Assembly: GCF_006265175.1 (NCBI RefSeq)
Contig: NZ_VDCQ01000018.1
Span: 62,001 to 126,000 of the forward strand
Length of the DNA stretch: 64,000 bases
Source of the DNA: Paenibacillus hemerocallicola
Lineage (GTDB): Bacteria; Bacillota; Bacilli; Paenibacillales; NBRC-103111
Reading direction: 5' to 3'
Part shown: one piece after another, positions 1-64,000 of the stretch
How positions within the stretch are numbered: position 1 is the first letter of the stretch
How the letters are laid out: every line of letters begins with the position of its first letter
Translations under genes and position numbers: made by a program
The notes under the pieces: generated by a model
Databases searched by the model: none
What the model saw: the letters and a program-made list of their open reading frames with translations, nothing else
What the model was told of the DNA's origin: nothing

Positions 1-125
1 TTATTTTCGCCCATTTTCGCCCATTTGACCGTTTGGTGGTGCTTTAACTGCATGTTTTCCATCTATTTCTCTTAATTTCTCTTTTACCTGTAATTAACTG
101 TACCATTTCCGTTTATTTTGTGAGA
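1..125. repeat. Composite palindromic repeat, copy A (cut by window edge)
   Basis: Two inverted-orientation units of a dispersed repeat are visible: one at about 44-67 (TAACTGCATGTTTTCCA then a TATTTC tail) and one at about 94-119 (TTAACTGTACCATTTCCG). The first bases of the window (TTATTTTCGCCC) look like the tail of a preceding forward unit. The same motif recurs at 4903-5303 and 51144-51335. It lies just downstream of the minus-strand response regulator gene and carries no reading frame of its own. Confidence 0.6.
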
Positions 126-146
126 ACTGAACATCTGCTCTTCCGC

Positions 147-785
147 CTACCGTATGCTTTTTAACATCGTGATCGCTTTCGCGCGATCGTTCGTCCCGAG
201 CTTCTCGTAAATGACGCTGATATAATTTTTTACCGTCCCTTCGGTCAGGTAAAGCTCCCCGGCGATTTCCCGGTTGCTCTTGCGCTCGATGAGCCGCTCG
301 ATCACTTCGATTTCCCGGGGAGTGAATTCCTCCGCCAGCGGCGTGACGGCACCGGCCGACATCTCTCTCAGACGCCCGGCCAGCTTGGCCGCAATCGCCG
401 AAGGGACGAAAAACTCCCCGTTGTCCGCTTCCCGGATAATCGACACCAGCTTCGCCGCATGCAGATCTTTCAGCAGAAAGCCGCTCGCGCCGTTCACCAG
501 TCCGTCTACGATGTACTGATCTTCGGAGAAGGTGGTCAAGATGAGAACGATCGTGTCCGGGTAATCGTCCTTGATTTTTTTGGTGCTGGCAATGCCGTCC
601 ATCACGGGCATTTTAATGTCCATGAGCACGATGCGCGGACGCCATCGCCCAACGGACTCGTACGCTTCCAAGCCGTCCGAGCAGGCGGCGACCACCTCCA
701 TATCTTCTTGCATCCGGATAATCGCGACTAACCCGTCACGGACGATCGCTTGATCTTCGGCAATGACAATCGGGATTTTTCGCAT
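147..785 (-). CDS. NarL/LuxR-family response regulator
   Basis: A 212-residue two-component response regulator. The receiver domain covers about residues 5-120, with the acidic pair E10-D11, the phospho-acceptor Asp near residue 56 in the LMDIKMP motif, and a conserved Lys in the LLKD segment. A LuxR-type helix-turn-helix follows at about 150-207 (FTPREIEVIERL, then EGTVKNYIS). Length and order are standard for the NarL family. It starts 6 bp after the hybrid kinase gene, so the two are surely co-transcribed. The second kinase core of that protein (HisKA_3 type) is the class that normally phosphorylates NarL regulators. Its targets cannot be read from the window. The neighbouring peptidase gene or genes outside the window are possible. 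Confidence 0.93.
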   Translation of the reverse strand: MRKIPIVIAEDQAIVRDGLVAIIRMQEDMEVVAACSDGLEAYESVGRWRPRIVLMDIKMPVMDGIASTKKIKDDYPDTIVLILTTFSEDQYIVDGLVNGASGFLLKDLHAAKLVSIIREADNGEFFVPSAIAAKLAGRLREMSAGAVTPLAEEFTPREIEVIERLIERKSNREIAGELYLTEGTVKNYISVIYEKLGTNDRAKAITMLKSIR

Positions 786-791
786 GCCCGC

Positions 792-3700
792 TTACCTCCT
801 TTCGATCGGAAGGATGATTTCGAGCCGGCAGCCCGTCACCCCGTCGGTGCCGATGTGGAATGTGCCATGCCAGCGCTCCGCTTGCCGCTTCATAGCGGTC
901 AGACCGAGTCCGAGCTTGCCAGGCTTGTAGGGAAGCCCGTCGTTCTCCAGTACGAACTCGATATGACGGCCCGTCTGCCTTAACGCAAATTTGAACCACT
1001 TGCATCGGCCGTGACGGATGCCGTTCGTTATCCCCTCCTGAAGAGCGCGGTAAATCCATTTTTCCTGCTCGGGCGGCAGAGCGGGCGCGATAGGTTCGAT
1101 ATGTCGCTCAATGACGACTTCCGCGTATTTCTCCGTATCCTGAACGAGCTTGATCAACGAGGAGAACAAATCCAAATCATCCGATTGCTCGTACAGCATA
1201 TGGACGGACTGGCGCATTTCCCGTAGCCCTTGGCGAGTCAATTCGCAAGCCGATTGCAGCTTCTCCGCCGCCGTTCGGACATCCTTTTCCGTCATCATCA
1301 TCGCGACCTCCATCTGTACGATCGAAGCGGTAAGCGTATGTCCCACTTTATCGTGAATGTCCCGCGCAATGCGGCTTCGTTCCTCCAATACGGAAATTTC
1401 CGACAAGGCGCGCGCCGTTTCCCGCATTACGGCTTCCAATTTGTCCGTCCTAATCGTCAATTCCTTCTCCAATGAACGATTCCACTGGGCCAGTCGCAAA
1501 TGCATGCCGATCCTGGCCAAAAGCTCCCGCTTGTCGGCCGGCTTCGGGATATAGTCGTTGGCTCCCAGCTCGAAAGCCTCGGTCAAATCGGCGATCTGGT
1601 TTTTGGCCGACAGGAACAAGACGGGCATCTCCCCCGAATTGTATTCGGTTCTGATCTGACGGCAAATTTCAAAGCCGGAAATATGAGGCATCATAATATC
1701 GAGCAAAACGATATCCGGCTTAACCCCTTCCCGAATCCAGCGGATAGCCTCCAGACCGTTGCATGTTTCCATGATTCGGTATGTTCCGCCAACAAAGTTG
1801 ACGAGCACTTGAATGTTGATCGGATCGTCATCGACGATCATGACGGTAGGCGCTTCCGCCTGCCCGTCCCGCACGGGTTTCGCCGCCGGCGCGGGAACCG
1901 CTGCCGCTGTCTCTCCTTCCATCTCTATTTCAATCTCTTTTTCCGCCGCTACCTCCGACGCTGCGGGGATTTCGTCAGGCTCCGGGTGAAGCTCCTTCGG
2001 CGGAACGGCCGACGGCAATGTAAAGGTGAAGACCGAGCCTTTGCCTACGGTGGAATTAACCGAAATGCTGCCTTGCTGCAATTCGACCAGCTGCTTCGTA
2101 ATCGCAAGTCCGATGCCGGTCCCGCCATGACGCTCCATCACCGAATCCAATTGCTCGAACGACTCGAAAATCCGGTTCAGTCCGCTTTCCGGAATTCCTA
2201 TGCCCGTATCCGCGATCTGTACGGCGACATACGTGTCCCCTGGCTGTGCGGTCACGCTTATGAAGCCTTCGTCCGTAAACTTGATCGCATTGCCGATCAA
2301 ATTATGCAAAATTTGCTGCATTCTATTCTCGTCCGCATGGACGAACAAGTCGACCGGGACGCGATTTTCCAGGGCAAGCCCCTTTTTGGAAGCGATCGGC
2401 TGCAGCAGCGCCAGTACAAGCTCCGTCATTCTAGCGACGTCCACCACGACCGGCCGGATATGGAGATCTTTATTTTTGAGCTTGGCAAAATCGAGAATGT
2501 CGTTGATCAGATGAGACAGCCGGCTGCCGCTCGTCCGGATCAATTGAAGCATCCGCTTGGCCTGAGGGGACGGTTCCCCCAGCGTGCCGTCCAGCAAAGA
2601 TTCGGTTATGCCGATAATGCCGACGAGCGGAGTCCGCAGCTCATGCGACGTTTTGGCCAGAAATTCGTCCTTCAGCTTGTCCAGCGACAGCAATCGTTCG
2701 GACAACCGCTCGACTTGCGCAAACGATCTGGAGAAGCGGATCGACAAAATGACCGATTGCAAAAAGATGACGAAGAGCACCCCGTATTGCAGCAATGCCG
2801 GAGTCGGGATTACGGTCAGGCGCGACAACATATCGTTCAGCGCGGCCAGCAAAATGACGATAAAACCGGCAAGAAACAAATATGCCCCGTCCTGACGGGC
2901 CCGCGCCGCCCGAATGACGGCGTAGATCGAGTAAAGCATGAAGAGCAGCGCCGCGATTTCGAACGGCAGCAGCGTTATGTCGTACACGCGAATGCCGCTC
3001 ATCGCTACGAGCAAAGCCAATGCGGTACAAAACCATTGCATAAACCGCGCTATCGATTTGGCTACGTGGGACGGAAACAAATGATAGATAAACGACGCGA
3101 GAGCGAACAGCCCGACATAAACGGTCAAATAAGACAGCTTGGCCCACCACGCCCAGGAAATGCCCGGATAAAGGTCGATCGCGAACCTGGAATTCGAGAG
3201 CAGGGTGCGGACGGCGATGCACAGACAAAACAGGGAGAAATAAAGCGGGGACTTGTCCTTTCGCCGCAGCGCATACAAAATAACATGATAGCCCGACATC
3301 ATGAGCAGCGCGCCGAAAACGAGACAGTCCTCCATCACTTCCCGCTGCTTCATCGCATGGAGCCGCTCCGTTGTGCCGATAACGAATCCGCTGACGAGCC
3401 CGCCTTGGGGATTGTTGAAATTGGACAGCTGGATCACCATCTCGATCCGGTCGCCGACCGGGCCGATGTCGATGACCGAAGAGGAAGCGAACCGCGGCAC
3501 TTCCTCTTGCCGGGTATGGCCGGGCTGGCCGAACGACCGCACCGGCTTGCCGTTCACCCAGATGTTGGCGGCGGAATAAGCATAGATCAGCTTGATGCCC
3601 ATCTGCGCCTCGCTGCGATTGCCGGTAATGACAAGCCGGTAGGTGGCATAACCGTAGCGCGGCAAATGGCCGCCCTCCGCCGCATATTCGCTCCAAAACG

Positions 3701-3956
3701 AGGGCACGCCGATGAAACCGGTTATGGGCGGTCGGGAGTTCAGGAAATCATTCGGCGCCAGAAGCCGGTTCCAATACAACTCCCACTCCCCTTCAAGGGG
3801 AACCGGACCGTCCGAAGCCAAATCCCACTCGGACAAATTCAATACCCCTTCGCGTACCGAGGGGGGAACGGAGCCCCCGTTCGCCGCCTGAGCCTCCGCC
3901 GCTGTCGCAAACAAGACGATAAAGACGATCAGACCGGACATCCAGAAATGCTTCAT
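792..3956 (-). CDS. Hybrid sensor kinase with two kinase cores (7TMR-DISM, HisKA, REC, HisKA_3)
   Basis: A 1,054-residue membrane sensor kinase. A signal peptide (about 1-24) is followed by an extracellular DISM-type jelly-roll domain (30-195) and seven transmembrane helices (about 210-405). Then comes a classical HisKA domain with SHELRTP (His438) and an HATPase (N box near 552, DTGIGIP near 583, GGTGIGLA near 611). A receiver domain has Asp753 in LLDIMMP. After a coiled coil a second, NarL-type kinase core appears, with RDIHDKVGH (His868) and a C-terminal HATPase ending in the LGLGL motif near 1015. The DISM/7TM part is thought to bind carbohydrate-like ligands in this family. The gene sits between the peptidase gene (19 bp gap) and its response regulator (6 bp gap). 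Having two complete kinase cores in one chain is unusual. Confidence 0.93.
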   Translation of the reverse strand: MKHFWMSGLIVFIVLFATAAEAQAANGGSVPPSVREGVLNLSEWDLASDGPVPLEGEWELYWNRLLAPNDFLNSRPPITGFIGVPSFWSEYAAEGGHLPRYGYATYRLVITGNRSEAQMGIKLIYAYSAANIWVNGKPVRSFGQPGHTRQEEVPRFASSSVIDIGPVGDRIEMVIQLSNFNNPQGGLVSGFVIGTTERLHAMKQREVMEDCLVFGALLMMSGYHVILYALRRKDKSPLYFSLFCLCIAVRTLLSNSRFAIDLYPGISWAWWAKLSYLTVYVGLFALASFIYHLFPSHVAKSIARFMQWFCTALALLVAMSGIRVYDITLLPFEIAALLFMLYSIYAVIRAARARQDGAYLFLAGFIVILLAALNDMLSRLTVIPTPALLQYGVLFVIFLQSVILSIRFSRSFAQVERLSERLLSLDKLKDEFLAKTSHELRTPLVGIIGITESLLDGTLGEPSPQAKRMLQLIRTSGSRLSHLINDILDFAKLKNKDLHIRPVVVDVARMTELVLALLQPIASKKGLALENRVPVDLFVHADENRMQQILHNLIGNAIKFTDEGFISVTAQPGDTYVAVQIADTGIGIPESGLNRIFESFEQLDSVMERHGGTGIGLAITKQLVELQQGSISVNSTVGKGSVFTFTLPSAVPPKELHPEPDEIPAASEVAAEKEIEIEMEGETAAAVPAPAAKPVRDGQAEAPTVMIVDDDPINIQVLVNFVGGTYRIMETCNGLEAIRWIREGVKPDIVLLDIMMPHISGFEICRQIRTEYNSGEMPVLFLSAKNQIADLTEAFELGANDYIPKPADKRELLARIGMHLRLAQWNRSLEKELTIRTDKLEAVMRETARALSEISVLEERSRIARDIHDKVGHTLTASIVQMEVAMMMTEKDVRTAAEKLQSACELTRQGLREMRQSVHMLYEQSDDLDLFSSLIKLVQDTEKYAEVVIERHIEPIAPALPPEQEKWIYRALQEGITNGIRHGRCKWFKFALRQTGRHIEFVLENDGLPYKPGKLGLGLTAMKRQAERWHGTFHIGTDGVTGCRLEIILPIERR

Positions 3957-3975
3957 ATCCGCAGCCGGTCAAGCC

Positions 3976-4590
3976 TCATGGCGTTACCAGCATCTCCTCG
4001 CCCCAGCTGGCCCCGTTTTGCAGGCGAATATGGCCCGGCGATGCGAAATCCTTCGGTTCGTAGTCGTTGGGAACCCGTTCTTCGGACAGCAGCCCCATCC
4101 GGATATAGGTGGCCGCGACCAGCTTGCTGCAGAAAAAATCCGCATAAGACGTTTTGATGCCGACCTTCCCCTCCAACACCTCGAAGTACATTTTGGCCTC
4201 GCTGGGAAATACGGCATCGTGAACTTCGCCGATAAACGCGTTCAAGGCGTCGATCATCTCCGGGGAACGCTTAACGTTCAGCTTTCGGATGGCGAACAAC
4301 GTATCCGTATTGTTGCTTACATCGGTCGCAATCCGGTCGATCAGTCGGACAAGCTGCGGACCCGTCTTCTCGACGTGGAACCGGACATCCTGCAATTGAT
4401 CGGCCGTTGTCGATTCCCAGAGCAAATTTTGCCCGTCGGCCGTACGTACGACCATGCCCACATGCGACCATTGACAATCTTCCAGTTTTTCGACAAGCCG
4501 GCTTCCCGCCACGATCCCATGGCAAAATAAAAGATCGCCCGTTTCCAGTTGATCCGCAATTTGACTGTATGCAACCTTGTTGAGTTCCAT
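3976..4590 (-). CDS. YiiX/YebB-like permuted NlpC/P60 cysteine peptidase
   Basis: A 204-residue protein of the permuted papain-like NlpC/P60 group (YiiX, YebB, Poxvirus G6 type). The N-terminal GDLLFCHG segment and WSHVGMV supply the catalytic His (about residue 43). The catalytic Cys is about residue 154 in DFFCSKLV, which is the His-before-Cys order typical of this group. There is no signal peptide. Members act on amide or ester bonds of lipids or peptides, and the substrate here is unknown. The start is supported by a GGGGGA ribosome site. It is the first gene of a three-gene operon with the hybrid kinase and response regulator, so it may modify something linked to that signalling system. 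That link is inferred only from position. Confidence 0.8.
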   Translation of the reverse strand: MELNKVAYSQIADQLETGDLLFCHGIVAGSRLVEKLEDCQWSHVGMVVRTADGQNLLWESTTADQLQDVRFHVEKTGPQLVRLIDRIATDVSNNTDTLFAIRKLNVKRSPEMIDALNAFIGEVHDAVFPSEAKMYFEVLEGKVGIKTSYADFFCSKLVAATYIRMGLLSEERVPNDYEPKDFASPGHIRLQNGASWGEEMLVTP

Positions 4591-4902
4591 TACGTTCCCC
4601 CTTCATCAGATTAGGATTCGACCACTCGCCTCTCGAGTGGATGATGCGATATCTCCCGCCTTTCCGCCTGTATTTTCCATTATATCACAGCTGCGTGAAC
4701 TATCGCGCCGCCTAATGAAGGACGGCAGCCAAAGTCCGCCATCCCTCTGCGAGTAGTCTCATTAATTATGCTATAGCGGCGTCCGCGATATCGTGCTGCT
4801 CGTCATAGCCTTCGCCGGCAAAGAAGTGAGGATCGAGCAGTTGGACTAAGAGAGAGAGTGTGTGAGCTTCTCCCCCTTAAAGGCCGGTGGACAACTCGAG
4901 CG
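4591..4902. other. Gene-less leader region upstream of the peptidase-kinase operon
   Basis: No convincing gene is seen. The first part must hold the promoter and 5' leader of the minus-strand operon. A short perfect hairpin, CCACTCG/CGAGTGG with a 5-base loop, lies at 4622-4640. A plus-strand open stretch ending in TAA near 4849 could be the tail of a lost gene, but it has no recognisable similarity and may be chance. Confidence 0.4.
4622..4640 (-). promoter_or_regulatory. Hairpin in the 5' leader of the peptidase-kinase operon
   Basis: Seven perfectly paired bases (CCACTCG and CGAGTGG) around CCTCT, about 32 bases upstream of the peptidase start codon on the minus strand. It could be an operator palindrome or an mRNA leader hairpin. 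No T-run follows it, so it is not a terminator. Confidence 0.3.
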
Positions 4903-5303
4903 AACTGGAATACATGCAGTTATTTTGGTGAAGACTTGCCTGGCTGCCGTAGTGAACTGGAAAATGTACAGTTATTTCGATCGTTTACGCCCATTTCTCG
5001 GTGTGATGGCAATTCACCTGCATATTTTCCAGTTATTTCAGCAAATTTCGCGTTTTTCCTGAATATAACTACATATTTTGAGGCTATTGAAAAAGTCTGC
5101 AAAGCGAGAAAGCGCCGGAGACAAGAGGTGGAGGAAGGCGCTCTACATCCATTAAAATCGTGTTGTATTTAAAATTTTTTTACGGTTACAACACGATTGT
5201 AAAGTCAACCGCTTCGCTTTCCGCACATTTCCCCCACCTCTTTTTGTAGTGCAAATCTCTCTTTTTGACTTATTCAACAACCTGATATTTTACAGTTAGT
5301 ATA
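4903..5303. repeat. Composite palindromic repeat, copy B (interrupted by a MITE)
   Basis: Four units with the core TGGAAAATRYRCAGTTATTT occur in the order forward, forward, reverse, reverse: about 4903-4926, 4955-4978, 5015-5039 and 5066-5079. The fourth is cut in two by the 205-bp insertion at 5080-5284 and resumes at 5285 (ATATTTTACAGTTAG). The same four-unit architecture is present at 51144-51335. It lies between genes, with no coding potential. Function unknown; the whole unit could fold into a long cruciform or hairpin. Confidence 0.7.
5080..5284. mobile_element. MITE-like insertion with 7-bp target duplication
   Basis: A 205-bp non-coding element. Its left end (GAGGCTATTGAAAAAGTC) and right end (read inward, CAGGTTGTTGAATAAGTC) are imperfect terminal inverted repeats. 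The similarity runs about 55 bases inward to AGAGGTGGAGG on the left and AGAGGTGGGGG on the right. A perfect 12-bp inverted pair (AATCGTGTTGTA and TACAACACGATT, at 5156-5167 and 5187-5198) lies in the centre. ATATTTT at 5073-5079 is repeated at 5285-5291, consistent with a 7-bp target-site duplication. No transposase is encoded, so movement would need one in trans. The parental IS family is not assigned. Confidence 0.75.
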
Positions 5304-5485
5304 TGGGGGACGAGCTTCCGTTGGCGTAATTCCGTCGCTCTGCTTGGAGTTCATCGCCGCCGTTCCAAAAGTAGCGCGCCAAGCCCTTTCGCATCGCGCG
5401 CAGCTCCCGGCGCCGGTGTTTTACTGCATGATTGCGGTCGATCGACCACATGGCGACTGCTTCCCGACACGATAACGGTCGCGCC

Positions 5486-8416
5486 TCACTCGCGCTTCGG
5501 CTTGAAGCCCACCGGAGGGACGCCCCAATATTTGCTGAACGCCTTGGAGAAATTTCCGGCATCCTTGAAGCCGCAACGGGAAGCGGTCTCGTATACCTTA
5601 TGGCCCGCTTCGAGCAGCTTCTTGGCCCGCGTCATCCGGATCGTCATGACGTAGTCGGAATAGGCGGCTCCGGTTTCCTTCTTGAACAGGCGGCTCAAGT
5701 GAAACGGGTGCAGGGCGAATCGCTCGGCCATCGTATTCAGCGACAAGTCCTTGTCCGGCTCGCGCTCGACGATGGCGACCAGCTCGCGGACGACCGGATG
5801 CTTCGCCGCAGGGCGGCGCTCTTCGGTGTGCCGGACGAGCCGTCCTAGGAGCCGCAGCAGCAGCTCATACCCTTGCTCGGGCGATTGGAGCTGCGCCAGC
5901 GCGGCCGTCGTATCCGCCGCTCCGCCGAATACGTCTCCGGCATCCCATCCGCTCCGCTCCGCGTGCCGGACGATCAGGTGGCAAGCATTCATGACATGCA
6001 GCGGCCAGATCGCGCTCGACGACCCGGTCTTCATTTTCGCCCTCCACCATGCCGCGAGAGCCGGTTCCGCATTATGCAGCACGCCCGTGTCCAAAGCGGC
6101 GACGAACGCTTCATCCGTTCCGTCTTCTCCTCTTCCGACGCCGCCGTCGACCGGCACTGTTCCGGAGCGACTTACGGCGGCGGGAATGCGCTTCGGCGGA
6201 TGCACGATTTCGACGTACACTTCCGATTCCCCGGATCCGGCCTCTTCCACATGCAGTCTCACCGTTCCCGCAAGCCGGTCGTATCGCCAGCCGCGGAACG
6301 GATCCGCTTTGATCCTCCTAGTCTGATCCGGACGGCGCTGTCCGCCCACCCGGACAGCCGCGGGCTTGCCCTCCATATGGACGATCAGCTCGTAGCTGCG
6401 GTTGCGGACCATACCGGCATAAGCCCCCTCGCGTCGCGAAATGCGCACGGTCGTCGTCTCGCGGTTCGCCTCGCATAGCATTCTCGTTCGGGCGAAACCT
6501 CCGTCCAAATAGTCGAAGGTGGCTCCGTCGTCCTCGTATAGCACAAACTCGCCGAGCGGGCCGGGGTAAATATCCAGAGTAAGCGTCTCTACCCGCAATT
6601 GGCCGATATAGTCCATCGACGGCCACATCGGAACGATCGCTCCGGCGCGTACGAACAGAGGGCCGCCCGCTCCCGGGGGAGCGGTGTAGGCGATCCACTG
6701 CGGACCGCTGTAGCGCTCCCCGGTCCAGTAGTCGTACCAGTTCCCTTCCGGCAAATATACTTGATCGGTATACACGGCAACCAGCAAGGAATCCCCCAGC
6801 ATGTATTGCCGGCTCAATTCTCGGCAATTCCGGTCATCGGGATACAGGAGAGGCATGGCGCGGGTAATCGGCATCCCGGTACGGGCGGCTGCATGCGCCG
6901 CCGAATACAGGTAGGGAATGAGACGATAGCGCAGCCGGGCATACCGCTGGAACAGCTCCTGCAGCGGCTGCTCCAGAAAATCCGGATGATGGAAATGATC
7001 CTGGCTGTGGATCCGCGACCATGCGAGCAAAAAATCGGAATGAATGCCCTCGCGGGTAATCAGGTGCATATTCGTCGACGCGTTGGCATGACCGGACAGC
7101 CCGTAATTCAATACGGCCGCGATCGCATGTCTGGCGTTATAAAACGTGCCCGCCGTACTGGCGACAAACTGCTGCATGCCCAAATAGCCTTTTTCCATAT
7201 GAATGACCGGCCGCTTGTTCGTCTGCCGGCGGAAGCCGAGATGCATCTGCTTGCCGAGCAAAACCGGATACAGATGGTGAAGCTCCGCGCTCGTCATGCC
7301 GTTGCCCCATATCCGGTCCGGATGGCTGAACATCGGGTTTTTCATGCTGAGAACGAAGGCGGATATGCCGTCATCGACAAACTTGCGCAAATGATCGTAC
7401 CACGCCTCCTCGGGTTCTTCGCACTCCCCGTCCGTTTTGTCCGCGGCCAACCGTTCCTCTAGCAAGGTCAGATCGTAATCGCAGCCCAGGGTCAGGCTGA
7501 GCTTGAAGCCCTGCTTCTGCAAGATGCCGATAAACGAGACTTGACGGAGAAGATCGTTCGTGCTCGTCGGGAACCGTTCCGGATGCCAGCGCTTGGCGGT
7601 CGAATAGTCGTTGACCGTCTCCATCCAATCCGCGCTCAGGCCGATCAGGTCGCAGGGCGTTCCGGACCGGCGAAATTTGATCGCGTCGTCGAGCACATCC
7701 CTGGCGCTCGACTTTACACGCGGGCAGAAGTTCAGACCGTACATCCAGATCGGCAACAGCTGCGGCTTTCCCGCAACGTCCGTATACGCTTCGAGCAGTT
7801 GGGCGTAGCCGGTTCCGACGAATAGAAACAGATCCAGCTCGCCCGACGGCCCTTCTATACTCAGAATGTCATCGGTCGCGGCGCCGATGTCGAACGTATG
7901 CCGCCACGTCGTATTCACCATGACGGCCCATCCCCCGGAGCTCATCAGAAAAGGAATGGGGGCGCTCGCCCACAAATCCTGCTCCGCCCACATCGGCACG
8001 CGCAAGCCGCGCCGATCCAACTGCTCGGGAACGACGTTGCCGAGTCCGTACAAGGACTCGTCGGCATTCAGCGAGAAGCGCGCTCCGAACCCCCCCGCCG
8101 AGCCGGACCAGGGCGGACAGCACGTGCGAAGCCGCTCCCTTCCGTCCGGACCGTACAGACGCAGCTGCCCGTCGTTCCCGTCGATTTGCAGCGTTGCCCG
8201 CCCGGCCCGTATAGTCGTGACGTCACCGCATACAACTGAGAGGCTCTCGTCTACCGACTCGGTGATAGCGTTTACAATTCGATACCGGATCAGCGGCGAC
8301 TCCGGGAAAAGCCCCGTATCATTCATCCGAATCCGAAAGGTGCCGGAAGCGACTGCATCCGCCACGATCCATCCCCCGTTCTCCAACGAAATCCGGGCAT
8401 CCGTCACTCTGTCCAT
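5486..8416 (-). CDS. GH31-like domain fused to AraC DNA-binding domain, catalytic residues substituted
   Basis: A 976-residue cytoplasmic protein with no signal peptide. Residues about 5-740 follow the glycoside hydrolase family 31 plan: N-terminal beta-sandwich, TIM barrel from about 225 to 520 (landmarks PERFPTS, KQGFKLSLTLG, GLSG, ARLRYRLIPYLYS), then beta-sandwiches including the FVLYEDDG segment. The C-terminal 100 residues (about 875-973) are an AraC-type double helix-turn-helix. The usual nucleophile motif (xDxxE after GxxGF) reads VLSMKN, placing Ser357 at the nucleophile Asp and Asn360 at the Glu. After GLSG the usual acid/base Asp is Asn449. Catalysis is therefore probably lost and the barrel may serve as a sugar sensor. 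ATG at 8416 is favoured over a GTG at 8422 by spacing from GGGGG. It is divergent from the esterase-lipoprotein operon, its likely target. Confidence 0.87.
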   Translation of the reverse strand: MDRVTDARISLENGGWIVADAVASGTFRIRMNDTGLFPESPLIRYRIVNAITESVDESLSVVCGDVTTIRAGRATLQIDGNDGQLRLYGPDGRERLRTCCPPWSGSAGGFGARFSLNADESLYGLGNVVPEQLDRRGLRVPMWAEQDLWASAPIPFLMSSGGWAVMVNTTWRHTFDIGAATDDILSIEGPSGELDLFLFVGTGYAQLLEAYTDVAGKPQLLPIWMYGLNFCPRVKSSARDVLDDAIKFRRSGTPCDLIGLSADWMETVNDYSTAKRWHPERFPTSTNDLLRQVSFIGILQKQGFKLSLTLGCDYDLTLLEERLAADKTDGECEEPEEAWYDHLRKFVDDGISAFVLSMKNPMFSHPDRIWGNGMTSAELHHLYPVLLGKQMHLGFRRQTNKRPVIHMEKGYLGMQQFVASTAGTFYNARHAIAAVLNYGLSGHANASTNMHLITREGIHSDFLLAWSRIHSQDHFHHPDFLEQPLQELFQRYARLRYRLIPYLYSAAHAAARTGMPITRAMPLLYPDDRNCRELSRQYMLGDSLLVAVYTDQVYLPEGNWYDYWTGERYSGPQWIAYTAPPGAGGPLFVRAGAIVPMWPSMDYIGQLRVETLTLDIYPGPLGEFVLYEDDGATFDYLDGGFARTRMLCEANRETTTVRISRREGAYAGMVRNRSYELIVHMEGKPAAVRVGGQRRPDQTRRIKADPFRGWRYDRLAGTVRLHVEEAGSGESEVYVEIVHPPKRIPAAVSRSGTVPVDGGVGRGEDGTDEAFVAALDTGVLHNAEPALAAWWRAKMKTGSSSAIWPLHVMNACHLIVRHAERSGWDAGDVFGGAADTTAALAQLQSPEQGYELLLRLLGRLVRHTEERRPAAKHPVVRELVAIVEREPDKDLSLNTMAERFALHPFHLSRLFKKETGAAYSDYVMTIRMTRAKKLLEAGHKVYETASRCGFKDAGNFSKAFSKYWGVPPVGFKPKRE

Positions 8417-8653
8417 CTCCACGCCCCCTTGGCGTTTTCCATTGCTTCCATCATAACATGCCGGCCAGAAAAATGTTATCGAATCACATGAAATAGCGAT
8501 GCCAAATCAGTTATCAATTCACATCCGTTCGTTATGAAATACCATATACGAGACATCTCCGCATCTTCTATACTTGGCTTACCGCGGTATAAAGATATCG
8601 ATTACCATTGCGGGGTCTTGAAAGGAAGGGAAGAAAAGGAGGGAGCGAGCCCA
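8417..8653. promoter_or_regulatory. Divergent intergenic region, GH31-AraC versus esterase operon
   Basis: This 237-bp region separates the minus-strand GH31-AraC regulator from the plus-strand esterase gene and must hold both promoters. A plus-strand open stretch runs in frame from 8534, but the strong AAAAGGAGGG site at about 8635 places the real start at 8654. It is the natural place to look for binding sites of the regulator. No clear direct-repeat operator was identified by eye. Confidence 0.45.
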
Positions 8654-10594
8654 ATGCTGCAAGATTGGGAGCAATTTCGAATCGGCATTCATGATGTAAA
8701 AGACCAGTTGAAGGATTACGTGTACGGCCATTCTTTGAAAGCGTTTGCGGATGGAGATCAAGCGCGCGATGCGGTGGCAAATACGGAGCAGCTGGAAGCC
8801 CGCCGACGGCATATGCGCGAGCTGCTGCTGGCCGGAATCGGCGGCCTTCCGACCCGGGATACGCCGCTTCGCCCGGTCACGACCGGAATTGCGGAGCGAG
8901 ACGGCTACCGCATCGAGAAGGTTATTTTTCAATCCATGCCCAGCGTGTACGTGACCGCTCACTTGTATATTCCGGACGGCCGCGTATCGCCGGGCGGAGC
9001 GGTACTGTTCGTATGCGGCCACGGGCCGGAAGGCAAGCTGTACCCGAGCTACCAGAACGTATGCCAATGTCTCGTGCGCGCCGGACTCGTCGTGCTGGCC
9101 ATCGACCCGATGGGACAGGGCGAGCGGCTTGGCTATCTCGACCGCGGAGACGACCGGCCGTTCGCGCGGCGGGTAGCGGAGCACGAGCATGCGGGCGTGC
9201 AGTGCTGGCCGCTCGGAGACGGACTGGCGCGCTATTTCATCCACGATATCGTGCGGGCCGTCGATTATTTGAGCTCCCGTCCCGAGGTCGATCCGGCCAA
9301 AATCGGCATGACGGGCAGCTCCGGGGGAGGCACGCAAACGGCGCTAGCGATGATCTGCGAGCCGCGGATCGTCGCCGCCGCTCCCGGGACGTTCATCATG
9401 AACCGGGAATCGTATTTATTCGCCGGACAGGCGCAGGACGCGGAGCAAATATGGCCGAACATGTCGGCTTGCGGCTTCGACCATGAAGATATATTGCTCG
9501 CCATGGCCCCGCGCCCGGTCATGGTGCTCGCCGTCACCGGCGACATCTTCCCGATCGAAGGCACGCGCAGGACGGTAGAGCGAAGCAAACGGTTCTGGGA
9601 CATGTACGGCTGCGGCGACCGGTTGCAGCTCGCGGAGGACGAGTCGCCGCACATGTACACGATCCCGCTGGCCCGGGCGGCCGCCTCGTTCTTCTCTCTC
9701 CATCTGCTCGGCCAACCGATCGAGGTGAATACCGACGGACTCGTCACGGAGGAAGGAAGCGACGTATGGTGCACGGCGAGCGGGCAAATTGTCGACGATT
9801 ATCCGGACGCGCGGAAAGTGTACCACGAGAACGGCGAGCGGCTGGCTCGACTGGAGCTGGCCCGCGAAGCATTGCCCGAAGCGGAGCGGCAGGCGAAGGC
9901 GCTCGCCTGGCTCGGCGGCCGGATACGCGATCCGCGCCCCGTCTGCGACCTGAACCCACGCCATCAGCGGATCGGCTCGTGGCAAGGACTGACCGTGCAG
10001 AGCAGCATCTGGTGGTCGCAGCCCGGCTTGTTCGGCCACGGCTTCCTGTTCGCCGCCGCGAACCCGGGCCCGGCGAAACGTCCGCTGACGATCGCGCTAT
10101 GGGAGGATGGCACGACACGGCTGCAAGCGCACGAAGACTGGATACGCGGCCGCTGCGCCGCCGGGGAGGCCGTTCTCGTATTGGACGTCGTCGGCAGCGG
10201 AGCGCTCGCACCGAATGCGATCAACGGCAAGCCGCTGCGCGGCGTATTCGGCACCTTGCACAAGCTGAATATGGATTTGCTGTGGCTTGGCGACAGTCTG
10301 GCCGCCTTGCGCGCCTACGATGTGCTGCGTGCCGTCGAGTTTGCCCGCCGCCTGAACGACGTAGACGCGGCGAGAATCCGCCTGTATGCCGAGGGGCGTT
10401 TCGGCGTATACGCGGAATGGGCCCATGCGCTGCTTGAGGCGGATACCGTACCGCTGGAGATCGCACAGGAATGGGAATCCGTCGCCTCGTGGGTTCGCTC
10501 GGAGTACTACGACAATACCGGCATCGGCGAATACGTGTTGCCCGGCTTGCTGCGGCATTGCGATTTGCCGGACTTGCGGGGATGGCGGAAATAA
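8654..10594 (+). CDS. Two-part alpha/beta hydrolase, acetyl-xylan-esterase-like
   Basis: A 646-residue protein without signal peptide. The N-terminal half is a complete alpha/beta hydrolase: oxyanion segment CGHGPEGK (about 121-128), nucleophile elbow GSSGGG with Ser223, Asp near 297 (TGDIFP) and His near 333 (SPHMYT). It resembles the acetyl-xylan-esterase/DUF-type hydrolases found in polysaccharide-use loci. The C-terminal half (about 440-640) looks like a second, degenerate hydrolase fold with no obvious catalytic triad. ATG at 8654 is preceded by AAGGAGGG. The solute-binding lipoprotein follows 29 bp downstream in the same operon, so the enzyme probably removes ester groups from an imported sugar. 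The substrate is not known. Confidence 0.8.
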   Translation: MLQDWEQFRIGIHDVKDQLKDYVYGHSLKAFADGDQARDAVANTEQLEARRRHMRELLLAGIGGLPTRDTPLRPVTTGIAERDGYRIEKVIFQSMPSVYVTAHLYIPDGRVSPGGAVLFVCGHGPEGKLYPSYQNVCQCLVRAGLVVLAIDPMGQGERLGYLDRGDDRPFARRVAEHEHAGVQCWPLGDGLARYFIHDIVRAVDYLSSRPEVDPAKIGMTGSSGGGTQTALAMICEPRIVAAAPGTFIMNRESYLFAGQAQDAEQIWPNMSACGFDHEDILLAMAPRPVMVLAVTGDIFPIEGTRRTVERSKRFWDMYGCGDRLQLAEDESPHMYTIPLARAAASFFSLHLLGQPIEVNTDGLVTEEGSDVWCTASGQIVDDYPDARKVYHENGERLARLELAREALPEAERQAKALAWLGGRIRDPRPVCDLNPRHQRIGSWQGLTVQSSIWWSQPGLFGHGFLFAAANPGPAKRPLTIALWEDGTTRLQAHEDWIRGRCAAGEAVLVLDVVGSGALAPNAINGKPLRGVFGTLHKLNMDLLWLGDSLAALRAYDVLRAVEFARRLNDVDAARIRLYAEGRFGVYAEWAHALLEADTVPLEIAQEWESVASWVRSEYYDNTGIGEYVLPGLLRHCDLPDLRGWRK

Positions 10595-10623
10595 GAACCA
10601 TATTCAATCAGGGGGGAATCACG

Positions 10624-11970
10624 ATGCTTGCCAAAAAAATGTCCGGAATCGCTCTATGCCTCGCGCTCGCTGCAGCGGTTACGACCGCCTGCGGCCGGGG
10701 AGACGCGGCCCCGCAACCAAACGCGGGGACCGAAGACGCCGCGCGGGAAGCGGCGAAGAAAGCGGCGGAAGGTCCCGCGGAGATCGTCTTTTACACGTCC
10801 AACGGGGACTCCGAAGAAAACTTCAACCGGCTGTACGGCGACGCGCTGCGCAAAAAGTTTCCGCAATACACGATCAAGTACATTTTGAGCGGCGCCAAGG
10901 GCCAGTCGCTGGAGACGCTGCTCGCTTCCAAAACCCGGTTCGACGTCTTCATGCAAGGTCCGGGATTTTTCGAATCTCAAGCGTATCCGGCCAGCATCCA
11001 GTACGATATGACGGCTCTGATCAAAACGCATCAACTCGATTTAAGCCGTCTGGACCAGGCGTCCGTGGAATACGTCAAGCAAAGCTCGGAGGGCAAAGCT
11101 TATTTTCTGCCCATTCAACTGGAAGGCATGGTGCTTTACTACAACAAGTCATTGTTCGACAAATTCGGCGTCCCTTACCCTACCGACGGCATGACCTGGG
11201 AGCAGATGTGGGACAAGGCGAAGCTGCTGACGCGCAAGGAAGGCGGGGTGCAATATTTCGGCTTCGGCACGAACTCGAGCACGATCCAGGGCATGAACCC
11301 GCTCTCCATTCCGCTCGCCGATCCGAAGACGGATACGCCCACGATCAACAAGGATGAGCGGTGGAAACGGTTCTATGACTATTTCTACGAGCAGCCGAAC
11401 AAATTGCCGGGCTATCAGGATGCGATTCAGGCGATCAAAGGCTTCCCTACGCTCGATATGTTCGTCAAGGACCAGACGGTAGCGATATTCGCCTATCAGT
11501 CCGGGCTGATCAACGTCTGGGAGGAGCAGCTGAAGGCCTTGAACTGGGATATCGTCGCGCTGCCGCCAATGCCCGGACAGCCGGGAGTAGGCAGCATGGC
11601 GACGCCGAAGCTGTTCGGGATTACGTCCATGGCCAAGGACAAGGACGCGGCGATGATCGCCATCCAGTATTTGCTGTCCGACGAGCACCAGAAAGAGCTG
11701 GCGCGCAAGGGCATCACGCCGATCGTCACGACCGATGCGGTCAAGAAGGAGCTGGGCAAGGACTCCGTATACAAGGACCGCAACTGGAATGCGCTCATGC
11801 ATTACAAGTTCGCCCCGCTTGCCCTCAGACCGGCTTATTACTCGCAGCTCAATGCGATTTACCAGAAGCATTTCAAAGCGGCCTCCCTCGGGCAGACCGA
11901 TCTGAACAGCGCGCTGCGCGCCGCCGAGGAAGAATCGGTCAAAGCGATCGCCGAGTTCAAGAACAAATAA
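10624..11970 (+). CDS. ABC-type sugar-binding lipoprotein, orphan (SBP 1)
   Basis: A 448-residue extracellular solute-binding protein, family 1. The signal peptide ends in a lipobox with Cys23 (VTTAC), so it is lipid-anchored. The mature part has the usual two-lobe layout, including the segment FGVPYPTDGMTW shared with four other lipoproteins in this window and a C-terminal LNSALRAAEEE. ATG at 10624 follows a GGGGGGAA ribosome site. It is the second gene of the esterase operon. No permease or ATPase gene is nearby, so its transporter partner must be elsewhere, or it may present ligand to a sensor. Confidence 0.9.
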   Translation: MLAKKMSGIALCLALAAAVTTACGRGDAAPQPNAGTEDAAREAAKKAAEGPAEIVFYTSNGDSEENFNRLYGDALRKKFPQYTIKYILSGAKGQSLETLLASKTRFDVFMQGPGFFESQAYPASIQYDMTALIKTHQLDLSRLDQASVEYVKQSSEGKAYFLPIQLEGMVLYYNKSLFDKFGVPYPTDGMTWEQMWDKAKLLTRKEGGVQYFGFGTNSSTIQGMNPLSIPLADPKTDTPTINKDERWKRFYDYFYEQPNKLPGYQDAIQAIKGFPTLDMFVKDQTVAIFAYQSGLINVWEEQLKALNWDIVALPPMPGQPGVGSMATPKLFGITSMAKDKDAAMIAIQYLLSDEHQKELARKGITPIVTTDAVKKELGKDSVYKDRNWNALMHYKFAPLALRPAYYSQLNAIYQKHFKAASLGQTDLNSALRAAEEESVKAIAEFKNK

Positions 11971-12012
11971 ACGAGAACGAATTGCCAACAAGCAGTATAA
12001 CCGGAATAAAGG

Positions 12013-12458
12013 TTGATCGATCTCGATTTCGAGATTAAGGCGGATCAAGACCGGGTCGAACTCGGAGCAACGAAAGAGGCCGGCCCGCTCGGAATCCGGG
12101 TCGCCGAGTCGATGAGGGCGGAAAATGGCGGCACGATCGTCAACGCTTTCGGCTCTGTCGGGGAGGGAGAAGGAATGCTGGGGGCAACGGGCGCCATGGT
12201 GCGATTATTATGGCGAAGCGGGGGGCATAACGCTTGGCATCGCCGCCTTCGATTATCCGGAGAACGAAGATTTCCTTTCCCGACCTATTGGCAAGTTCGC
12301 GATTTCGGCCTGCTGGGCGCGAATAACTTATATTTTTCCGGAGGCAATGTTCCGTAAAGGTCAATCGATCCATTACAGGCACCGCTTCTATTTTCACGAA
12401 GGCGATACGTCCACGAGCAAAGTCTCCGACAAGTATCGAGATTATATTCACCCGCCCG
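12013..12458 (+). pseudogene. Remnant of a DUF6807 (PmoA-like) gene with several frameshifts
   Basis: Pieces of one DUF6807-family protein are spread over two frames. Frame 1 from about 12013 carries LGATKEAGPLGIRVAESM and the NAFGSVGEG segment. Frame 2 from about 12175 carries CWGQRAPWCDYYGEAGG and FDYPENEDF. Frame 1 again, near 12285-12345, carries YWQVRDFGLLGANN. Frame 2 after about 12350 carries FRKGQSIHYRHRFYFHEGD. At least three frameshifts are needed to join them and the N-terminal half is absent. Family members are found in sugar-catabolic loci, and the intact gene may have belonged to the preceding operon. Confidence 0.75.
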
Positions 12459-12618
12459 AGTATCGCTGGTCATCTCCTGGACGGAAATCTCTCCTATCGC
12501 GCCGTAATCCGAGCAATGCTCCGGACACGGCCTTTTCTTTTCCGATTTTACGACTTATTTGCAAATATATGTTACCATCGAAGCAAGACTGCGGTAAACC
12601 GGTCAGGGGGCGCTTGAA

Positions 12619-13548
12619 TTGGCCAACGGGAGCGAAATCAGAGGTCGAAGACAGTATGCGCTTCAACGCGAGTTTTGTATCGACAAATTGTATACGTTTC
12701 ACTACTACGAGCTGTCCAAAAGCTTTTATACGAAAGGGGAAAAGCACGATTTCTGGGAATTGGTCTACGTGGACAAAGGGAAGCTCGAAGTGTTTACGGA
12801 CGACCGGCATTTCGTGATGACGCAGGGCGATATGACTTTGTATCACCCGAACTTGCATCACAAGGTCAGTGTCGAGCAGGCCACCAACCTGATGATCGTT
12901 TCCTTCGATATGACGGCGACGTGCATGTCGGCTTTGGTCAATCAGACCTTTCGTTTGACCCGGGAGGAGCGCTTTATACTGACGGAGATGCTGAAGGAAG
13001 GCTATGAAGCGTTCGACCCGCCGATCACTACATTATTCCAAATGTATTTGGGCAAAAGGGGGCAGTCGGCGTTCGGCTGCGAGCATCTCATCATGACCTA
13101 TCTGGAGATGATGATCATCAAGCTGCTTCGCCGGGTGCAGTCGATCGAGGCGGGGGCCGATTCCATACCGCTGATCATGAATATGAATCCGACCGGACAA
13201 GGCTTGCTCGGCAATATAAAGTCCTACATGAAAAGCAACGTTTCGGAAAACTTGTCACTGGACAGCATCAGCGAGAAGTTCTACATTAGCAAAACTCGCT
13301 TGAAAACGCTGTTCAAAGAAGACGTGGGCATCGGGGTTATGCAATATTACAATCATTTGAAAATCGAGGAAGCAAAAACGATGATCCGCGAGGAAGCATA
13401 CACGTACACGGAGATTGCCGAACGGCTCGGATACAGCAGCTCCCACTATTTCTTCAACACGTTCAAGAAGGCGACGGGAATGACCCCGACCGAATATGCC
13501 CAAACCGTACACTCGAAGATACGACGGCATGCCGAAGCGGTAAAGTAG
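12619..13548 (+). CDS. AraC-family transcriptional regulator (cupin N-terminus)
   Basis: A 309-residue regulator. Residues about 15-105 form a cupin-like sensor (KHDFWELVYVDKGK, then QGDMTLYHPNLHH). Residues about 205-300 form the AraC double helix-turn-helix (SISEKFYISKTRLKTLFK, then IAERLGYSSSHYFFNTFKK and MTPTEYA). Translation probably begins at TTG 12619, which sits 8 bases after AGGGGG. It is convergent with the Tat/beta-helix gene and separated from it by a perfect hairpin. Its targets may be the esterase operon upstream or the beta-helix/lipoprotein pair. Confidence 0.88.
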   Translation: MANGSEIRGRRQYALQREFCIDKLYTFHYYELSKSFYTKGEKHDFWELVYVDKGKLEVFTDDRHFVMTQGDMTLYHPNLHHKVSVEQATNLMIVSFDMTATCMSALVNQTFRLTREERFILTEMLKEGYEAFDPPITTLFQMYLGKRGQSAFGCEHLIMTYLEMMIIKLLRRVQSIEAGADSIPLIMNMNPTGQGLLGNIKSYMKSNVSENLSLDSISEKFYISKTRLKTLFKEDVGIGVMQYYNHLKIEEAKTMIREEAYTYTEIAERLGYSSSHYFFNTFKKATGMTPTEYAQTVHSKIRRHAEAVK

Positions 13549-13567
13549 CCGTATATGCGGATGGAAC

Positions 13568-13605
13568 GGCAGAAGCCAAGACCGGTGCAAGTCTTGGCTT
13601 CTGCC
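13568..13605. terminator. Bidirectional hairpin between convergent genes
   Basis: A perfect 15-bp stem (GGCAGAAGCCAAGAC and its complement) with an 8-base loop, between the ends of the plus-strand AraC gene and the minus-strand beta-helix gene. There is no clear T-run on either side, but its position and stability make it a likely shared terminator. Confidence 0.75.
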
Positions 13606-13619
13606 TATTCGGGATCGGA

Positions 13620-15599
13620 TCACAATAAATGAACGCCCTCGACCCGAATGTTGTACTGTCCGGAGACGGTTCCGTTCAACACGGTTTCCGCTTGCAGGAT
13701 GGAGCCGGCCGGAACATAAGCAGCCGCGTTCAGAGCCGTGGCTGCCCCCGGCGCGGCCCGCATGCTAACGAGTTGTGCCGGATTGCCGACCCATCCGACC
13801 GAAAAGTCGGGAGTGCCTCCCGCAGGAGCCGCCGTCGGGGTGACGATGATTTTTCCGACGATCATGCCCCGGTATGGCGACTGATCGAACGTGTGAAACT
13901 GCCCGGACTCGACGTTCAAGGTCAAACCGCAGCTTAACGGATAGATCGCGTTGCTCAGCGTGTCGATTACGGCATTGTTCGAATAATACGCCGGGCTGGC
14001 AACGCGAAACTCCGGGCTGATCACGGTGTTGTTCCCGGATATGATAATCGCGGAGTGCATGGCGGCCGGGATCGATTTCACGACGGTCATTTTGCCTATC
14101 GTACAATTATGGCCTTTGACCAAAATGCCGGTCAGCTTATCCACTCCGGCATGATCCCCTCTTGCGACCAGTGTCAAATCGTCCACATAACAGTTGGTGG
14201 AGCCGGTCCACAACGCGACGGCGGAGCAGGCGGTATCCCCGTTCTGCAAAGGCCATGCCGTCAAGTTCATCCCCCAGCCGTCGACCGCAAGTCCCTTCAC
14301 CGCCACTCGGGGCGTGCTGTTGAACGCCGCCGCATAGCGGGCCGCGCGGATGACCTGGTTGTCGATGAAATGCGCATTCATCCCGTGCTGGGTGCCGAAT
14401 CCCGTTACGCAGTCGATAGCGGTGCAGCCGACGATCCGGTTCATCCACGTGCCGTCCCGCAGCTCTTCGGGAATGTTTGTCGACTGCTTGATCTGGAAAG
14501 AAGAATTGCCCGCCGTCCCCATATATTTTTCGGCGATGCAGCCGGAAATCTCGCATCCTACCGTACCGTTCATATCAAAGGCGTGTCCGGAATGATCGTA
14601 AACGTAACTGTGAAGCACCTTTTGCCCGGTCGTCTGCTCCCAGCTCCGATTCGTTACAATGTCGCCCGATTTGTAGCCGGGGCCGATCAGGACGAAGCCG
14701 AATTGGTAATGATCGAGCCGGCATTTGTCGAAGCCGCTGTTTTTGCTGCCGATCGACTCCCAAGCAAACGGCCTGTGCGTCACGCCGACGCCTTTGCCGC
14801 CGATGATCCAAGTGTCGTCGCATTCATAGAGGAGCACGGGCAAATCTTTGCCGTTCTCGACAATGAGGCCGGACAAGGTCATGTCCTTGCATCCGTTCAG
14901 CCGCAACGTGACGAGAATGCCCGCCCCGACGGCATCCTTCGCATCTTCGACCCGCATCCCTTGGATGGAGCCGCTGCAGTTGTCGAACACGGCGCTGTCC
15001 GCGTTATCGTGGACGAACACGAGCCCCGCTTCCGGACCAAATTCCGCGTCGATCGCCGCATCGGATACGGAAAACGGCCTGCATGGATAAGTGCCCGCGA
15101 ATCGGACCGGAAATCCCGAAGCGAAAGCGAAGGCTACCCCGTCGGTAGGATCGGGGCCGACCGCTCCCAAGGCTTCGGCGCGGATTCTGCCCAAGACGAT
15201 CGTTTCCCATCGCCCCGGCGTCCCGTCACCGCCAAACGGATCGTGCACCGCGCCACTTGACGGCTTCGCGCTGTCCGGCACCCAGCGCAAAAACTTTTCT
15301 CCGCCGTCCCCTGCCGCTCCATAACCGGCTATAAACACGATGCGCCCCGGCGTTCGAAGGTTCGGTGGCAAATCGAGCAGCTCCTCTACCGAATCCGCAA
15401 CGAGAATAAGCTCGGGGAAGCCCGCGCCTCCGTTTCCTCCCGGGCCGTACATGTGATGGGTAACGGTTTCCATGAACGAGCTGGCTTGCGCCGGCCCGTC
15501 TCCTCCGGACAAGATGCCGCCTGCCGCCGCGGCGACGCCGGTCATTCCGATCGCGGCCAGCAGCTTGCGGCGCGTTATTCGGGAACTATCCGCCGACAT
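13620..15599 (-). CDS. Tat-exported right-handed beta-helix (pectate-lyase-like) protein 1
   Basis: A 659-residue exported protein. The N-terminus carries a twin-arginine signal (TRRKLLAAIG followed by an Ala/Gly-rich stretch to about residue 40). The body has short imperfect repeats rich in Gly, Asn and small hydrophobics (for example GCIAEKYMGTAGNSSF), typical of parallel beta-helix enzymes acting on polysaccharides. No known catalytic signature could be placed, so it is not assigned to a polysaccharide lyase or glycoside hydrolase family. ATG at 15599 follows GGGGGAGG. It lies 28 bp downstream of a solute-binding lipoprotein gene on the same strand, forming an operon. The same pairing recurs at 39-43 kb. 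Confidence 0.8.
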   Translation of the reverse strand: MSADSSRITRRKLLAAIGMTGVAAAAGGILSGGDGPAQASSFMETVTHHMYGPGGNGGAGFPELILVADSVEELLDLPPNLRTPGRIVFIAGYGAAGDGGEKFLRWVPDSAKPSSGAVHDPFGGDGTPGRWETIVLGRIRAEALGAVGPDPTDGVAFAFASGFPVRFAGTYPCRPFSVSDAAIDAEFGPEAGLVFVHDNADSAVFDNCSGSIQGMRVEDAKDAVGAGILVTLRLNGCKDMTLSGLIVENGKDLPVLLYECDDTWIIGGKGVGVTHRPFAWESIGSKNSGFDKCRLDHYQFGFVLIGPGYKSGDIVTNRSWEQTTGQKVLHSYVYDHSGHAFDMNGTVGCEISGCIAEKYMGTAGNSSFQIKQSTNIPEELRDGTWMNRIVGCTAIDCVTGFGTQHGMNAHFIDNQVIRAARYAAAFNSTPRVAVKGLAVDGWGMNLTAWPLQNGDTACSAVALWTGSTNCYVDDLTLVARGDHAGVDKLTGILVKGHNCTIGKMTVVKSIPAAMHSAIIISGNNTVISPEFRVASPAYYSNNAVIDTLSNAIYPLSCGLTLNVESGQFHTFDQSPYRGMIVGKIIVTPTAAPAGGTPDFSVGWVGNPAQLVSMRAAPGAATALNAAAYVPAGSILQAETVLNGTVSGQYNIRVEGVHLL

Positions 15600-15627
15600 A
15601 GATATTCCTCCCCCGTATTCGTAATGA

Positions 15628-16974
15628 TTACCTTTTAGCCTCATCCAGCAATTTCTTCACTTCTTCCTCCGCTTCGCGAAGAGCGGTATTCATATCTTTC
15701 GAACCGGTAATCAACTGAAACGGAACATTATTCAGGACGTTCTGCACTTTCAGATTATATTTCGAATATGCAGGAAGGGCCGCGTAGTCGTTGTAATAGA
15801 CCGCCTTCCAGTTTTTGTCCTTGTATTCGGATTCCTGTCCGTAGGCGTTTCTGACGGCTTCATCTTTAATGACCGGCATCATCCCCCTTTTGGAAAATTC
15901 GTCCTGATTTTGTCGGGATACGAGAAAACGAATGGCGTTCATCGCCGCTTCTTTCCGCTTCGAGATCGAGGTAATCGCCAATGTGAACGGGGCCGCGGCC
16001 ATGCCGAGCTTCGGTTGTTCCTTGAACACCGGAAGCGAGACAAGGTCCCAATCGACATTTTTCATCTCCAGCGTAGTGAACGGGGTCTGCGAATTGTACA
16101 CGAACATCGCCAAATCTTGACTGTTCGTGAAGTCTCTGATGTTGGGCAGACGTTTCAATTGAAACGACTTGCTCTTGTACGCTTCCTCGGCGCCCGGTGC
16201 CAGGAAATACGTTTGAATCAGCTTGCTCCACGCCTCATGCCCGAATGTCGGTTTATCCGTCGCAGGGTCGAGATAAGGCTGGGAGAGCTGATTGCCGCGA
16301 AACATGTGCGGAGGGGACGCGGAGAAGCCGAGAATTTGTTTGTCGTTGTCCTTGCGGGTAAGCTTGCGAGCCATCGCGGTCGTCTCCTCCCACGTCATGC
16401 CGTCGATCGGATAAGGGACGCCAAAGCGATTAAAAATCATTTTGTTGTAGAACATAACCTGAACCATGTTCGTTACCGGAAGCGCATACAACTTACCATT
16501 GCCGGAGAGGCGGATACCGTCAATCAAGGTAGGCTCGAATTGGCTTATATCGATTTGCTGCGTTTTGACCAGCTCCGCCATGTCGTATTCCAGCTTATTC
16601 TCCATGATCAATCCAAAAATATTGGAAATGGATGAGAATAAAACATCAACCGGCTGGTTTTGTACAAGCAGTTCTTCCAGCGTTTGCCCCTTTTTGGACT
16701 GAATGTACGTGATCGTATAGTTCGGAAATTTCTTCCTCAATGCGTTCCCGAACAAATTGTCGAACGCTTCGGGCGGATCTCCCGTGTTGGAGTGAAAGAC
16801 GAGTTCGACCGGCTCGTCGTCCAGATTGGCCGCTTGCCTGCCTTGGCCGTCGGAGGCAGGCGGAATAGCAGGTTCGGTCGTGCCGGACGAGCCGCAGGCC
16901 GATAAGGCGATCGATGATGCCAAGACGGCCCAAGCGAATCGAAACGGCTGGAAGCGATGGGTGACACGGGTCAT
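15628..16974 (-). CDS. ABC-type sugar-binding lipoprotein, orphan (SBP 2)
   Basis: A 448-residue family 1 solute-binding protein with a lipobox Cys27 (ALSAC). It shares FGVPYPIDGMTW and the C-terminal MNTALREAEEE pattern with SBP 1 and with SBPs 3, 5 and 6, so these are paralogues. The ATG is preceded by AAGGAGGGGG. It is first in an operon with the Tat-exported beta-helix protein. No permease gene is nearby. A reasonable guess is that it binds an oligosaccharide released by, or bound to, the beta-helix protein. Confidence 0.9.
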   Translation of the reverse strand: MTRVTHRFQPFRFAWAVLASSIALSACGSSGTTEPAIPPASDGQGRQAANLDDEPVELVFHSNTGDPPEAFDNLFGNALRKKFPNYTITYIQSKKGQTLEELLVQNQPVDVLFSSISNIFGLIMENKLEYDMAELVKTQQIDISQFEPTLIDGIRLSGNGKLYALPVTNMVQVMFYNKMIFNRFGVPYPIDGMTWEETTAMARKLTRKDNDKQILGFSASPPHMFRGNQLSQPYLDPATDKPTFGHEAWSKLIQTYFLAPGAEEAYKSKSFQLKRLPNIRDFTNSQDLAMFVYNSQTPFTTLEMKNVDWDLVSLPVFKEQPKLGMAAAPFTLAITSISKRKEAAMNAIRFLVSRQNQDEFSKRGMMPVIKDEAVRNAYGQESEYKDKNWKAVYYNDYAALPAYSKYNLKVQNVLNNVPFQLITGSKDMNTALREAEEEVKKLLDEAKR

Positions 16975-17003
16975 GGCGACCCCCTCCTTTTTCGTTATGG
17001 CGA

Positions 17004-17097
17004 GTTGCGCAACTCTTCTTGTAGCGTAAAGGAAAAGAAAGGAGATTACACTACGGAAAAGGACCGTATTTGTGCAATTTCAGTCCCGGTTCGCAAA
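17004..17097. repeat. Direct repeat, left copy, flanking the broken acetylesterase
   Basis: About 33 bases beginning GTTGCGCAACTCTTCTTG are nearly identical to 17756-17788. Weaker similarity continues through an ACAC element and ATTTCAGTCC to about 17097. The copies are in direct orientation, about 750 bp apart, and bracket the rhamnogalacturonan acetylesterase remnant. GTTGCGCAAC is itself a palindrome. Confidence 0.6.
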
Positions 17098-17119
17098 CGA
17101 ACAAAAACAAAAACAAAAA

Positions 17120-17150
17120 GGCAAGCCTGCGCTTACGCGCAAGCCCGCCG
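17120..17150 (-). terminator. Rho-independent terminator after the broken acetylesterase
   Basis: On the minus strand a GC-rich imperfect stem (GCTTGCGC with GCGCAGGC) is followed by TTTTTGTTTTTGTTTTTG. It lies about 50 bp past the stop codon of the acetylesterase remnant and is its likely old terminator. Confidence 0.6.
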
Positions 17151-17200
17151 CCAGATATTCGGCACTATTCGTTATCCCTTATGCAAAAGCCCGACCGGAT

Positions 17201-17650
17201 TTATGGAGTGCGAGCGTCGTCCCGTAACAGAGCGGCTAACGGCAGCCCCCGATCCCTTATTTCCTTGATAACAAGCTTGGCTACCTCCGTCGCACCGTAC
17301 TCATTAAAATGGGAATCGTCCTTCTTGCCGTCCGGATAATTAGAATGCTCGCCCGGCGCAAGCCACAGAAACAGCCTTCGCGTCCATTCCTGGCCCAGTC
17401 TTGCGAACAGCGCTTCGCTAGAGGCGTTCAAATCTACCACGGCAACGTCCAGTTCGCGGCTCAGTTGTTTAACCGCTTCGACATATTCGGGCAGCGTCCG
17501 TACGAGATGCCCTTTCCCGTCAAACAGACATTTGCCGACCGGCGTGAGCAGTACGGGGATAGCTCCATGCTTGCGGGCGGTCTCGACGTATCGGGTCAAA
17601 TACTCCCCCCGCCAAATAAATGGTTCGCTGTACGCTCGTCATCGGCATCT
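17201..17650 (-). pseudogene. Truncated rhamnogalacturonan acetylesterase (SGNH/CE12 type)
   Basis: The last 132 or so codons of an SGNH-hydrolase esterase remain: TRYVETARKHGAIPVLLTP, then DLNASSEALFARLG, and the catalytic Asp-His block DDSHFNEYGA. Upstream of 17599 the frame continues as EPFIWRGEYL, and with a one-base shift near 17625 as DDER, so a frameshift separates them. The N-terminal GDS nucleophile block is missing, replaced by CCTTAT hexamer repeats near 17660-17680. The intact enzyme would deacetylate rhamnogalacturonan. The remnant cannot be active. Confidence 0.8.
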
Positions 17651-17755
17651 CCCTCCCTCCTTATCCTTATCCTTATCCGTATTTGCAATTAAGCGGATGA
17701 ATTTCCGAGATTACGACGCAATCCTTACGCGTTGGCGAAAAGGAATACGAAACAG

Positions 17756-17840
17756 GTTGCGCAACTCCTCTTGTAGCGTAACGGAAAAATAGCGAAATGA
17801 CACTCGACAAAAAGTCCCCATTTGTATAATTTCAGTCCGG
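17756..17840. repeat. Direct repeat, right copy, flanking the broken acetylesterase
   Basis: Second copy of the 17004 repeat: GTTGCGCAACTCCTCTTG and GTAACGGAAAA, then looser similarity through GACACT and ATTTCAGTCC. Together with the left copy it brackets the acetylesterase remnant. Confidence 0.6.
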
Positions 17841-17919
17841 ATTCCGCAGCCGTTCCTCGCTTTTTGCAAAAACCTAATGGAAACGCCTCCATTAGTTGCA
17901 ACAACCCGTTAGCGAAAAT

Positions 17920-18110
17920 AATAACGGAACGCTTTTCCGCTAAGATCCCGATTTCCGCGACGCTTCCGAGAATAGCGGCACAGAGCTCCGTTATCTCCAC
18001 TTTTCGGTGTGAAAAATCTCGTAAACAGCGGAATAACGGAACGCTGTTCCGCTATTTTGTTGTCGCCACCGGTATTCAGGCAAATAACGTACTCGAGTTC
18101 CGCTATCTGG
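17920..18110. repeat. GGAACG/CCGCTAT palindrome-rich repeat, copy 1
   Basis: About 190 bp of gene-less DNA built from short inverted pairs such as TAACGGAAC...TTCCGCTA, ATAGCGG...CCGTTAT and GGAATAACGGAACGCTGTTCCGCTATT. It aligns along its length with 43017-43203, sharing the blocks GATTTCCGCGAC, GGTATTC and GTTCCGCTATC. No open frame is convincing. It resembles a REP/ERIC-like dispersed element. Confidence 0.65.
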
Positions 18111-18173
18111 CACCTTCTGTCTTCTACCAGACTGCCATTTTCGAAGCGGACAAAACGGGAGTAGGCTCCCGCA

Positions 18174-18365
18174 TTAGGAAAAAAGTTTATCGACGTGCTT
18201 CAAGGATGAGCGACCGCGATTTAGCGCAAGCTCCTTCTCGATAAACAAGTAGGAGCAGACGAGTCCGATCTCGGGGACGGCCCGCAAGGTATTCCAGACG
18301 TTCCGGATTCTTGTCAGGAGCTGGGCCAGAGCCAGCCTCTCGTCGTCAACTAGTATTGCACGCAT
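18174..18365 (-). pseudogene. Stump of a response regulator
   Basis: A 63-codon frame begins MRAILVDDERLALAQLL, the standard start of a receiver domain, with a good GGTGGAGA ribosome site before ATG 18365. After about 16 residues it runs into a short segment (VPEIGLVCSYL) and then, apparently across a deletion, into ELALNRGRSSLKHVDKLFS, which resembles the winged-helix part of SARP-type regulators. The phospho-acceptor Asp and most of the domain are missing. It is most simply a deleted response-regulator gene. Confidence 0.65.
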
Positions 18366-18453
18366 GAAATGATCTCCACCCCGGTACAGCCGTTTTGCGG
18401 GATTTAGCGGTTCCCGTCTCCATTTATCATGCTTATTTCGCGCTGCCGTCGCG

Positions 18454-18494
18454 AAAAAAACAGCCACCGCCGGCTTAAATCCGCCGGCAGTGGC
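18454..18494 (-). terminator. Rho-independent terminator of the giant surface-protein gene
   Basis: On the minus strand a 12-bp stem with one mismatch (GCCACTGCCGGC with GCCGGCGGTGGC) is followed by TGTTTTTTT. It lies just past the stop codon at 18527. Confidence 0.85.
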
Positions 18495-18526
18495 GCTCGT
18501 GCATGCAAAAATCAATCCGTCATGCC

Positions 18527-21500
18527 TTAATCAATCAGTTTCGTCGTTTGCAGCAATCTTCTCATCAACGCGGCCGCTTCCGCACGCGTCATGCTGTCCA
18601 GCGGCTTCAGCAGCTGTCCGTCGCTTCCTTCGACGAGTCCGACCGCAACCATCCGGGCCACGGCTTCTCTTGCCCATCCCGAAATGTTGGCGGCATCGCC
18701 GTAAGGCTCGAGCAGCGCTTCGATTTCCGCCCCGCTCAACGCATTTTGCGGCGAGACCAAGCTGTAGGCGCGAGAGATCATGGCGATGCCTTGCTCTCTC
18801 GTAATCCGTTGGTCGCCGCGGAACAGACTGTCCTCGTACCCGAGCACGATGCCGAACTCGCTTGCGATCGTTACCGCGTCATGATACCATGCAGCTTTCG
18901 TAACATCGCCAAACATGTTTTCGGTCACGTTTTGGCGCATCAAGCCCATTCCCAGTGCAACGATCGCCGCAAATTCGGAACGGTTCACGTTGCGGTCCGG
19001 CGAGAACGTATTGTTGCCCGTCCCGGCCAAATCGAGTCTCGCCGCAATGTCGTTCACGGCGGCTCTCGCCCAGTGGTTTCTGACGTCATCGAAATCTTGC
19101 GGGTTCCAGATGACGGAATAAGTACCGCTGCTGCGCAAATCGTTAATCATCGCATAATAGCGGCTATTGATTTTCGTTACGACTGTCGGGACGTGAAACA
19201 TCGTTCCGTCCGGATTGACGATTACGCCTGTCGTGATCCGGTTCGGATCGATCCCGTCGGGCAGAGCGATATATCTTACGCCATACCCATTCAGTTCGCC
19301 CGCTCCGACTGTCTGGCCTTTGTAGCTGTAGCTCAGCTCCAGATCGACCGGGTCGACCAGCAGCTCATAACCTTGTCCTTTCGCCTTATCCTTGGCGGTG
19401 CCGATCAACGCGTCGGATGCCCGCTTGATCCCGACATGGACCTCGATATCGCCAAACGGTGCATTGTTCCATTTCTGAGAGGCCCCATTCAAGTCCATCT
19501 GGCCGCCCGGAACCGGATAAATCGCGAGATGATTGCCGACTTCGAGACTTGACCCGCTGTCCGCCAGGCGTTTCACCTGCGCAGCCGTCAAGCCGTTCAC
19601 TCCGACATCGCCGTCATTCGGAACCCGGATGGAGAGCTGTTGTCCGTTGCTTTGCGATAAAATATCATTCAGCTTGGCCGGATCGATCTGAACGGTCGTT
19701 TGCGTGCGACCCGCAGTTTGTCCCGCCGTTCCTGTTGCAAACGGAGCTTCATTTCCGTTCACGTTGGTTGCAATATCCGCCGATTTGCCGGATCCCGTGC
19801 CGGTTCCGGTAGTTCCGCCATTTCCCCACACGGAGGAGCTTGCTCTTGTTACGGTAATCGTGTATTGACGGAATTTTCCATTGCGGTCCGTGACTTGAAC
19901 GACGAATGTGTTGTCGCCGACGAACAGTCCGTAATAAATGCTCTTCGCTCCACTCGCAACCGGTGTAAAGCTTTCGCCTCGAACACTGATTTCAATAGTC
20001 GCATTCGGATCGAGCGCAACCGGCGTCCAGGATAGCTCGTTAACGCCGTTGGATACTCTCATCGTATAAGCGCCGGTGTCCGGATTGAACGCCGGTTCGA
20101 GGTTTCCGCTCGAAGGCGTTAGCGAGACGAGCTTGCTTGTCGTACGCATGATTTCGATCGTATAGTCGTTTTTGTTGCTTTCCGGATCCGTCACTTCCAC
20201 CTTGACCGTATTGAGGCCTTCCTTAAGCGGAAGCTTGCTCCAATCGGCTTCGGCCGCCGGTTGTCCGTTCAAGGATACTTTGATCGTGCTGTTCGGGGTA
20301 TGCGCCGTCGGCACGATACCGACTCCATATACCGCATTCGATACGACTCCCGCATAGTTCAGGCTTTGGTTCGGATCGAATGCCGGAGACAACGCGACCG
20401 GCTTGCCGCTGTCGGCCTCGAAGACAGTCAACGCCGAAAGCTTTGCTCCCCTTGCAACGATATTTTTGCGGGCCGCGTCCAAGGCATCCCGTGCCGCATC
20501 GACTTGCTGCTGCGTGGCGTTCGGGTCGTTCAGAACGGCCTCCGCTGCGGCAATCGCCTGCTTCAGCGCGGCCAAGCTTTCCGGCGTATAATCGGCATCC
20601 CGCAAGTTCTCGCCTTTAACCTCGTTTACTTTTGCAAGCAGAGCCGCTTTATTGGCCGCAGGTACCAGCGCCGCGATTGCCGCCTCGAGCGATGCCTTCG
20701 CCGCATCGACTTCGGTCTGGGTTGCGTTCGGCTTCACCAATACGGCCCGCGCGTCGGTCAATACGACTTGCAGCGCTTGCCAGCTGTTGGCCGTGTAGAC
20801 GGCTGCCGTCACCCCGGATGCCTCAGCTTCTTTCGCACGTAATCCGCTCAAATCGACCAATGCGCCTCTTGCCGCTTCCAGCTTGGATAATGCTTGTCCG
20901 AGCTCGCTCTCGGAAGCCGGCGGCGTACGATTCACCAGCGCCTCGGCTTCAGCGAGCGCTCCGTTCAAAGCTTGCCAGCTGTCTGCCGTATAATCGCCCG
21001 GCTTCAAAACTTCGGTACTGATTTCACCTTTAACGGCATTTACTTTGTTTTGCAGACCGGGAAGCGTGCTGCCAAGTCCCGCTATGGCCGCTTCCAATGC
21101 CGCTTTGGCCGCATCGACTTCGGCTTGCGTCGCATTCGGGTCGTTCAGTACGGCATCGGCTACGGACATAGCCTGTTGAAGAGCCGCCCAGCTTTCCGGT
21201 GTATAGTTCGCTTCCGTAAAGCCTTTCACTTCATTTGCTCTCGCCAACAGCGCGGTTTTATCCGCTCCCGGCACCAATGCCGCCCTTGCCGCCTCAAGCT
21301 CCGCTTTCGCCGCATCGACTTCGGCCTGCGTCGCATTCGGATTGGACAATACCGCACGCGCATTGGTCAGCGCTTGCTGCAGCGCCTGCCAGCTGTCTGC
21401 CGTATATTGGCCGGCCTGCAAATTCTCGCCGACAATCGCCGCTTCTTTCGCGCGCAGCTGGCTCAAGTCTACCAATGTGCCTCTGGCCGCTTCCAGCTTG

Positions 21501-24500
21501 GCCAACGCTTGTCCCAGCTCGACCGCCGTCGCTTGTGGCGTGCGGGCAAGCAGAGCTTTCGCTTCATCCAATGCCCCGGTCAGCGCTTGCCAGCTGCCTG
21601 CCGTATAATCGCCCGGTTTCAGGCTGCCGAGCGTAATTTCGTTTTGAACCTCGTCCGACTTCGCTTTTAGCTTGTCGGCTCCGGTACTCAGTCCTGCACG
21701 CGCGGCTTCCAAAGCGGCCAATGCGGCATCGACTTGCTCTTGTGTCGAGCCCGGATTGTTCAATACCGCTTCGGCGTTTGCAAGCGCATTTTGCAGTACA
21801 GCCCAGCTGTCAGGCGTGTAGTTCGCTTCTTTCAAGCTTTTGACTTCGTTTATTTTCGCCTTCAGCAAATTCTTGTACACTTTGGCGAAAGTGAATGTGG
21901 AGCCGTTAGCCAGCATGCTGCTGTCGATCGTAACTTGATCCGCTGCATCCAGCTTCATGCCCGTATTCGCTCCATCGATGACGAGATAGTACAGAACTGC
22001 CGGATTCTCTGCTGTCGTATTCAGCTTCAAAGTGATGTTCTTGTCCTGCCATTTCGTTTTCTCGACTTTAAATACGCGGTTCAACTGCTTCAGCGTATGA
22101 CCCGGGATCTCCAGTACACTTTCTTCGTACTTGGCTATCGCCCCATTGTCGCTGAAAGTGAAGAAAGACATATCCGCATCGATCGTGTTCGCATTAAGCG
22201 GGTTGGTCAGCTGGATCGCATCGCCCAAGGCGATCGTGACGAGCGCTTCCTTATCCTGCGACTTCGATTGCTTTTGCAGCAACTCGCTGCCGTCGTCCCG
22301 GCCGATGCCGGTAATCCGGTTGCCGAAGCCGGCGTTATTGCCCGCCGTCCACATCGTATCGCTGCCGTTGCTTGCCACATAGTTCGACTTCCCGCCATTC
22401 AGCGTCATGCCGTACTTCAGCGCCAAATAACTTTCGACCCGCTGCTTCTCGAGCGGAGTATTGCTCGCCGGGAACAGCACGATTTCGGCGATATCCCCTT
22501 TATAATGAGACCAGTTGTTCGGACTTCCTCCGCCGAACGTACCTCCTATTACAGGAGTGAAATCGATTTTGTTAAACGAATTGTCTCCCGCAACGGTTTG
22601 GGCCGTTCCGTTCAATTTGCCTTGTGCAGCAATGTCTGCGGCAGCGTCGAACGATGCCATATAATAGCGGGAAGCGTCCTTGAAGGCGAAACCGCGATAC
22701 TTGCTGTTCCCCCCGTTGCCGATATACGTTTTGCTGCCCCACTTCGTAAAGATGCCTACCCCGTAACCGCCCGCGCGAGGCGCCGCCGATCCGACGATCG
22801 TCCCGTCCTGCTGCTTGTATACGGCATATCCGTCCTGATACGCAATCGGCGTATCGCCCTTTAAGTACTCGTTCGGATTTTGACTTGGCGTGGTCGTATT
22901 GTGCAACGTCACGGCCGGATTGAAGTTGACTGCGTCCGCTTTAAAGGCAGGTGCGCCGTTTACGGTAAATTGGTTCGTACCCGTCTGATCGGTCCAGCCG
23001 GTAAGCTGTCCCGCTCCGTCAGCCGCAGCGTCTTTATCCGCCTTGATCCACAAGGAAGCGCCGTTTACGCCGCCCGGAGCTTTCGATTGCACGTTGGTCC
23101 GCGCGAATGTGAAGTAGCTGCCATCGGCCAGATCGGAGCTGTTGATCGTTGCTTTTCCGTCAACGAGCTGTGCCGTTTTCAACGTCCCGGTAAAGCCGGA
23201 GTCGCCGCCGATGATGACATAATTCAGTTGACCGGCTTGCGTGCCGTCGAGCTGCAAGGTGACATTGCCATCGTTCCAGTTCGTTTTGTCTACCTTGAAC
23301 GTGCGCGCCATCCGTGTCAGGTTCGTACTGGCGATAAACGCGCTATATGCCGCATCTCCGCCGTCATCGCTGAACGTCAGGAACGAGCGGTCGTTCGTAA
23401 TGGTGTTGTCCGGATACGCTTCATTGGAGGCTTTGATTTCATTGCCTGCGGCAATGGTCACGAGCGCCCCGCTTTCCTGCGACTTGGATTGTTTTTGCTC
23501 CAAGCCGCTCGCAGTATCTTTGCCGATACCGGTAATGCGCTTGCCGTATCCGGCGTTCTTCGCAGCCGTCCACATGTTTGTTCCGGTCGTACCGTTGAAG
23601 TTGCTGGCTACGTAATCCGTCGCGCCGTCGTTCAGCGTCAAGCCGTACTTGAGCGCCAAGTAACTTTCGATCCGGCTCCGTTCATCCGCCGTTGCCGCGC
23701 TGTTCAATACGATGACTTCCGCAATATTGCCTCTGAGATAGTTTTCTACTGTCGCATCAACCTTGCGGTTTCCGATTTGAGGAATACCTGTCATAGCGGC
23801 GCCTGTTGAACCTGTCCCCGCACTCAGACCATTCTTCCGCATCGTATTAGGGAACGAGGCCGTCCAAAGTCCGTACTCCCCATTCTCTGGCGCACCTGCT
23901 TGCAAATAAGTTCCATTGCCGTTACCCGCATACAGACTGCCGCCGATTGAATCAAAGAAATAACTCCCGTAGCCGTCGCCGGCAAGATCGGTCGGCGCTA
24001 TAGCGGCTCCCCGATTGGTGTCTTTCGCGCCATTCCATGCCGTAACCGTGTAGGCCTCGACCATCGTAACGTTTTGATCGCCCACAAGGCGGGCATTGCC
24101 GTTGAAAGCAACCACGGGGTAAAAATTGACGCCCGCCGTCAGATAGCTCGGCTTTCCGGGCAATGCTCCATCGACAGTAAATACGGCATCGCCGGCCTTG
24201 TTCGACCAACCCGTAAGCTCGGAACCGTTCCCGGCAGGAACCGCATCCTTCGCTTTCAGCCAAATGACCGGCTTGTTGGTTACGCCGCCGGGAGCTAGGG
24301 TAGGTGCTTGTACTTTGGCGAATGTAAAGTATCCATTCGGCAGCACGACGTTGTCGGCTACAAAAGCGTCGCCGCTTTCTTGAACCGCGATTGCCGCAGC
24401 GGTTGCAAAGCCCGCATCGCTGCCGACAAGCAGCTTGATCTCGCTCGCCGTCGTTCCGGCCGGAAACGCGCTCTTCGCGATGCTAAACTGGACCGCGCCG

Positions 24501-26932
24501 ACATTGTTCGTGTTCTGTACTTTCCAGACGCGCTCGGCAGGCTTCCAATAGCTGCTGTCCGCGATTTGGATCGTTTGGCCGAACGTTGTCAGCGTCTTGC
24601 CGTTGTCGCCCCAGATCAAATACTGCTTGTCCATCGGGAACGACGCCGCATTGTCGGAATTGGTCGCCGCGATGGCGTTCAAGCCGACCGTAACTTGCTG
24701 CCCGCTGTTCGTGCTGTGGCTTTGCCGTTGGTTCAGCAAGCCGGTGTCATCGCGGCCGATACCGGCGATATTGTTTTTGTACGCCGAGTTGGCCGCTGCG
24801 TCCCATACGACGCCAGTGCCGTCGGAAGCGATGTAATTGCTGAGCTGGCCTTGCGCTTGATCGATCATGTATCCGTATTTGAGTGCCAAATAAGTGCTTA
24901 TGCGTTGACGCTCGCTGTCGGTGAGAACGCGGTTGTACACCATTACATCCCCGATTGCGCCTTGCCAATTCTCGCTCAAGCTGCCTACGATCGCTCCGAC
25001 CCTTGCGCTGGAGCCGCTAGTATTCCATGTAGTCATCTGCGAGCTGTCCAACAGCCCCATCCTGCTGTACAAACTTGCCAGTTTGCCTCCCGCGTTTCCT
25101 TCCCACATTCCGAACAGCTCGTTCGGGATACCTTGCTTCCAGAACCCGTCAGGACTTGCGTAAGGTGCGCCATACCCGCTCAACGCTCCTTTGGTGCCCA
25201 GCTGCATCATGCCCATCATACTATTCGGAGAACCGGTGCCCCACGAAATCAAATATTTATTGGCACTTGCTGCCGCCGTTTGCCCTACGGCTACGATCGT
25301 CCTCGGAGTCGTTCCTTGCGGCAGCTTGTTTCCTTGAAGATCCAAGTATTCGTTGGCGCCGTCGAACTTGACAACCGGGTTGAAATTCACATTGTTCGCC
25401 GCATTGTTGTAATATACAGGCTGATTGCCGTTCACGGCCTGGACCGCATGGTTGTCCGTGCCGCTCAAATCTTTCCACTCGGCTACGGCCCCGCCGTTCG
25501 CGACGGTTGCGCCAACCGATGCGGGGTTGAGCCACAATAGAAGACCGCTCGCCACTCCGCCGGGAGCCTGGACAGGCGCTTCTTCCTTGGCGAACGTAAA
25601 GTAGCTGGTTGCACTCAGGTCGCCACTGTTAATAGTAACTTGACCCGTGGCAGAAAGCTGGTATTTGGCGCTGGAGCTGTCAAAAGTACCATTGCCGCTG
25701 ACCAGCAAGTGGGTTGCACCTGCCGGGGCCGCAGCGCCCAGTTGGAACGTAATCTGTTTGCCCGCCCAATTGCCCGTCTTGGTTGCTTTGAACACCCGAT
25801 CCATACGTTTGATATTCGTACCGGCTACGGCTGTTTGGTATGCGGTGCTACTGCTGTTGCCGTTATCGCCGAAGATCAGATAATCTCCATTGTCGATAAT
25901 GCCTGACGCAATACCTTGGTTGGACGTTTGAATGGCATTGCCCGCCGCAATCGTCACAAGCGCTCCCGTATCCTGGGACTTGGACTGTCTTTGATTCAGC
26001 GTGCTTCCGGAATCTCGACCGATACCGGTAATCCGATTTTTATAGTCGGTATTGGAGGCAGCGGACCAAACCGTCGTTCCATTGCTGTCCACGTAGTCCG
26101 ATCCGCCGCCATTCAAGGTTAAGCCGTATTTCAGCGCCAGATAGCTTTGGATCTGGTTCCGATTGGAAGCGGTGCTGCCGGAGAAGACGATAACTTCCGC
26201 CAGCTCTCCATTGTAGTTATAGTAATTTCTACCGCTGGATCCCTCTTTCGTTCCGCCGATCAATGGCGTAAAGGAGAATGTCGAATAGTCGGGATCGGGT
26301 AAATTCCGTTTGTCTCCTGTCACTGTCACCGTATCCGTGGTCCCGCTGGCATCATATTCAACCAATTGATAACGGGATGACTCCGCAGCGGGATAACTTA
26401 CGGCTTTAAATTGACCATTGATGTGGCCCAGATAAAGCCCATTGCTGTCTACCGCAAATAAGGCGGCACCATGCCCGCTACTCCGGGTGGTGGAACCTAC
26501 GACCGCCCCGCTATTTCCTGAGTCGGCTTTAAAAACCGCATACGCATCCGCATAGGTTATCTGCCCATTGCCGAGCAAATATTGACTCAGTTGACTGATC
26601 GCATTTCCCGTATTGGTAAACGTCACAACCGGATTAAAGTTAGTTCCGGCGACTTTGTACCCCGGACCTCCATATACGTCAAATTGGACCGTTCCCGCCT
26701 GATTGTCCCACTTCTCCACACCGGGTCCTGCACCATAAGTCGCTGTGGTAACACCTTCATCCGCTTTCAGCCAGAACTCGGCGTTGCTTGCCCACGTCGG
26801 AAGGGGACCGCCAGGAGCAGCGGCAGCCTCGCGCGGCGCTACTACGTTGGATAAGCTCCCGGCTGCCATCGTAAGGACCAGCATCTTAGAGAGCTTTTTC
26901 TTCCAGCTCCTTTTTATGTCTGCCATTGCCAT
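18527..26932 (-). CDS. Giant SLH-anchored modular surface protein
   Basis: A protein of about 2,801 residues. After a signal peptide (KKKLSKMLVLTMAAGS and an Ala-rich cleavage region) come four modules of about 400 residues (roughly 44-454, 456-877, 880-1284, 1286-1684). Each holds a LamG-like lectin fold starting near a W-L/I-K motif and ending in SYLALKYG, plus a DUF8202-like part with GIGRD and QKQSKSQ. Seven FIVAR repeats follow (about 1687-2167), then two cadherin-like beta-sandwich domains (about 2167-2367), a linker domain, and three C-terminal SLH domains (about 2610-2801) that would bind pyruvylated cell-wall polymer. The start is set by GGAGG nine bases before ATG. It likely acts as a surface adhesin or glycan binder. 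A good terminator follows. Confidence 0.9.
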   Translation of the reverse strand: MAMADIKRSWKKKLSKMLVLTMAAGSLSNVVAPREAAAAPGGPLPTWASNAEFWLKADEGVTTATYGAGPGVEKWDNQAGTVQFDVYGGPGYKVAGTNFNPVVTFTNTGNAISQLSQYLLGNGQITYADAYAVFKADSGNSGAVVGSTTRSSGHGAALFAVDSNGLYLGHINGQFKAVSYPAAESSRYQLVEYDASGTTDTVTVTGDKRNLPDPDYSTFSFTPLIGGTKEGSSGRNYYNYNGELAEVIVFSGSTASNRNQIQSYLALKYGLTLNGGGSDYVDSNGTTVWSAASNTDYKNRITGIGRDSGSTLNQRQSKSQDTGALVTIAAGNAIQTSNQGIASGIIDNGDYLIFGDNGNSSSTAYQTAVAGTNIKRMDRVFKATKTGNWAGKQITFQLGAAAPAGATHLLVSGNGTFDSSSAKYQLSATGQVTINSGDLSATSYFTFAKEEAPVQAPGGVASGLLLWLNPASVGATVANGGAVAEWKDLSGTDNHAVQAVNGNQPVYYNNAANNVNFNPVVKFDGANEYLDLQGNKLPQGTTPRTIVAVGQTAAASANKYLISWGTGSPNSMMGMMQLGTKGALSGYGAPYASPDGFWKQGIPNELFGMWEGNAGGKLASLYSRMGLLDSSQMTTWNTSGSSARVGAIVGSLSENWQGAIGDVMVYNRVLTDSERQRISTYLALKYGYMIDQAQGQLSNYIASDGTGVVWDAAANSAYKNNIAGIGRDDTGLLNQRQSHSTNSGQQVTVGLNAIAATNSDNAASFPMDKQYLIWGDNGKTLTTFGQTIQIADSSYWKPAERVWKVQNTNNVGAVQFSIAKSAFPAGTTASEIKLLVGSDAGFATAAAIAVQESGDAFVADNVVLPNGYFTFAKVQAPTLAPGGVTNKPVIWLKAKDAVPAGNGSELTGWSNKAGDAVFTVDGALPGKPSYLTAGVNFYPVVAFNGNARLVGDQNVTMVEAYTVTAWNGAKDTNRGAAIAPTDLAGDGYGSYFFDSIGGSLYAGNGNGTYLQAGAPENGEYGLWTASFPNTMRKNGLSAGTGSTGAAMTGIPQIGNRKVDATVENYLRGNIAEVIVLNSAATADERSRIESYLALKYGLTLNDGATDYVASNFNGTTGTNMWTAAKNAGYGKRITGIGKDTASGLEQKQSKSQESGALVTIAAGNEIKASNEAYPDNTITNDRSFLTFSDDGGDAAYSAFIASTNLTRMARTFKVDKTNWNDGNVTLQLDGTQAGQLNYVIIGGDSGFTGTLKTAQLVDGKATINSSDLADGSYFTFARTNVQSKAPGGVNGASLWIKADKDAAADGAGQLTGWTDQTGTNQFTVNGAPAFKADAVNFNPAVTLHNTTTPSQNPNEYLKGDTPIAYQDGYAVYKQQDGTIVGSAAPRAGGYGVGIFTKWGSKTYIGNGGNSKYRGFAFKDASRYYMASFDAAADIAAQGKLNGTAQTVAGDNSFNKIDFTPVIGGTFGGGSPNNWSHYKGDIAEIVLFPASNTPLEKQRVESYLALKYGMTLNGGKSNYVASNGSDTMWTAGNNAGFGNRITGIGRDDGSELLQKQSKSQDKEALVTIALGDAIQLTNPLNANTIDADMSFFTFSDNGAIAKYEESVLEIPGHTLKQLNRVFKVEKTKWQDKNITLKLNTTAENPAVLYYLVIDGANTGMKLDAADQVTIDSSMLANGSTFTFAKVYKNLLKAKINEVKSLKEANYTPDSWAVLQNALANAEAVLNNPGSTQEQVDAALAALEAARAGLSTGADKLKAKSDEVQNEITLGSLKPGDYTAGSWQALTGALDEAKALLARTPQATAVELGQALAKLEAARGTLVDLSQLRAKEAAIVGENLQAGQYTADSWQALQQALTNARAVLSNPNATQAEVDAAKAELEAARAALVPGADKTALLARANEVKGFTEANYTPESWAALQQAMSVADAVLNDPNATQAEVDAAKAALEAAIAGLGSTLPGLQNKVNAVKGEISTEVLKPGDYTADSWQALNGALAEAEALVNRTPPASESELGQALSKLEAARGALVDLSGLRAKEAEASGVTAAVYTANSWQALQVVLTDARAVLVKPNATQTEVDAAKASLEAAIAALVPAANKAALLAKVNEVKGENLRDADYTPESLAALKQAIAAAEAVLNDPNATQQQVDAARDALDAARKNIVARGAKLSALTVFEADSGKPVALSPAFDPNQSLNYAGVVSNAVYGVGIVPTAHTPNSTIKVSLNGQPAAEADWSKLPLKEGLNTVKVEVTDPESNKNDYTIEIMRTTSKLVSLTPSSGNLEPAFNPDTGAYTMRVSNGVNELSWTPVALDPNATIEISVRGESFTPVASGAKSIYYGLFVGDNTFVVQVTDRNGKFRQYTITVTRASSSVWGNGGTTGTGTGSGKSADIATNVNGNEAPFATGTAGQTAGRTQTTVQIDPAKLNDILSQSNGQQLSIRVPNDGDVGVNGLTAAQVKRLADSGSSLEVGNHLAIYPVPGGQMDLNGASQKWNNAPFGDIEVHVGIKRASDALIGTAKDKAKGQGYELLVDPVDLELSYSYKGQTVGAGELNGYGVRYIALPDGIDPNRITTGVIVNPDGTMFHVPTVVTKINSRYYAMINDLRSSGTYSVIWNPQDFDDVRNHWARAAVNDIAARLDLAGTGNNTFSPDRNVNRSEFAAIVALGMGLMRQNVTENMFGDVTKAAWYHDAVTIASEFGIVLGYEDSLFRGDQRITREQGIAMISRAYSLVSPQNALSGAEIEALLEPYGDAANISGWAREAVARMVAVGLVEGSDGQLLKPLDSMTRAEAAALMRRLLQTTKLID

Positions 26933-27183
26933 TCTTTCCATCCTCCAGTTTCTTTGCAATTCCTTCTCGCATTGTATATGGAACGGTTTTCCTTGCCTGC
27001 AACTTCCGATTGTCAGTCCAAACGGCTGCTCATACCTGTATACTCCTTTCATCGCTTGTACACTCAAAATCTTTCATTGGACGACAAAATCGGCAGATGT
27101 CTACTTCCCGCAGTTACAAGAAAGTATAGCAAGGGCACCTATACGAAACATATACAGGCTACTCGGCCTGGCGATGCATAGCT

Positions 27184-27345
27184 TCAACCGTTGCCATCGC
27201 TCCCCTGGACCGAAATGGTTGCCGCCCTGCGAAGAGCCCGCCGGTAAGTGTGATAGTGATTTCTGCAATACCCCTTGGCGTAGTGCTTTGCGGGGCATCC
27301 CTTTATGTGACATCGCCTCGGCTTTAATGATCGTGGCCGTCCCAT
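27184..27345 (-). CDS. 53-residue Cys/His zinc-knuckle-like protein
   Basis: A 53-residue basic protein with the pattern C-x4-C-x9-C-x2-H (Cys12, Cys17, Cys27, His30), in the context KGCPAKHYAKGYCRNHY. The pattern is met in small bacterial and phage proteins and in some HNH-like zinc folds. The ATG at 27345 has GAAGGAAGGGG about ten bases upstream. It lies between the giant surface-protein gene and an AraC remnant, on the minus strand. Similar short sequences (CCTATACGAAACATATACAGG and CCTATACCGAAACTATACAAGG) occur on both sides of it, near 27136 and 27408. Function is not known. Nucleic-acid binding is a guess from charge and motif. Confidence 0.6.
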   Translation of the reverse strand: MGRPRSLKPRRCHIKGCPAKHYAKGYCRNHYHTYRRALRRAATISVQGSDGNG

Positions 27346-27462
27346 TCGAACGTTGCCCCTTCCTTCAGTCGTCTGATCCGTATATTCGCTTAACATAGCA
27401 AACCTGCCTATACCGAAACTATACAAGGATAGAACGGGCAAAAAAGTGCCGATCGATGGCGA

Positions 27463-27653
27463 ATGGCGTGTCTTGCATCCTGCGCTCTGCTGCTGCTGGC
27501 CGGCGACCGGATACTGGATACCGGGTACACGCTCGAGCAAATAGCGGGAATGTCGGGCTTCCACAGCTATTCTTGTTTCCACCGCGCCTTTTGCAAAAAA
27601 AAATCGGCCTCACTCCGAGCGAATACCGGAGCAAGACCGAGATAGTCAATTAG
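27463..27653 (+). pseudogene. C-terminal stump of an AraC-type regulator
   Basis: The frame from 27463 reads into the second half of an AraC DNA-binding domain (YTLEQIAGMSGFHSYSCFHR). It then breaks at a run of nine A (27595-27603). One extra A would restore the conserved ending KIGLTPSEYRSK, found in the next frame up to the stop near 27653. The N-terminal sensor and first helix-turn-helix are gone. It is a decayed regulator gene. Confidence 0.75.
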
Positions 27654-27699
27654 GCGCAATTTCCGCCATTTATACAAATGCAGCACTTCATGCTCGAGA

Positions 27700-29259
27700 T
27701 CACACCCGCAACGTCTTCCAAGCTCCCTTCTTGAACCGGCTCAGGATCAGAAACGAGCGAACGAACTGGTCGGCCGCCGCGGCGAGCCATATGCCGTACA
27801 AATCCATCTTGAAGCCGTATACGAACAGCAGGCTCAGCACAACCCGGAATCCCCATACCCCGATAAAGGTGGAATACAGCGGATAGCGCGTATCCCCCGC
27901 CCCGCGCAGCGCCCCGCTCAGGATGAACTGGGTCGCCTGGGACACCTGGATGCAGCCCATAATGCGGATCGACAGCGCGCCCTTCTCGATAATTTCCGGT
28001 TCGATCGTGAACAGCTTCATAATTTGCGGTGCAAAAATAATAAACCCGACGCCGATCAAGCCGGCGACGTAAGCGCCGATCTTACGCACCTGCCATCCGT
28101 ATTTCTCGGCGAGGTCCGGCTTCTGCGCGCCGAGCGCCTGGCCGACGAGCGTAGAGGCGGCTATCGCGAACGCCATCCCCGGCATGAACGAGAGTCCCAA
28201 TATCGTGAAGGTGATCTGGGTAGCCGCCACCGCCATCGTCCCGAGACTCGCCGCCACTTTGATAAAGATGAGCATACCGAGCCGCATGACGATTTGCTCG
28301 AGCGCCGAGGGGAAGCCGATTTTGCCGATCCTGGCGATCATGGCCCGATCGAACCGGAACAGATTCCTAAGCGACAGCCGCACTTTGAATTTGCCGCTGA
28401 ACATGACGGTCGTCACCCATGTCATGGAGACGAGCTGGGCGACAAAGGTGGCGACCCCCGCTCCCGTGATACCCATCCCGGAATAGCCGCCGATCCCGTA
28501 AATGAGCGGAAAACCGATCACGACGACCAATACGTTGGCGACGACGTTGATCTTCATCGGGGTACGCGTATCCCCCGACCCGCGCAGCGTAGCCGAGAAC
28601 GACATCGAGATCGTGGTGAAGCCGATCGACAAAAAGATGAACTTCGCATAAGAGAGCCCGTGCGCCACGACCTCCTCCGAGCCGCCCATCAGACGCAACA
28701 GGTCGGCCGCGAACGAGTAGCTGAAGGCAATCATCAATACGGACAGCATAATGTTGAGCAGGAATGCCTGCCCGGCCGCCCGGTCGGCTTCGTCCAGCCG
28801 GCCCGCCCCGATCGAACGGGCGACGATGACCGTCGTGCCGACGTTGAGCGTGGAGAATATCGCCAGAAAAAGAAAAAAGGGCTGGTTGGTCAAGCCTACC
28901 GTCGCCACCGCTTCGGGACTCAGACGCCCGACCATAATCATATTCAGCATTTGCGTAAAATTCGCCAGCATCATCTCGACAAGAGAAGGACCGGCCAGAC
29001 GGAAGATCGACTGCCGGACCGCCTTCTTGTCGTCCGGGTCGACGAGAAGCGCGTCGTCGGTCCGCCGCTCGCCTCTGTCCGTCGTTTGTGCGGCTGCCGG
29101 CGCTTCACGGGACGCGGCTGCCTCTTCCGATACGCCTTCCCGCTCCGCCTCATCGTGCTCACTTTCCGGCCCGCGGCCCCGCGTTGCATGACGAAGGTCG
29201 CTCCGTTCTCCGCTTGTCGGCACCGTCGGTTGCCGACGTCCCTCGTCGTCCGCTTTCAT
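27700..29259 (-). CDS. MATE-family multidrug/cation efflux pump
   Basis: A membrane transporter of about 519 residues with twelve predicted helices and the MATE landmarks LNMIMVGRLSPEAVA near the N-terminus and GSGDTRTPM and GAGDTRYPL at the ends of the two halves. Such pumps export drugs or metabolites in exchange for Na+ or H+. It has an unusual hydrophilic N-terminal extension of about 70 residues rich in Arg, Glu, Asp and Ala before the first helix. ATG at 29259 is chosen for its GGAGG site seven bases upstream; 29298 is an alternative. No regulator lies beside it. Confidence 0.92.
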   Translation of the reverse strand: MKADDEGRRQPTVPTSGERSDLRHATRGRGPESEHDEAEREGVSEEAAASREAPAAAQTTDRGERRTDDALLVDPDDKKAVRQSIFRLAGPSLVEMMLANFTQMLNMIMVGRLSPEAVATVGLTNQPFFLFLAIFSTLNVGTTVIVARSIGAGRLDEADRAAGQAFLLNIMLSVLMIAFSYSFAADLLRLMGGSEEVVAHGLSYAKFIFLSIGFTTISMSFSATLRGSGDTRTPMKINVVANVLVVVIGFPLIYGIGGYSGMGITGAGVATFVAQLVSMTWVTTVMFSGKFKVRLSLRNLFRFDRAMIARIGKIGFPSALEQIVMRLGMLIFIKVAASLGTMAVAATQITFTILGLSFMPGMAFAIAASTLVGQALGAQKPDLAEKYGWQVRKIGAYVAGLIGVGFIIFAPQIMKLFTIEPEIIEKGALSIRIMGCIQVSQATQFILSGALRGAGDTRYPLYSTFIGVWGFRVVLSLLFVYGFKMDLYGIWLAAAADQFVRSFLILSRFKKGAWKTLRV

Positions 29260-29474
29260 CGGTCCGCCTCCGTTTCCGTCATCCAGTAGTCGTTCCATGT
29301 ATGCATGCTGCCGATTGCGCTTTCCAAAGGCATGTTTCGTTTAGCATAACCGCAGACCCGCATGAAGTACATGGACAAAAACTTCATAATAACCGGATTA
29401 TCTTTGCGCGGAACGCGGAAAAACCGTTCCGCCGCCGGTCGCTTGACCGACAGACGGGACGGTTCGGACTGAGT

Positions 29475-31571
29475 TCACAGCCAATCGGCGCGCGACAGTT
29501 CGGCCTCTCCGCTTAGTACGGCCCGATCTCCGGCAAGACGCTTCAACTGCTCCATCTGCACCCGGATCGCTTCCCGCAAAAACATATATTCCCTCCAACC
29601 GACATAAACCATGTAACCGGGCAAAACCTCCCGCATCTCGACCAGCAGCGCATCGAGCTTATCCAATTCCCGCTCCAGCCGCCCCCCGATGCCGGCCAGC
29701 CCGCTCCGTCCCGCAATCGGACCGTTAGCGATCCGCTCCTGGTCACGGACCGCATCGGCAAGCCCGAGCAGCGCATCGATCAGCCCGACCACTCTCCTGC
29801 ACTCGAACCGAATGACCTGCAATTCGTATTCCCTTCCCGATACCGCGCTTCCCCGCTCGAACGACAGCAGCGCATTGAGGGCCAGCGCCCGAGTTACCCT
29901 ATACGCTTTATGAGTCCCGTCCGTAGCCAGCACGCTGCGGATGATTCTGGCCGGATAAGGGCGGGCGGCATCGGAATTGCCCGAGAAAACGCCAATCTCC
30001 AGCAGCAGGACAAACGTGGAGGAGTACTGGAACAGCTTCCGCATATCGCCCATCCCTCCGGCCCAGTGCTCCGCTTCGTCGGACACGATCCATTCGGCAT
30101 ACTGACGATCGAATTCGGATGCGTCCCGTTTCCGCGTATTCCAGCTTTTCTCCGCCAAATAGGCCGTGTTCCGCCGAAAGGTCGGCGAATACAGCGCGTA
30201 GGCTAACGCGCCCTGGAACGATTGCTCCACTCCTTCGTTGACCCGGTTCTCCACATTCTCCACGTAATCCTGGTAGAACATGCCCGGCAAATATCCCGTG
30301 CTCGGCGCCATCCAGCCTTCCGCACCGCGAACCGCTTTGACCGAAAACGCGGGCATCGTATAATTCCACCACTGAATGACGATTTTCCCGGCAAGTCCGT
30401 GCCGTTCCAGCAGCTCTTCAAACGACTCGTCAAACCCGGTCAGGCTTTCCGCCATATCGTGCCAAATGATGACCTTGTCCATGCCGTTCTCAATCAAATA
30501 TCCGCCTATTTCCACCAAATAGAGCTCCAGCAGCCCGCGTGGAGAATAGGCTGCCAAATCGACGCTGCTCCAACCGGATATTTCGTCCATGCCGATATGA
30601 AACCAAGTCTGCCCATACGGCAGCATGTACCGATCGATGACGCGCTTGAACATCCGTTTCAGCATGGGAAACGTGTCCGGATGGGTCAGCGAATAACCGC
30701 TGCCCGTCGCTTCGCCCTTATTATTGATCGCCGAAATATGCGGGTACAGCCGAGGCAGCAGCAGCGAATGCCCGGGCCCGTTCAATTGCGGCACTACGCG
30801 GATGCCTCGTTCCACCGCATAAGCTATAAGCTGCCCCAGTCCGTCGTTTTCGTACAGAGCCGGACGGTACGTCTTGGTCGCCGTTTGTTTGGTCAAGGGA
30901 TCGAAATAATGGATACGTCTATCCGGCAGTCGCTCCGGATGATCGAGAATCGGCGCAAACAAAAATTCGGAGCGGCTGTTGGCGTCCGTCGGGTAACGGC
31001 TGGACCAGCAGCCGTATATCCCGACACTGAGCGTATTAAGCTTGAAGGACACCATCTCGTCGATCATCGCCTTCCAGTCCGCCAATTCCATTAAATCGGA
31101 GCCCCAGAAGCATTCTGCGAAAATCCCCCGCACCGATACATCCGGCTCGTCCTCGATCGCCGCGAGGGGCAGACTTAGCAAGTCGCAGGACGTCTCGGGC
31201 TGCAGCAATTGAATCAGCGTTTGTACGCCATGCAAAATTCCTCTTGGCGACCCGGCAATGCTCATTTCGTGGCAATCGGATACGAGGCTGTATCTCTCCG
31301 TTTCCGTTTCAGTCCCTGTTTCAATAAGCCGAATTCGATAGGGAAGCTCTCCTTCCGCTCCATCGCTTATATCAGCCTCACTAGGACGTACAAGTACCCT
31401 TCCTCTCCAATGCTCCCCTAGCCAGGAGGACAATTGGCGCGCAGCAGATTGCGTCACGGAGGCCGGCCGTGTCCCCGCTTCGATCGTTACGGTCCGGCTG
31501 TTGTCAAGCGGCCGCTTTCCGTCGTAGCGCATCCGCTTCGGCGCCGGTATCAGGGTGGGAATCGTGTTCAA
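29475..31571 (-). CDS. GH20 beta-N-acetylhexosaminidase
   Basis: A 698-residue cytoplasmic glycoside hydrolase of family 20. An N-terminal alpha/beta domain (about 1-140) is followed by the TIM barrel, starting VRGIFAECFWG (148-158). The signature Asp-Glu pair is at about 329-330 in WFHIGMDEISGW. GH20 enzymes release terminal N-acetylhexosamines using the substrate acetamido group, with the Glu as acid/base. The C-terminal 200 residues are helical. It is divergent from an AraC regulator that starts about 70 bp away and is the likely controller. Length and active-site motif are intact, so it should be active on N-acetylglucosamine- or galactosamine-containing oligosaccharides. Confidence 0.88.
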   Translation of the reverse strand: MNTIPTLIPAPKRMRYDGKRPLDNSRTVTIEAGTRPASVTQSAARQLSSWLGEHWRGRVLVRPSEADISDGAEGELPYRIRLIETGTETETERYSLVSDCHEMSIAGSPRGILHGVQTLIQLLQPETSCDLLSLPLAAIEDEPDVSVRGIFAECFWGSDLMELADWKAMIDEMVSFKLNTLSVGIYGCWSSRYPTDANSRSEFLFAPILDHPERLPDRRIHYFDPLTKQTATKTYRPALYENDGLGQLIAYAVERGIRVVPQLNGPGHSLLLPRLYPHISAINNKGEATGSGYSLTHPDTFPMLKRMFKRVIDRYMLPYGQTWFHIGMDEISGWSSVDLAAYSPRGLLELYLVEIGGYLIENGMDKVIIWHDMAESLTGFDESFEELLERHGLAGKIVIQWWNYTMPAFSVKAVRGAEGWMAPSTGYLPGMFYQDYVENVENRVNEGVEQSFQGALAYALYSPTFRRNTAYLAEKSWNTRKRDASEFDRQYAEWIVSDEAEHWAGGMGDMRKLFQYSSTFVLLLEIGVFSGNSDAARPYPARIIRSVLATDGTHKAYRVTRALALNALLSFERGSAVSGREYELQVIRFECRRVVGLIDALLGLADAVRDQERIANGPIAGRSGLAGIGGRLERELDKLDALLVEMREVLPGYMVYVGWREYMFLREAIRVQMEQLKRLAGDRAVLSGEAELSRADWL

Positions 31572-31639
31572 CAGGTCGTCTTCCTTTCGTTTTTGATTTA
31601 TAATTCGTGTACATACACGGATGTCAGGAGATACGGGCG

Positions 31640-32458
31640 ATGAAGCAATATTCGATCGGGGAGCTGTCTCCCCATGTCCATATCATAGTCAGATGGAATA
31701 ACAAAAAGCAGTTTGTATACGATAGAGAACCGAATGAGACTTGGACGCTTTTCATTCCCGAGAGCGGAAGCTTCCTGTTCGAAATAGGCAGCCACCGGGG
31801 AACGGCGACGTTCGGCGATCTGGTGCTCTGCCCTCCGGACGTGCTGATGGAGCGGGAAGTCGTAACCCCGCTCACTTTCCTGGCTATTTATTTCGATTTG
31901 TACACGCATGGCGGACACAAGATTGAGAGTGAACATGAACTGCTGCCCGATGCTGCCGGCAAATGCGTCGTGCAGGATACGCAGCGGCTGTCTTCCACTT
32001 GCGAATATTTGAAAAAGGTAATCCATCAAAAAGATTCGGTCAGCGTGTACCGCAGAAACTTTCTGCTGCAAGACTTGTGGCAATTGTATGCTTGGGAATC
32101 GAATTCCGCGTCGCAGGACAAACAAAAGCTACCGGTTGACCCTTTAATGCGCCAAGCGGAGAGCCTTCTTCGCGAAGCCAGCTCCGCCTCCTTCGGCATG
32201 AAAAACGTATCGGGCGAGCTCGGCTTAAGCGCCGTCCAGTTTACGCGCCGCTTCAAAGCGGTATACGGGATGACGCCTTCCGACTACGTTACTTCCCTTA
32301 GGCTCAGTCGCGCCCGCACGCTGCTGGCGGAGACGAAGATGACGCTGGACCAGATTGCTCAGAAGTGCGGATACGAGAACGGGCTGTACTTGAGCCGGAT
32401 CTTTTCCAAAAAGATGAACATCAGTCCGTCGCAATATCGCAAAGCCCATTTCATGTAA
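31640..32458 (+). CDS. AraC-family regulator divergent from GH20
   Basis: A 272-residue regulator with an N-terminal cupin-like sensor (TWTLFIPESGSF, FGDLVLCPPDV) and a C-terminal AraC domain (about 170-270: VSGELGLSAVQFTRRFK, then IAQKCGYENGLYLSRIFSK and ISPSQYRK). The ATG at 31640 is preceded by CAGGAGA. It is divergent from the GH20 gene with a very short shared promoter region. It is convergent with SBP 3, with only four bases between stop codons. It probably controls the hexosaminidase, and perhaps the lipoprotein, in response to an amino sugar. Confidence 0.88.
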   Translation: MKQYSIGELSPHVHIIVRWNNKKQFVYDREPNETWTLFIPESGSFLFEIGSHRGTATFGDLVLCPPDVLMEREVVTPLTFLAIYFDLYTHGGHKIESEHELLPDAAGKCVVQDTQRLSSTCEYLKKVIHQKDSVSVYRRNFLLQDLWQLYAWESNSASQDKQKLPVDPLMRQAESLLREASSASFGMKNVSGELGLSAVQFTRRFKAVYGMTPSDYVTSLRLSRARTLLAETKMTLDQIAQKCGYENGLYLSRIFSKKMNISPSQYRKAHFM

Positions 32459-32462
32459 ACTT

Positions 32463-33758
32463 TTATTTCTTTTTCTCCGCATCGATCATTTTATTGATTT
32501 CTTCTTCCGCACGGCTCAGCGCCGTATTGACGTCGATCGTTCCTGCCGCATAATCATTGAATCTCGCTTTGGCGATAGTCTCGGCCTTCGTTCGGTATTC
32601 CGAAGCCACGGGATACTGCACGGGCTTGCTCTTGAATATGCCCTCCACATGCTTGCCCTTCAGAAAAGCCATATCGGCGCCGAAAGCTTTCGCCACTTCG
32701 GCACTTTTCAAGGTGGAGATGCTCCCCGACTTCGATCTTAGGATCTGAAACGATTCCGAGGTCAATACGTCGAGAACTTGCAGCGCCTCTTTCTTATGCT
32801 TGCTTGCCTGAGTGATCGTACCGACATAAACGCTGGCATTCCCGAACGTATCGGGTTTCTCCGGAAAGCCGGGATATTGCGCCACATCCCATTCCAGCCC
32901 TTCCTTCTCGGCCGCTTCCAACGCAGAGAAAATATTCAGGTGACCGACCATCGCCAACGTCTTATCCTTCGTAAATTCGTTTAAGACGGCTCCTGCCGGC
33001 TTATTGCCGGGGATGGAATAAATCGTCTTCACCAGCTCGAAAACCTTTTTCCACTGATCGTTGTTAATGGCGGCTTTCTCCGTCTTATAGTCAACCGCGG
33101 CAAGCGACAACGGCTGCGATATCCAGATGATCCCGCTCCCCGGATCCAGCCCGCGGTACTGCGTACCGCCATCGAATCGGGTTACTCTTTTTCCGAGCTC
33201 GACCGTCTGCTCCCACGTCATCCCGTCCTTGGGATAATCGATCCCGAACTTATTGAAAATATTTTTGTTGTAATAAAGGGCGTGAAACGTAGTTTCATAA
33301 GGCAAAGCAAACAATTCATCGTTCGTTGAAGCAATTTTGACATCGGCGATATAGTTCGATTCGAAACGGTCCAGGCTGAACTTGTTCTCCTTGATCAATC
33401 CGCTCATATCGTACAACAGGCCCTTGGTGCGATAGGAGCTCAGATTGCCGTTAAAGGTGAAAATGACGTCCGGAACCGTGCCTGCGATCATCAAATTGTC
33501 AAGCGTGTTTCCGTCCGCGGGACGCATCATGTTCAACGTAATATGCGGATATTTTTTCTTCACATGCTCGGTGAGCAAGTTATCGAATAATTCGTTGTAC
33601 GTTCCGTCGACGGCCGCCGTAACGGTCACCGGCTCAAGCTTGACCTCCTTCGGATTGCCGCCGCCATCCGCATTGCTTCGGGCCGCATCCTGACCACCAC
33701 AGCCCGTAATCAGGGCAATTCCAATCAACAATGACGTTGCGTGCTTGATCTTTACCAT
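32463..33758 (-). CDS. ABC-type sugar-binding lipoprotein, orphan (SBP 3)
   Basis: A 431-residue family 1 solute-binding protein. The lipobox is ITGC with Cys20. It shares FGIDYPKDGMTW and the ending VNTALSRAEEEINK with the other paralogues in the window. The start at 33758 is supported by GAGGAGGGGGG directly upstream. It lies tail to tail with the AraC gene at 31640, with no space for a separate terminator. No permease gene is present. It may bind products of the nearby hexosaminidase, which is an inference from position. Confidence 0.9.
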   Translation of the reverse strand: MVKIKHATSLLIGIALITGCGGQDAARSNADGGGNPKEVKLEPVTVTAAVDGTYNELFDNLLTEHVKKKYPHITLNMMRPADGNTLDNLMIAGTVPDVIFTFNGNLSSYRTKGLLYDMSGLIKENKFSLDRFESNYIADVKIASTNDELFALPYETTFHALYYNKNIFNKFGIDYPKDGMTWEQTVELGKRVTRFDGGTQYRGLDPGSGIIWISQPLSLAAVDYKTEKAAINNDQWKKVFELVKTIYSIPGNKPAGAVLNEFTKDKTLAMVGHLNIFSALEAAEKEGLEWDVAQYPGFPEKPDTFGNASVYVGTITQASKHKKEALQVLDVLTSESFQILRSKSGSISTLKSAEVAKAFGADMAFLKGKHVEGIFKSKPVQYPVASEYRTKAETIAKARFNDYAAGTIDVNTALSRAEEEINKMIDAEKKK

Positions 33759-33937
33759 GGCTCCCCCCTCCTCGTATGTGTATTGCTTATATTGAGAGCG
33801 CTCCCATGTATCGTATAAAAAAGCTCTACCCATGCCTATGGATAATAACGTCATGTTTCATGCACTTCGTTTCAAGGGCGAGGAACAATCGGTCAAGGCG
33901 ACCGTCGAATTCAACAACAAAAAGCGCGCAAAAAATA

Positions 33938-33975
33938 CCCAAAGCTGCCGGGGAGCATGATCCGGCAGCCTTGGG
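33938..33975 (-). terminator. Rho-independent terminator after the Cache-AraC regulator
   Basis: On the minus strand CCCAAGGCTGCCGG pairs with CCGGCAGCTTTGGG (one mismatch) and is followed by TATTTTTTG. It is placed about 110 bp past the stop codon of the membrane AraC regulator. The rest of the stretch from 33759 to 34082 holds the SBP 3 promoter and nothing else recognisable. Confidence 0.8.
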
Positions 33976-34082
33976 GTCGGCTGTTTCCTTGGCGGAAGGA
34001 CGAGACGGAACCGGCCGTCGTCCCCCATACCCATCGTATTCGGTTATTTCCGGCGCATAGCCGGCGGTCGTACGCGGCGCGC

Positions 34083-36332
34083 CTACGAACGGATCGTTCC
34101 GGCCCCGTCTCCGGAAGCCGCACCCGCTTCCCCGCCTCCTCTTGAGCCGCGGTACTCCAGGGGAGTGACGCCTTCGCGCTTTTTGAATTTGCGGAAAAAG
34201 TTATTCGGATCGGTAAGCCCGACTTGCTCGACGATGTCTTTGATTTTCAAATCGGTTCCGATCAGCAGCTGCTTGGCCTTCGTCATACGGATTCCGTCCA
34301 CATATTGCATGAGCGGGCTGCCGGTCTGATCCTTGAAATAGCGGGATAAATACGAACGCGATACGCCCAGCCTGTCGGCGATCCCTTCCGAGGACAAGCT
34401 CCCGTCGGCATAATGCTCGTCGATGAAGGCGAGCGCCTGCTCCAGCAGGCCGGCATTTTTGCTCTCCTTGCGGGAGGCGATATCGTCGCATACGCCCCGG
34501 CAAAACTTGATGACCGCCGACTCCAGCTCGGCGATCGTCTCGAACCGGGTCGCGAACAGCTCCGTCAAGCTGGCCGCCGCTTCCTCCGGCAGTTCGATGC
34601 CCGATTCGGCAAGCGTCTTCATAATCGTATGGACGAGATCGAACGAAAGCCGCTCCCCCATGTCGACATCCAGCGGCTGCCCGGACAGGCTGGCGACGAT
34701 TTCCCGTATCCGCGAGTCGGCTTCGTCCTTGTCGCCTTTGCGAATCGCCGCCGACAGAAGCGGGTGAAGATCGAACGGATACCGGTATCGGCCCGGTTCG
34801 TTTTCCCGCAAGCTCGCGTAGACGAACGTTTTCCCTCCGCCGAGCAGGTAGCGGCTGCGCGCCGCGTAGTTGGCTTCGAGATACGATTTGTAGAGCAGGT
34901 CGACGTCCCCGCATATGCAGCCGATTCCGGCCGTAAACGTGAAGCGGAAATGCTGCTCAAGGAAGCCGTTCGCTTTGTCGGTCAGCTCCTTCACCTGCTC
35001 GACGCCGCAGCTCTCCTTCAAGTTCAATACCAGTATGATGCCGCCGGGCTCCATCCCTTCCAGCGTGCTGCCTTGACCGAGATCGCCGGAAAGCTCCTCC
35101 AGCACGTTTTTCAAGCTGAGCGTCATGACGGCCGCTCCCGGGCGAGCTCCGCCGACCGGGATGCGCCCATACTGCCCGTAATGATCGATCAGCAGCTGAA
35201 CGACGACAAAGCGGCCATACGGGAAATCCAGCACCGGTTCGAAGGGCGGCGCCGTTTCGTCCGACGTCTTCGATTTTCCGCGAATGAGATCAAGCAGAGC
35301 CTTTTCCATGACGATCCGCGACTGGCTCTTGATGACGGTGTGCAGCTTCCGCTCGGCCCGGTATTGGCGCGCGCCGAGCACGAACGACAGCAGCACGCTG
35401 ACGAGCAGCACGCCGAGCACGGAAACCGCGAATACGTCCCTGCTTCGGATGACCGGCCCGAGCGCCCGTTCCGCCGGCAAAACGCTGACGAACGCCCAGC
35501 CGTTATAACCCGATACGATGCGGGTGACGAACAGCCGCTCACCGTCAAGCGTTACGGTTCGCACACCGTCCCGGGGCAGGTCGTCGGGCAGCCGGGCAAG
35601 CAGCGAAGCCGCTTCTCCTTCCTTGCCGCGTTCCGCCGCGTAAGCGATCAGCCGTCCGCGGTCGTCGGCGATATAGGAATAGCCCGCATCGTTTTTCAGC
35701 ACATTGCGGATCATGCCGCTCCATTCCCGCTCGTCGATCTGAAACAGGATGACTCCGTAAGGCCGGCTTGCATTCAACGGGAGCGGATACAGGTAAGTGG
35801 CCCTGTTGCGCGTCTCGACGCCGTTCAGCGTAACCGGCTCCAACGGACGGAGAAACGGCTGACGCAGCTGCCCGAACTCCGCCTGAAACGAATCGCTGTC
35901 CCAGTGCGCGTACCGGTAAGCCTCTCCGAAAAAGGAATCCAGCTCGTACATGCCGCTTGCGGCATAAATACGGTCGCCCGACTTGCCCCGGAAATAAACC
36001 GCGATCTCGCCGGCAAAGCCGTTGGCCGCCTTGAACTTGGCCAAGCTTCGCACCTTCTGGCCCATCCGGTATCCTTCGCTGGCCGGAACGTCGGACACGA
36101 GATCCGGATCTCCGGCAATCAACTGGGCGATACGGTTCATATCCATCATGCGCGCATCCGTTACATCCCGCACCTGCTTCAGCAACGAGACGGACGTTCC
36201 GGCGATTTCCCGCTCCATCGAGCGGAAGAACGTCCCGTACACAACGATCCCTACGACAAGCAGCGCGACGCATACGAGCGCGATGTAAGACAGTACGTAA
36301 CCGGCCAGCCCCCTTCCGGCAAAACGGATCAT
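34083..36332 (-). CDS. Membrane-bound AraC regulator with extracellular Cache-type sensor
   Basis: A 749-residue one-component membrane regulator. Helix 1 (about 12-34) and helix 2 (about 297-318) frame an extracellular region of about 260 residues with the look of a double-Cache ligand-binding domain. A cytoplasmic middle region follows, and the AraC helix-turn-helix pair is at about 630-730 (IADRLGVSRSYLSRYFK, then VGLTDPNNFFRKFKK and VTPLEYR). This architecture is common in Paenibacillaceae next to solute-binding proteins. Its start codon overlaps the stop of SBP 4 by four bases, so the two are translated together. It probably reads an extracellular sugar or a loaded binding protein and controls nearby lipoprotein genes. 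Confidence 0.9.
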   Translation of the reverse strand: MIRFAGRGLAGYVLSYIALVCVALLVVGIVVYGTFFRSMEREIAGTSVSLLKQVRDVTDARMMDMNRIAQLIAGDPDLVSDVPASEGYRMGQKVRSLAKFKAANGFAGEIAVYFRGKSGDRIYAASGMYELDSFFGEAYRYAHWDSDSFQAEFGQLRQPFLRPLEPVTLNGVETRNRATYLYPLPLNASRPYGVILFQIDEREWSGMIRNVLKNDAGYSYIADDRGRLIAYAAERGKEGEAASLLARLPDDLPRDGVRTVTLDGERLFVTRIVSGYNGWAFVSVLPAERALGPVIRSRDVFAVSVLGVLLVSVLLSFVLGARQYRAERKLHTVIKSQSRIVMEKALLDLIRGKSKTSDETAPPFEPVLDFPYGRFVVVQLLIDHYGQYGRIPVGGARPGAAVMTLSLKNVLEELSGDLGQGSTLEGMEPGGIILVLNLKESCGVEQVKELTDKANGFLEQHFRFTFTAGIGCICGDVDLLYKSYLEANYAARSRYLLGGGKTFVYASLRENEPGRYRYPFDLHPLLSAAIRKGDKDEADSRIREIVASLSGQPLDVDMGERLSFDLVHTIMKTLAESGIELPEEAAASLTELFATRFETIAELESAVIKFCRGVCDDIASRKESKNAGLLEQALAFIDEHYADGSLSSEGIADRLGVSRSYLSRYFKDQTGSPLMQYVDGIRMTKAKQLLIGTDLKIKDIVEQVGLTDPNNFFRKFKKREGVTPLEYRGSRGGGEAGAASGDGAGTIRS

Positions 36333-37975
36333 GGCTGTTCTCTCCTCGAATCATGCATGGCAAACCGCTTGTAAGCGGATGCATAAATCGCCATGTAGCC
36401 TGTCAGTCCTTTTCGGCGCAGCGACACCTCATAGTCGTCCCACGCTTCGAACGATACCTCGCCGGTAATGAAACGATCGCGCATCTCGGCGACATAGCCT
36501 TGAATGTCCGCGCTGTAGGCGATCATCAGATCGTTCTCGTCCGGCGTATACGTAAAGTCCGGCCACACTTCGGCAGGTAGCGCCGACTTGAGCGATTCCG
36601 CCCCGTGCAGTGCCGAAGCGGACGACTCGGCCCCCATAAACGTGGATTGTCTGACTATGCCCGGGTATTCGGCGCGCGGCCAAATCAGGAATCGGCCGAT
36701 CATCCGCTCCGCCTTGGCGTCGTCGCCTTTTCCCGCCACGGCTTCGGTGAAAGCGAACGTCCCTGCGGGCGTCGATCGGTACGTTTCGTTTTCGATTCCC
36801 AGAAAAAACAGCCGATTCCCTTCCTCGCCATAGAAATAATCGGCCCAGCGGATCGCCGCTTCCGGATAACGGTTCGAGGAAGTAATGGCGAAAGCGCCGG
36901 CGCGATGCAGCGGATGGGTCACCCCGGCAAACAGCCGATCCCCGCGAGGTCCGGCGAGAGCGGCGGCCGCCGTATATTCGCCTTCACCGGAAGGCGGAGG
37001 GCCGTTGCCGACGAAAGCGCCTACGTTCCCTTCGCGGATCAGACGCAGAAATTCGTTTTCGTTAATGGCGAACAGTCGGTTGTCGAGCAGCCCTTCTTCG
37101 TACAGGCGGTGCATAAATTGCAGCAGCTCCTTGTATTCCGGGCTCGTCGGGATAAACCTTAACGCTCCCGATCTCGGGTTCACGTCCACGAACGGATGCT
37201 CCGCGCCCCGATTGCCCAAACCCCATGCCCCTTTGAGCACAAGCTCCAAGGAGTCGATGTCCTGCACGAGCAGCGCGGTTTCATCATGCTTGTAGTTGCC
37301 GTTCATATCATGGGAAGCGAACCGCTTCAGCAGGCGGTACAGCTCTTCCGTCGTTTCCGGCGGCTTCTCGCCGAGCTTGGCGAGCCAGGATCGGCTCAAC
37401 CACAGCTTCCGGCCGGTCAGCATGGAACCGAATTCCGGATCGTACAGCATCGGGAGCGAGTAAATATGGCCGTCCGGCATAGTCATCCCGCGGCGCACAT
37501 CCGGATAACGGTCCAGCAGCGCTCCGAGAAACGGGGCTTCGCGGTCGATCAGCTCTTCCAGCGGGATCAGTACGCCCGACGCGCCATAACCGACCAGCTC
37601 GAGCGGGGACAGCTGCGTCCCGTACAAGACGTCCGGCCACTCCTCCGAGCCGCGGGACAGCAGCAAGTTGCGCCGATCCGCGACCTCCGACGCCGGGACG
37701 GTTTGCCAGTCGATATGGATCCCGGTCAGCTTCTCGTAGCTCTGCCACAGCCGCAGACGGCTCCAGTCGGAGGCGACGGCCGGGGAGTAGCCGGCGAACG
37801 CTTTTATGGTAATCGATTGCTCTTGTTGAAAAGGAACGCTCTCCGTTTCGGAGCCTTCCCGCTCCGCAGCGGGTTTTCCGTTCTGCCATGCCGCCGTCAT
37901 GCCAAGCGCACAGACCCCGACGAGCAGAATGACCGCCGTCGCCGCCAATCCGGTCTTCCTGGTTGTCGACTTCAT
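36329..37975 (-). CDS. Divergent extracellular solute-binding protein (SBP 4), membrane-anchored
   Basis: A 548-residue protein of the longer solute-binding family (LipO-like). A hydrophobic N-terminal segment lacks a proper lipobox: the only Cys there follows Val, not Gly/Ala/Ser, so it may be an uncleaved anchor. The mature part has the two-lobe pattern (WPDVLYGTQL, GHIYSLPMLYDPEF, DMNGNYKHDE). It is not a close paralogue of the other five lipoproteins and lacks the DGMTW motif. The ATG is preceded by GGAGG. It overlaps the Cache-AraC gene by four bases, which fits a sensor-accessory role for that regulator as well as or better than a transport role. Confidence 0.85.
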   Translation of the reverse strand: MKSTTRKTGLAATAVILLVGVCALGMTAAWQNGKPAAEREGSETESVPFQQEQSITIKAFAGYSPAVASDWSRLRLWQSYEKLTGIHIDWQTVPASEVADRRNLLLSRGSEEWPDVLYGTQLSPLELVGYGASGVLIPLEELIDREAPFLGALLDRYPDVRRGMTMPDGHIYSLPMLYDPEFGSMLTGRKLWLSRSWLAKLGEKPPETTEELYRLLKRFASHDMNGNYKHDETALLVQDIDSLELVLKGAWGLGNRGAEHPFVDVNPRSGALRFIPTSPEYKELLQFMHRLYEEGLLDNRLFAINENEFLRLIREGNVGAFVGNGPPPSGEGEYTAAAALAGPRGDRLFAGVTHPLHRAGAFAITSSNRYPEAAIRWADYFYGEEGNRLFFLGIENETYRSTPAGTFAFTEAVAGKGDDAKAERMIGRFLIWPRAEYPGIVRQSTFMGAESSASALHGAESLKSALPAEVWPDFTYTPDENDLMIAYSADIQGYVAEMRDRFITGEVSFEAWDDYEVSLRRKGLTGYMAIYASAYKRFAMHDSRREQP

Positions 37976-38088
37976 GCCCCGCCTCCAGTCCGTCTAACGC
38001 GTGTCGCCCCTATTGTAACGGATGATTGCAGGTTTGTATATAGGGTCGGCTGACGGTTCTCCGGACGAAGCCGGCGTATCCCCGCTTC

Positions 38089-39378
38089 CTATTTCGCCGC
38101 TTGCAAAAGCTTGTTCGCTTCTTCGTTCGCCGCCCGAAGCGCCGTATTGACATCGACCTGTTTATTGTAGTAGTCGACAAAATGCTTTTCCAGTATCGTG
38201 CCTACTTGCCCGACGTATTTCCCGCGGTTTTTCAAATCGACGGCATGGCTTTTGAAAATGCCGGTAATATTTTTTCCTTTCAGCTCCGGGATATCGGCGC
38301 CGAGCTCATTATTGAATTTCGGGTCCTGCATGGCCGTCTGTCTGGCCAGCTTCCGCGCGATCATGGACTGCATCTCGTCCGATACGAACGCCATCAATAC
38401 ATGCATCGCCGCATCCTTATGCTTGCTCGTGCTCGTAATCGCGAGCGAGCCGGCATTGACCTCGTCGAATACGTTTTTGTGTCCGGGCAAGCTCGGATAT
38501 TGGACGACGTCCCAATTCATGCCCGACTTTCCGGCCTCGGCCAGCAGCGTCAGAAGATTGACCGTAGCGAACATGGCCAAATTCCGGTTTTTGAGGAAGC
38601 TGTCGTTTCTCACCGTCGTAAACGGTACGGGCGCCTCGTTCCCCGGGATCGAATGAATTTTGTCGACCAGCTCGAATGCCTGCTTCCACTCCGGCGTCTC
38701 AAACGTCCCTTTCATATTCCGGGTGTCGTACAGGGAAGCTCCCATAATGCGTCCGAACCGCTGGATGGCGTATTGCGCCAATCCTTGATATTGGGTTCCA
38801 CCTTCCTCCCGGGACACTTTCCTCGCCAGCTCGATCGTCTCGTCCCAAGTCATCCCGTCTCTCGGGTATTCCACGCCGAATTTATCGAAAATATCTTTGT
38901 TGTAGTATAAAGCGATAAAGTTTTCCCAGAATGGAAGTCCGTTCAGCTCATCCGCCTTGGTCACCCGATGGGCGTTCAGGGCGACCTGATCGAGCCTGCT
39001 CAAGTCCACCTTGTACTTTTTGACCAACGGGGTAATATCGGTCAGCAGATTGAAATCGAGATACGAGTCGATGTTCCCCGTATGGGTAATGATAATGTCC
39101 GGCGTATCGCCCGTCGTGACCAAATTTTCGATTTTTCCGGTTAATTTTTTGATCGTAATGTGCGGATACTGCTTCATGGCCAAGGCGTACATCATATCCA
39201 GCTCGGCTTCCGGCAAGCCCCCCGTGCTCAGGATCGTAATCGTGACCGGCTCCGTATTGACCGCGGCTTCCTGAACGTTCTCCGGCGCCGGCGCGTTCGC
39301 CTGCTTTCCGCCGCATCCCCCCAAGAAGGCTGTCGCCGCCACTACTACGGATAAGACCAACCCCGACTTCTTGTACAT
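38089..39378 (-). CDS. ABC-type sugar-binding lipoprotein, orphan (SBP 5)
   Basis: A 429-residue family 1 solute-binding protein with lipobox FLGGC (Cys22). It carries FGVEYPRDGMTW and the ending VNTALRAANEEANK shared with its paralogues. GGGGGAAA precedes the start. It lies 25 bp downstream of SBP 6 and 113 bp upstream of SBP 4 on the same strand, so up to four genes here may form one operon ending in the Cache-AraC regulator. There is no permease or ATPase. Confidence 0.9.
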   Translation of the reverse strand: MYKKSGLVLSVVVAATAFLGGCGGKQANAPAPENVQEAAVNTEPVTITILSTGGLPEAELDMMYALAMKQYPHITIKKLTGKIENLVTTGDTPDIIITHTGNIDSYLDFNLLTDITPLVKKYKVDLSRLDQVALNAHRVTKADELNGLPFWENFIALYYNKDIFDKFGVEYPRDGMTWDETIELARKVSREEGGTQYQGLAQYAIQRFGRIMGASLYDTRNMKGTFETPEWKQAFELVDKIHSIPGNEAPVPFTTVRNDSFLKNRNLAMFATVNLLTLLAEAGKSGMNWDVVQYPSLPGHKNVFDEVNAGSLAITSTSKHKDAAMHVLMAFVSDEMQSMIARKLARQTAMQDPKFNNELGADIPELKGKNITGIFKSHAVDLKNRGKYVGQVGTILEKHFVDYYNKQVDVNTALRAANEEANKLLQAAK

Positions 39379-39403
39379 CGTCTTTTCCCCCTAGTAAGCT
39401 TGA

Positions 39404-40786
39404 TTATTTTTTCCCTAGCTGGGTGCCCAAATAGCTGTTGATTTGCTCGTCGGCATCGCGCAAAGCCGTATTCAAATTTTTCGCGCCCAAGGCGTAATCC
39501 TTGAAATTGCTCACCCCGAATGCTCTCGTATCCGAATAATATTTCGTTCGAATCGGCGCGGGGATCATCCGGCTTTTGAAAATGCTTTCTATCCGCTTGC
39601 CCTTTACGAAGTCCATATCCGATGAAAAAGCCTTCTTGAAGGCCGGGTCGCGAAGCGGCGACAACCGCGCCGTTTCCTTGGTCATCATAAGCTGCGCTGC
39701 GTCCGAAGTAACCGCCTCCGCCACGAGCATCGCGGCGTCTTTGTGTTTCGCCGTAGGCGGAATGACGAGAATGTGCGCGTCCACATCGGTATTGACATGC
39801 GGAGCGCCCGGAATGCTGGGGTATTCGGCGACATCCCAATCCAGCCCTTTGAACGTCGCGTCCCCAAGCTGGTCGAACAGATTGACGGTCGCCATCATGG
39901 CTACGGTGCCTTGCAGAAAATCGGCGGCTCCGTTGCCCGCGTTGACGTCCTTCACTTCGTTGCCGGGAATCGTATAGATCGTCTTGGCGATTTCAAATAC
40001 CGTCCTCCAGCCCGGGTTCATCATATTGGACTTCATCGTCTTCATATCGGCGTAATCGAGCGCCGCTTGACGGGCGATCCGGCCCACTCCCTCCGGGTCG
40101 AGTCCGCGATACGCGACGTCTCCCTCGCGTCGGGAAAGCTTCTTCGCGATGTCGATCGCGTCATACCAGGTCATGCCGTCCGAGGGGTAGGGAACGCCGA
40201 ACTTGTCGAACACCGCCTTGTTGTAATACAAGGCCGTAAAATTAACCGCGTAGGGAAGCCCGAGCAGCTCGCCCTTGTCCGTCCGCAGCGAATCGAGAAT
40301 GGCGCCGTCGAACCGGCTCAGATCGATGCCGTGCTTGCGGACGAGAGCGTTTATGTCGCCGACCATGGCCTTGTCGTAAAACTCCTGCAAAAATCCGTTA
40401 TGCGTCTGAATCAAATCGGGTATGTCGCCCGCGGCGAACGTATTGGCCAAATAGCCGCCCATCCGATTGACCGTAATATGCGGATATTTTTTGCGGACCG
40501 GCTGTACGACGATTTTGTCGAAATCGGCATCGGTAAGCGGCATCGCCGGGTAAAAGTCAACCGTTACCGGCGACGGGTGCGCCGGGGCGGCTCTGTCCGG
40601 CGCGGTTGGTCCCGTTCCACCGGACGGCGGCGGTCCGTTCGCCTCCTCCTTCGTTTCGCAGCCGACGGCAAGCAGTACACACAACAGCAAGCCCGACAGC
40701 CCCGCCAACTTCCGCACGGTCCGGCTTTTTCTCATCCGTTTGCCTACCCGCCCTCCTTCCCTTATCCCGATTGTTCCGCTTCTCAT
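39404..40786 (-). CDS. ABC-type sugar-binding lipoprotein, orphan (SBP 6)
   Basis: A family 1 solute-binding protein of about 460 residues with lipobox LAVGC (Cys43 from this start). It shares FGVPYPSDGMTW and LNTALRDADEQ with SBPs 1, 2, 3 and 5. Two starts are possible. ATG 40786 has AAAAGGGGA seven bases upstream. ATG 40735 gives a more usual short n-region, but its GGAGGG lies 15 bases away. It is first in the lipoprotein run and divergent from the second Tat-exported beta-helix gene, repeating the pairing seen at 13.6-17 kb. Confidence 0.88.
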   Translation of the reverse strand: MRSGTIGIREGGRVGKRMRKSRTVRKLAGLSGLLLCVLLAVGCETKEEANGPPPSGGTGPTAPDRAAPAHPSPVTVDFYPAMPLTDADFDKIVVQPVRKKYPHITVNRMGGYLANTFAAGDIPDLIQTHNGFLQEFYDKAMVGDINALVRKHGIDLSRFDGAILDSLRTDKGELLGLPYAVNFTALYYNKAVFDKFGVPYPSDGMTWYDAIDIAKKLSRREGDVAYRGLDPEGVGRIARQAALDYADMKTMKSNMMNPGWRTVFEIAKTIYTIPGNEVKDVNAGNGAADFLQGTVAMMATVNLFDQLGDATFKGLDWDVAEYPSIPGAPHVNTDVDAHILVIPPTAKHKDAAMLVAEAVTSDAAQLMMTKETARLSPLRDPAFKKAFSSDMDFVKGKRIESIFKSRMIPAPIRTKYYSDTRAFGVSNFKDYALGAKNLNTALRDADEQINSYLGTQLGKK

Positions 40787-41143
40787 ACGCAATTCCCCTT
40801 TTCTCCCGATACAAAAGGCCCGGTGCGGACGGAATCCCCGATTCCATAATGGCTGTTCCGGCGCCCGATCGTACAGTCGCAATTTGTGTTTCGCACTTTC
40901 AATTTGTTACGTTCCCCTATTTCTCGCGGATTGTGCCGCTTGTTTTACGGAATCGGACAAGGAAGCCTCTTATGCAACATGGTAACGCATTCCGGATGAC
41001 AAGACACTGTAACTTTTTGAATATGCGAAAGACGAATTGCAAGTATACGTCCGGGCACCGATGCCGCAATGTTAAAGGAAGAGAGGCGGATCGTTCTCGC
41101 AATGCCGATTGTCGTCGATGCGCCTTTACGACAAGGAGGGAAA
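40787..41143. promoter_or_regulatory. Divergent intergenic region, SBP 6 versus beta-helix protein 2
   Basis: This 357-bp region must contain both promoters and the leader of the plus-strand gene. CAATTTGT occurs twice about 20 bases apart (near 40879 and 40900), a possible direct-repeat operator for an AraC protein, though this is weak. No small gene is convincing. Confidence 0.35.
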
Positions 41144-42910
41144 ATGATGCAACCATTGGACACGGACAAACAAATAAGCCGAAGAAAGCTTTTGGCGGCG
41201 ATGGGGGTCGCCGGTGCGGCGGTATTGGGTTCGCAGTCTTTGCTGCAGACGGGTTTCGCGGATCCGAGCGTAACGGAGAGCGTTTACGGCACTTGCTGCG
41301 ACGGGATTGAGGAGCGGATCGACGCGTTGCAGCAGGATGTGGACGGGCGTGGATTACATGCAAGCGGATTTGGCGCGGCAGGGGACGGATTGACCGACGA
41401 CACGGCGGCGATTCAGGCGGGAATCGATTTTATCGCGTCAAACGGCGGAGGAGCCTTGATTTTGAGCGGGATTCATCTCATTACGAATATGATCGACTTG
41501 AAGAGGCAAGTCGCTCTTTATTTTGTCGAGGGCGCCAGACTGAATTTGAAAGCGAATACGAAGGCGTTGAACATGCAGCAGGATACGGCCCTGTTGGGAA
41601 AAGCGTATATTTATATCGATGTAAGCAACTATACGCAGTCCGCCTTGTACCTCAATGCCGCATTCGTAACCGGCGTGTCCTATCAATATGCCTATATCGA
41701 GACGCTCCGCGTCGAAGGCAACGTGCTGAACAATACGGGAAACGGCATTCATTTCGACGCTGCTTCCACCCCATCCAGACTAAGCTTCGTCAGGTTCAAC
41801 AATTTGCGGATCCGGGGGTTCGGCAAAGGGATTTTCATGGACGCTCCTCCCCATGCCGGCGATACGGTCAATTACAATTACATAACCGGAAATATTATCA
41901 ACAATGCGGTGATCAGCGATTGCGACTACTACATTTATGGAACGGGCGATCATGCGGCGCTCAATCAAGTGGACGGGAATACGTTCAACAATGTGCAGCT
42001 GCAGTACAACACCCGTTGCAAAGAAATGATCCATCTCGAAGGCCGGGGCAATATCGTGAACGGTTTCGTTTGGGATGCGGTCAATAAAAATTGCCTGATG
42101 GTCAATTTGACGGCGTCCTCCAGACAGAACCAGATTTTTCTGAACTTTTTGGACGGCAGCAACTATGTAGACGCGGGCCAATACAATTATTTGAGCTTGC
42201 GCGACCTGAACGGGCACAAGATCCCGTACAAAGACAAATTGACTTATTTGCCGAGCGGCGATTATCGGAAATACAACGGGGACTACGAAGATATGTTTCA
42301 TGCCGCTCCCGTACTGCACGAAGTATCGGTCGTAAGCGGAGCCGAATATATTTCGGGCGGGGCTCTCGACAATGTCTTTCAAGGAAAGAACAATCAATAT
42401 TTAAGGCTGAATTTGGCCGGCGGGAACGTTTTTTCATTCGAGATCGAGTTTAACGGCAACCACTTTTACGGCAACGCGACCGATTATGTGACCGGCGGCA
42501 TCGAAAATGTCGGGCTGTACTTCATGTACAATCGCTGTCCCGAGCAGATCCGGCTGGACGTGACCGATCTGGACGGGATCGTGTACACAACCGTACAAGA
42601 TATGCAATATATGAGATATTTGCCCGCTTACATGTTGAGAAGCAATGTGTTGAACGGGCTGATGAAAGGGGTACGCAAAATCAAGTTTACGTTTACCGGG
42701 CAATATTCCAGCGACGTGCGCCTGGGCCGGGTGTTCGGCCATTCCTACTACATCGGCGGAAACAAATATTTGGCCAATAGCGGCGATTTCGTCGCCGGGG
42801 ATTTGACGTTTATCCAAAACGGCCATGGCGTCGTGCTCACTTCGCCCAACGGAAGCAGGTTCAAGCTGAAGGTGTCCGACAGCGGAGAGCTGACCGCCGT
42901 CGAGATGTAG
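41144..42910 (+). CDS. Tat-exported beta-helix (pectate-lyase-superfamily) protein 2
   Basis: A 588-residue exported protein. A twin-arginine signal (SRRKLLAAMGVAGAAVLG) closely resembles that of beta-helix protein 1. The motif FGAAGDGLTDDTAAIQAGID at about 85-105 is the classical start of the pectate-lyase_3 (GH28/GH55-like) right-handed beta-helix domain. The rest is Asn/Gly-rich beta-helix coils and a C-terminal beta-sandwich-like region. Catalytic residues were not assigned. ATG at 41144 follows AAGGAGGG. It is divergent from the SBP 6 and SBP 5 genes. The likely role is binding or cleaving an acidic or complex polysaccharide at the cell surface. Confidence 0.85.
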   Translation: MMQPLDTDKQISRRKLLAAMGVAGAAVLGSQSLLQTGFADPSVTESVYGTCCDGIEERIDALQQDVDGRGLHASGFGAAGDGLTDDTAAIQAGIDFIASNGGGALILSGIHLITNMIDLKRQVALYFVEGARLNLKANTKALNMQQDTALLGKAYIYIDVSNYTQSALYLNAAFVTGVSYQYAYIETLRVEGNVLNNTGNGIHFDAASTPSRLSFVRFNNLRIRGFGKGIFMDAPPHAGDTVNYNYITGNIINNAVISDCDYYIYGTGDHAALNQVDGNTFNNVQLQYNTRCKEMIHLEGRGNIVNGFVWDAVNKNCLMVNLTASSRQNQIFLNFLDGSNYVDAGQYNYLSLRDLNGHKIPYKDKLTYLPSGDYRKYNGDYEDMFHAAPVLHEVSVVSGAEYISGGALDNVFQGKNNQYLRLNLAGGNVFSFEIEFNGNHFYGNATDYVTGGIENVGLYFMYNRCPEQIRLDVTDLDGIVYTTVQDMQYMRYLPAYMLRSNVLNGLMKGVRKIKFTFTGQYSSDVRLGRVFGHSYYIGGNKYLANSGDFVAGDLTFIQNGHGVVLTSPNGSRFKLKVSDSGELTAVEM

Positions 42911-43016
42911 GAGGCGTTCCTTAACCGCGGCACCGCGCCGGCCAAACCCCGTTTCCCGCCGGCAAAAAGCACGACGGCCCGCAATCCGCTAACTTAACGA
43001 CACGTCCTCGCATATA

Positions 43017-43203
43017 AAGGAACGGTTCTCCGTTATAGTACCGATTTCCGCGACTTTTCTAAAAATAGCGGAACGGCGTTCCGCTATACCCGATTATCGG
43101 GAAGAAAAGTGTCCGAAACGGCGGAATAGAGGAACTCGTTTCCGTTATCGGTCCGTCGTCGGCGGTATTCCGTGAAATAGCGTACGCACGTTCCGCTATC
43201 GGA
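43017..43203. repeat. GGAACG/CCGCTAT palindrome-rich repeat, copy 2
   Basis: This is colinear with 17920-18110. Shared blocks, in order, are GGAACG...CCG, GATTTCCGCGAC, AATAGCGG, a GGAATA segment, GGTATTC and GTTCCGCTATC. Internal inverted pairs such as ATAGCGGAAC...GTTCCGCTAT suggest a folded RNA or DNA element. It fills most of the gene-less stretch 42911-43295; nothing else was recognised there. Confidence 0.65.
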
Positions 43204-43295
43204 CAACCAGCCTTTATAAGGCTGCCATATGCGCATGATGTTGTCGTTGAACAAAAACAAGCGGTCGTAACTGTCGACCGCTCGCGCGCTTGCCG

Positions 43296-44425
43296 CTAAA
43301 AATTTCTCGACTCCTCGAACCAAATGTTTGCCCGCCTCGTGAAGGTTACGATTTTTCTGCCGGCTGTTGCATCGCCTACGACATCGGTCGAGCCCTTCAG
43401 CCGGATCTTGCTGTCGTCGTTCACGATCGTCGCTCCGGGGAACAGCCGGACGAACAAACGCTGGCCGTTGGCGCCGTCGACAAAATCGGTAATCGTGGAA
43501 GCGTCGCCGATCGCGATATTCGGACCGCGAAATACGGTCGGGGTCGAACCGGTTGCTACAAGCTCGCGCGTCGCGTCCTCGAAGCCGACCGCATCGGCGA
43601 CGCGGCCGAAGGCGGCCCGGCCGATATTCGAATAATAGCCCGCGCCGGACAGATAAGCTCCGCCGATTCCGTTCACAACGACAGAGCCGGGAACAAGCCC
43701 GGCCGAAGCGGCATACGCGTATATCCAGTGCGACCGCGACGAGCCGCGCACGGTCTCCGCTCCGCCGATGCTTAGTTCCCGCAGCGCCTTGCTGCCGAAT
43801 GCCGCGATCGAGATCGCGGCAGCCGTGCCGCCATGCACGTTGCCGCTAATCGACCCGACGTACGTCTCCGCCGCAGCCGCTATGCCGCTGCGGCTCTTCG
43901 TATAGATCGCCCCGGCGGGAACCGGCGCAACCCAGTCCGTCTCGATGCCGATGTTGGCAGCGAGCCGCCGTCGATGAAATTGTTCCCGGTTACGGTAGAG
44001 TATTTGACCTGGGACAAGTACACCGCGTATTTCCAATCGCCGGAAATGGAGTTGCCTGACACCGCGATCCCGGTACCGTCCTTATATACTTGGATTGCCG
44101 CATCGTCGGTATTTTCCAGAGACGAGACATAAGACGAGATGACGTTCCCCTCGACGACGATCCGCTCGCAGTACCAGGCGATGTTGACGGCGCTCGACCG
44201 GGCGTTGTGCAATTGGTTGCCGCCAATAGTCACGCGTCTGCAAGCCGGACTTAGATTGATATTGCGGTGCGAGGAGCCGTTAATCGTGTTGCCGCTTATT
44301 TCTCCGCGAACAAGACCGCGGACATGGATGCTTTACCGACTGACGGCGCCGTTTCCGTCGAAAGGAGCGCTTTCCACCTCATTATATCGGCGGGGGATAC
44401 GATGGACCATTGCCGATACAGACCG
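43296..44425 (-). pseudogene. Broken right-handed beta-helix protein gene
   Basis: Beta-helix-type coding runs through two frames. The upstream part (about 44425-43960) reads SIHVRGLVRGEISGNTING, then NIAWYCERIVVEGNVISS and TGIAVSGNSISGDW. It is interrupted by a TAA near 44285. At about 43965 the frame shifts and continues to 43296 with AANIGIETDWVAPVPAGAIY and FVDGANGQRLFVRLFPGA. The N-terminus with any export signal is missing, perhaps lost where the AraC gene ends at 44428. It resembles the two Tat-exported beta-helix proteins of the window in type and is now non-functional. Confidence 0.75.
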
Positions 44426-44427
44426 CC

Positions 44428-45312
44428 TTATTGGCGATTTGGACTTGGGCGTATCGTCTCCCTGTATTTGCCCGGCGGGCAGCTCGCTTCGCGCGTGAAC
44501 AGCTTGGTGAAAAAAGCCGGGTCCTCGTAGCCGACCAGCTCCGCTATGACCGAGATTTTCTCGTCCGTATCGGCCAGCAGCCGTTTCGCGTGATCGATCC
44601 GGATCCGGTGCAAATAATGGATGACGCTCGTTCCGATATGTTTGTTGAATTGCCGGTTCAGCTGCCTCTCCCCGATATGGAACAAGTTCGACAGCAGGGC
44701 AAGCGTAATTTTCTGATTGTAATGCCTCTCCACGTATCCGCATACGCGGCGTACCAGAAGCTCGCTTGTGGAACGGGCTCCGGAATGCTCGCCCCGCGTG
44801 TCGTAGTGCCGGGACAGCAGGATGAACAGCTCGACCATCTTCAGCCGGACGAGCGACTGGAACCCGGAATGGCGCCTGCCCATTTCCCGCTCGATTTGTT
44901 CCAACAGCTCCATCGCTTCCCTGGCCGCTTCCCCCTGCAGATTGAGCTTATGGTGAAAACGGGCTTCCCCGTTCAAAAACGGCTGTACGTAGAAGAAATC
45001 GAGCGAATCGGACAATTGCATCTCGTGCAGCAAAGAGCTCGGGATAAAATCGGGCTGAAACAGACAGTTTACGATTTCGATCCGCTGATTGTCCTTCAGA
45101 GCGTATTCGTGCATTTCTCCGGGGTTGATCATGAAGACGTCGCCCGCTCTCAGGTCGAAGGCGGCGTCCTGGATCAGGTGCGTCGCCTGCCCGTCCATGA
45201 CGAAAATGAGCTCCACGAATTCGTGGACGTGCCAGCCCGGCGTATTCAGACTGTTATGTCCATTGCGTTGTATCCAGAACGGAAAATCGCGCGGATGCGA
45301 ATAATGGACCAT
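44428..45312 (-). CDS. AraC-family regulator, tandem paralogue 1
   Basis: A regulator of about 294 residues. A cupin-like N-terminus (WHVHEFVELIFVMDGQATH, then NPGEMHEYAL) is followed by an AraC domain over the last 100 residues (LLSNLFHIGERQLNRQFNK, then VAELVGYEDPAFFTKLF). It is clearly a duplicate of the next regulator upstream, with which it shares YSHPRDFPFWIQRN and the CPPGKYRE ending. ATG 45312 is preferred over GTG 45342 because of AAAGGAAG just upstream and agreement with the paralogue. A broken beta-helix gene lies directly downstream on the same strand and may have been a target. Confidence 0.87.
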   Translation of the reverse strand: MVHYSHPRDFPFWIQRNGHNSLNTPGWHVHEFVELIFVMDGQATHLIQDAAFDLRAGDVFMINPGEMHEYALKDNQRIEIVNCLFQPDFIPSSLLHEMQLSDSLDFFYVQPFLNGEARFHHKLNLQGEAAREAMELLEQIEREMGRRHSGFQSLVRLKMVELFILLSRHYDTRGEHSGARSTSELLVRRVCGYVERHYNQKITLALLSNLFHIGERQLNRQFNKHIGTSVIHYLHRIRIDHAKRLLADTDEKISVIAELVGYEDPAFFTKLFTREASCPPGKYRETIRPSPNRQ

Positions 45313-45696
45313 GAGCTTCCTTTCCAATTCCAACGGCGGCACCTCGCTTTCTTATTAGCCCCATCATATCACATGTCCGGTCCGTGCCGGCGTAAGGCTG
45401 AAGCACCCGGGATTCGGGCATAAGCGATGCCGATTCCGACAAACCTTTCCCAAATGACCGGATCGGCGGCACCCATGACCGATTCGCCAATCGCTCCCGC
45501 CGGGCGTTCGTGCTAGTCTGGTGCTGAGCATGCGGATTGGGTCCGGCCGACCGGTAAATTAAGTTCATTTTTTTGTTCCGCGTTTCCATGTTCCTCGGCT
45601 GGGTTGCGTGGACCGTCCTTTGCTCCAGCTACGGGTTACGTACTCCTTGGTCCGGATCATTCGCCGCCTTCTGTTCGGCAATGTTCCCGGCATTCG
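45313..45696. other. Gene-less stretch between the paired AraC regulators
   Basis: This 384-bp stretch holds the promoter of the downstream regulator. No gene, repeat or terminator was recognised apart from the inverted repeat at 45714-45753, which overlaps the end of the upstream regulator gene. Confidence 0.4.
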
Positions 45697-46593
45697 TCAT
45701 TCCGGCCGGACATGCCGGCTGTCCTCCCTGTACTTTCCCGGAGGACAGCCGGCTTGCCGGGCGAACAATCTGCTGAAGAAGGACGTATCCTCGTAGCCGA
45801 CCATCTCCGAAACGACCGCAATCTTCTCGTCCGTATCCGCCAGCAGCCGCTTCGCCTTCTCCATGCGGACCCGATGCACGTATTCGATCACGCTGCAGCC
45901 GGCATGCCGATTAAAGTACCGGTTCAGCTGCCTCGCCCCGATATGGAACAGCTCCGTCAGCACCGGCAGCGTCAGCTTCTCGGCGTAATGCCGCTCCACA
46001 TAGCCGCACGCCCGGCGGACGAGTACTTCTCCCGGCGCAGCGACGTCCGCTTGGTCTTTCCGTTCGCTGTAATAGCGGGACAGCAAAATGAACAGCTCGA
46101 TCATCTTCAGCTGGATCAACGGCTGAAACCCGGAGCGCCGCCGGCTCATCTCCGCCAGAATGCCTTCCAATATGCTCAGTGCGGCGGAAGCGTCGGAGCC
46201 GCGCAAGTTCAATTTGTGATAAAAGCGCGCCTTCTCGTGTAGAAACGGCTGGACGTAGAAAAAATCCATCGCATCGGACACTTGCAGCTCGCCCAGCAGC
46301 GAGGTCGGAATACAGCCCGGCTCGAACAGGCAGTTCACGATTTCGATGCTCTGGTCCTCTTTCAGCGCATAACCGTGTGCCTCTCCGGGATTGATGACGA
46401 ATACGTCCCCCTCTCCCACCTCGTAATAAATGTCCTGGAACAAATGCGTCGCCCGCCCTTCTACGACAAAGATCAGCTCCACGAATTCATGAACGTGCAG
46501 CTCGGGCACATCGAGGACATCGTGACGGTTGCGCTGGATCCAGAACGGAAAATCGCGCGGATGGGAATATTCCTTCATCGATTTGGTATACAT
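45697..46593 (-). CDS. AraC-family regulator, tandem paralogue 2
   Basis: A 298-residue regulator with a cupin-like sensor (LHVHEFVELIFVVEGRATH, NPGEAHGYAL) and a C-terminal AraC domain (LTELFHIGARQLNRYFNR, then VSEMVGYEDTSFFSRLF). It is colinear with the neighbouring paralogue over its whole length, showing a tandem duplication. The ATG follows GAGGCGGGG. Its last codons contain a 14-bp perfect inverted repeat. The closest genes are the paralogue and a divergent AAA ATPase, so its targets are not obvious. Confidence 0.88.
   Translation of the reverse strand: MYTKSMKEYSHPRDFPFWIQRNRHDVLDVPELHVHEFVELIFVVEGRATHLFQDIYYEVGEGDVFVINPGEAHGYALKEDQSIEIVNCLFEPGCIPTSLLGELQVSDAMDFFYVQPFLHEKARFYHKLNLRGSDASAALSILEGILAEMSRRRSGFQPLIQLKMIELFILLSRYYSERKDQADVAAPGEVLVRRACGYVERHYAEKLTLPVLTELFHIGARQLNRYFNRHAGCSVIEYVHRVRMEKAKRLLADTDEKIAVVSEMVGYEDTSFFSRLFARQAGCPPGKYREDSRHVRPE
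45714..45753. other. 14-bp perfect inverted repeat inside the 3' end of an AraC gene
   Basis: GCCGGCTGTCCTCC and its exact complement, with a 12-base loop, lie within the last 19 codons of the paralogue 2 gene. The hairpin is very GC-rich. With no T-run it is not a standard terminator, but it could stabilise the mRNA end, act as an operator, or terminate weakly. Confidence 0.5.
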
Positions 46594-46805
46594 GGACGAC
46601 CCCGCCTCGCCTTCGGTTCGCGCCCTCCGCGAGGTTGACGGCGTACGATCCGCCTCGCCACCCTTTCCAATCTCGCCAGCAGGGCAATCTCTACGGAAAG
46701 CGTATCCAATAGGCCGCGGAAATGCAACCCGTACTTGTTCATAGTATACTTATGGCAAATGCGCAAGCCGTTCGGGCGAAGCATGGCGATAGGAGCTGAT
46801 GAACT

Positions 46806-47570
46806 ATGATTACCCGCGATTCCTATTTGAGGTATGTCGAATTGGACAGGCCGAGCGTGCCCTCATTCCGGCAATATCCGTTCAACCTGGCCTCCATCAA
46901 AGATCTCGGCAGGCTGGACCTCCATCCGAACGTCACTTATATCGTAGGCGAGAACGGCATGGGAAAATCGACGTTAATGGAATCGATCGCCGTAGCCTGG
47001 GGCTTCAATCCCGAAGGCGGCACCAAAAACTTCAATTTCTCGACGCGATCCACCCATTCCCCGCTGTACCGGCATATTCGGCTCGGTCGAGGGGCGCAGA
47101 GGCCCAGAGACGGATTTTTCTTTCGCGCGGAAAGCTACTACAATTTGGCGAGTCATATAGACGAATTGGACAGCGAATTTTCTTTCGGCCCCCCGATCAA
47201 GGATTCCTACGGCGGCAAATCGCTGCACGAGCAGTCTCACGGCGAATCGTTTTTCGCGGCGTTCGTGCACCGCTTCGGCGGGCAAGGCTTGTACATATTG
47301 GACGAGCCCGAGGCGGCTTTATCCCCGCTTCGTCAAATGGCCATGCTGTCGCGCATACGCGAATTGGTGCTCAAAAGCTCCCAGTTCATCATCTCGACCC
47401 ATTCCCCCATCTTGATGGCCTATCCCGATTCGATCATCTACAACTTGACTCCGGAAGGGATCGAGACGAGAAGCTTGGAAGAAACCGACCATTACATCAT
47501 TATGAAGCAGTTTCTGGGCAACAAGGAGAAAATGCTCCGCGAGCTGTTCGACGGCGGGGATAACGTATAG
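46806..47570 (+). CDS. AAA/ABC-like ATPase (AAA_21 type)
   Basis: A 254-residue soluble ATPase: Walker A GENGMGKST (48-56), a signature-like SHGESF (144-149), Walker B LYILDEPEAAL (162-172) and an H-loop STHSPI (197-202). This set marks the single-domain predicted ATPases related to RecF/ABC proteins rather than transporter subunits, since there is no transmembrane partner. The start is ATG 46806. It is divergent from the AraC pair. Such proteins are found in stress or defence settings, but no partner nuclease or other defence gene sits beside it, so the role is open. Confidence 0.85.
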   Translation: MITRDSYLRYVELDRPSVPSFRQYPFNLASIKDLGRLDLHPNVTYIVGENGMGKSTLMESIAVAWGFNPEGGTKNFNFSTRSTHSPLYRHIRLGRGAQRPRDGFFFRAESYYNLASHIDELDSEFSFGPPIKDSYGGKSLHEQSHGESFFAAFVHRFGGQGLYILDEPEAALSPLRQMAMLSRIRELVLKSSQFIISTHSPILMAYPDSIIYNLTPEGIETRSLEETDHYIIMKQFLGNKEKMLRELFDGGDNV

Positions 47571-47793
47571 CGGAATGCAACTCCCGCATGCTGCGGGGCA
47601 AGGCCGGTGCGGGTTGACCCATTCGGCGTCCCGTCCGACGGCGTCCTTCTCGGTTGCGCTGGCACTTAAGTCGTTCGAAGCGCGCTTGACGGGCGTAGTT
47701 ACAGTCGCACGACGGTTGCTTCCAACCCCCGATACGTAACCTTTTCGCCCTCACCCGGCACCTATAAGTAGAACACGGAAAGGAGCGAAGAAC

Positions 47794-49356
47794 GTGCTTC
47801 AGTGGATCGAGGCTGCCCGACAAGGCGACCGGACTGCATTTGAACCGATCGTCCGGCAATTCAAGACCATGGCCTATGCGGTAGCCTATGAGAAATTGCA
47901 CGACCCCCATTTGGCCGAGGACGCGGTTCAGGAGGCGTTTACGGAAGCGTTCCTGCATGTGGGCAAACTGCGGGAGGCGGATGCTTTTCCCGGGTGGTTC
48001 AAAACGATCGTCGTACGGCAGTGCCATCGCCTTCTGAGACCGATGCGCCACCGGACGCTGCCTCTCCATGAAATAACCGAATTGGCCGAGGTACGGGCGG
48101 GCTTGGCGGAAATCGTGGAAGCAAAAGAACTGCGGCTGCTGCTGCATGCCTCCGTCGCGGCGCTGCCCGCCAACATGCGGGTGGCGGTTCAATTGTTTTA
48201 CTTCTACGGATACACGCTGCAGCAAATTTCGCAATATGTGGGCACTCCGGTCCCCACGCTGAAGAAACGGCTCTTCGATGCCCGCCGCAAGCTGAAAGGC
48301 ACGCTTCCCGTGGCCGATTGCGTCACCGTGTTCAACCATTTGCATGAAGGAGGAAGAAGGATGCTGCATATCGTAAACGGAGATTCCGTAGCGGATAAGC
48401 TGAAGCAAGGCGTCGTGCAGGGCGATATTTTGGTATGGAGGGAGGTATATCCCGCCGGCCCCGTATTCGTCGATATGTCCGACCCGGAGAACCGATCCGC
48501 GCGGGCCCGCTATTTGGAGCAAACGATGGGAATTCCCATTGAGGAATACGTCAAGATCAGCGAGACGCAGGAAAAAGAACTCGAACGGTTTCGCGCCTAT
48601 GACGAAATCGTACTCTGGTTCGAGCACGACTTGTTCGATCAGACGATGCTAAGTTATTTGCTGAATTGGTTTGCCAAGCAATCTCTCGGAAAGACGAAGC
48701 TGAGCCTGCTGTGCATCGGCGCCTATCCGGGGATCGAATGCTTCCGGGGGCTGGGACAGCTTTCCGTTCAGCAAATGGAGACGTTGTCGGGCACCTGGCA
48801 ATCGATCGGACGGCGGGAATTGGACTTGGGCGGCGCCCTGTGGGAAGCCTACGCTTCATCCGACCCGACGAAGCTGACGGACCTGCTGCAAGGCGATACT
48901 TCCGCGCTGCCGTTTGCGCGGGACGCCTTCGAGGCCCATCTGGCGCGTCTCCCCTCCGTCCGCGACGGACTCGGCCTTGTCGAACGGACTACATTGGAGA
49001 AAGTACGCGGCGGTCTGAGCTCCCCCGTGGAGCTGTTTCGGCATGTAGGCAATGAACTGCACGTGCTCGGCATGGGCGATTTGGAATATTGGCGCTATTT
49101 GGCGAGGATGTCGCAAGGTCCGCATCCGCTGCTGCATATGGAGGGATTTGCGGGCTTCCCGAGCTTCGGCGGCAGCGAGCCTTCCTTCCGCGATTGCACG
49201 ATTACGATGACGGAGCTGGGAAATCGGATTTTGGACGAAAAAGAGGATTGGCTCGCCTTGCAAGGCATAGACGAATGGTTCGGCGGTCTCCGTCTGCAGG
49301 GACGATCCGTCCCGTGGCGGTGGGACGAGACCGGGAAAAGGGCCGTCCGGATGTAA
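47794..49356 (+). CDS. ECF sigma factor fused to DUF1835/DUF3658 domains
   Basis: A 520-residue fusion. Residues about 8-80 form sigma region 2 (LAEDAVQEAFTEAF, then FPGWFKTIV) and 115-170 form sigma region 4 (LPANMRVAVQLFYFYGYTL, VPTLKKRLFDARRKLK). From about 190 a DUF1835 domain begins (MLHIVNGDSVADKLK, VWREVYPAGPVF, LWFEHDLFDQTMLSYLL), and the last 150 residues resemble DUF3658. The GTG start follows AAAGGAG. DUF1835 proteins normally stand alone; joined to a sigma factor the domain could sense a ligand or hold the sigma inactive. No anti-sigma gene lies nearby. GTAACCTTTT about 60 bases upstream resembles an ECF -35 element, so it may autoregulate. Confidence 0.88.
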   Translation: MLQWIEAARQGDRTAFEPIVRQFKTMAYAVAYEKLHDPHLAEDAVQEAFTEAFLHVGKLREADAFPGWFKTIVVRQCHRLLRPMRHRTLPLHEITELAEVRAGLAEIVEAKELRLLLHASVAALPANMRVAVQLFYFYGYTLQQISQYVGTPVPTLKKRLFDARRKLKGTLPVADCVTVFNHLHEGGRRMLHIVNGDSVADKLKQGVVQGDILVWREVYPAGPVFVDMSDPENRSARARYLEQTMGIPIEEYVKISETQEKELERFRAYDEIVLWFEHDLFDQTMLSYLLNWFAKQSLGKTKLSLLCIGAYPGIECFRGLGQLSVQQMETLSGTWQSIGRRELDLGGALWEAYASSDPTKLTDLLQGDTSALPFARDAFEAHLARLPSVRDGLGLVERTTLEKVRGGLSSPVELFRHVGNELHVLGMGDLEYWRYLARMSQGPHPLLHMEGFAGFPSFGGSEPSFRDCTITMTELGNRILDEKEDWLALQGIDEWFGGLRLQGRSVPWRWDETGKRAVRM

Positions 49357-49380
49357 TCGGGGTTATGCCACACGGGTACG

Positions 49381-49401
49381 AGGACCGCTTTCGGCGGTCC
49401 T
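49381..49401 (+). terminator. Hairpin after the sigma-DUF1835 gene
   Basis: A perfect 8-bp stem (AGGACCGC/GCGGTCCT) with a five-base loop, followed by ATTT, lies 24 bases after the stop codon. The position and stem fit a terminator although the T-run is short. Confidence 0.6.
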
Positions 49402-49408
49402 ATTTCGC

Positions 49409-49552
49409 ATGCGGCTCGTTGCCGTAATGGTCGACCGCGAAGCTGCAAAAGATGGCTATATACGTCCGGAGCTGACGGAAGAAGCGGCGATGCTGTACTT
49501 TACGATGTACAATAACGAGCTCGGACGGCTGGTCGGCGTCCTCCGATCGTGA
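49409..49552 (+). pseudogene. C-terminal remnant resembling a TetR-family regulator
   Basis: A 47-codon open stretch reads MVDREAAKDGYIRPELTEEA and then YFTMYNNELGRLVG, which resembles the last two helices of TetR-type repressors. There is no DNA-binding N-terminus and no ribosome site, and it overlaps the terminator region of the sigma gene. It is best read as the tail of a deleted regulator; the match is by eye only. Confidence 0.5.
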
Positions 49553-49752
49553 CCTTATCCAATGAAATATCGATCAGCCGCTGGATTTGTTTTTTACGAC
49601 CGGTCGGGAGGGTATATTAGTTAGAGCAATGAAATATGGATAACGGTAAAATTTCATCGAATAAACAAATTGGTAGCCATACTTTGCACAATTAACTATT
49701 GGCGATTGGAACAAATTAGGGTTTGCGCACGTCTAGTAGCAGAGGTGATCCT

Positions 49753-50337
49753 ATGGGGAAAAGAACGGCAATAGCGTTCCTATGCTGCATGCTCGCGATA
49801 AGCGCGTGGCTGCTGGTCAAGCCGACCGCGGTGCATGCCTGCTCCTGCGCCGGGCCAAGTCCCGTACAGGACGATTTGAACCGGAAAACCGCAATCTTTG
49901 CGGGTAAAGTAAAAAGCGTGGATAAGCCTCGGGGCGGCTTGATCCGTTCCTCCGCCGACCCCGTCGAAGTGACGTTCGAAGTGACGGACGTATGGAAGGG
50001 GGAGCTGCGCTCCGAAACGAAGGTGTATACGGCTATGAGCGGAGCTAGCTGCGGATACGAAGGATTCGCCGCAGGTCAATCTTACATCGTGTTCGCCCAC
50101 GGATTATCGGATCGGTTGGAAACAGGCTCTTGCGAACGTACGAAGCTTCTTGCGTCCGCATCCGAAGAGTTGGCAGCCTTGGGCGCGGGCTACAAACCGA
50201 CCGGGAGCTTGGAAAGCGACGGAGACAACAACCGGGCGGTCTGGGGAACCGTACTGGCAGGGGCCGCCCTTGCGATAGCCGCCGTCGGGCTTGCCGTCTC
50301 CTTCAAGCGAATGAGACGAAGCGACGACAGCCAGTAG
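49753..50337 (+). CDS. TIMP/netrin-like membrane-anchored exported protein
   Basis: A 194-residue exported protein. The signal peptide ends with HACSCAGP, where the mature N-terminal Cys-Ser-Cys follows the cleavage site as in tissue-inhibitor-of-metalloproteinase-like (NTR-fold) domains. The domain includes KTAIFAGKV, VTDVWKG, and two more Cys (SGASCGYEGF, TGSCERT) for disulfides. A C-terminal helix (about 165-183) followed by basic residues would anchor it. ATG 49753 follows AGAGGTGATCC. Bacterial relatives are common in Bacilli but mostly uncharacterised. Protease inhibition is only an analogy. It appears to be transcribed alone. Confidence 0.8.
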   Translation: MGKRTAIAFLCCMLAISAWLLVKPTAVHACSCAGPSPVQDDLNRKTAIFAGKVKSVDKPRGGLIRSSADPVEVTFEVTDVWKGELRSETKVYTAMSGASCGYEGFAAGQSYIVFAHGLSDRLETGSCERTKLLASASEELAALGAGYKPTGSLESDGDNNRAVWGTVLAGAALAIAAVGLAVSFKRMRRSDDSQ

Positions 50338-50394
50338 CAAACAACGATGCGGTTGCCGAATGAGAAAGCGAACCTGACTGTAACGGACACCTTC

Positions 50395-50436
50395 GCAGAT
50401 GGCAGGGCATGCGCTCCTTGCGGCTTTGCCATCTGC
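50395..50436. terminator. Hairpin after the TIMP-like gene
   Basis: A perfect 10-bp stem (GCAGATGGCA/TGCCATCTGC) around 22 bases, about 58 bp past the stop codon, without a T-run. A second near-perfect stem (CACCGCGCGC with GCGCACGGTG) lies at 50482-50509. They may end transcription or be part of a structured gene-less region. Confidence 0.4.
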
Positions 50437-50605
50437 CACGCATGAAGCTTGCCCGAGACCGACTGCCGTCATGCAGCGAACCACCGCGCGCTGGGAGCCG
50501 CGCACGGTGCGGAGGAAGCCACCTTGCAACGCTCTTAGGCGTGAACGAATTGGACGCGCGTGGGGGAAAAGGGAAAACCCGTGGGCGAGATGCGGATAGC
50601 AGGAT

Positions 50606-50681
50606 GAAGTGGCTTTGGCAGGGCGAAGTGGCTTTGGCAGGACGAAGTGGCTTTGGCAGGGCGAAGTAGCTTTGGCAGGGC
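50606..50681. repeat. 19-bp tandem repeat, four units
   Basis: GAAGTGGCTTTGGCAGGGC repeats with a strict 19-bp period starting at 50606, 50625, 50644 and 50663, with one or two changes per unit and a degenerate fifth unit after 50682. Since 19 is not a multiple of three it cannot be a simple protein repeat. The surrounding 50437-50846 holds no convincing gene. Confidence 0.8.
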
Positions 50682-50846
50682 GGAATCGCATTGGTAGCAC
50701 GCGTTCGACAGCCGTCCGTCTTGCAGCACTATAACGCGCGAACTCCCCGCGAGCGAGCATTGTGAATTCGTTCACGAATCCGCGGATATGCCGTCGTATT
50801 CCGATCCACCGGCTCTCTCTCGACCCCCTGCTCTCTCCAGATCGCC

Positions 50847-51144
50847 AGCTCTCTGCAAACCGCCAGATCTCTCCAAACCGCCAGATCTCTCTCCAAACCG
50901 CCAGCTCTTTCCAAACCGCCAGCTCTTTCCAAACCGCCAGATCTCTCCAAACCGCCAGATCTCTCCAAACCTCCAGCCCTCTCCAAACCACCAGCTCTTT
51001 CCAAACCGCCAGCTCTTTCCAAACCGCCAGCTCTTTCCAAACCGCCAGCTCTCTCCAAACCGCCATCCCTCTCCAAACCGCCAGATCTCTCCAAACCGCC
51101 AGCCCTCTCCAAACCGCCAGATCTCTCCAAACCATCAGCCCTCT
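50847..51144. repeat. 18-bp minisatellite, sixteen and a half units
   Basis: The consensus unit is AGMTCTYTCCAAACCGCC. Sixteen full units and a partial one are joined head to tail without spacers. One unit (about 50883-50902) has two extra bases, which breaks every reading frame across the array, so the long open frames on both strands are not likely to be genes. The array runs directly into palindromic repeat copy C. Confidence 0.85.
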
Positions 51145-51335
51145 AATGGAAAATATGCAGTTATTTTCGGGTATGCAGCACATTTCTTGTCCTATAGCTG
51201 GAAAAAGTACAGCTATTTCTCCCGAATAGACGCTGTTGAACATCCTGACGAGAAATTAAATGTACATTTTCCAGTTAAACGAAGCTCACTAGCTTTGGTG
51301 ATACTTTTAACTGTAGGTTTTCCATTTATTTCGAA
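51144..51335. repeat. Composite palindromic repeat, copy C
   Basis: Four units in forward, forward, reverse, reverse order: about 51146-51167 (TGGAAAATATGCAGTTATTT), 51196-51219 (CTGGAAAAAGTACAGCTATT), 51257-51279 (TGTACATTTTCCAGTTAA) and 51308-51332 (TAACTGTAGGTTTTCCAT). Spacing is about 45-65 bases. It matches copy B at 4903-5303 in architecture and core sequence. Confidence 0.7.
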
Positions 51336-51382
51336 CAGAAGGGCAGTAGCGGCGTTGCCTGTTACTGCTGATATTGCTGCCG

Positions 51383-51520
51383 CTACTTCCACTACTTCCA
51401 CTACTTCCACTACTTCTACTACTTCTACTACTTCCACTACTTCTACTACTTCTACTACTTCTACTACTTCTACTTCTACTACTTACTACTTCCGCTACTT
51501 CCGCTACTGCCACTACTTCC
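51383..51520. repeat. CTACTTCYA microsatellite
   Basis: About fifteen units of a 9-bp repeat (CTACTTCCA or CTACTTCTA), with a few losses of three bases and degenerating to CGCTACTTC at the right end. It is open in several frames as poly-Thr/Ser but has no ribosome site or flanking gene structure. The stretch from 51521 to the RidA gene holds nothing recognised. Confidence 0.8.
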
Positions 51521-51672
51521 TCTTCCGGGTCCCTGCAATCACCGTTGCCATCCTAATCATCCGACCACGCTGTATAACTGGCCCCATCTAGCTGCCGTCG
51601 GAACACTGCATAACCATTCTACGCATAGTGACCCGGAAGTTTGTCTTGAACGCCAAACTTCCGGATCACGCA

Positions 51673-52083
51673 TCAGTAGTACGTTTTATCCCCTACTGTC
51701 GTGGCGATAACGTCGATTTCGACCAGAAGATCGTAGTTCAGCTCGCAGTACACGACGGTCCGTGCGGGATAAGGCTGCGAGAAATAACTCCGGTACAGCT
51801 CGTTGAACGACGCGTACAAGCTGCGGTCCGACAAATATACCGTCGCCTGCACGACATCCGCCAGCGTCAAGTCCGCTTTGGCCAGCGCTTGCTCGAGGTT
51901 GCGCATCGTGAACTCCACCTGCGTCTTGAGATCGGGTCCGGCCACCGCCTTCCTCCGCAGATCGATGCCCCCTTGTCCCGATACGTAGACGGTACTGCCG
52001 CTGCGCACCGCCGTGGAGAATGGCGGCTGCTGCAGCACGCGCTCCGGCGAAGGCTCATTTCTATTCCGTTCCTCCATACTCAT
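51673..52083 (-). CDS. RidA-family (YjgF/YER057c/UK114) protein
   Basis: A 136-residue protein of the RidA family, which hydrolyses reactive enamine/imine intermediates or binds small metabolites. Landmarks are STVYVSGQGGID, MRNLEQALAKADLTLADVV, FNELYRSYF and PARTVVY; the Arg of PARTV is the conserved carboxylate-binding residue. It begins 11 bases after the previous gene stops, as the last member of a four-gene operon. In this setting it could clear an imine formed during catabolism of a nitrogenous compound handled by the creatininase-family enzyme. This is an inference. Confidence 0.88.
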   Translation of the reverse strand: MSMEERNRNEPSPERVLQQPPFSTAVRSGSTVYVSGQGGIDLRRKAVAGPDLKTQVEFTMRNLEQALAKADLTLADVVQATVYLSDRSLYASFNELYRSYFSQPYPARTVVYCELNYDLLVEIDVIATTVGDKTYY

Positions 52084-52094
52084 TCGCGATTCGT

Positions 52095-53228
52095 TCACTC
52101 CCCGCTCTCCCGGCCGTATCGGATTCGCAGCAGCGGCGTTTCGACCGGCTTTTTCGCATACAACGATTCCATGCCGTAACCGATCAATCCGGTGCTCATG
52201 TATACCCGTTCCATCGGAAAAGGCGACCGGCCGCTCACGACGAACGCCTCGATCATCTTGGTCAGCCTCTCGAAATGGCTGAACGGGCGCTTCTTCTCGC
52301 TGTCGCAAAGGGCGACCGTTACCCCGCCATCGTCCGACCGGAACGCATACCCCCACAGGTCGACGAGCTTCGGAAACTGGATCACGAACCCTCTTCCCCC
52401 GTCCTCGTATTCGACGGCGAACAATACCGTGCCCGACGCCAGCTCTCTCGGATGACCCGAAGGCAAGTCGGGATAGGCGCCAAGCGCCTGCAGCATCAAA
52501 TCTTCGGGCCACTCGCCGCGGTCCATCGCCTTCCATACGTCATCGCCCTCAGCCGCCCATACGGATCGGACTCCCGTCTCCCCGCCGCGACGGCGCTCGG
52601 CGATCGATTGCAGCACCTCCAGCCCGTGATAGCCGTAAGCCTCTACCGAGGTAGAGTAGCTGACGACGAGCCATTCCCGCGCCGTTTCAAGCTTTGCCGG
52701 ATCGTAGACCGGAACCGGGTCCGTATGAGGAATCGAAGAGCCTCCCATGAACGGAATGTTTCTTTGCTTAAGCTGGTTATACATCCATTCGGATTCATTC
52801 AGATCGTAGGACAAATGCTTGTCGGAGAAAATCGGCACTCGCAGACCGAGCACGTCCAGCGCCTCCAGCGTTTCCCGGAGCAGCCGGCAGCGGGGGTACA
52901 TCTTCTGCCCTTTCTCGTTGACCGGGTAATCCCCGTGTTCGCCGATAATGATGACTCCGTCGATCGGGGAGCCGAGATGCGGCGCCCGCACCGCTTCGGC
53001 GATCGTCGAATAGATGGGGACGCCGCGGCGTGCGGCCATATCGCGGCTCATGTCGTTGTCCGGCACCTGGTCCGTATAAATCGAAGCGACCTCCAATACC
53101 GGCTCGTAATCGAAATCGCCCAGCAGCCGTCCCAGAATGACGTCCGCATGCGAATTGAAGCGATATTCCGTGACGATAACCGCCACCTTTTTGCGAGCAT
53201 TTGCTTGTGCTAGTTCGCCGTCGGTCAC
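52095..53228 (-). CDS. Conserved protein of unknown function (GEHGDYP family)
   Basis: A 377-residue cytoplasmic protein. The N-terminus (KVAVIVTEYRFNSHADVI) and the first 120 residues have the alternating pattern of a nucleotide-binding Rossmann-like fold. Conserved-looking stretches are GEHGDYPVNEKGQ, FSDKHLSYD, FMGGSSIPHT and SVEAYGYHGLE. I recall similar proteins, especially in Planctomycetes, annotated as hypothetical or oxidoreductase-like, but I cannot assign a reaction. The GTG start overlaps the stop of the creatininase gene by four bases (GTGA). It is the third gene of a tightly coupled operon, so it probably acts on the same substrate. Confidence 0.7.
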   Translation of the reverse strand: MTDGELAQANARKKVAVIVTEYRFNSHADVILGRLLGDFDYEPVLEVASIYTDQVPDNDMSRDMAARRGVPIYSTIAEAVRAPHLGSPIDGVIIIGEHGDYPVNEKGQKMYPRCRLLRETLEALDVLGLRVPIFSDKHLSYDLNESEWMYNQLKQRNIPFMGGSSIPHTDPVPVYDPAKLETAREWLVVSYSTSVEAYGYHGLEVLQSIAERRRGGETGVRSVWAAEGDDVWKAMDRGEWPEDLMLQALGAYPDLPSGHPRELASGTVLFAVEYEDGGRGFVIQFPKLVDLWGYAFRSDDGGVTVALCDSEKKRPFSHFERLTKMIEAFVVSGRSPFPMERVYMSTGLIGYGMESLYAKKPVETPLLRIRYGRESGE

Positions 53229-54007
53229 AATTGCCCCTCCCCTCTCTCCATCGCCTGCACGGTGCGGACGATCCACCCGGATACGCTTTCCGCGATCGTT
53301 TGCAAATACAGCCGCCCTTTGTCCGCCGTCGCCCGGGTCGGAGCGTCCGTATACCCGTCGCAGCCGGTCAACTCGCCATGGCGTCCGACGAAAGCGCCCG
53401 GAGGCCCCGCGAAAATCCAATCCCGCTCCGGATGCGAATCGCCGATCCGGTCTTCGCGGACGAGCTCTGGAGCAAGCGCCATCACCGCCGAGGTCTCGAA
53501 GCCGCCCGCATGCCCGGGCACCGGCCCGACCTCGCTCGCCCCGATTTGCTGCAGGCTGTCGCGCGCAAGCGACCAATACGAAGCGGCCGCCGTCCAGATC
53601 GGATGACGTACCGCCAGGTCGTTGGCGAGCTGCTGCATCATCGGTTCGTTGCCGCCGTGCCCGTTCAGGAATATGATTTTGCGGAAGCCGTCCTTCACGA
53701 GACTTTCCCCAATATCGCGCAGCACTTGAAAGTAAGTCATCGGCGAAAGCGAGATCGTCCCGCCGAACGACAAATGATGCTCGGAGCAGCCGATCGGCAG
53801 CACCGGAGCGAGCAGCACCGGTACGGACCGGCCGGCGATGCGGACCGACTCCTCCGCCACATGTCCGGCGATCAACGCATCGGTATGGACCGGCAAATGC
53901 GGGCCATGCTGCTCGGTCGCCGCCAAGGCGACGACAATCGCCCCTCCCGCGCGAGCGAATTCGCCGATCTCCTCGCGGGTATGTTCAAACATGCGAATCG
54001 ATTTCAT
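53225..54007 (-). CDS. Creatininase-family amidohydrolase
   Basis: A 260-residue metal-dependent amidohydrolase. The metal and active-site motifs are in place: TEQHGPHLPVHTD with Glu32, His34 and Asp43, LNGHGGNE with His117, and GGFETS with Glu171. Family members open cyclic amides such as creatinine or act in cofactor biosynthesis (for example MftE). The substrate cannot be told from sequence alone. Start and stop overlap the neighbours by four bases on each side (ATGA and GTGA), so it is translationally coupled to the SDR upstream and the unknown-function protein downstream. Confidence 0.9.
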   Translation of the reverse strand: MKSIRMFEHTREEIGEFARAGGAIVVALAATEQHGPHLPVHTDALIAGHVAEESVRIAGRSVPVLLAPVLPIGCSEHHLSFGGTISLSPMTYFQVLRDIGESLVKDGFRKIIFLNGHGGNEPMMQQLANDLAVRHPIWTAAASYWSLARDSLQQIGASEVGPVPGHAGGFETSAVMALAPELVREDRIGDSHPERDWIFAGPPGAFVGRHGELTGCDGYTDAPTRATADKGRLYLQTIAESVSGWIVRTVQAMERGEGQL

Positions 54008-54765
54008 ACTCGGAACCCCCCGTCTACCGTATAGAGCGAGCCTGTCACGTAGGACGATGCGTCCGACAGCAGAAACGCCGCCACTTGATTGATTTCGTCC
54101 GTACTGCCGCTTCGACCGAGCAGCGTCTCTTGCCGGATCAGCTCGATCGACTTCTCCGACATCATCGCCAGCTTCTCGGGCGATTTGAAATCGCCGGGCA
54201 GCAGGGCGTTCGCCCTGATTCCGAACTTGGCATAGTCTTTGGCTATGACCCGCGTCAGCTGGTTGAGTCCGGCCTTGCCTGCACCATAGCCGAGACAGCC
54301 GCTCTTCGGAATATGACCGAGCACGGACGATGTATTGACGATCGAGCCGCCCCCTGACCGGATCATGAGCGGAACCGCGTATTTGCAGCATAGAAACGCC
54401 GTCGTCATCGTTCCCTTCAGCGTTCGCTCCCATTCCTCAAGCGAAAGGTCCAGCAGCGGCTTCCACACGTTGGTGTACGCGTTGAAATAACCGCCGTCCA
54501 ACCGCCCGAACTTGCCGTCGATCGTATCGATCAGCGACTTCACCTGCTCTTCGTCCGACGCGTCGCCCTGGATGAACAGAAAGCGGTTGTCACCGTACTC
54601 CTCCGCAACGGCCTGGATTGCCGGCGCATTGTCAAGCGGCACGATATCGCAGCCGATCACGTTGGCCCCTTGCTTCAGAAACATCGGCACCGCGGAACGG
54701 CCCAGCATGCCGAGAGCCCCCGTGATGAGAATCGTTTTCCCTTGAAGCATGTTCCCCACTCCCAC
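54004..54765 (-). CDS. Short-chain dehydrogenase/reductase
   Basis: A 253-residue classical SDR. The nucleotide-binding motif TGALGMLG is at 15-22, and the catalytic set is Ser in NTSSVLG and Tyr-x-x-x-Lys in GYGAGKAG. An acidic residue after the second strand (CDIVPL) favours NAD(H). It would oxidise or reduce a sugar-like or hydroxy substrate. GTG 54765 is chosen because AAAGGAG lies five bases upstream; ATG 54750 is an alternative. It is the first gene of the four-gene operon, overlapping the creatininase gene by four bases. Confidence 0.9.
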   Translation of the reverse strand: MGVGNMLQGKTILITGALGMLGRSAVPMFLKQGANVIGCDIVPLDNAPAIQAVAEEYGDNRFLFIQGDASDEEQVKSLIDTIDGKFGRLDGGYFNAYTNVWKPLLDLSLEEWERTLKGTMTTAFLCCKYAVPLMIRSGGGSIVNTSSVLGHIPKSGCLGYGAGKAGLNQLTRVIAKDYAKFGIRANALLPGDFKSPEKLAMMSEKSIELIRQETLLGRSGSTDEINQVAAFLLSDASSYVTGSLYTVDGGFRV

Positions 54766-54883
54766 TCTTACTCCTTTTTACTGTTGCAGCTTTCACTGCC
54801 TTTTTTCATTTCCATGGTAACCCGATCCAAATTGAAATTCAAGCATTTTATTCATTTACGTGAAATCATTCATATACAAGAAA

Positions 54884-54911
54884 AGGACCACTTCCAGTCG
54901 GAAGTGGTCCT
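54884..54911 (-). terminator. Strong hairpin, second terminator after cysK
   Basis: A perfect 12-bp stem (AGGACCACTTCC/GGAAGTGGTCCT) with loop AGTC. On the minus strand it is followed by TTTCTTGTAT. It lies downstream of the cysK terminator and about 120 bp before the SDR operon, insulating that operon from cysK transcription. Confidence 0.75.
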
Positions 54912-54977
54912 TGCGCACATTAACTCGTATAAGCAGTAGTACTATAACGGAACCTTCCTTCCCGAACATAATACAAA

Positions 54978-54996
54978 ACCGGCCTGCGCGGCCGGT
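54978..54996 (-). terminator. Terminator of cysK
   Basis: ACCGGCC/GGCCGGT with a five-base loop, followed on the minus strand by TTTGTATT, 15 bases past the cysK stop codon. Confidence 0.8.
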
Positions 54997-55010
54997 CTCG
55001 AAAACAACGA

Positions 55011-55931
55011 TCAAAAAATGTCCATGCTCAAGTAGCGTTCGCCCGTATCCGGTGCTATGCACAGCACCCGCTTGCCTTTGCCCAGCTGACGGGCCACTTG
55101 AAGCGCCGTCCACACGGTAGCGCCCGCGGAAGGTCCGACCAGTATGCCTTCGAGCGCGGCCAGCTGCTGCGTCGTCCGGATCGCATCGTCATCGGCAACT
55201 TGGACGATTTCGTCAAACACGTCCATATTGAGAATTTTCGGGATAAAGCCCGGGCTCGTCCCGACCAGCTTGTGCGGTCCGGGCTGCCCGCCGGACAGTA
55301 CCGGCGATCCTTTCGGCTCGACGACGTAAATCCGGATATCCGGCAAATGCTCGCGCAGCACTTCGCCGGTGCCGGTGATCGTACCGCCCGTGCCGGAGGA
55401 AGCTACGAACGCGTCCAGCTTTCCTTCCGTCTGCTCGATAATTTCCAAAGCCGTCGTCACCCGGTGGATGTCCGGATTGGCCGGATTTTCGAATTGCTGC
55501 GGAATGAAGCTGCCGGGAATCCCGGCCTGCAGCTCCACCGCTTTGGCGATCGCTCCCGGCATACGCTGGGCGGCCGGCGTCAGCACGACCTCGGCTCCGT
55601 ACGCCTTCAGGATGTTGATCCGTTCCTTGGACATATTGTCCGGCATGACGAGAATGGCACGGTAGCCTTTGGCAGCGGCGTTCATGGCGAGTCCGATCCC
55701 CGTATTGCCGCTTGTCGGCTCGATGATGGTCGCGCCGGGCTTCAGCTTCCCGTCCTTCTCGGCCTGCTCGATCAGATTAAAGGCCGCGCGGTCTTTCACG
55801 CTGCGGCTCGGATTGAAATATTCCAACTTGACGTAAACCTCGGCATCGTTTTCCCCGACGAGTCGGTTGATGCGGACGGCCGGCGTGTCGCCGATCAGCT
55901 CGGTCACGCTTTGTACCATTTTCCTATTCAT
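55011..55931 (-). CDS. cysK: Cysteine synthase A (O-acetylserine sulfhydrylase)
   Basis: A PLP enzyme of about 306 residues making cysteine from O-acetylserine and sulfide. The PLP lysine is in NPSRSVKDRAAF (about residue 46), the substrate loop is PTSGNTGIGLA, the phosphate-binding loop is SSGTGGTITGTG, and GPSAGATVW closes the active site. Length and motifs are normal for CysK; a cystathionine beta-synthase-like role is unlikely. ATG 55931 is chosen downstream of AGGGGGGAA, with in-frame alternatives at 55940 (GTG) and 55919. It is a single gene with its own terminator. Confidence 0.93.
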   Translation of the reverse strand: MNRKMVQSVTELIGDTPAVRINRLVGENDAEVYVKLEYFNPSRSVKDRAAFNLIEQAEKDGKLKPGATIIEPTSGNTGIGLAMNAAAKGYRAILVMPDNMSKERINILKAYGAEVVLTPAAQRMPGAIAKAVELQAGIPGSFIPQQFENPANPDIHRVTTALEIIEQTEGKLDAFVASSGTGGTITGTGEVLREHLPDIRIYVVEPKGSPVLSGGQPGPHKLVGTSPGFIPKILNMDVFDEIVQVADDDAIRTTQQLAALEGILVGPSAGATVWTALQVARQLGKGKRVLCIAPDTGERYLSMDIF

Positions 55932-55991
55932 GAGATGCACGTTCCCCCCTGCCTGGATGTACATCCATTATAGCATAAATTCATTGTAACG

Positions 55992-57329
55992 TTATCGGGA
56001 TTTGCCGGATTGAGCAGGGGTCAGCTTGTCGCGCATGAGGGCCCAGGCCAGCAGCGGAGAACTGCCAACGCCAAGCAGCAGCCAATTGATCGCGGCCGGA
56101 GCCGTAGTCCAGGATACGACGAGAATAAACGCCAGCGTGCCGAACATTCGCCCGAAATTCAGCCCAAGCTCCCGGAGCACGACATATTCCACCCGATGCT
56201 CGGCGCTCTCCCGGTCCTGACCGATAATATCGAACACGGAAGACGTCATCGGCACGATGTAGAGCGGGATAAACAGAGCCACCCCGATCCCGAACAACAG
56301 CAGCGTCGTATAATTGACCTTCCAGAAAAAAGGCAAAATGACGGCGATCATCATGATCACTCCGATCAGCATCCCCCGCTTCCGGTATGCCGGCTTCAGC
56401 CATTTGCCCACAATGTAGAAGCTGACGAGCGCCACCGCGGACGTAGCGAGCGAGAAATTGCCGATCCGCATCTCGTTGCTTGTAGCGATATACACCATAA
56501 GCCCGATCAAAAAACCGAACACGCCCTCGCGGATGCCCTGCGCGATTAGCGCGGCAAATACCCTTTGCCAAGGGCTGCCCCGCTTCGCGAGGCTGCGATA
56601 GCCATGCGCCCATTCGTACTTGCCCGACACCTTGCGCTTGCGCAGGAAGAAGCTGACGACTACGCCCACGACGAAAATCCCGAGCGAAATCGCGAAAATG
56701 AGCCGGTAGCCGCTAGTCCCCGGCAGGCGCGTAATGAGCCAGCCGGAAATCCACGGAGCGATCATGCCCGCGCCGGAGCCGAGCAGGCCGGCCCAGCCGT
56801 TGAAGCGATCCCGATTGTCGGCCGACGTCACCTCGAAATAGACGACATTGAAGGCCAGCCAGAAAAATCCGGAAGAGAGTCCCTGTACGATCCCGAGCAG
56901 CCAAACATAGTCGACCGCCTGCTGCTGCAGGAGCAGCACGAGCGAATAAAAAAGCGCGGCTATGGCGACACCGAGCCGCAAGCTGTGCATTTTATTATGC
57001 TCCTTCACCCATTTGCCGGCCAGCCAGAACGTCAGCCCCATCGTGACCTGATGCGCGAAGGCAAACCAGCCGATCAAGGCGAAATCATTTTTCACCTTCC
57101 ATAAATAAACATTGACGAACGTACCTGACAAGGCGTTGGCGGCGGCAAACAATCCGTTTACGATAAGCAGAAGCCACGTTTGCGAATCGAAACCGGCATT
57201 TTTTTTGTCTGCCGAATCCCGATGATGGAAATAACCTTTTTCCCGTTCCGTCGCGGTAAAAACGGCCCTTAACCCGGATTTGCCTTCACGGGCGGCCGTT
57301 TCCCCGTAACGATTTTCTTTCCGCTGCAT
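55992..57329 (-). CDS. MFS-type membrane transporter
   Basis: A 445-residue major-facilitator-type protein with about twelve helices. Recognisable pieces are NALSGTFVNVYLWKV near the N-terminus, FWLAFNVVYFEVTSADNRDRFNGW in the loop region, and a central basic stretch (FFLRKRKVSGKYEW). The pattern matches the MFS group often annotated as YfkF/YqgE-like in Bacilli; the substrate is unknown. The ATG at 57329 follows CAGGTGAGG. It lies 60 bp upstream of cysK on the same strand, but the gap can hold a promoter, so co-transcription is uncertain. Confidence 0.85.
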   Translation of the reverse strand: MQRKENRYGETAAREGKSGLRAVFTATEREKGYFHHRDSADKKNAGFDSQTWLLLIVNGLFAAANALSGTFVNVYLWKVKNDFALIGWFAFAHQVTMGLTFWLAGKWVKEHNKMHSLRLGVAIAALFYSLVLLLQQQAVDYVWLLGIVQGLSSGFFWLAFNVVYFEVTSADNRDRFNGWAGLLGSGAGMIAPWISGWLITRLPGTSGYRLIFAISLGIFVVGVVVSFFLRKRKVSGKYEWAHGYRSLAKRGSPWQRVFAALIAQGIREGVFGFLIGLMVYIATSNEMRIGNFSLATSAVALVSFYIVGKWLKPAYRKRGMLIGVIMMIAVILPFFWKVNYTTLLLFGIGVALFIPLYIVPMTSSVFDIIGQDRESAEHRVEYVVLRELGLNFGRMFGTLAFILVVSWTTAPAAINWLLLGVGSSPLLAWALMRDKLTPAQSGKSR

Positions 57330-57430
57330 GAGCCTCACCTGTATGCTTGAATTGCCACCCGGAAACGCTGGGCGTATGCGGCTTTCTATAACGTACCCCA
57401 AAGGCGGCAATCCCAACCGGAAACAAAAAA

Positions 57431-57449
57431 CCGCTCCGGCGGGGAGCGG
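57431..57449 (-). terminator. Terminator of the PspA-DUF350 cluster
   Basis: CCGCTCC/GGAGCGG with a five-base loop, followed on the minus strand by TTTTTTGTTT, ten bases past the zinc-ribbon gene. It separates the envelope-stress cluster from the MFS gene. Confidence 0.85.
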
Positions 57450-57459
57450 CTTTGGACGA

Positions 57460-57936
57460 TCAGCCATCGTGATCCTGATTCAAATTGGACCATTGGTTAA
57501 CTAGACGGACCCGGTCTTCGTCGGACAGCGAATAAGACACTTGGAAGCACGACGGACAGACGAACATATTCATTCGGAAAGGCGGCTTCAGGAAACCGGG
57601 CGCCGAGCCCGAAGACGGGACGGGGACGAACTGGCCTTCCTCGACCTTCATCGCTCCCGCCAATACCATCTCATCCTGGCAGCGGACGCACTCCATGCCA
57701 TCCTCCTGCTGCTCCAGCCGTTTTTTGACGGCGGCCTCATAACCGTTCAGCTCGGTCAAATCGTCGTCGTCATCGGTCAGCTCCAGATCGTCGCCGTCCA
57801 GATGGACATGCAGACTCCGATAATCGTTCAGTTCATTGAAGCAATGCGGACATGTCTCCTCGGGACCGACTTCCTCGTCCCAGACAATCTCCGTCTGACA
57901 CCACGGACAAACCGTGGCCGATTTGTCTTCGCTCAT
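57460..57936 (-). CDS. Acidic zinc-ribbon protein of the PspA-DUF350 cluster
   Basis: A 158-residue soluble protein with four Cys-x2-Cys knuckles: CPWC (10-13), CPHC (29-32), CVRC and CPSC. This suggests two zinc ribbons separated by a very acidic linker (DDDDD near the centre). ATG 57936 lies six bases after GGGGGA. It is the last gene of the cluster, directly after a 27-residue membrane miniprotein. Function is unknown. An adaptor role in membrane-stress sensing with PspA and DUF350 is a guess from gene order. Confidence 0.78.
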   Translation of the reverse strand: MSEDKSATVCPWCQTEIVWDEEVGPEETCPHCFNELNDYRSLHVHLDGDDLELTDDDDDLTELNGYEAAVKKRLEQQEDGMECVRCQDEMVLAGAMKVEEGQFVPVPSSGSAPGFLKPPFRMNMFVCPSCFQVSYSLSDEDRVRLVNQWSNLNQDHDG

Positions 57937-57949
57937 TTCCATTCCCCCA

Positions 57950-58033
57950 TCAGGCGTTATTAACGAAATAATATACGCCCACGGCCAGAAACGCAAGCGC
58001 CAGCACCAGCAAAGTCCCCCACAAGTATTTCAT
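57950..58033 (-). CDS. 27-residue single-helix membrane miniprotein
   Basis: A short reading frame, ATG to TGA, encoding a short N-terminal MKYLWG, one hydrophobic helix (TLLVLALAFLAVGVYYFV) and the ending NNA. Its ATG follows the DUF350 stop codon by two bases, and its TGA abuts the ribosome site of the zinc-ribbon gene, so it sits exactly in the operon. Its own ribosome site is weak, suggesting translational coupling. It is too short for usual gene finders. It could be a small regulatory partner of the DUF350 membrane protein. Confidence 0.5.
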   Translation of the reverse strand: MKYLWGTLLVLALAFLAVGVYYFVNNA

Positions 58034-58035
58034 CG

Positions 58036-58455
58036 TCAGGTCACGCTTGCGCCGACAACGTACGAGATCGAGATCGATAAAATCATCGACAGCAGTCCGA
58101 CGGCTTTATTGTCTTTCTGAATCTCGGCATCGATTTTAAACACCGGCGTCAAAAACTCGAAGATGAAATACGCCGCGAGCAGCAGCACGAAGCCGAAGCT
58201 CGCCCAAATGACGGAATGGAGAATGGTGTCGTTGTTCAAGATAGCGAACCGGAAAATGTTGCAAATCCCGAAAATTTTGCCGCCCGTGGCCATTGCTACG
58301 GAGACGTTGCCATTTTTGATTTCGGCCCAATCGTTGTACCGCGTCACGAATTCGAATATGGCCAAAAATACGATAAGCGCCAATATGGCGATGGAGAAAA
58401 AAGCGAGCGTTTCCAAATACGGGTTCGATAACAAAACATCCACCTCTTCGTTCAT
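58036..58455 (-). CDS. DUF350 (YjfL-like) membrane protein
   Basis: A 139-residue protein with four predicted transmembrane helices (LAFFSIAILALIVFLAIFEF; a GGKIFGICNIFRFAI segment; IWASFGFVLLLAAYFIFEF; and a C-terminal LLSMILSISISYVVG). It matches the DUF350/YjfL family. In enterobacteria YjfL is encoded beside the PspA-like YjfJ, as here. The function is unresolved; membrane integrity is suspected. ATG 58455 is chosen to begin just before the first helix. It is downstream of the PspA gene with about a 140-bp gap and upstream of the miniprotein and zinc-ribbon genes. Confidence 0.85.
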   Translation of the reverse strand: MNEEVDVLLSNPYLETLAFFSIAILALIVFLAIFEFVTRYNDWAEIKNGNVSVAMATGGKIFGICNIFRFAILNNDTILHSVIWASFGFVLLLAAYFIFEFLTPVFKIDAEIQKDNKAVGLLSMILSISISYVVGASVT

Positions 58456-58594
58456 CAGGTTCAGCCGCCTTTTTTGTTGAAAATGGCTGAAAGAGACTGG
58501 AGAACAAGGCGAAATCGGCCGCATTGGGCCGATCCCGCTCATGAACGTATTCCACAGTCTCTTCGTTGCTTGCCTAAAGCGCTACTGTTAGTTA

Positions 58595-59278
58595 TTACTG
58601 CTGCTGTTTCTTCGCAGCCAATTGAGCTTTCAACACCGCGAGCTCGTCTTCGACGCCGCCGCCGCCTTTGTCCAGTTGGGCCAGCTCGTCGTCGAGCGTA
58701 CGGTTCGAGCTGCGAATATCTTTGCTCGCTTCCGCTTCGGCTTCCATCTGGAGCACTTTCTCGGTCATCCGGTCGAAGCCTTTGGCCGCGTTGTCTTGGC
58801 CGAAGCCGCTCATCGTCTGGTTGATTTGCTTCTGAGCCTTCGCCGATTCCGCACGGGCTACGAGAAGGTCTTTTTTGTTTTTCATTTTGCCGAATTCGTC
58901 TTTCATTTCGCTCAATTGAGCGCGAAGCTGATCGGCGTTCGTTTTGGCGATGTCGTATTGGCGCTTCATCTCGTCGTAGCGAGTCTGATGCTCCTTCTTA
59001 TCCTGCAAAGCTTTGCGGGCCAGCTCCTCGTTGCCTTGCTCGAGTGCCTTCATCGCTTGCTCGCCGCGACGGTTGACCATGTCCTCCGCCTCGTCGGTTT
59101 GCTGCTTGAACTTTTTCTCGATCGCAATTTGCTTCGCTACGGCCGTTTCGGCTTCAAGAATGTCTTCCTCCATGTCGCGCAAAAATTGGTTGAGCATTTT
59201 GACCGGGTCTTCCGCTTTGTCCAGCAAGTCGTTGACCGAAGCCATCGTCAAGTCGCGCAATCTTTTGAAAATTCCCAT
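58595..59278 (-). CDS. PspA/IM30-family membrane-stress protein
   Basis: A 227-residue, almost wholly coiled-coil protein of the PspA/Vipp1 (ESCRT-III-like) family. The N-terminal amphipathic helix (MGIFKRLRDLTMASVNDLL) is typical, followed by EDPVKMLNQFLRDME and long heptad stretches, and a flexible end (LDKGGGGVEDELAVLK). Such proteins oligomerise on damaged membranes. ATG 59278 follows GAGGAGG. It is the first gene of a cluster with DUF350, a miniprotein and a zinc-ribbon protein, an arrangement reminiscent of enterobacterial yjfIJKL. No sigma-W-type promoter was clearly identified upstream. Confidence 0.92.
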   Translation of the reverse strand: MGIFKRLRDLTMASVNDLLDKAEDPVKMLNQFLRDMEEDILEAETAVAKQIAIEKKFKQQTDEAEDMVNRRGEQAMKALEQGNEELARKALQDKKEHQTRYDEMKRQYDIAKTNADQLRAQLSEMKDEFGKMKNKKDLLVARAESAKAQKQINQTMSGFGQDNAAKGFDRMTEKVLQMEAEAEASKDIRSSNRTLDDELAQLDKGGGGVEDELAVLKAQLAAKKQQQ

Positions 59279-59407
59279 TGTACAGTTCCTCCTCGTATTG
59301 GTAGTGCTATTCATGTAACTTCCAATTGGAAATCAACGCGTTGTTTTGTTTACACCCATTTCATACGCAGGCAGGACGAAGAAGTTTCAAATTCGGCGCA
59401 TCGTTTT

Positions 59408-60076
59408 TTAAAAAATCTGTCTCCATTTCGACAAAATCGCCCAACGCCTTTCCGCCCGCCGTTTATAACGGGGCAGCCCGCGGTAAATATGCAGCGCTTC
59501 GCCGAAGGCCCGCTTCGCCTCTTCTTTATTGCCGAGCTTGTCGTAAATGCGGCCCAGCTTGTAGCTGCCTTCGCACGAAGAAGAGTTGATTTTGCGGAAT
59601 TGCTCCAAATATCGGATAGCCCTGTCCGACTGTACGGGAGCGAACGCTTCCCCCAATCGCAAATACGGCTCCCCGTATTTCACCCGCTCATTCATGTCCA
59701 GACTTTGCAGGATGAGACGTTCCCCTTCTTCCAGCTGCCCGAGCTTCAACCGGCATAACCCGATTTCATAAACGACATCGGCCGAATCGTAGACGGAGCT
59801 CACCTGCTCGATCAGTTCCAACGCTTCGGCGTACTTTTCCTTCTCTATATAGAGACGAGCCGCCTCCAGCTTGTTGCCCGCGTGATGCGGCGCCATGGCG
59901 AGCTCACGCTTCAGCCGCGACAGGCGCCGGCTTCGCCGATACGGCTTCAGCAAGCTGGGCGACAATCCGATAAACCTGCGGTCGAGCATGTACAGTACAA
60001 CGAGAACGATAATGATTGCGAGAAACGGGTTCCCGACCAGCCACCATATAAGGGCAAACAGAAAAAATTTGCTCAC
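59408..60076 (-). CDS. Membrane-anchored TPR protein
   Basis: A 222-residue protein. An N-terminal hydrophobic stretch (about 5-30, ALIWWLVGNPFLAIIIVLVV) is followed by a basic linker and four or five tetratricopeptide-like helices (KLEAARLYIEKEKYAEALEL, YEIGLCRLKLGQLEEGERL, YKLGRIYDKLGNKEEAKRAF). TPR domains mediate protein contacts. Similar small TPR membrane proteins are common in Bacilli and uncharacterised. The GTG start lies seven bases after GGAGG. It lies upstream of the PspA cluster on the same strand with a 129-bp gap, so a shared role in the envelope is possible. Confidence 0.82.
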   Translation of the reverse strand: MSKFFLFALIWWLVGNPFLAIIIVLVVLYMLDRRFIGLSPSLLKPYRRSRRLSRLKRELAMAPHHAGNKLEAARLYIEKEKYAEALELIEQVSSVYDSADVVYEIGLCRLKLGQLEEGERLILQSLDMNERVKYGEPYLRLGEAFAPVQSDRAIRYLEQFRKINSSSCEGSYKLGRIYDKLGNKEEAKRAFGEALHIYRGLPRYKRRAERRWAILSKWRQIF

Positions 60077-60191
60077 CTCGCCACCTCCGCTTCCATTTTA
60101 CCATATGCAAGGAAGCATACATACAGACTTTGGCCGGAAATGCCACGTTCGACCTTTACAAAAACACTAAAAAGAGAAGTGGAAAAGAAAA

Positions 60192-60216
60192 AGACGCGCA
60201 GCGTGTGTGCGCATCT
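60192..60216 (-). terminator. Terminator of the GH78-type gene
   Basis: AGACGCGCA/TGCGCATCT (one G-T pair) with a seven-base loop, followed on the minus strand by TTTTTCTTTT, 12 bases past the stop codon. Confidence 0.8.
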
Positions 60217-60227
60217 TAATAGACAGG

Positions 60228-62552
60228 CTATGGGAGCTGCTTAATTTCCGCGCAAGCGTCCAATCCGTCGTGCGCGATCCATTGCAAGCCTTGCGGCACG
60301 ATAGCCCGGTAACGAATCGCGCCGTCCTCGCCTTTGCTCCACTCGGCTTTGATCGTGCCGTAGCGGGTAGGTACTTCACCGCGCGCAGAGCCGACATCTC
60401 CGGGACGGAAACGGAAATGGACGACGCCGTCCCCGAGCTCGCTTACGTCGATGCCGAGCACGTAGCGGGTCAGCAAATAAGTAGGTGCCGCCCCCCAGCC
60501 ATGGCAGAAGCTGACGGGAACATCGTCCCGCAAATAAGTCGGCGTATTGCCCATATACGGTCCGGGGACGGTGCTATGCGGCGAATCGGGATCGAATGTC
60601 TCCCACCAGGTCGTTGCTCCGCGGGACAGCATCTCGCCCCAGTACGAGCGTATTTTCTCGATAGCCCGGTTATCGAAGCCGCACGAGAACAACGTTTCGA
60701 GCACGATATGATAGAAAAAGGCGCCTTTCAGCTCGGGCGTCCGCCCTTGCTCGTACTGGTCGCGTATATAACGGTCCGCTTCCTCCCCTTCCGTCACGCC
60801 CGACCAGATCGCGGAGAAATTCGTCTGTGCCGTCGACTGTATGGACAAGCCTTCGTCCGTCAAGCAATCGGCGAACTCCTCGCGGCCTTCCAGGCGCAGC
60901 TTCTGGCGAATAGCCGCCTTCAGGCTCTCTCCCCGCTCCCGCCAGTCGTTCGCCTGCTCGGCCCGGTCCGTCGCTTCGGCCAACTCGCCGGCCAATCCGA
61001 GAGCTTTCGCATAGAAACAATTCACCGCCGTAACGCGGTCCCTGCGGTCGATATATTCGGCCCAGTCGATAAAGCACCACCACGGTCGGCGGTTCGCCTT
61101 GGCGAACAACCCGTCCTCGTCTTCTTGCGCCCGGAACCAGTCGAGCAGACGAACGATCGAGGGCCACAGCTCCGCCAGAAACGCCTCGTCCCGCGTATAA
61201 GTCCAGTGCTCGTATACGCCGAACAGCCAGTGCGCGCAAAAATCGGGAAGGATTTTGCCGTTCCGCTCCGGCCCCGTACCCGGTATCGCCCCCTCGGGGA
61301 GCTGAATGCGCGCTCCCTGGAGCAAGCATTTGCGCAGCAGTCGGGAATCGCCGAACGTTTGGTATATGACCTTGCCCATGACGATCGCATCGGCGATCCA
61401 CAGCGCTTTCTCCCGAAGCGGACAATCCTCCAGGTGGTCCTGGCTGTTCACGATCGTCGTATACGTGCCGACATCCCAGATTCGGTTCAACAGCGGGTCG
61501 CTGCATTCGAATGTGCCCATTTCGGCAAAGTCGTAATGAACGAAGCGGACCCCGAACAAACTAACGGCTACGGGGGCGGACGCCGCCTGAACGACAAGCT
61601 TGACATAGCGGAATGCCCGTCTTCCGAACGGCTCCAGACGGTTGCTCCCCTGCTTCAGCATAAACGTATCGTAATGGGCCAAGTCCAACGATTCGCCGTA
61701 ATGAAGCTGGATGACGCCACCCTCCGGCGCTTGAAGCTCGATTTCGACGTATCCGACGGTTACCCGGCCGAAATCGAATACGACGGCGGGCATCGCTCCC
61801 GGCGTACCCGCCTCGATACGCATTGCCGTACTTTGACCGGATTCCGTCCTGCCCCCGGCTTCGCTTAGCATATACTCAGCCCCGTCAACGGTACCATAAT
61901 TGGCTTCCGTACGGACGATCGAGACGGGAGACACGAACCGCCGACTCAAAAACGGAATTTCCCTCGGCAGCAGCCGCGGCCACGGACTGTCGGCGGACAT
62001 TGCCGGGGCGATCGCGACCGCCCCGGGCCACCCGGCGTCGTCATAGTCCACGCCCTCCCAGCCGTCCTCACCGTCCGCCAAATAAATTTCGCGGTAGCCT
62101 CCCCACATATGCTGACGCGTCACTTTAGTCACCCAGCGCGGGGATCTTCTGCACCTCCAGCTGTCGTCCGTGCATACCCGCTGCGTCTCCGATCCGAATG
62201 ACAAGTCCAATTGAGCGATGATCCCGCCTGGACCTTGCGCCTGCTCGATTACAATTTCTTTCGTGCCGAAATTATAGGCTAAAATGGCGATCGCATTTCG
62301 CCCTGAGCGAAGCAGACTGCCGACCTCGATCGAGTCGAAATATTTCCAGGCGTTGTCGGAAGGAGACGGCCCCCGTCCGGCCTTCGTCCCGTTTACGTAT
62401 ACGATATACTCCTGATTTGCCGAAATATGCAGCATCGCCGTCTCCGGCACACGTTCCAATTCAAATACTTTCCGCGCTTCCAAGTATACGTTGGGCGTAT
62501 TTTCCGGCAAATCGTTCCAGATCCACTGCGCTTGCCAATCGATCGGCTTCAT
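60228..62552 (-). CDS. GH78-type alpha-L-rhamnosidase
   Basis: A 774-residue cytoplasmic enzyme. The N-terminal beta-sandwich carries the carbohydrate-binding-like pattern AQWIWND, then YVNGTKAGRGPSPSDNAW. The (alpha/alpha)6 barrel contains EDCPLREKALWIAD, with the Asp376, Glu381 and Asp388 spacing of characterised GH78 active sites, and GATTWWETFDP with Glu651 as the likely second catalytic acid. C-terminal FCHGWGAAPTYLL and a beta-sandwich complete the fold. It would remove terminal rhamnose from plant glycosides or pectic oligosaccharides, fitting the acetylesterase remnant and beta-helix proteins elsewhere. ATG 62552 follows AGGAGGG. It appears to be a single gene. Confidence 0.85.
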   Translation of the reverse strand: MKPIDWQAQWIWNDLPENTPNVYLEARKVFELERVPETAMLHISANQEYIVYVNGTKAGRGPSPSDNAWKYFDSIEVGSLLRSGRNAIAILAYNFGTKEIVIEQAQGPGGIIAQLDLSFGSETQRVCTDDSWRCRRSPRWVTKVTRQHMWGGYREIYLADGEDGWEGVDYDDAGWPGAVAIAPAMSADSPWPRLLPREIPFLSRRFVSPVSIVRTEANYGTVDGAEYMLSEAGGRTESGQSTAMRIEAGTPGAMPAVVFDFGRVTVGYVEIELQAPEGGVIQLHYGESLDLAHYDTFMLKQGSNRLEPFGRRAFRYVKLVVQAASAPVAVSLFGVRFVHYDFAEMGTFECSDPLLNRIWDVGTYTTIVNSQDHLEDCPLREKALWIADAIVMGKVIYQTFGDSRLLRKCLLQGARIQLPEGAIPGTGPERNGKILPDFCAHWLFGVYEHWTYTRDEAFLAELWPSIVRLLDWFRAQEDEDGLFAKANRRPWWCFIDWAEYIDRRDRVTAVNCFYAKALGLAGELAEATDRAEQANDWRERGESLKAAIRQKLRLEGREEFADCLTDEGLSIQSTAQTNFSAIWSGVTEGEEADRYIRDQYEQGRTPELKGAFFYHIVLETLFSCGFDNRAIEKIRSYWGEMLSRGATTWWETFDPDSPHSTVPGPYMGNTPTYLRDDVPVSFCHGWGAAPTYLLTRYVLGIDVSELGDGVVHFRFRPGDVGSARGEVPTRYGTIKAEWSKGEDGAIRYRAIVPQGLQWIAHDGLDACAEIKQLP

Positions 62553-62741
62553 CGCGCTTCCCTCCTGTTTCGTCCGCGGATTCGCATCTATTCGTCCGTC
62601 CTCAGTGTAACGGAATCGTCGCGGCATAACAGGCGCGGATTTTGCCATTTGCTAGGCGTATTTTGTCACTTTTGTCATGCAGCCGCCGGGCGGAAAGCCT
62701 CACTCCGAGCGAAACTTGCGGTCGCGGCTGGTCCGGCGCCG

Positions 62742-62996
62742 CAAATAAGGTTCGTTTCAGCACTATCCGCTTCGTTTTCCTGCTCCGGGCCAACAATAGT
62801 GCTGGTTTCAACCTTGTTTCCTTCGGCAAGCCGACTTCCGACCGAATTTCATCCTCCCGCGCCACAAATAAGGTTCATTTCAGCACTATCCGCTTCGTTT
62901 TCCCGCTCCGGGCCAACAATAGCGCTGGTTTCAACCTTATTTCCTTCGGCAAGCCGACTTCCGACCGAATTTCATCCTCCCGCGCCACAAATATGG
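62742..62996. repeat. 123-bp tandem repeat, two copies plus a start of a third
   Basis: The unit begins CAAATAAGGTTCRTTTCAGC and repeats at 62742, 62865 and (first bases only) 62988, so the period is 123 bp with few differences. It lies in the 549-bp gap between the GH78 gene and mutS2. The length is a multiple of three, so open frames cross it on both strands, but none has a ribosome site. The rest of the gap (62553-62741) holds the GH78 promoter region only. Confidence 0.85.
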
Positions 62997-63030
62997 TAAC
63001 ACTTTGGTTCCACTTGGGACAGACAGAAAA

Positions 63031-63064
63031 AAGGTCCCGGAGCGGCTTAACGCCGTACCGAAAC
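63031..63064 (-). terminator. Terminator of mutS2
   Basis: On the minus strand GGTTTCGGTACGGC and GCCGCTCCGGGACC form a long imperfect stem followed by TTTTTTCTG, about 40 bases past the mutS2 stop codon. Confidence 0.75.
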
Positions 63065-63101
63065 CTTTTTATGCCGGCACCGCCGCATAACGCTTTGCCG
63101 C

Positions 63102-64000
63102 TTACTTCAATTCCACCACGGTCACGCCGGCCCCGCCTTCGCCATAGTTGCCGAGCCGGTAGCTTTTCACGTGCTTGTGCCGTTTGAAATAATCTTGCAG
63201 TCCGGCGCGGAGGATGCCGGTCCCTTTGCCGTGAATGACATACACTTGGCCAAAGCCGTTCAGGAAGCTTTCGTCCAGAAAACGGTCCGTATCGAGGATC
63301 GCTTCCTCCAGATTGCTCCCCCGCAAATCGAGCTCGGTGCGGATATTCTCGTCCCGGCTCCGCTTCACCGTGGCCGATACGTGCTGGACCGGCTTCGCCG
63401 CCGGCGCCGATTTGATCAGCTCGAGGTCCGCTTTGTTGACCTTCATTTTCAAAATGCCCAATTGCACCGTCATTTCTCCGCCGCCGGCCGCCTCGACCAC
63501 ATGGCCTTTCTGGCCGAGCGACATGACGCGCACCTCGTCCCCGACCTCGATCGTCTCCGCCTTCTTCTTGGCGGATTTAGGCACATCCCGCTTGTCGCGC
63601 AGCTCGGGAACCGCCTGATCGAGACGTCGCTTGGCGTCGATGAGCTTGTGTTCCTTGATCGCGCCGCGCTCCTCCATAGCGAGCCGCCTCAGCTCGCGGA
63701 TGACCTCGTCCGCTTCCCGCCGCGCGTTCGCGACCGCGTCCTTGGCCTCCTGCTCGGCTTTGGCGAGCAGCTTGTCGCGCTGCTCCCGGAACTTCTCGCG
63801 ATCGTCCTCGAGCTGGTTCCGCAGCCGCTCTACCTCGCCGCGAAGCTGCTCGGCATTGCGGCGTTCCGCCTCGGTCGTCGCCCGATTGGCCTCGAGGGAT
63901 GCGATCATCGTCTCTACGCGCTTATCGTCCTCGTCCACGTGACCGCGGGCCATCTCCAGAATCGGCCGCGGCAGGCCGAGCCGTTCGGCGATCGCGAACG
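63102..64000 (-). CDS. mutS2: Endonuclease MutS2, C-terminal part (continues past the window)
   Basis: The last 299 or so codons of MutS2. Reading in from the window edge the frame gives AERLGLPRPILEMARG, the end of the MutS-like ATPase region. A long coiled coil follows (RNAEQLRGEVERLRNQL), then a KOW-like segment (VGDEVRVMSLGQKG) and the C-terminal Smr nuclease domain with LDLRG, YVIHGKGTG and YGEGGAGVTVV. MutS2 acts on branched DNA to suppress recombination, and in Firmicutes also on collided ribosomes. Only the 5' part is outside the window. A terminator follows the stop codon. Confidence 0.93.
   Translation of the reverse strand, partial: FAIAERLGLPRPILEMARGHVDEDDKRVETMIASLEANRATTEAERRNAEQLRGEVERLRNQLEDDREKFREQRDKLLAKAEQEAKDAVANARREADEVIRELRRLAMEERGAIKEHKLIDAKRRLDQAVPELRDKRDVPKSAKKKAETIEVGDEVRVMSLGQKGHVVEAAGGGEMTVQLGILKMKVNKADLELIKSAPAAKPVQHVSATVKRSRDENIRTELDLRGSNLEEAILDTDRFLDESFLNGFGQVYVIHGKGTGILRAGLQDYFKRHKHVKSYRLGNYGEGGAGVTVVELK

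Follow-up and report, generated by a model that had tools for sequence, protein, structure and literature searches.

The window, a 64-kb stretch of the 9.65-Mb genome of Paenibacillus hemerocallicola (G000), contains on its reverse strand a gene for a protein of 976 amino acids (5486..8416, P0001, delimited by ORF and Pfam analysis) in which a GH31 region and an AraC-type DNA-binding domain are joined. The GH31 region occupies residues 1–739 (6200..8416, by Pfam and structure match) and is composed of a mutarotase-like domain, a TIM barrel, a C-terminal domain and DUF5110, followed on the same strand by a YesN-type helical linker (residues 765–885, 5762..6124) and by the AraC domain itself (residues 886–973, 5498..5761, Pfam HTH_18). 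Divergently from it, on the forward strand, lies a gene for an alpha/beta-hydrolase with an AXE1/Peptidase_S9-like Pfam match, an esterase and the putative target of the regulator (8654..10594), and 27 bp past its end begins a gene for a solute-binding lipoprotein of the SBP_bac type (10621..11970), the second gene of the putative operon.

The complete GH31 domain order was found over residues 1–739 by Pfam, and structure prediction followed by comparison with GH31 structures, as had been proposed beforehand, gave this region a GH31 fold, so that the sequence-only reading of a full-length GH31-like region and an AraC domain in one chain is borne out. The best sequence match in the PDB was 6jr8 (FjDex31A dextranase, E 3e-62), and domain order and predicted fold are likewise those of GH31 glycosidases such as FjDex31A (6jr6/6jr8), Agd31B and YicI. 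The AraC-type double helix-turn-helix exceeded the Pfam cut-offs for both HTH_18 (66.2 bits, cut-off 33.6) and HTH_AraC (33.9 bits, cut-off 26.6).

In other genomes, frames some 540 residues long match residues 770–973; one example, from locus L038, is a YesN-type response regulator with the order REC, GGDEF_2, linker and HTH_18. Identity over this stretch, which covers linker and DNA-binding domain, is 35%. This homology suggests that the linker and DNA-binding domain of the window protein most likely derive from a YesN-type response regulator. L038 has a Response_reg match, whereas Pfam finds none in the window protein, where the GH31 region most likely stands in place of the receiver, which would make the protein a one-component rather than a two-component regulator.

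Catalytic positions and the family of fusions

Three aspartates of GH31 enzymes are replaced in the window protein. The nucleophile position is taken by Ser357 (codon 7346..7348, reverse strand), as had been claimed before: in the PDB alignment this residue is opposite an Asp in 6jr6 and an Ala in 6jr8, the latter being the deposited mutant D412A (position 414 when the construct sequence is counted), and in the family alignment the motif FKLDGARQ of stand-alone GH31s from related genomes corresponds to FVLSMKNP. The acid/base position is Thr424 (codon 7145..7147, reverse strand, PDB and family alignment), since WAGDTGGG of the stand-alones aligns with TAGTFYNA, and this placement is also backed by spacing: the two positions are 67 residues apart in the window protein and 73 in 6jr6, and the catalytic pairs are given as D463/D520 for MYORG (PMC9491548) and as D341/D394 for LlGH31_u1 (PMC9061262). 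Asn449, which had been named as the acid/base residue, belongs instead to a separate third Asp column (codon 7070..7072, reverse strand, family alignment) where SCDM of the stand-alones reads STNM, and it was rejected for the acid/base role; the wider claim that both catalytic aspartates are gone thus holds, with the second of them at Thr424. A missing Glu at Asn360 was also considered as a mark of lost catalysis and was dropped, as active-looking relatives lack a Glu there too. In contrast with GH31 glycosidases, a protein with these three replacements and an added AraC domain is not expected to be catalytic, and glycosidase activity is probably lacking. The window group has gained acidic residues on the catalytic face (Asp263 and Asp473), and given these an altered activity may be possible.

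A profile search of G000 gave 19 GH31-barrel matches, and 14 frames of more than 750 residues belong to the GH31 group of the window protein, namely 11 fusions and three stand-alones. The search for other GH31-AraC fusions recommended in the sequence-only reading resulted in a sample of 48 fusions and 10 stand-alones from eight genomes: 11 fusions in G000, 12 in Paenibacillus ginsengarvi (G001), 10 in G002 (plus a broken copy in L053), 11 in P. mesophilus (G003), these three genomes being of the same genus as that of the window, and one each in G026, G033, G093 and G126. The AraC part was recognised in all 48 by profile and alignment, and directly by Pfam in the five fusions tested. Catalytic columns were compared in 47 barrel-bearing fusions, the G093 fusion (L086) being left out because its frame holds no barrel. 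All 10 stand-alones have the two catalytic aspartates together, and none of the 47 fusions does; taken singly, the nucleophile Asp is found in all ten stand-alones and in two fusions (L013 and L079), the acid/base column holds an Asp in all ten and in two others (L080 and L055), and the third Asp is kept in 24 of the 47. The two fusions that retain the nucleophile (L013, 7963–11073, and L079, 7788–10823) have Thr at the acid/base column, and on this pattern they are possible intermediates between enzyme and sensor. The excluded L086 frame (8160–9926, 588 aa) has a GH31 C-terminal domain, DUF5110 and an AraC domain, with no match to a mutarotase-like domain or barrel.

At E 1e-100, eight of 104 genomes of the taxonomic family matched, the window's own included (eight candidates scored per genome); the identical eight were the matches among 392 genomes of the order at 1e-60, and the window's own genome was the sole match among 398 drawn from the phylum (two candidates scored per genome in both cases). 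G004, although of the same genus, gave no match. A scan for related loci gave 12, three of them matching along the full length. The G002 copy closest to the window protein (L053, 7777–9810, 87% identical over residues 1–598) is split into separate ORFs and seems broken.

Stand-alone GH31s often lie close to fusions, with nine of the ten in the same fetched locus as a fusion (the exception being L009), a count to be read with the fact that outside G000 the loci were fetched around fusions. For G000–G003, eight of nine stand-alone entries, one of which is a fragment, have a fusion no more than about 10 kb away, and some pairs of fusion and stand-alone recur across genomes (L010/L057/L080, L066/L077 and L011/L068). 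The window locus has no stand-alone GH31.

A tree built without the catalytic columns groups the stand-alones in a single clade (support 98). In the free tree rooted with 12 outgroup GH31s, all of which keep the nucleophile, acid/base and third aspartates, the stand-alones branch from within the fusions, a topology that would imply an already fused ancestor and a subsequent loss of its AraC domain; with four outgroups, a tree constrained to hold the fusions in one clade was 4.88 lnL above the free search (p-AU 0.68). Both histories, a single clade of fusions and a fused ancestor shedding its AraC domain, are compatible with these trees, in which long branches are in play, and one fusion event for the whole family is compatible with them, not proved.

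Purifying selection acts on the window protein. Overall dN/dS is about 0.20 against L071 (0.098/0.502), about 0.20 against L072 (0.105/0.526) and about 0.14 against L061 (0.142/1.04), and for the barrel 0.14 (0.067/0.465), 0.14 (0.069/0.488) and 0.06 (0.075/1.166), respectively, with several short stretches yielding no value. Identities to the same three proteins are 86–88% in the barrel, 85–91% in the AraC domain, 77–88% in the C-terminal GH31 domains, 60–83% in the mutarotase-like domain and 69–75% in the linker. The catalytic face was defined as 65 positions picked by the analyst at the strand ends of the structure model. Of the positions invariant among the enzymes, all four window-group proteins have lost 29 of the 45 that belong to this face and 29 of the 115 that lie in the barrel outside it (p 7e-6). 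Still, 51 of the 65 face positions are invariant within the group, compared with 168 of 224 for the remainder of the barrel, as would fit pockets that have been reshaped and continue to be used. The four proteins differ at the nucleophile position (S, S, F, S) and agree at Thr424 and Asn449. Among 11 groups of fusions, conservation is higher on the face than off it in nine and lower in groups H and I.

The predicted control region and its conservation

Between the regulator and the divergent operon (8417–8653) lie three exact direct repeats of the form ATGN8TAAC, a predicted operator, all read on the reverse strand: ATGTGATTCGATAAC (8475..8489), ATGTGAATTGATAAC (8510..8524) and ATGGTATTTCATAAC (8531..8545), the last being 21 bp from ATGTGAATTGATAAC. 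An imperfect half-site, ATGGTAATCGATATC (8594..8608, reverse strand), is exact in P. mesophilus locus L099. A promoter scan listed a promoter-like ATAACA-18-TATGAT for the regulator (8450..8479, reverse strand), and its -35-like hexamer is overlapped by ATGTGATTCGATAAC. For the divergent operon the conserved TATACT (8569..8574, forward strand) is a putative -10, and the half-site at 8531–8545 abuts the place where, counted from it, a -35 would lie; the scan did not list a promoter with this TATACT. The esterase start appears best placed at 8654, after AAAGGAGGG.

Exact ATGN8TAAC occurs four times in the window, against a chance expectation of 4.2 for its whole length, and three of the four are upstream of the regulator. 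In the upstream regions of all 48 fusions there are 26 exact half-sites in forward orientation, spread over 18 regions, and one in reverse, compared with a forward mean of 0.585 and a maximum of 4 in 200 dinucleotide shuffles of the same regions, a contrast that should be read knowing that the consensus had been picked by eye from those very regions before enrichment was counted there, and that orthologs are not independent. The regions preceding 441 other genes in these loci contain six forward and 27 reverse half-sites; 19 of the latter, by the analyst's count, belong to a gene divergent from a fusion and are therefore the same sites. An exact half-site is absent from thirty of the 48 regions, so that for many paralogs different sequences or targets have to be assumed. 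In a sister paralog (L012, L073 and L062) a similar repeat layout with a -10 precedes a gene for a beta-helix-type protein and not an esterase, which we read as a kept control region with a different target gene.

G000, G001 and G003 each contain a single exact 21-bp tandem, in G000 within the window and in G001 before the ortholog L071; G002 has none. When one mismatch was allowed there were 18 hits in the four genomes and 14 for the reversed control, and four of the 18 flank, on both sides, fusions of G002 C9 and G003 C3. The G003 tandem lies in L099, a site where no fusion had been collected; it precedes orthologs of the window esterase (89% identical) and binding protein (92%) and is part of an array of four exact half-sites (8780–9040). 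The adjacent regulator gene is missing there, with no fusion ORF of at least 150 aa, and a homolog 75% identical to the window regulator is encoded elsewhere in G003 (L061). This site without a neighbouring regulator indicates that the repeats stay with the target operon. A short stretch of L099 resembles, by eye, a remnant of the regulator.

Sensor reading, alternatives and gene neighbourhood

We consider it probable that the window protein is a cytoplasmic one-component sugar sensor, made of a catalytically dead GH31 and a YesN-type linker with its AraC domain, and that it works as follows. An imported saccharide or glycoside would be bound uncleaved by the remodelled GH31 pocket, its binding would alter the linker or the dimer state, and the AraC domain would then occupy the tandem ATGN8TAAC half-sites in 8475–8545. 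From there the regulator may act on its own promoter, whose -35-like hexamer is overlapped, and on the divergent operon, whose -35 place the array abuts. The regulator reading and the control of this operon, as put forward in the sequence-only reading, are supported by the pattern among paralogs, by purifying selection on the barrel and by repeats that are kept with the operon; the esterase and binding-protein genes stand as predicted targets. Weighing against the sensor reading are Asp263 and Asp473 on the face, the thirty fusion upstream regions that lack an exact half-site, the counts for the tandem with one mismatch and the free rooted tree.

As to its origin, a GH31 enzyme gene would have been duplicated and fused to a regulator, and the fusions would then have multiplied to 10–12 copies per genome in one Paenibacillus clade. 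We lean, on balance, towards the broader view that a single duplication and fusion gave rise to a new class of transcription factors, pseudo-glycosidase AraC regulators, with 10–12 copies per genome in this clade, each dead site being remodelled in its own way and reading a different saccharide, and some still paired with an active enzyme.

It is unlikely that the protein is a bifunctional enzyme and regulator, whose GH31 part still acts on a glycoside through relocated carboxylates so that turnover or product sets the regulatory state. Asp263 and Asp473 would be candidates for such carboxylates, the four fusions with one catalytic Asp point the same way, and active-looking stand-alones nested among fusions would fit an ancestral bifunctional protein; both carboxylate columns are nevertheless replaced in the window protein, no fusion keeps the pair, and the nucleophile column varies even within the window group. 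Hardly more credible is a GH31 part that serves as a scaffold or protein-interaction module without a small ligand, for instance by pairing with a stand-alone GH31 or as a dimerisation body, with partner proteins controlling the AraC part. The frequent adjacency of stand-alones to fusions favours it, in loci mostly fetched around fusions, while it is opposed by a face at least as conserved as the rest of the barrel in nine of 11 groups and by a window locus that lacks a stand-alone partner. That the fusion is functionless, decaying and kept by recent duplication is very improbable: copies are broken or missing in relatives (L053 in G002, none left at L099) and catalytic residues vary freely among paralogs, but dN/dS is 0.14–0.20 over the full length, barrel and AraC domain are conserved, 48 fusions are present in eight genomes and the upstream repeats are conserved as well.

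The sensor that we propose can be compared with several known systems. With YesN-type response regulators it shares a homologous linker and DNA-binding domain, the receiver's place being taken by GH31. Like the AraC/XylS one-component sugar regulators AraC, MelR and RhaS it has a C-terminal HTH_18 and candidate tandem direct half-sites at 21 bp beside a -35, and AraC's own half-sites are likewise 21 bp apart; unlike them, its sensor is a dead glycosidase of 740 residues rather than a cupin. Sugar sensors that are copies or relatives of catabolic enzymes also include yeast Gal3 and Gal80 and bacterial ROK repressors, which have other folds, whereas the dead enzyme of the window carries its own DNA-binding domain and occurs in 10–12 copies per genome. 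If the broader view is true, the family would parallel, with one-component proteins, the expanded set of glycan sensors found in Bacteroides. Pseudo-enzymes are familiar as signal receptors among kinases; to our knowledge, glycosidase pseudo-enzymes acting as transcription factors are hardly documented. Enzyme copies as sensors are thus already known, and a dead GH31 as an AraC-type sensor is apparently new: in the literature searched, mostly without subscription papers and preprints, we found no description of GH31-AraC or glycosidase-derived regulators and, for P. ginsengarvi, nothing about GH31-AraC proteins, and the accessible part of the review PMC10766802 has nothing on glycosidase-derived regulators.

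Genomes that hold intact-looking copies beside dead ones, with an operator and a target predicted as well, allow the proposed step from enzyme to sensor to be tested directly. If the proposal is true, the GH31 pocket could be used as a sugar-biosensor module, and counting fusions as GH31 enzymes would inflate the apparent alpha-glycosidase content (in G000, 14 long GH31 frames belong to the group and 11 of them are fusions).

A further observation counts against the sensing of an imported sugar: no ABC permease was found at the G000 fusion loci among the matches listed (150 of 219 candidates scored), which leaves the entry of the ligand without an explanation. For 37 of the 48 fusions a solute-binding lipoprotein is encoded no more than 6 kb away, but such genes were rejected as fusion-specific neighbours, 42% being expected by chance on the basis of the roughly 445 first-look candidates in G000 and the enrichment being modest (binomial p 1e-6, with orthologs that are not independent). 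A first look at that genome gave 445 candidates for SBP_bac_1 (of which 150 were scored, each above the cut-off) against 219 for permeases (150 scored); apparently, solute-binding lipoproteins that lack a permease of their own, e.g. 10621–11970 and 15628–16974, are very numerous in it. Other recurring neighbours of the fusions are Gfo/Idh/MocA oxidoreductases, FAD oxidoreductases and beta-helix proteins. Proteins of 540–690 aa are also encoded beside fusions, at 13620–15644 of the window (reverse strand) and in L012 (5712–7568), L015 (6765–8399) and L072 (4114–6009); of seven tested, four, including that of the window, have no Pfam match and three are pectate-lyase-like beta-helix proteins, and several have, by eye, a twin-arginine-like N-terminus.
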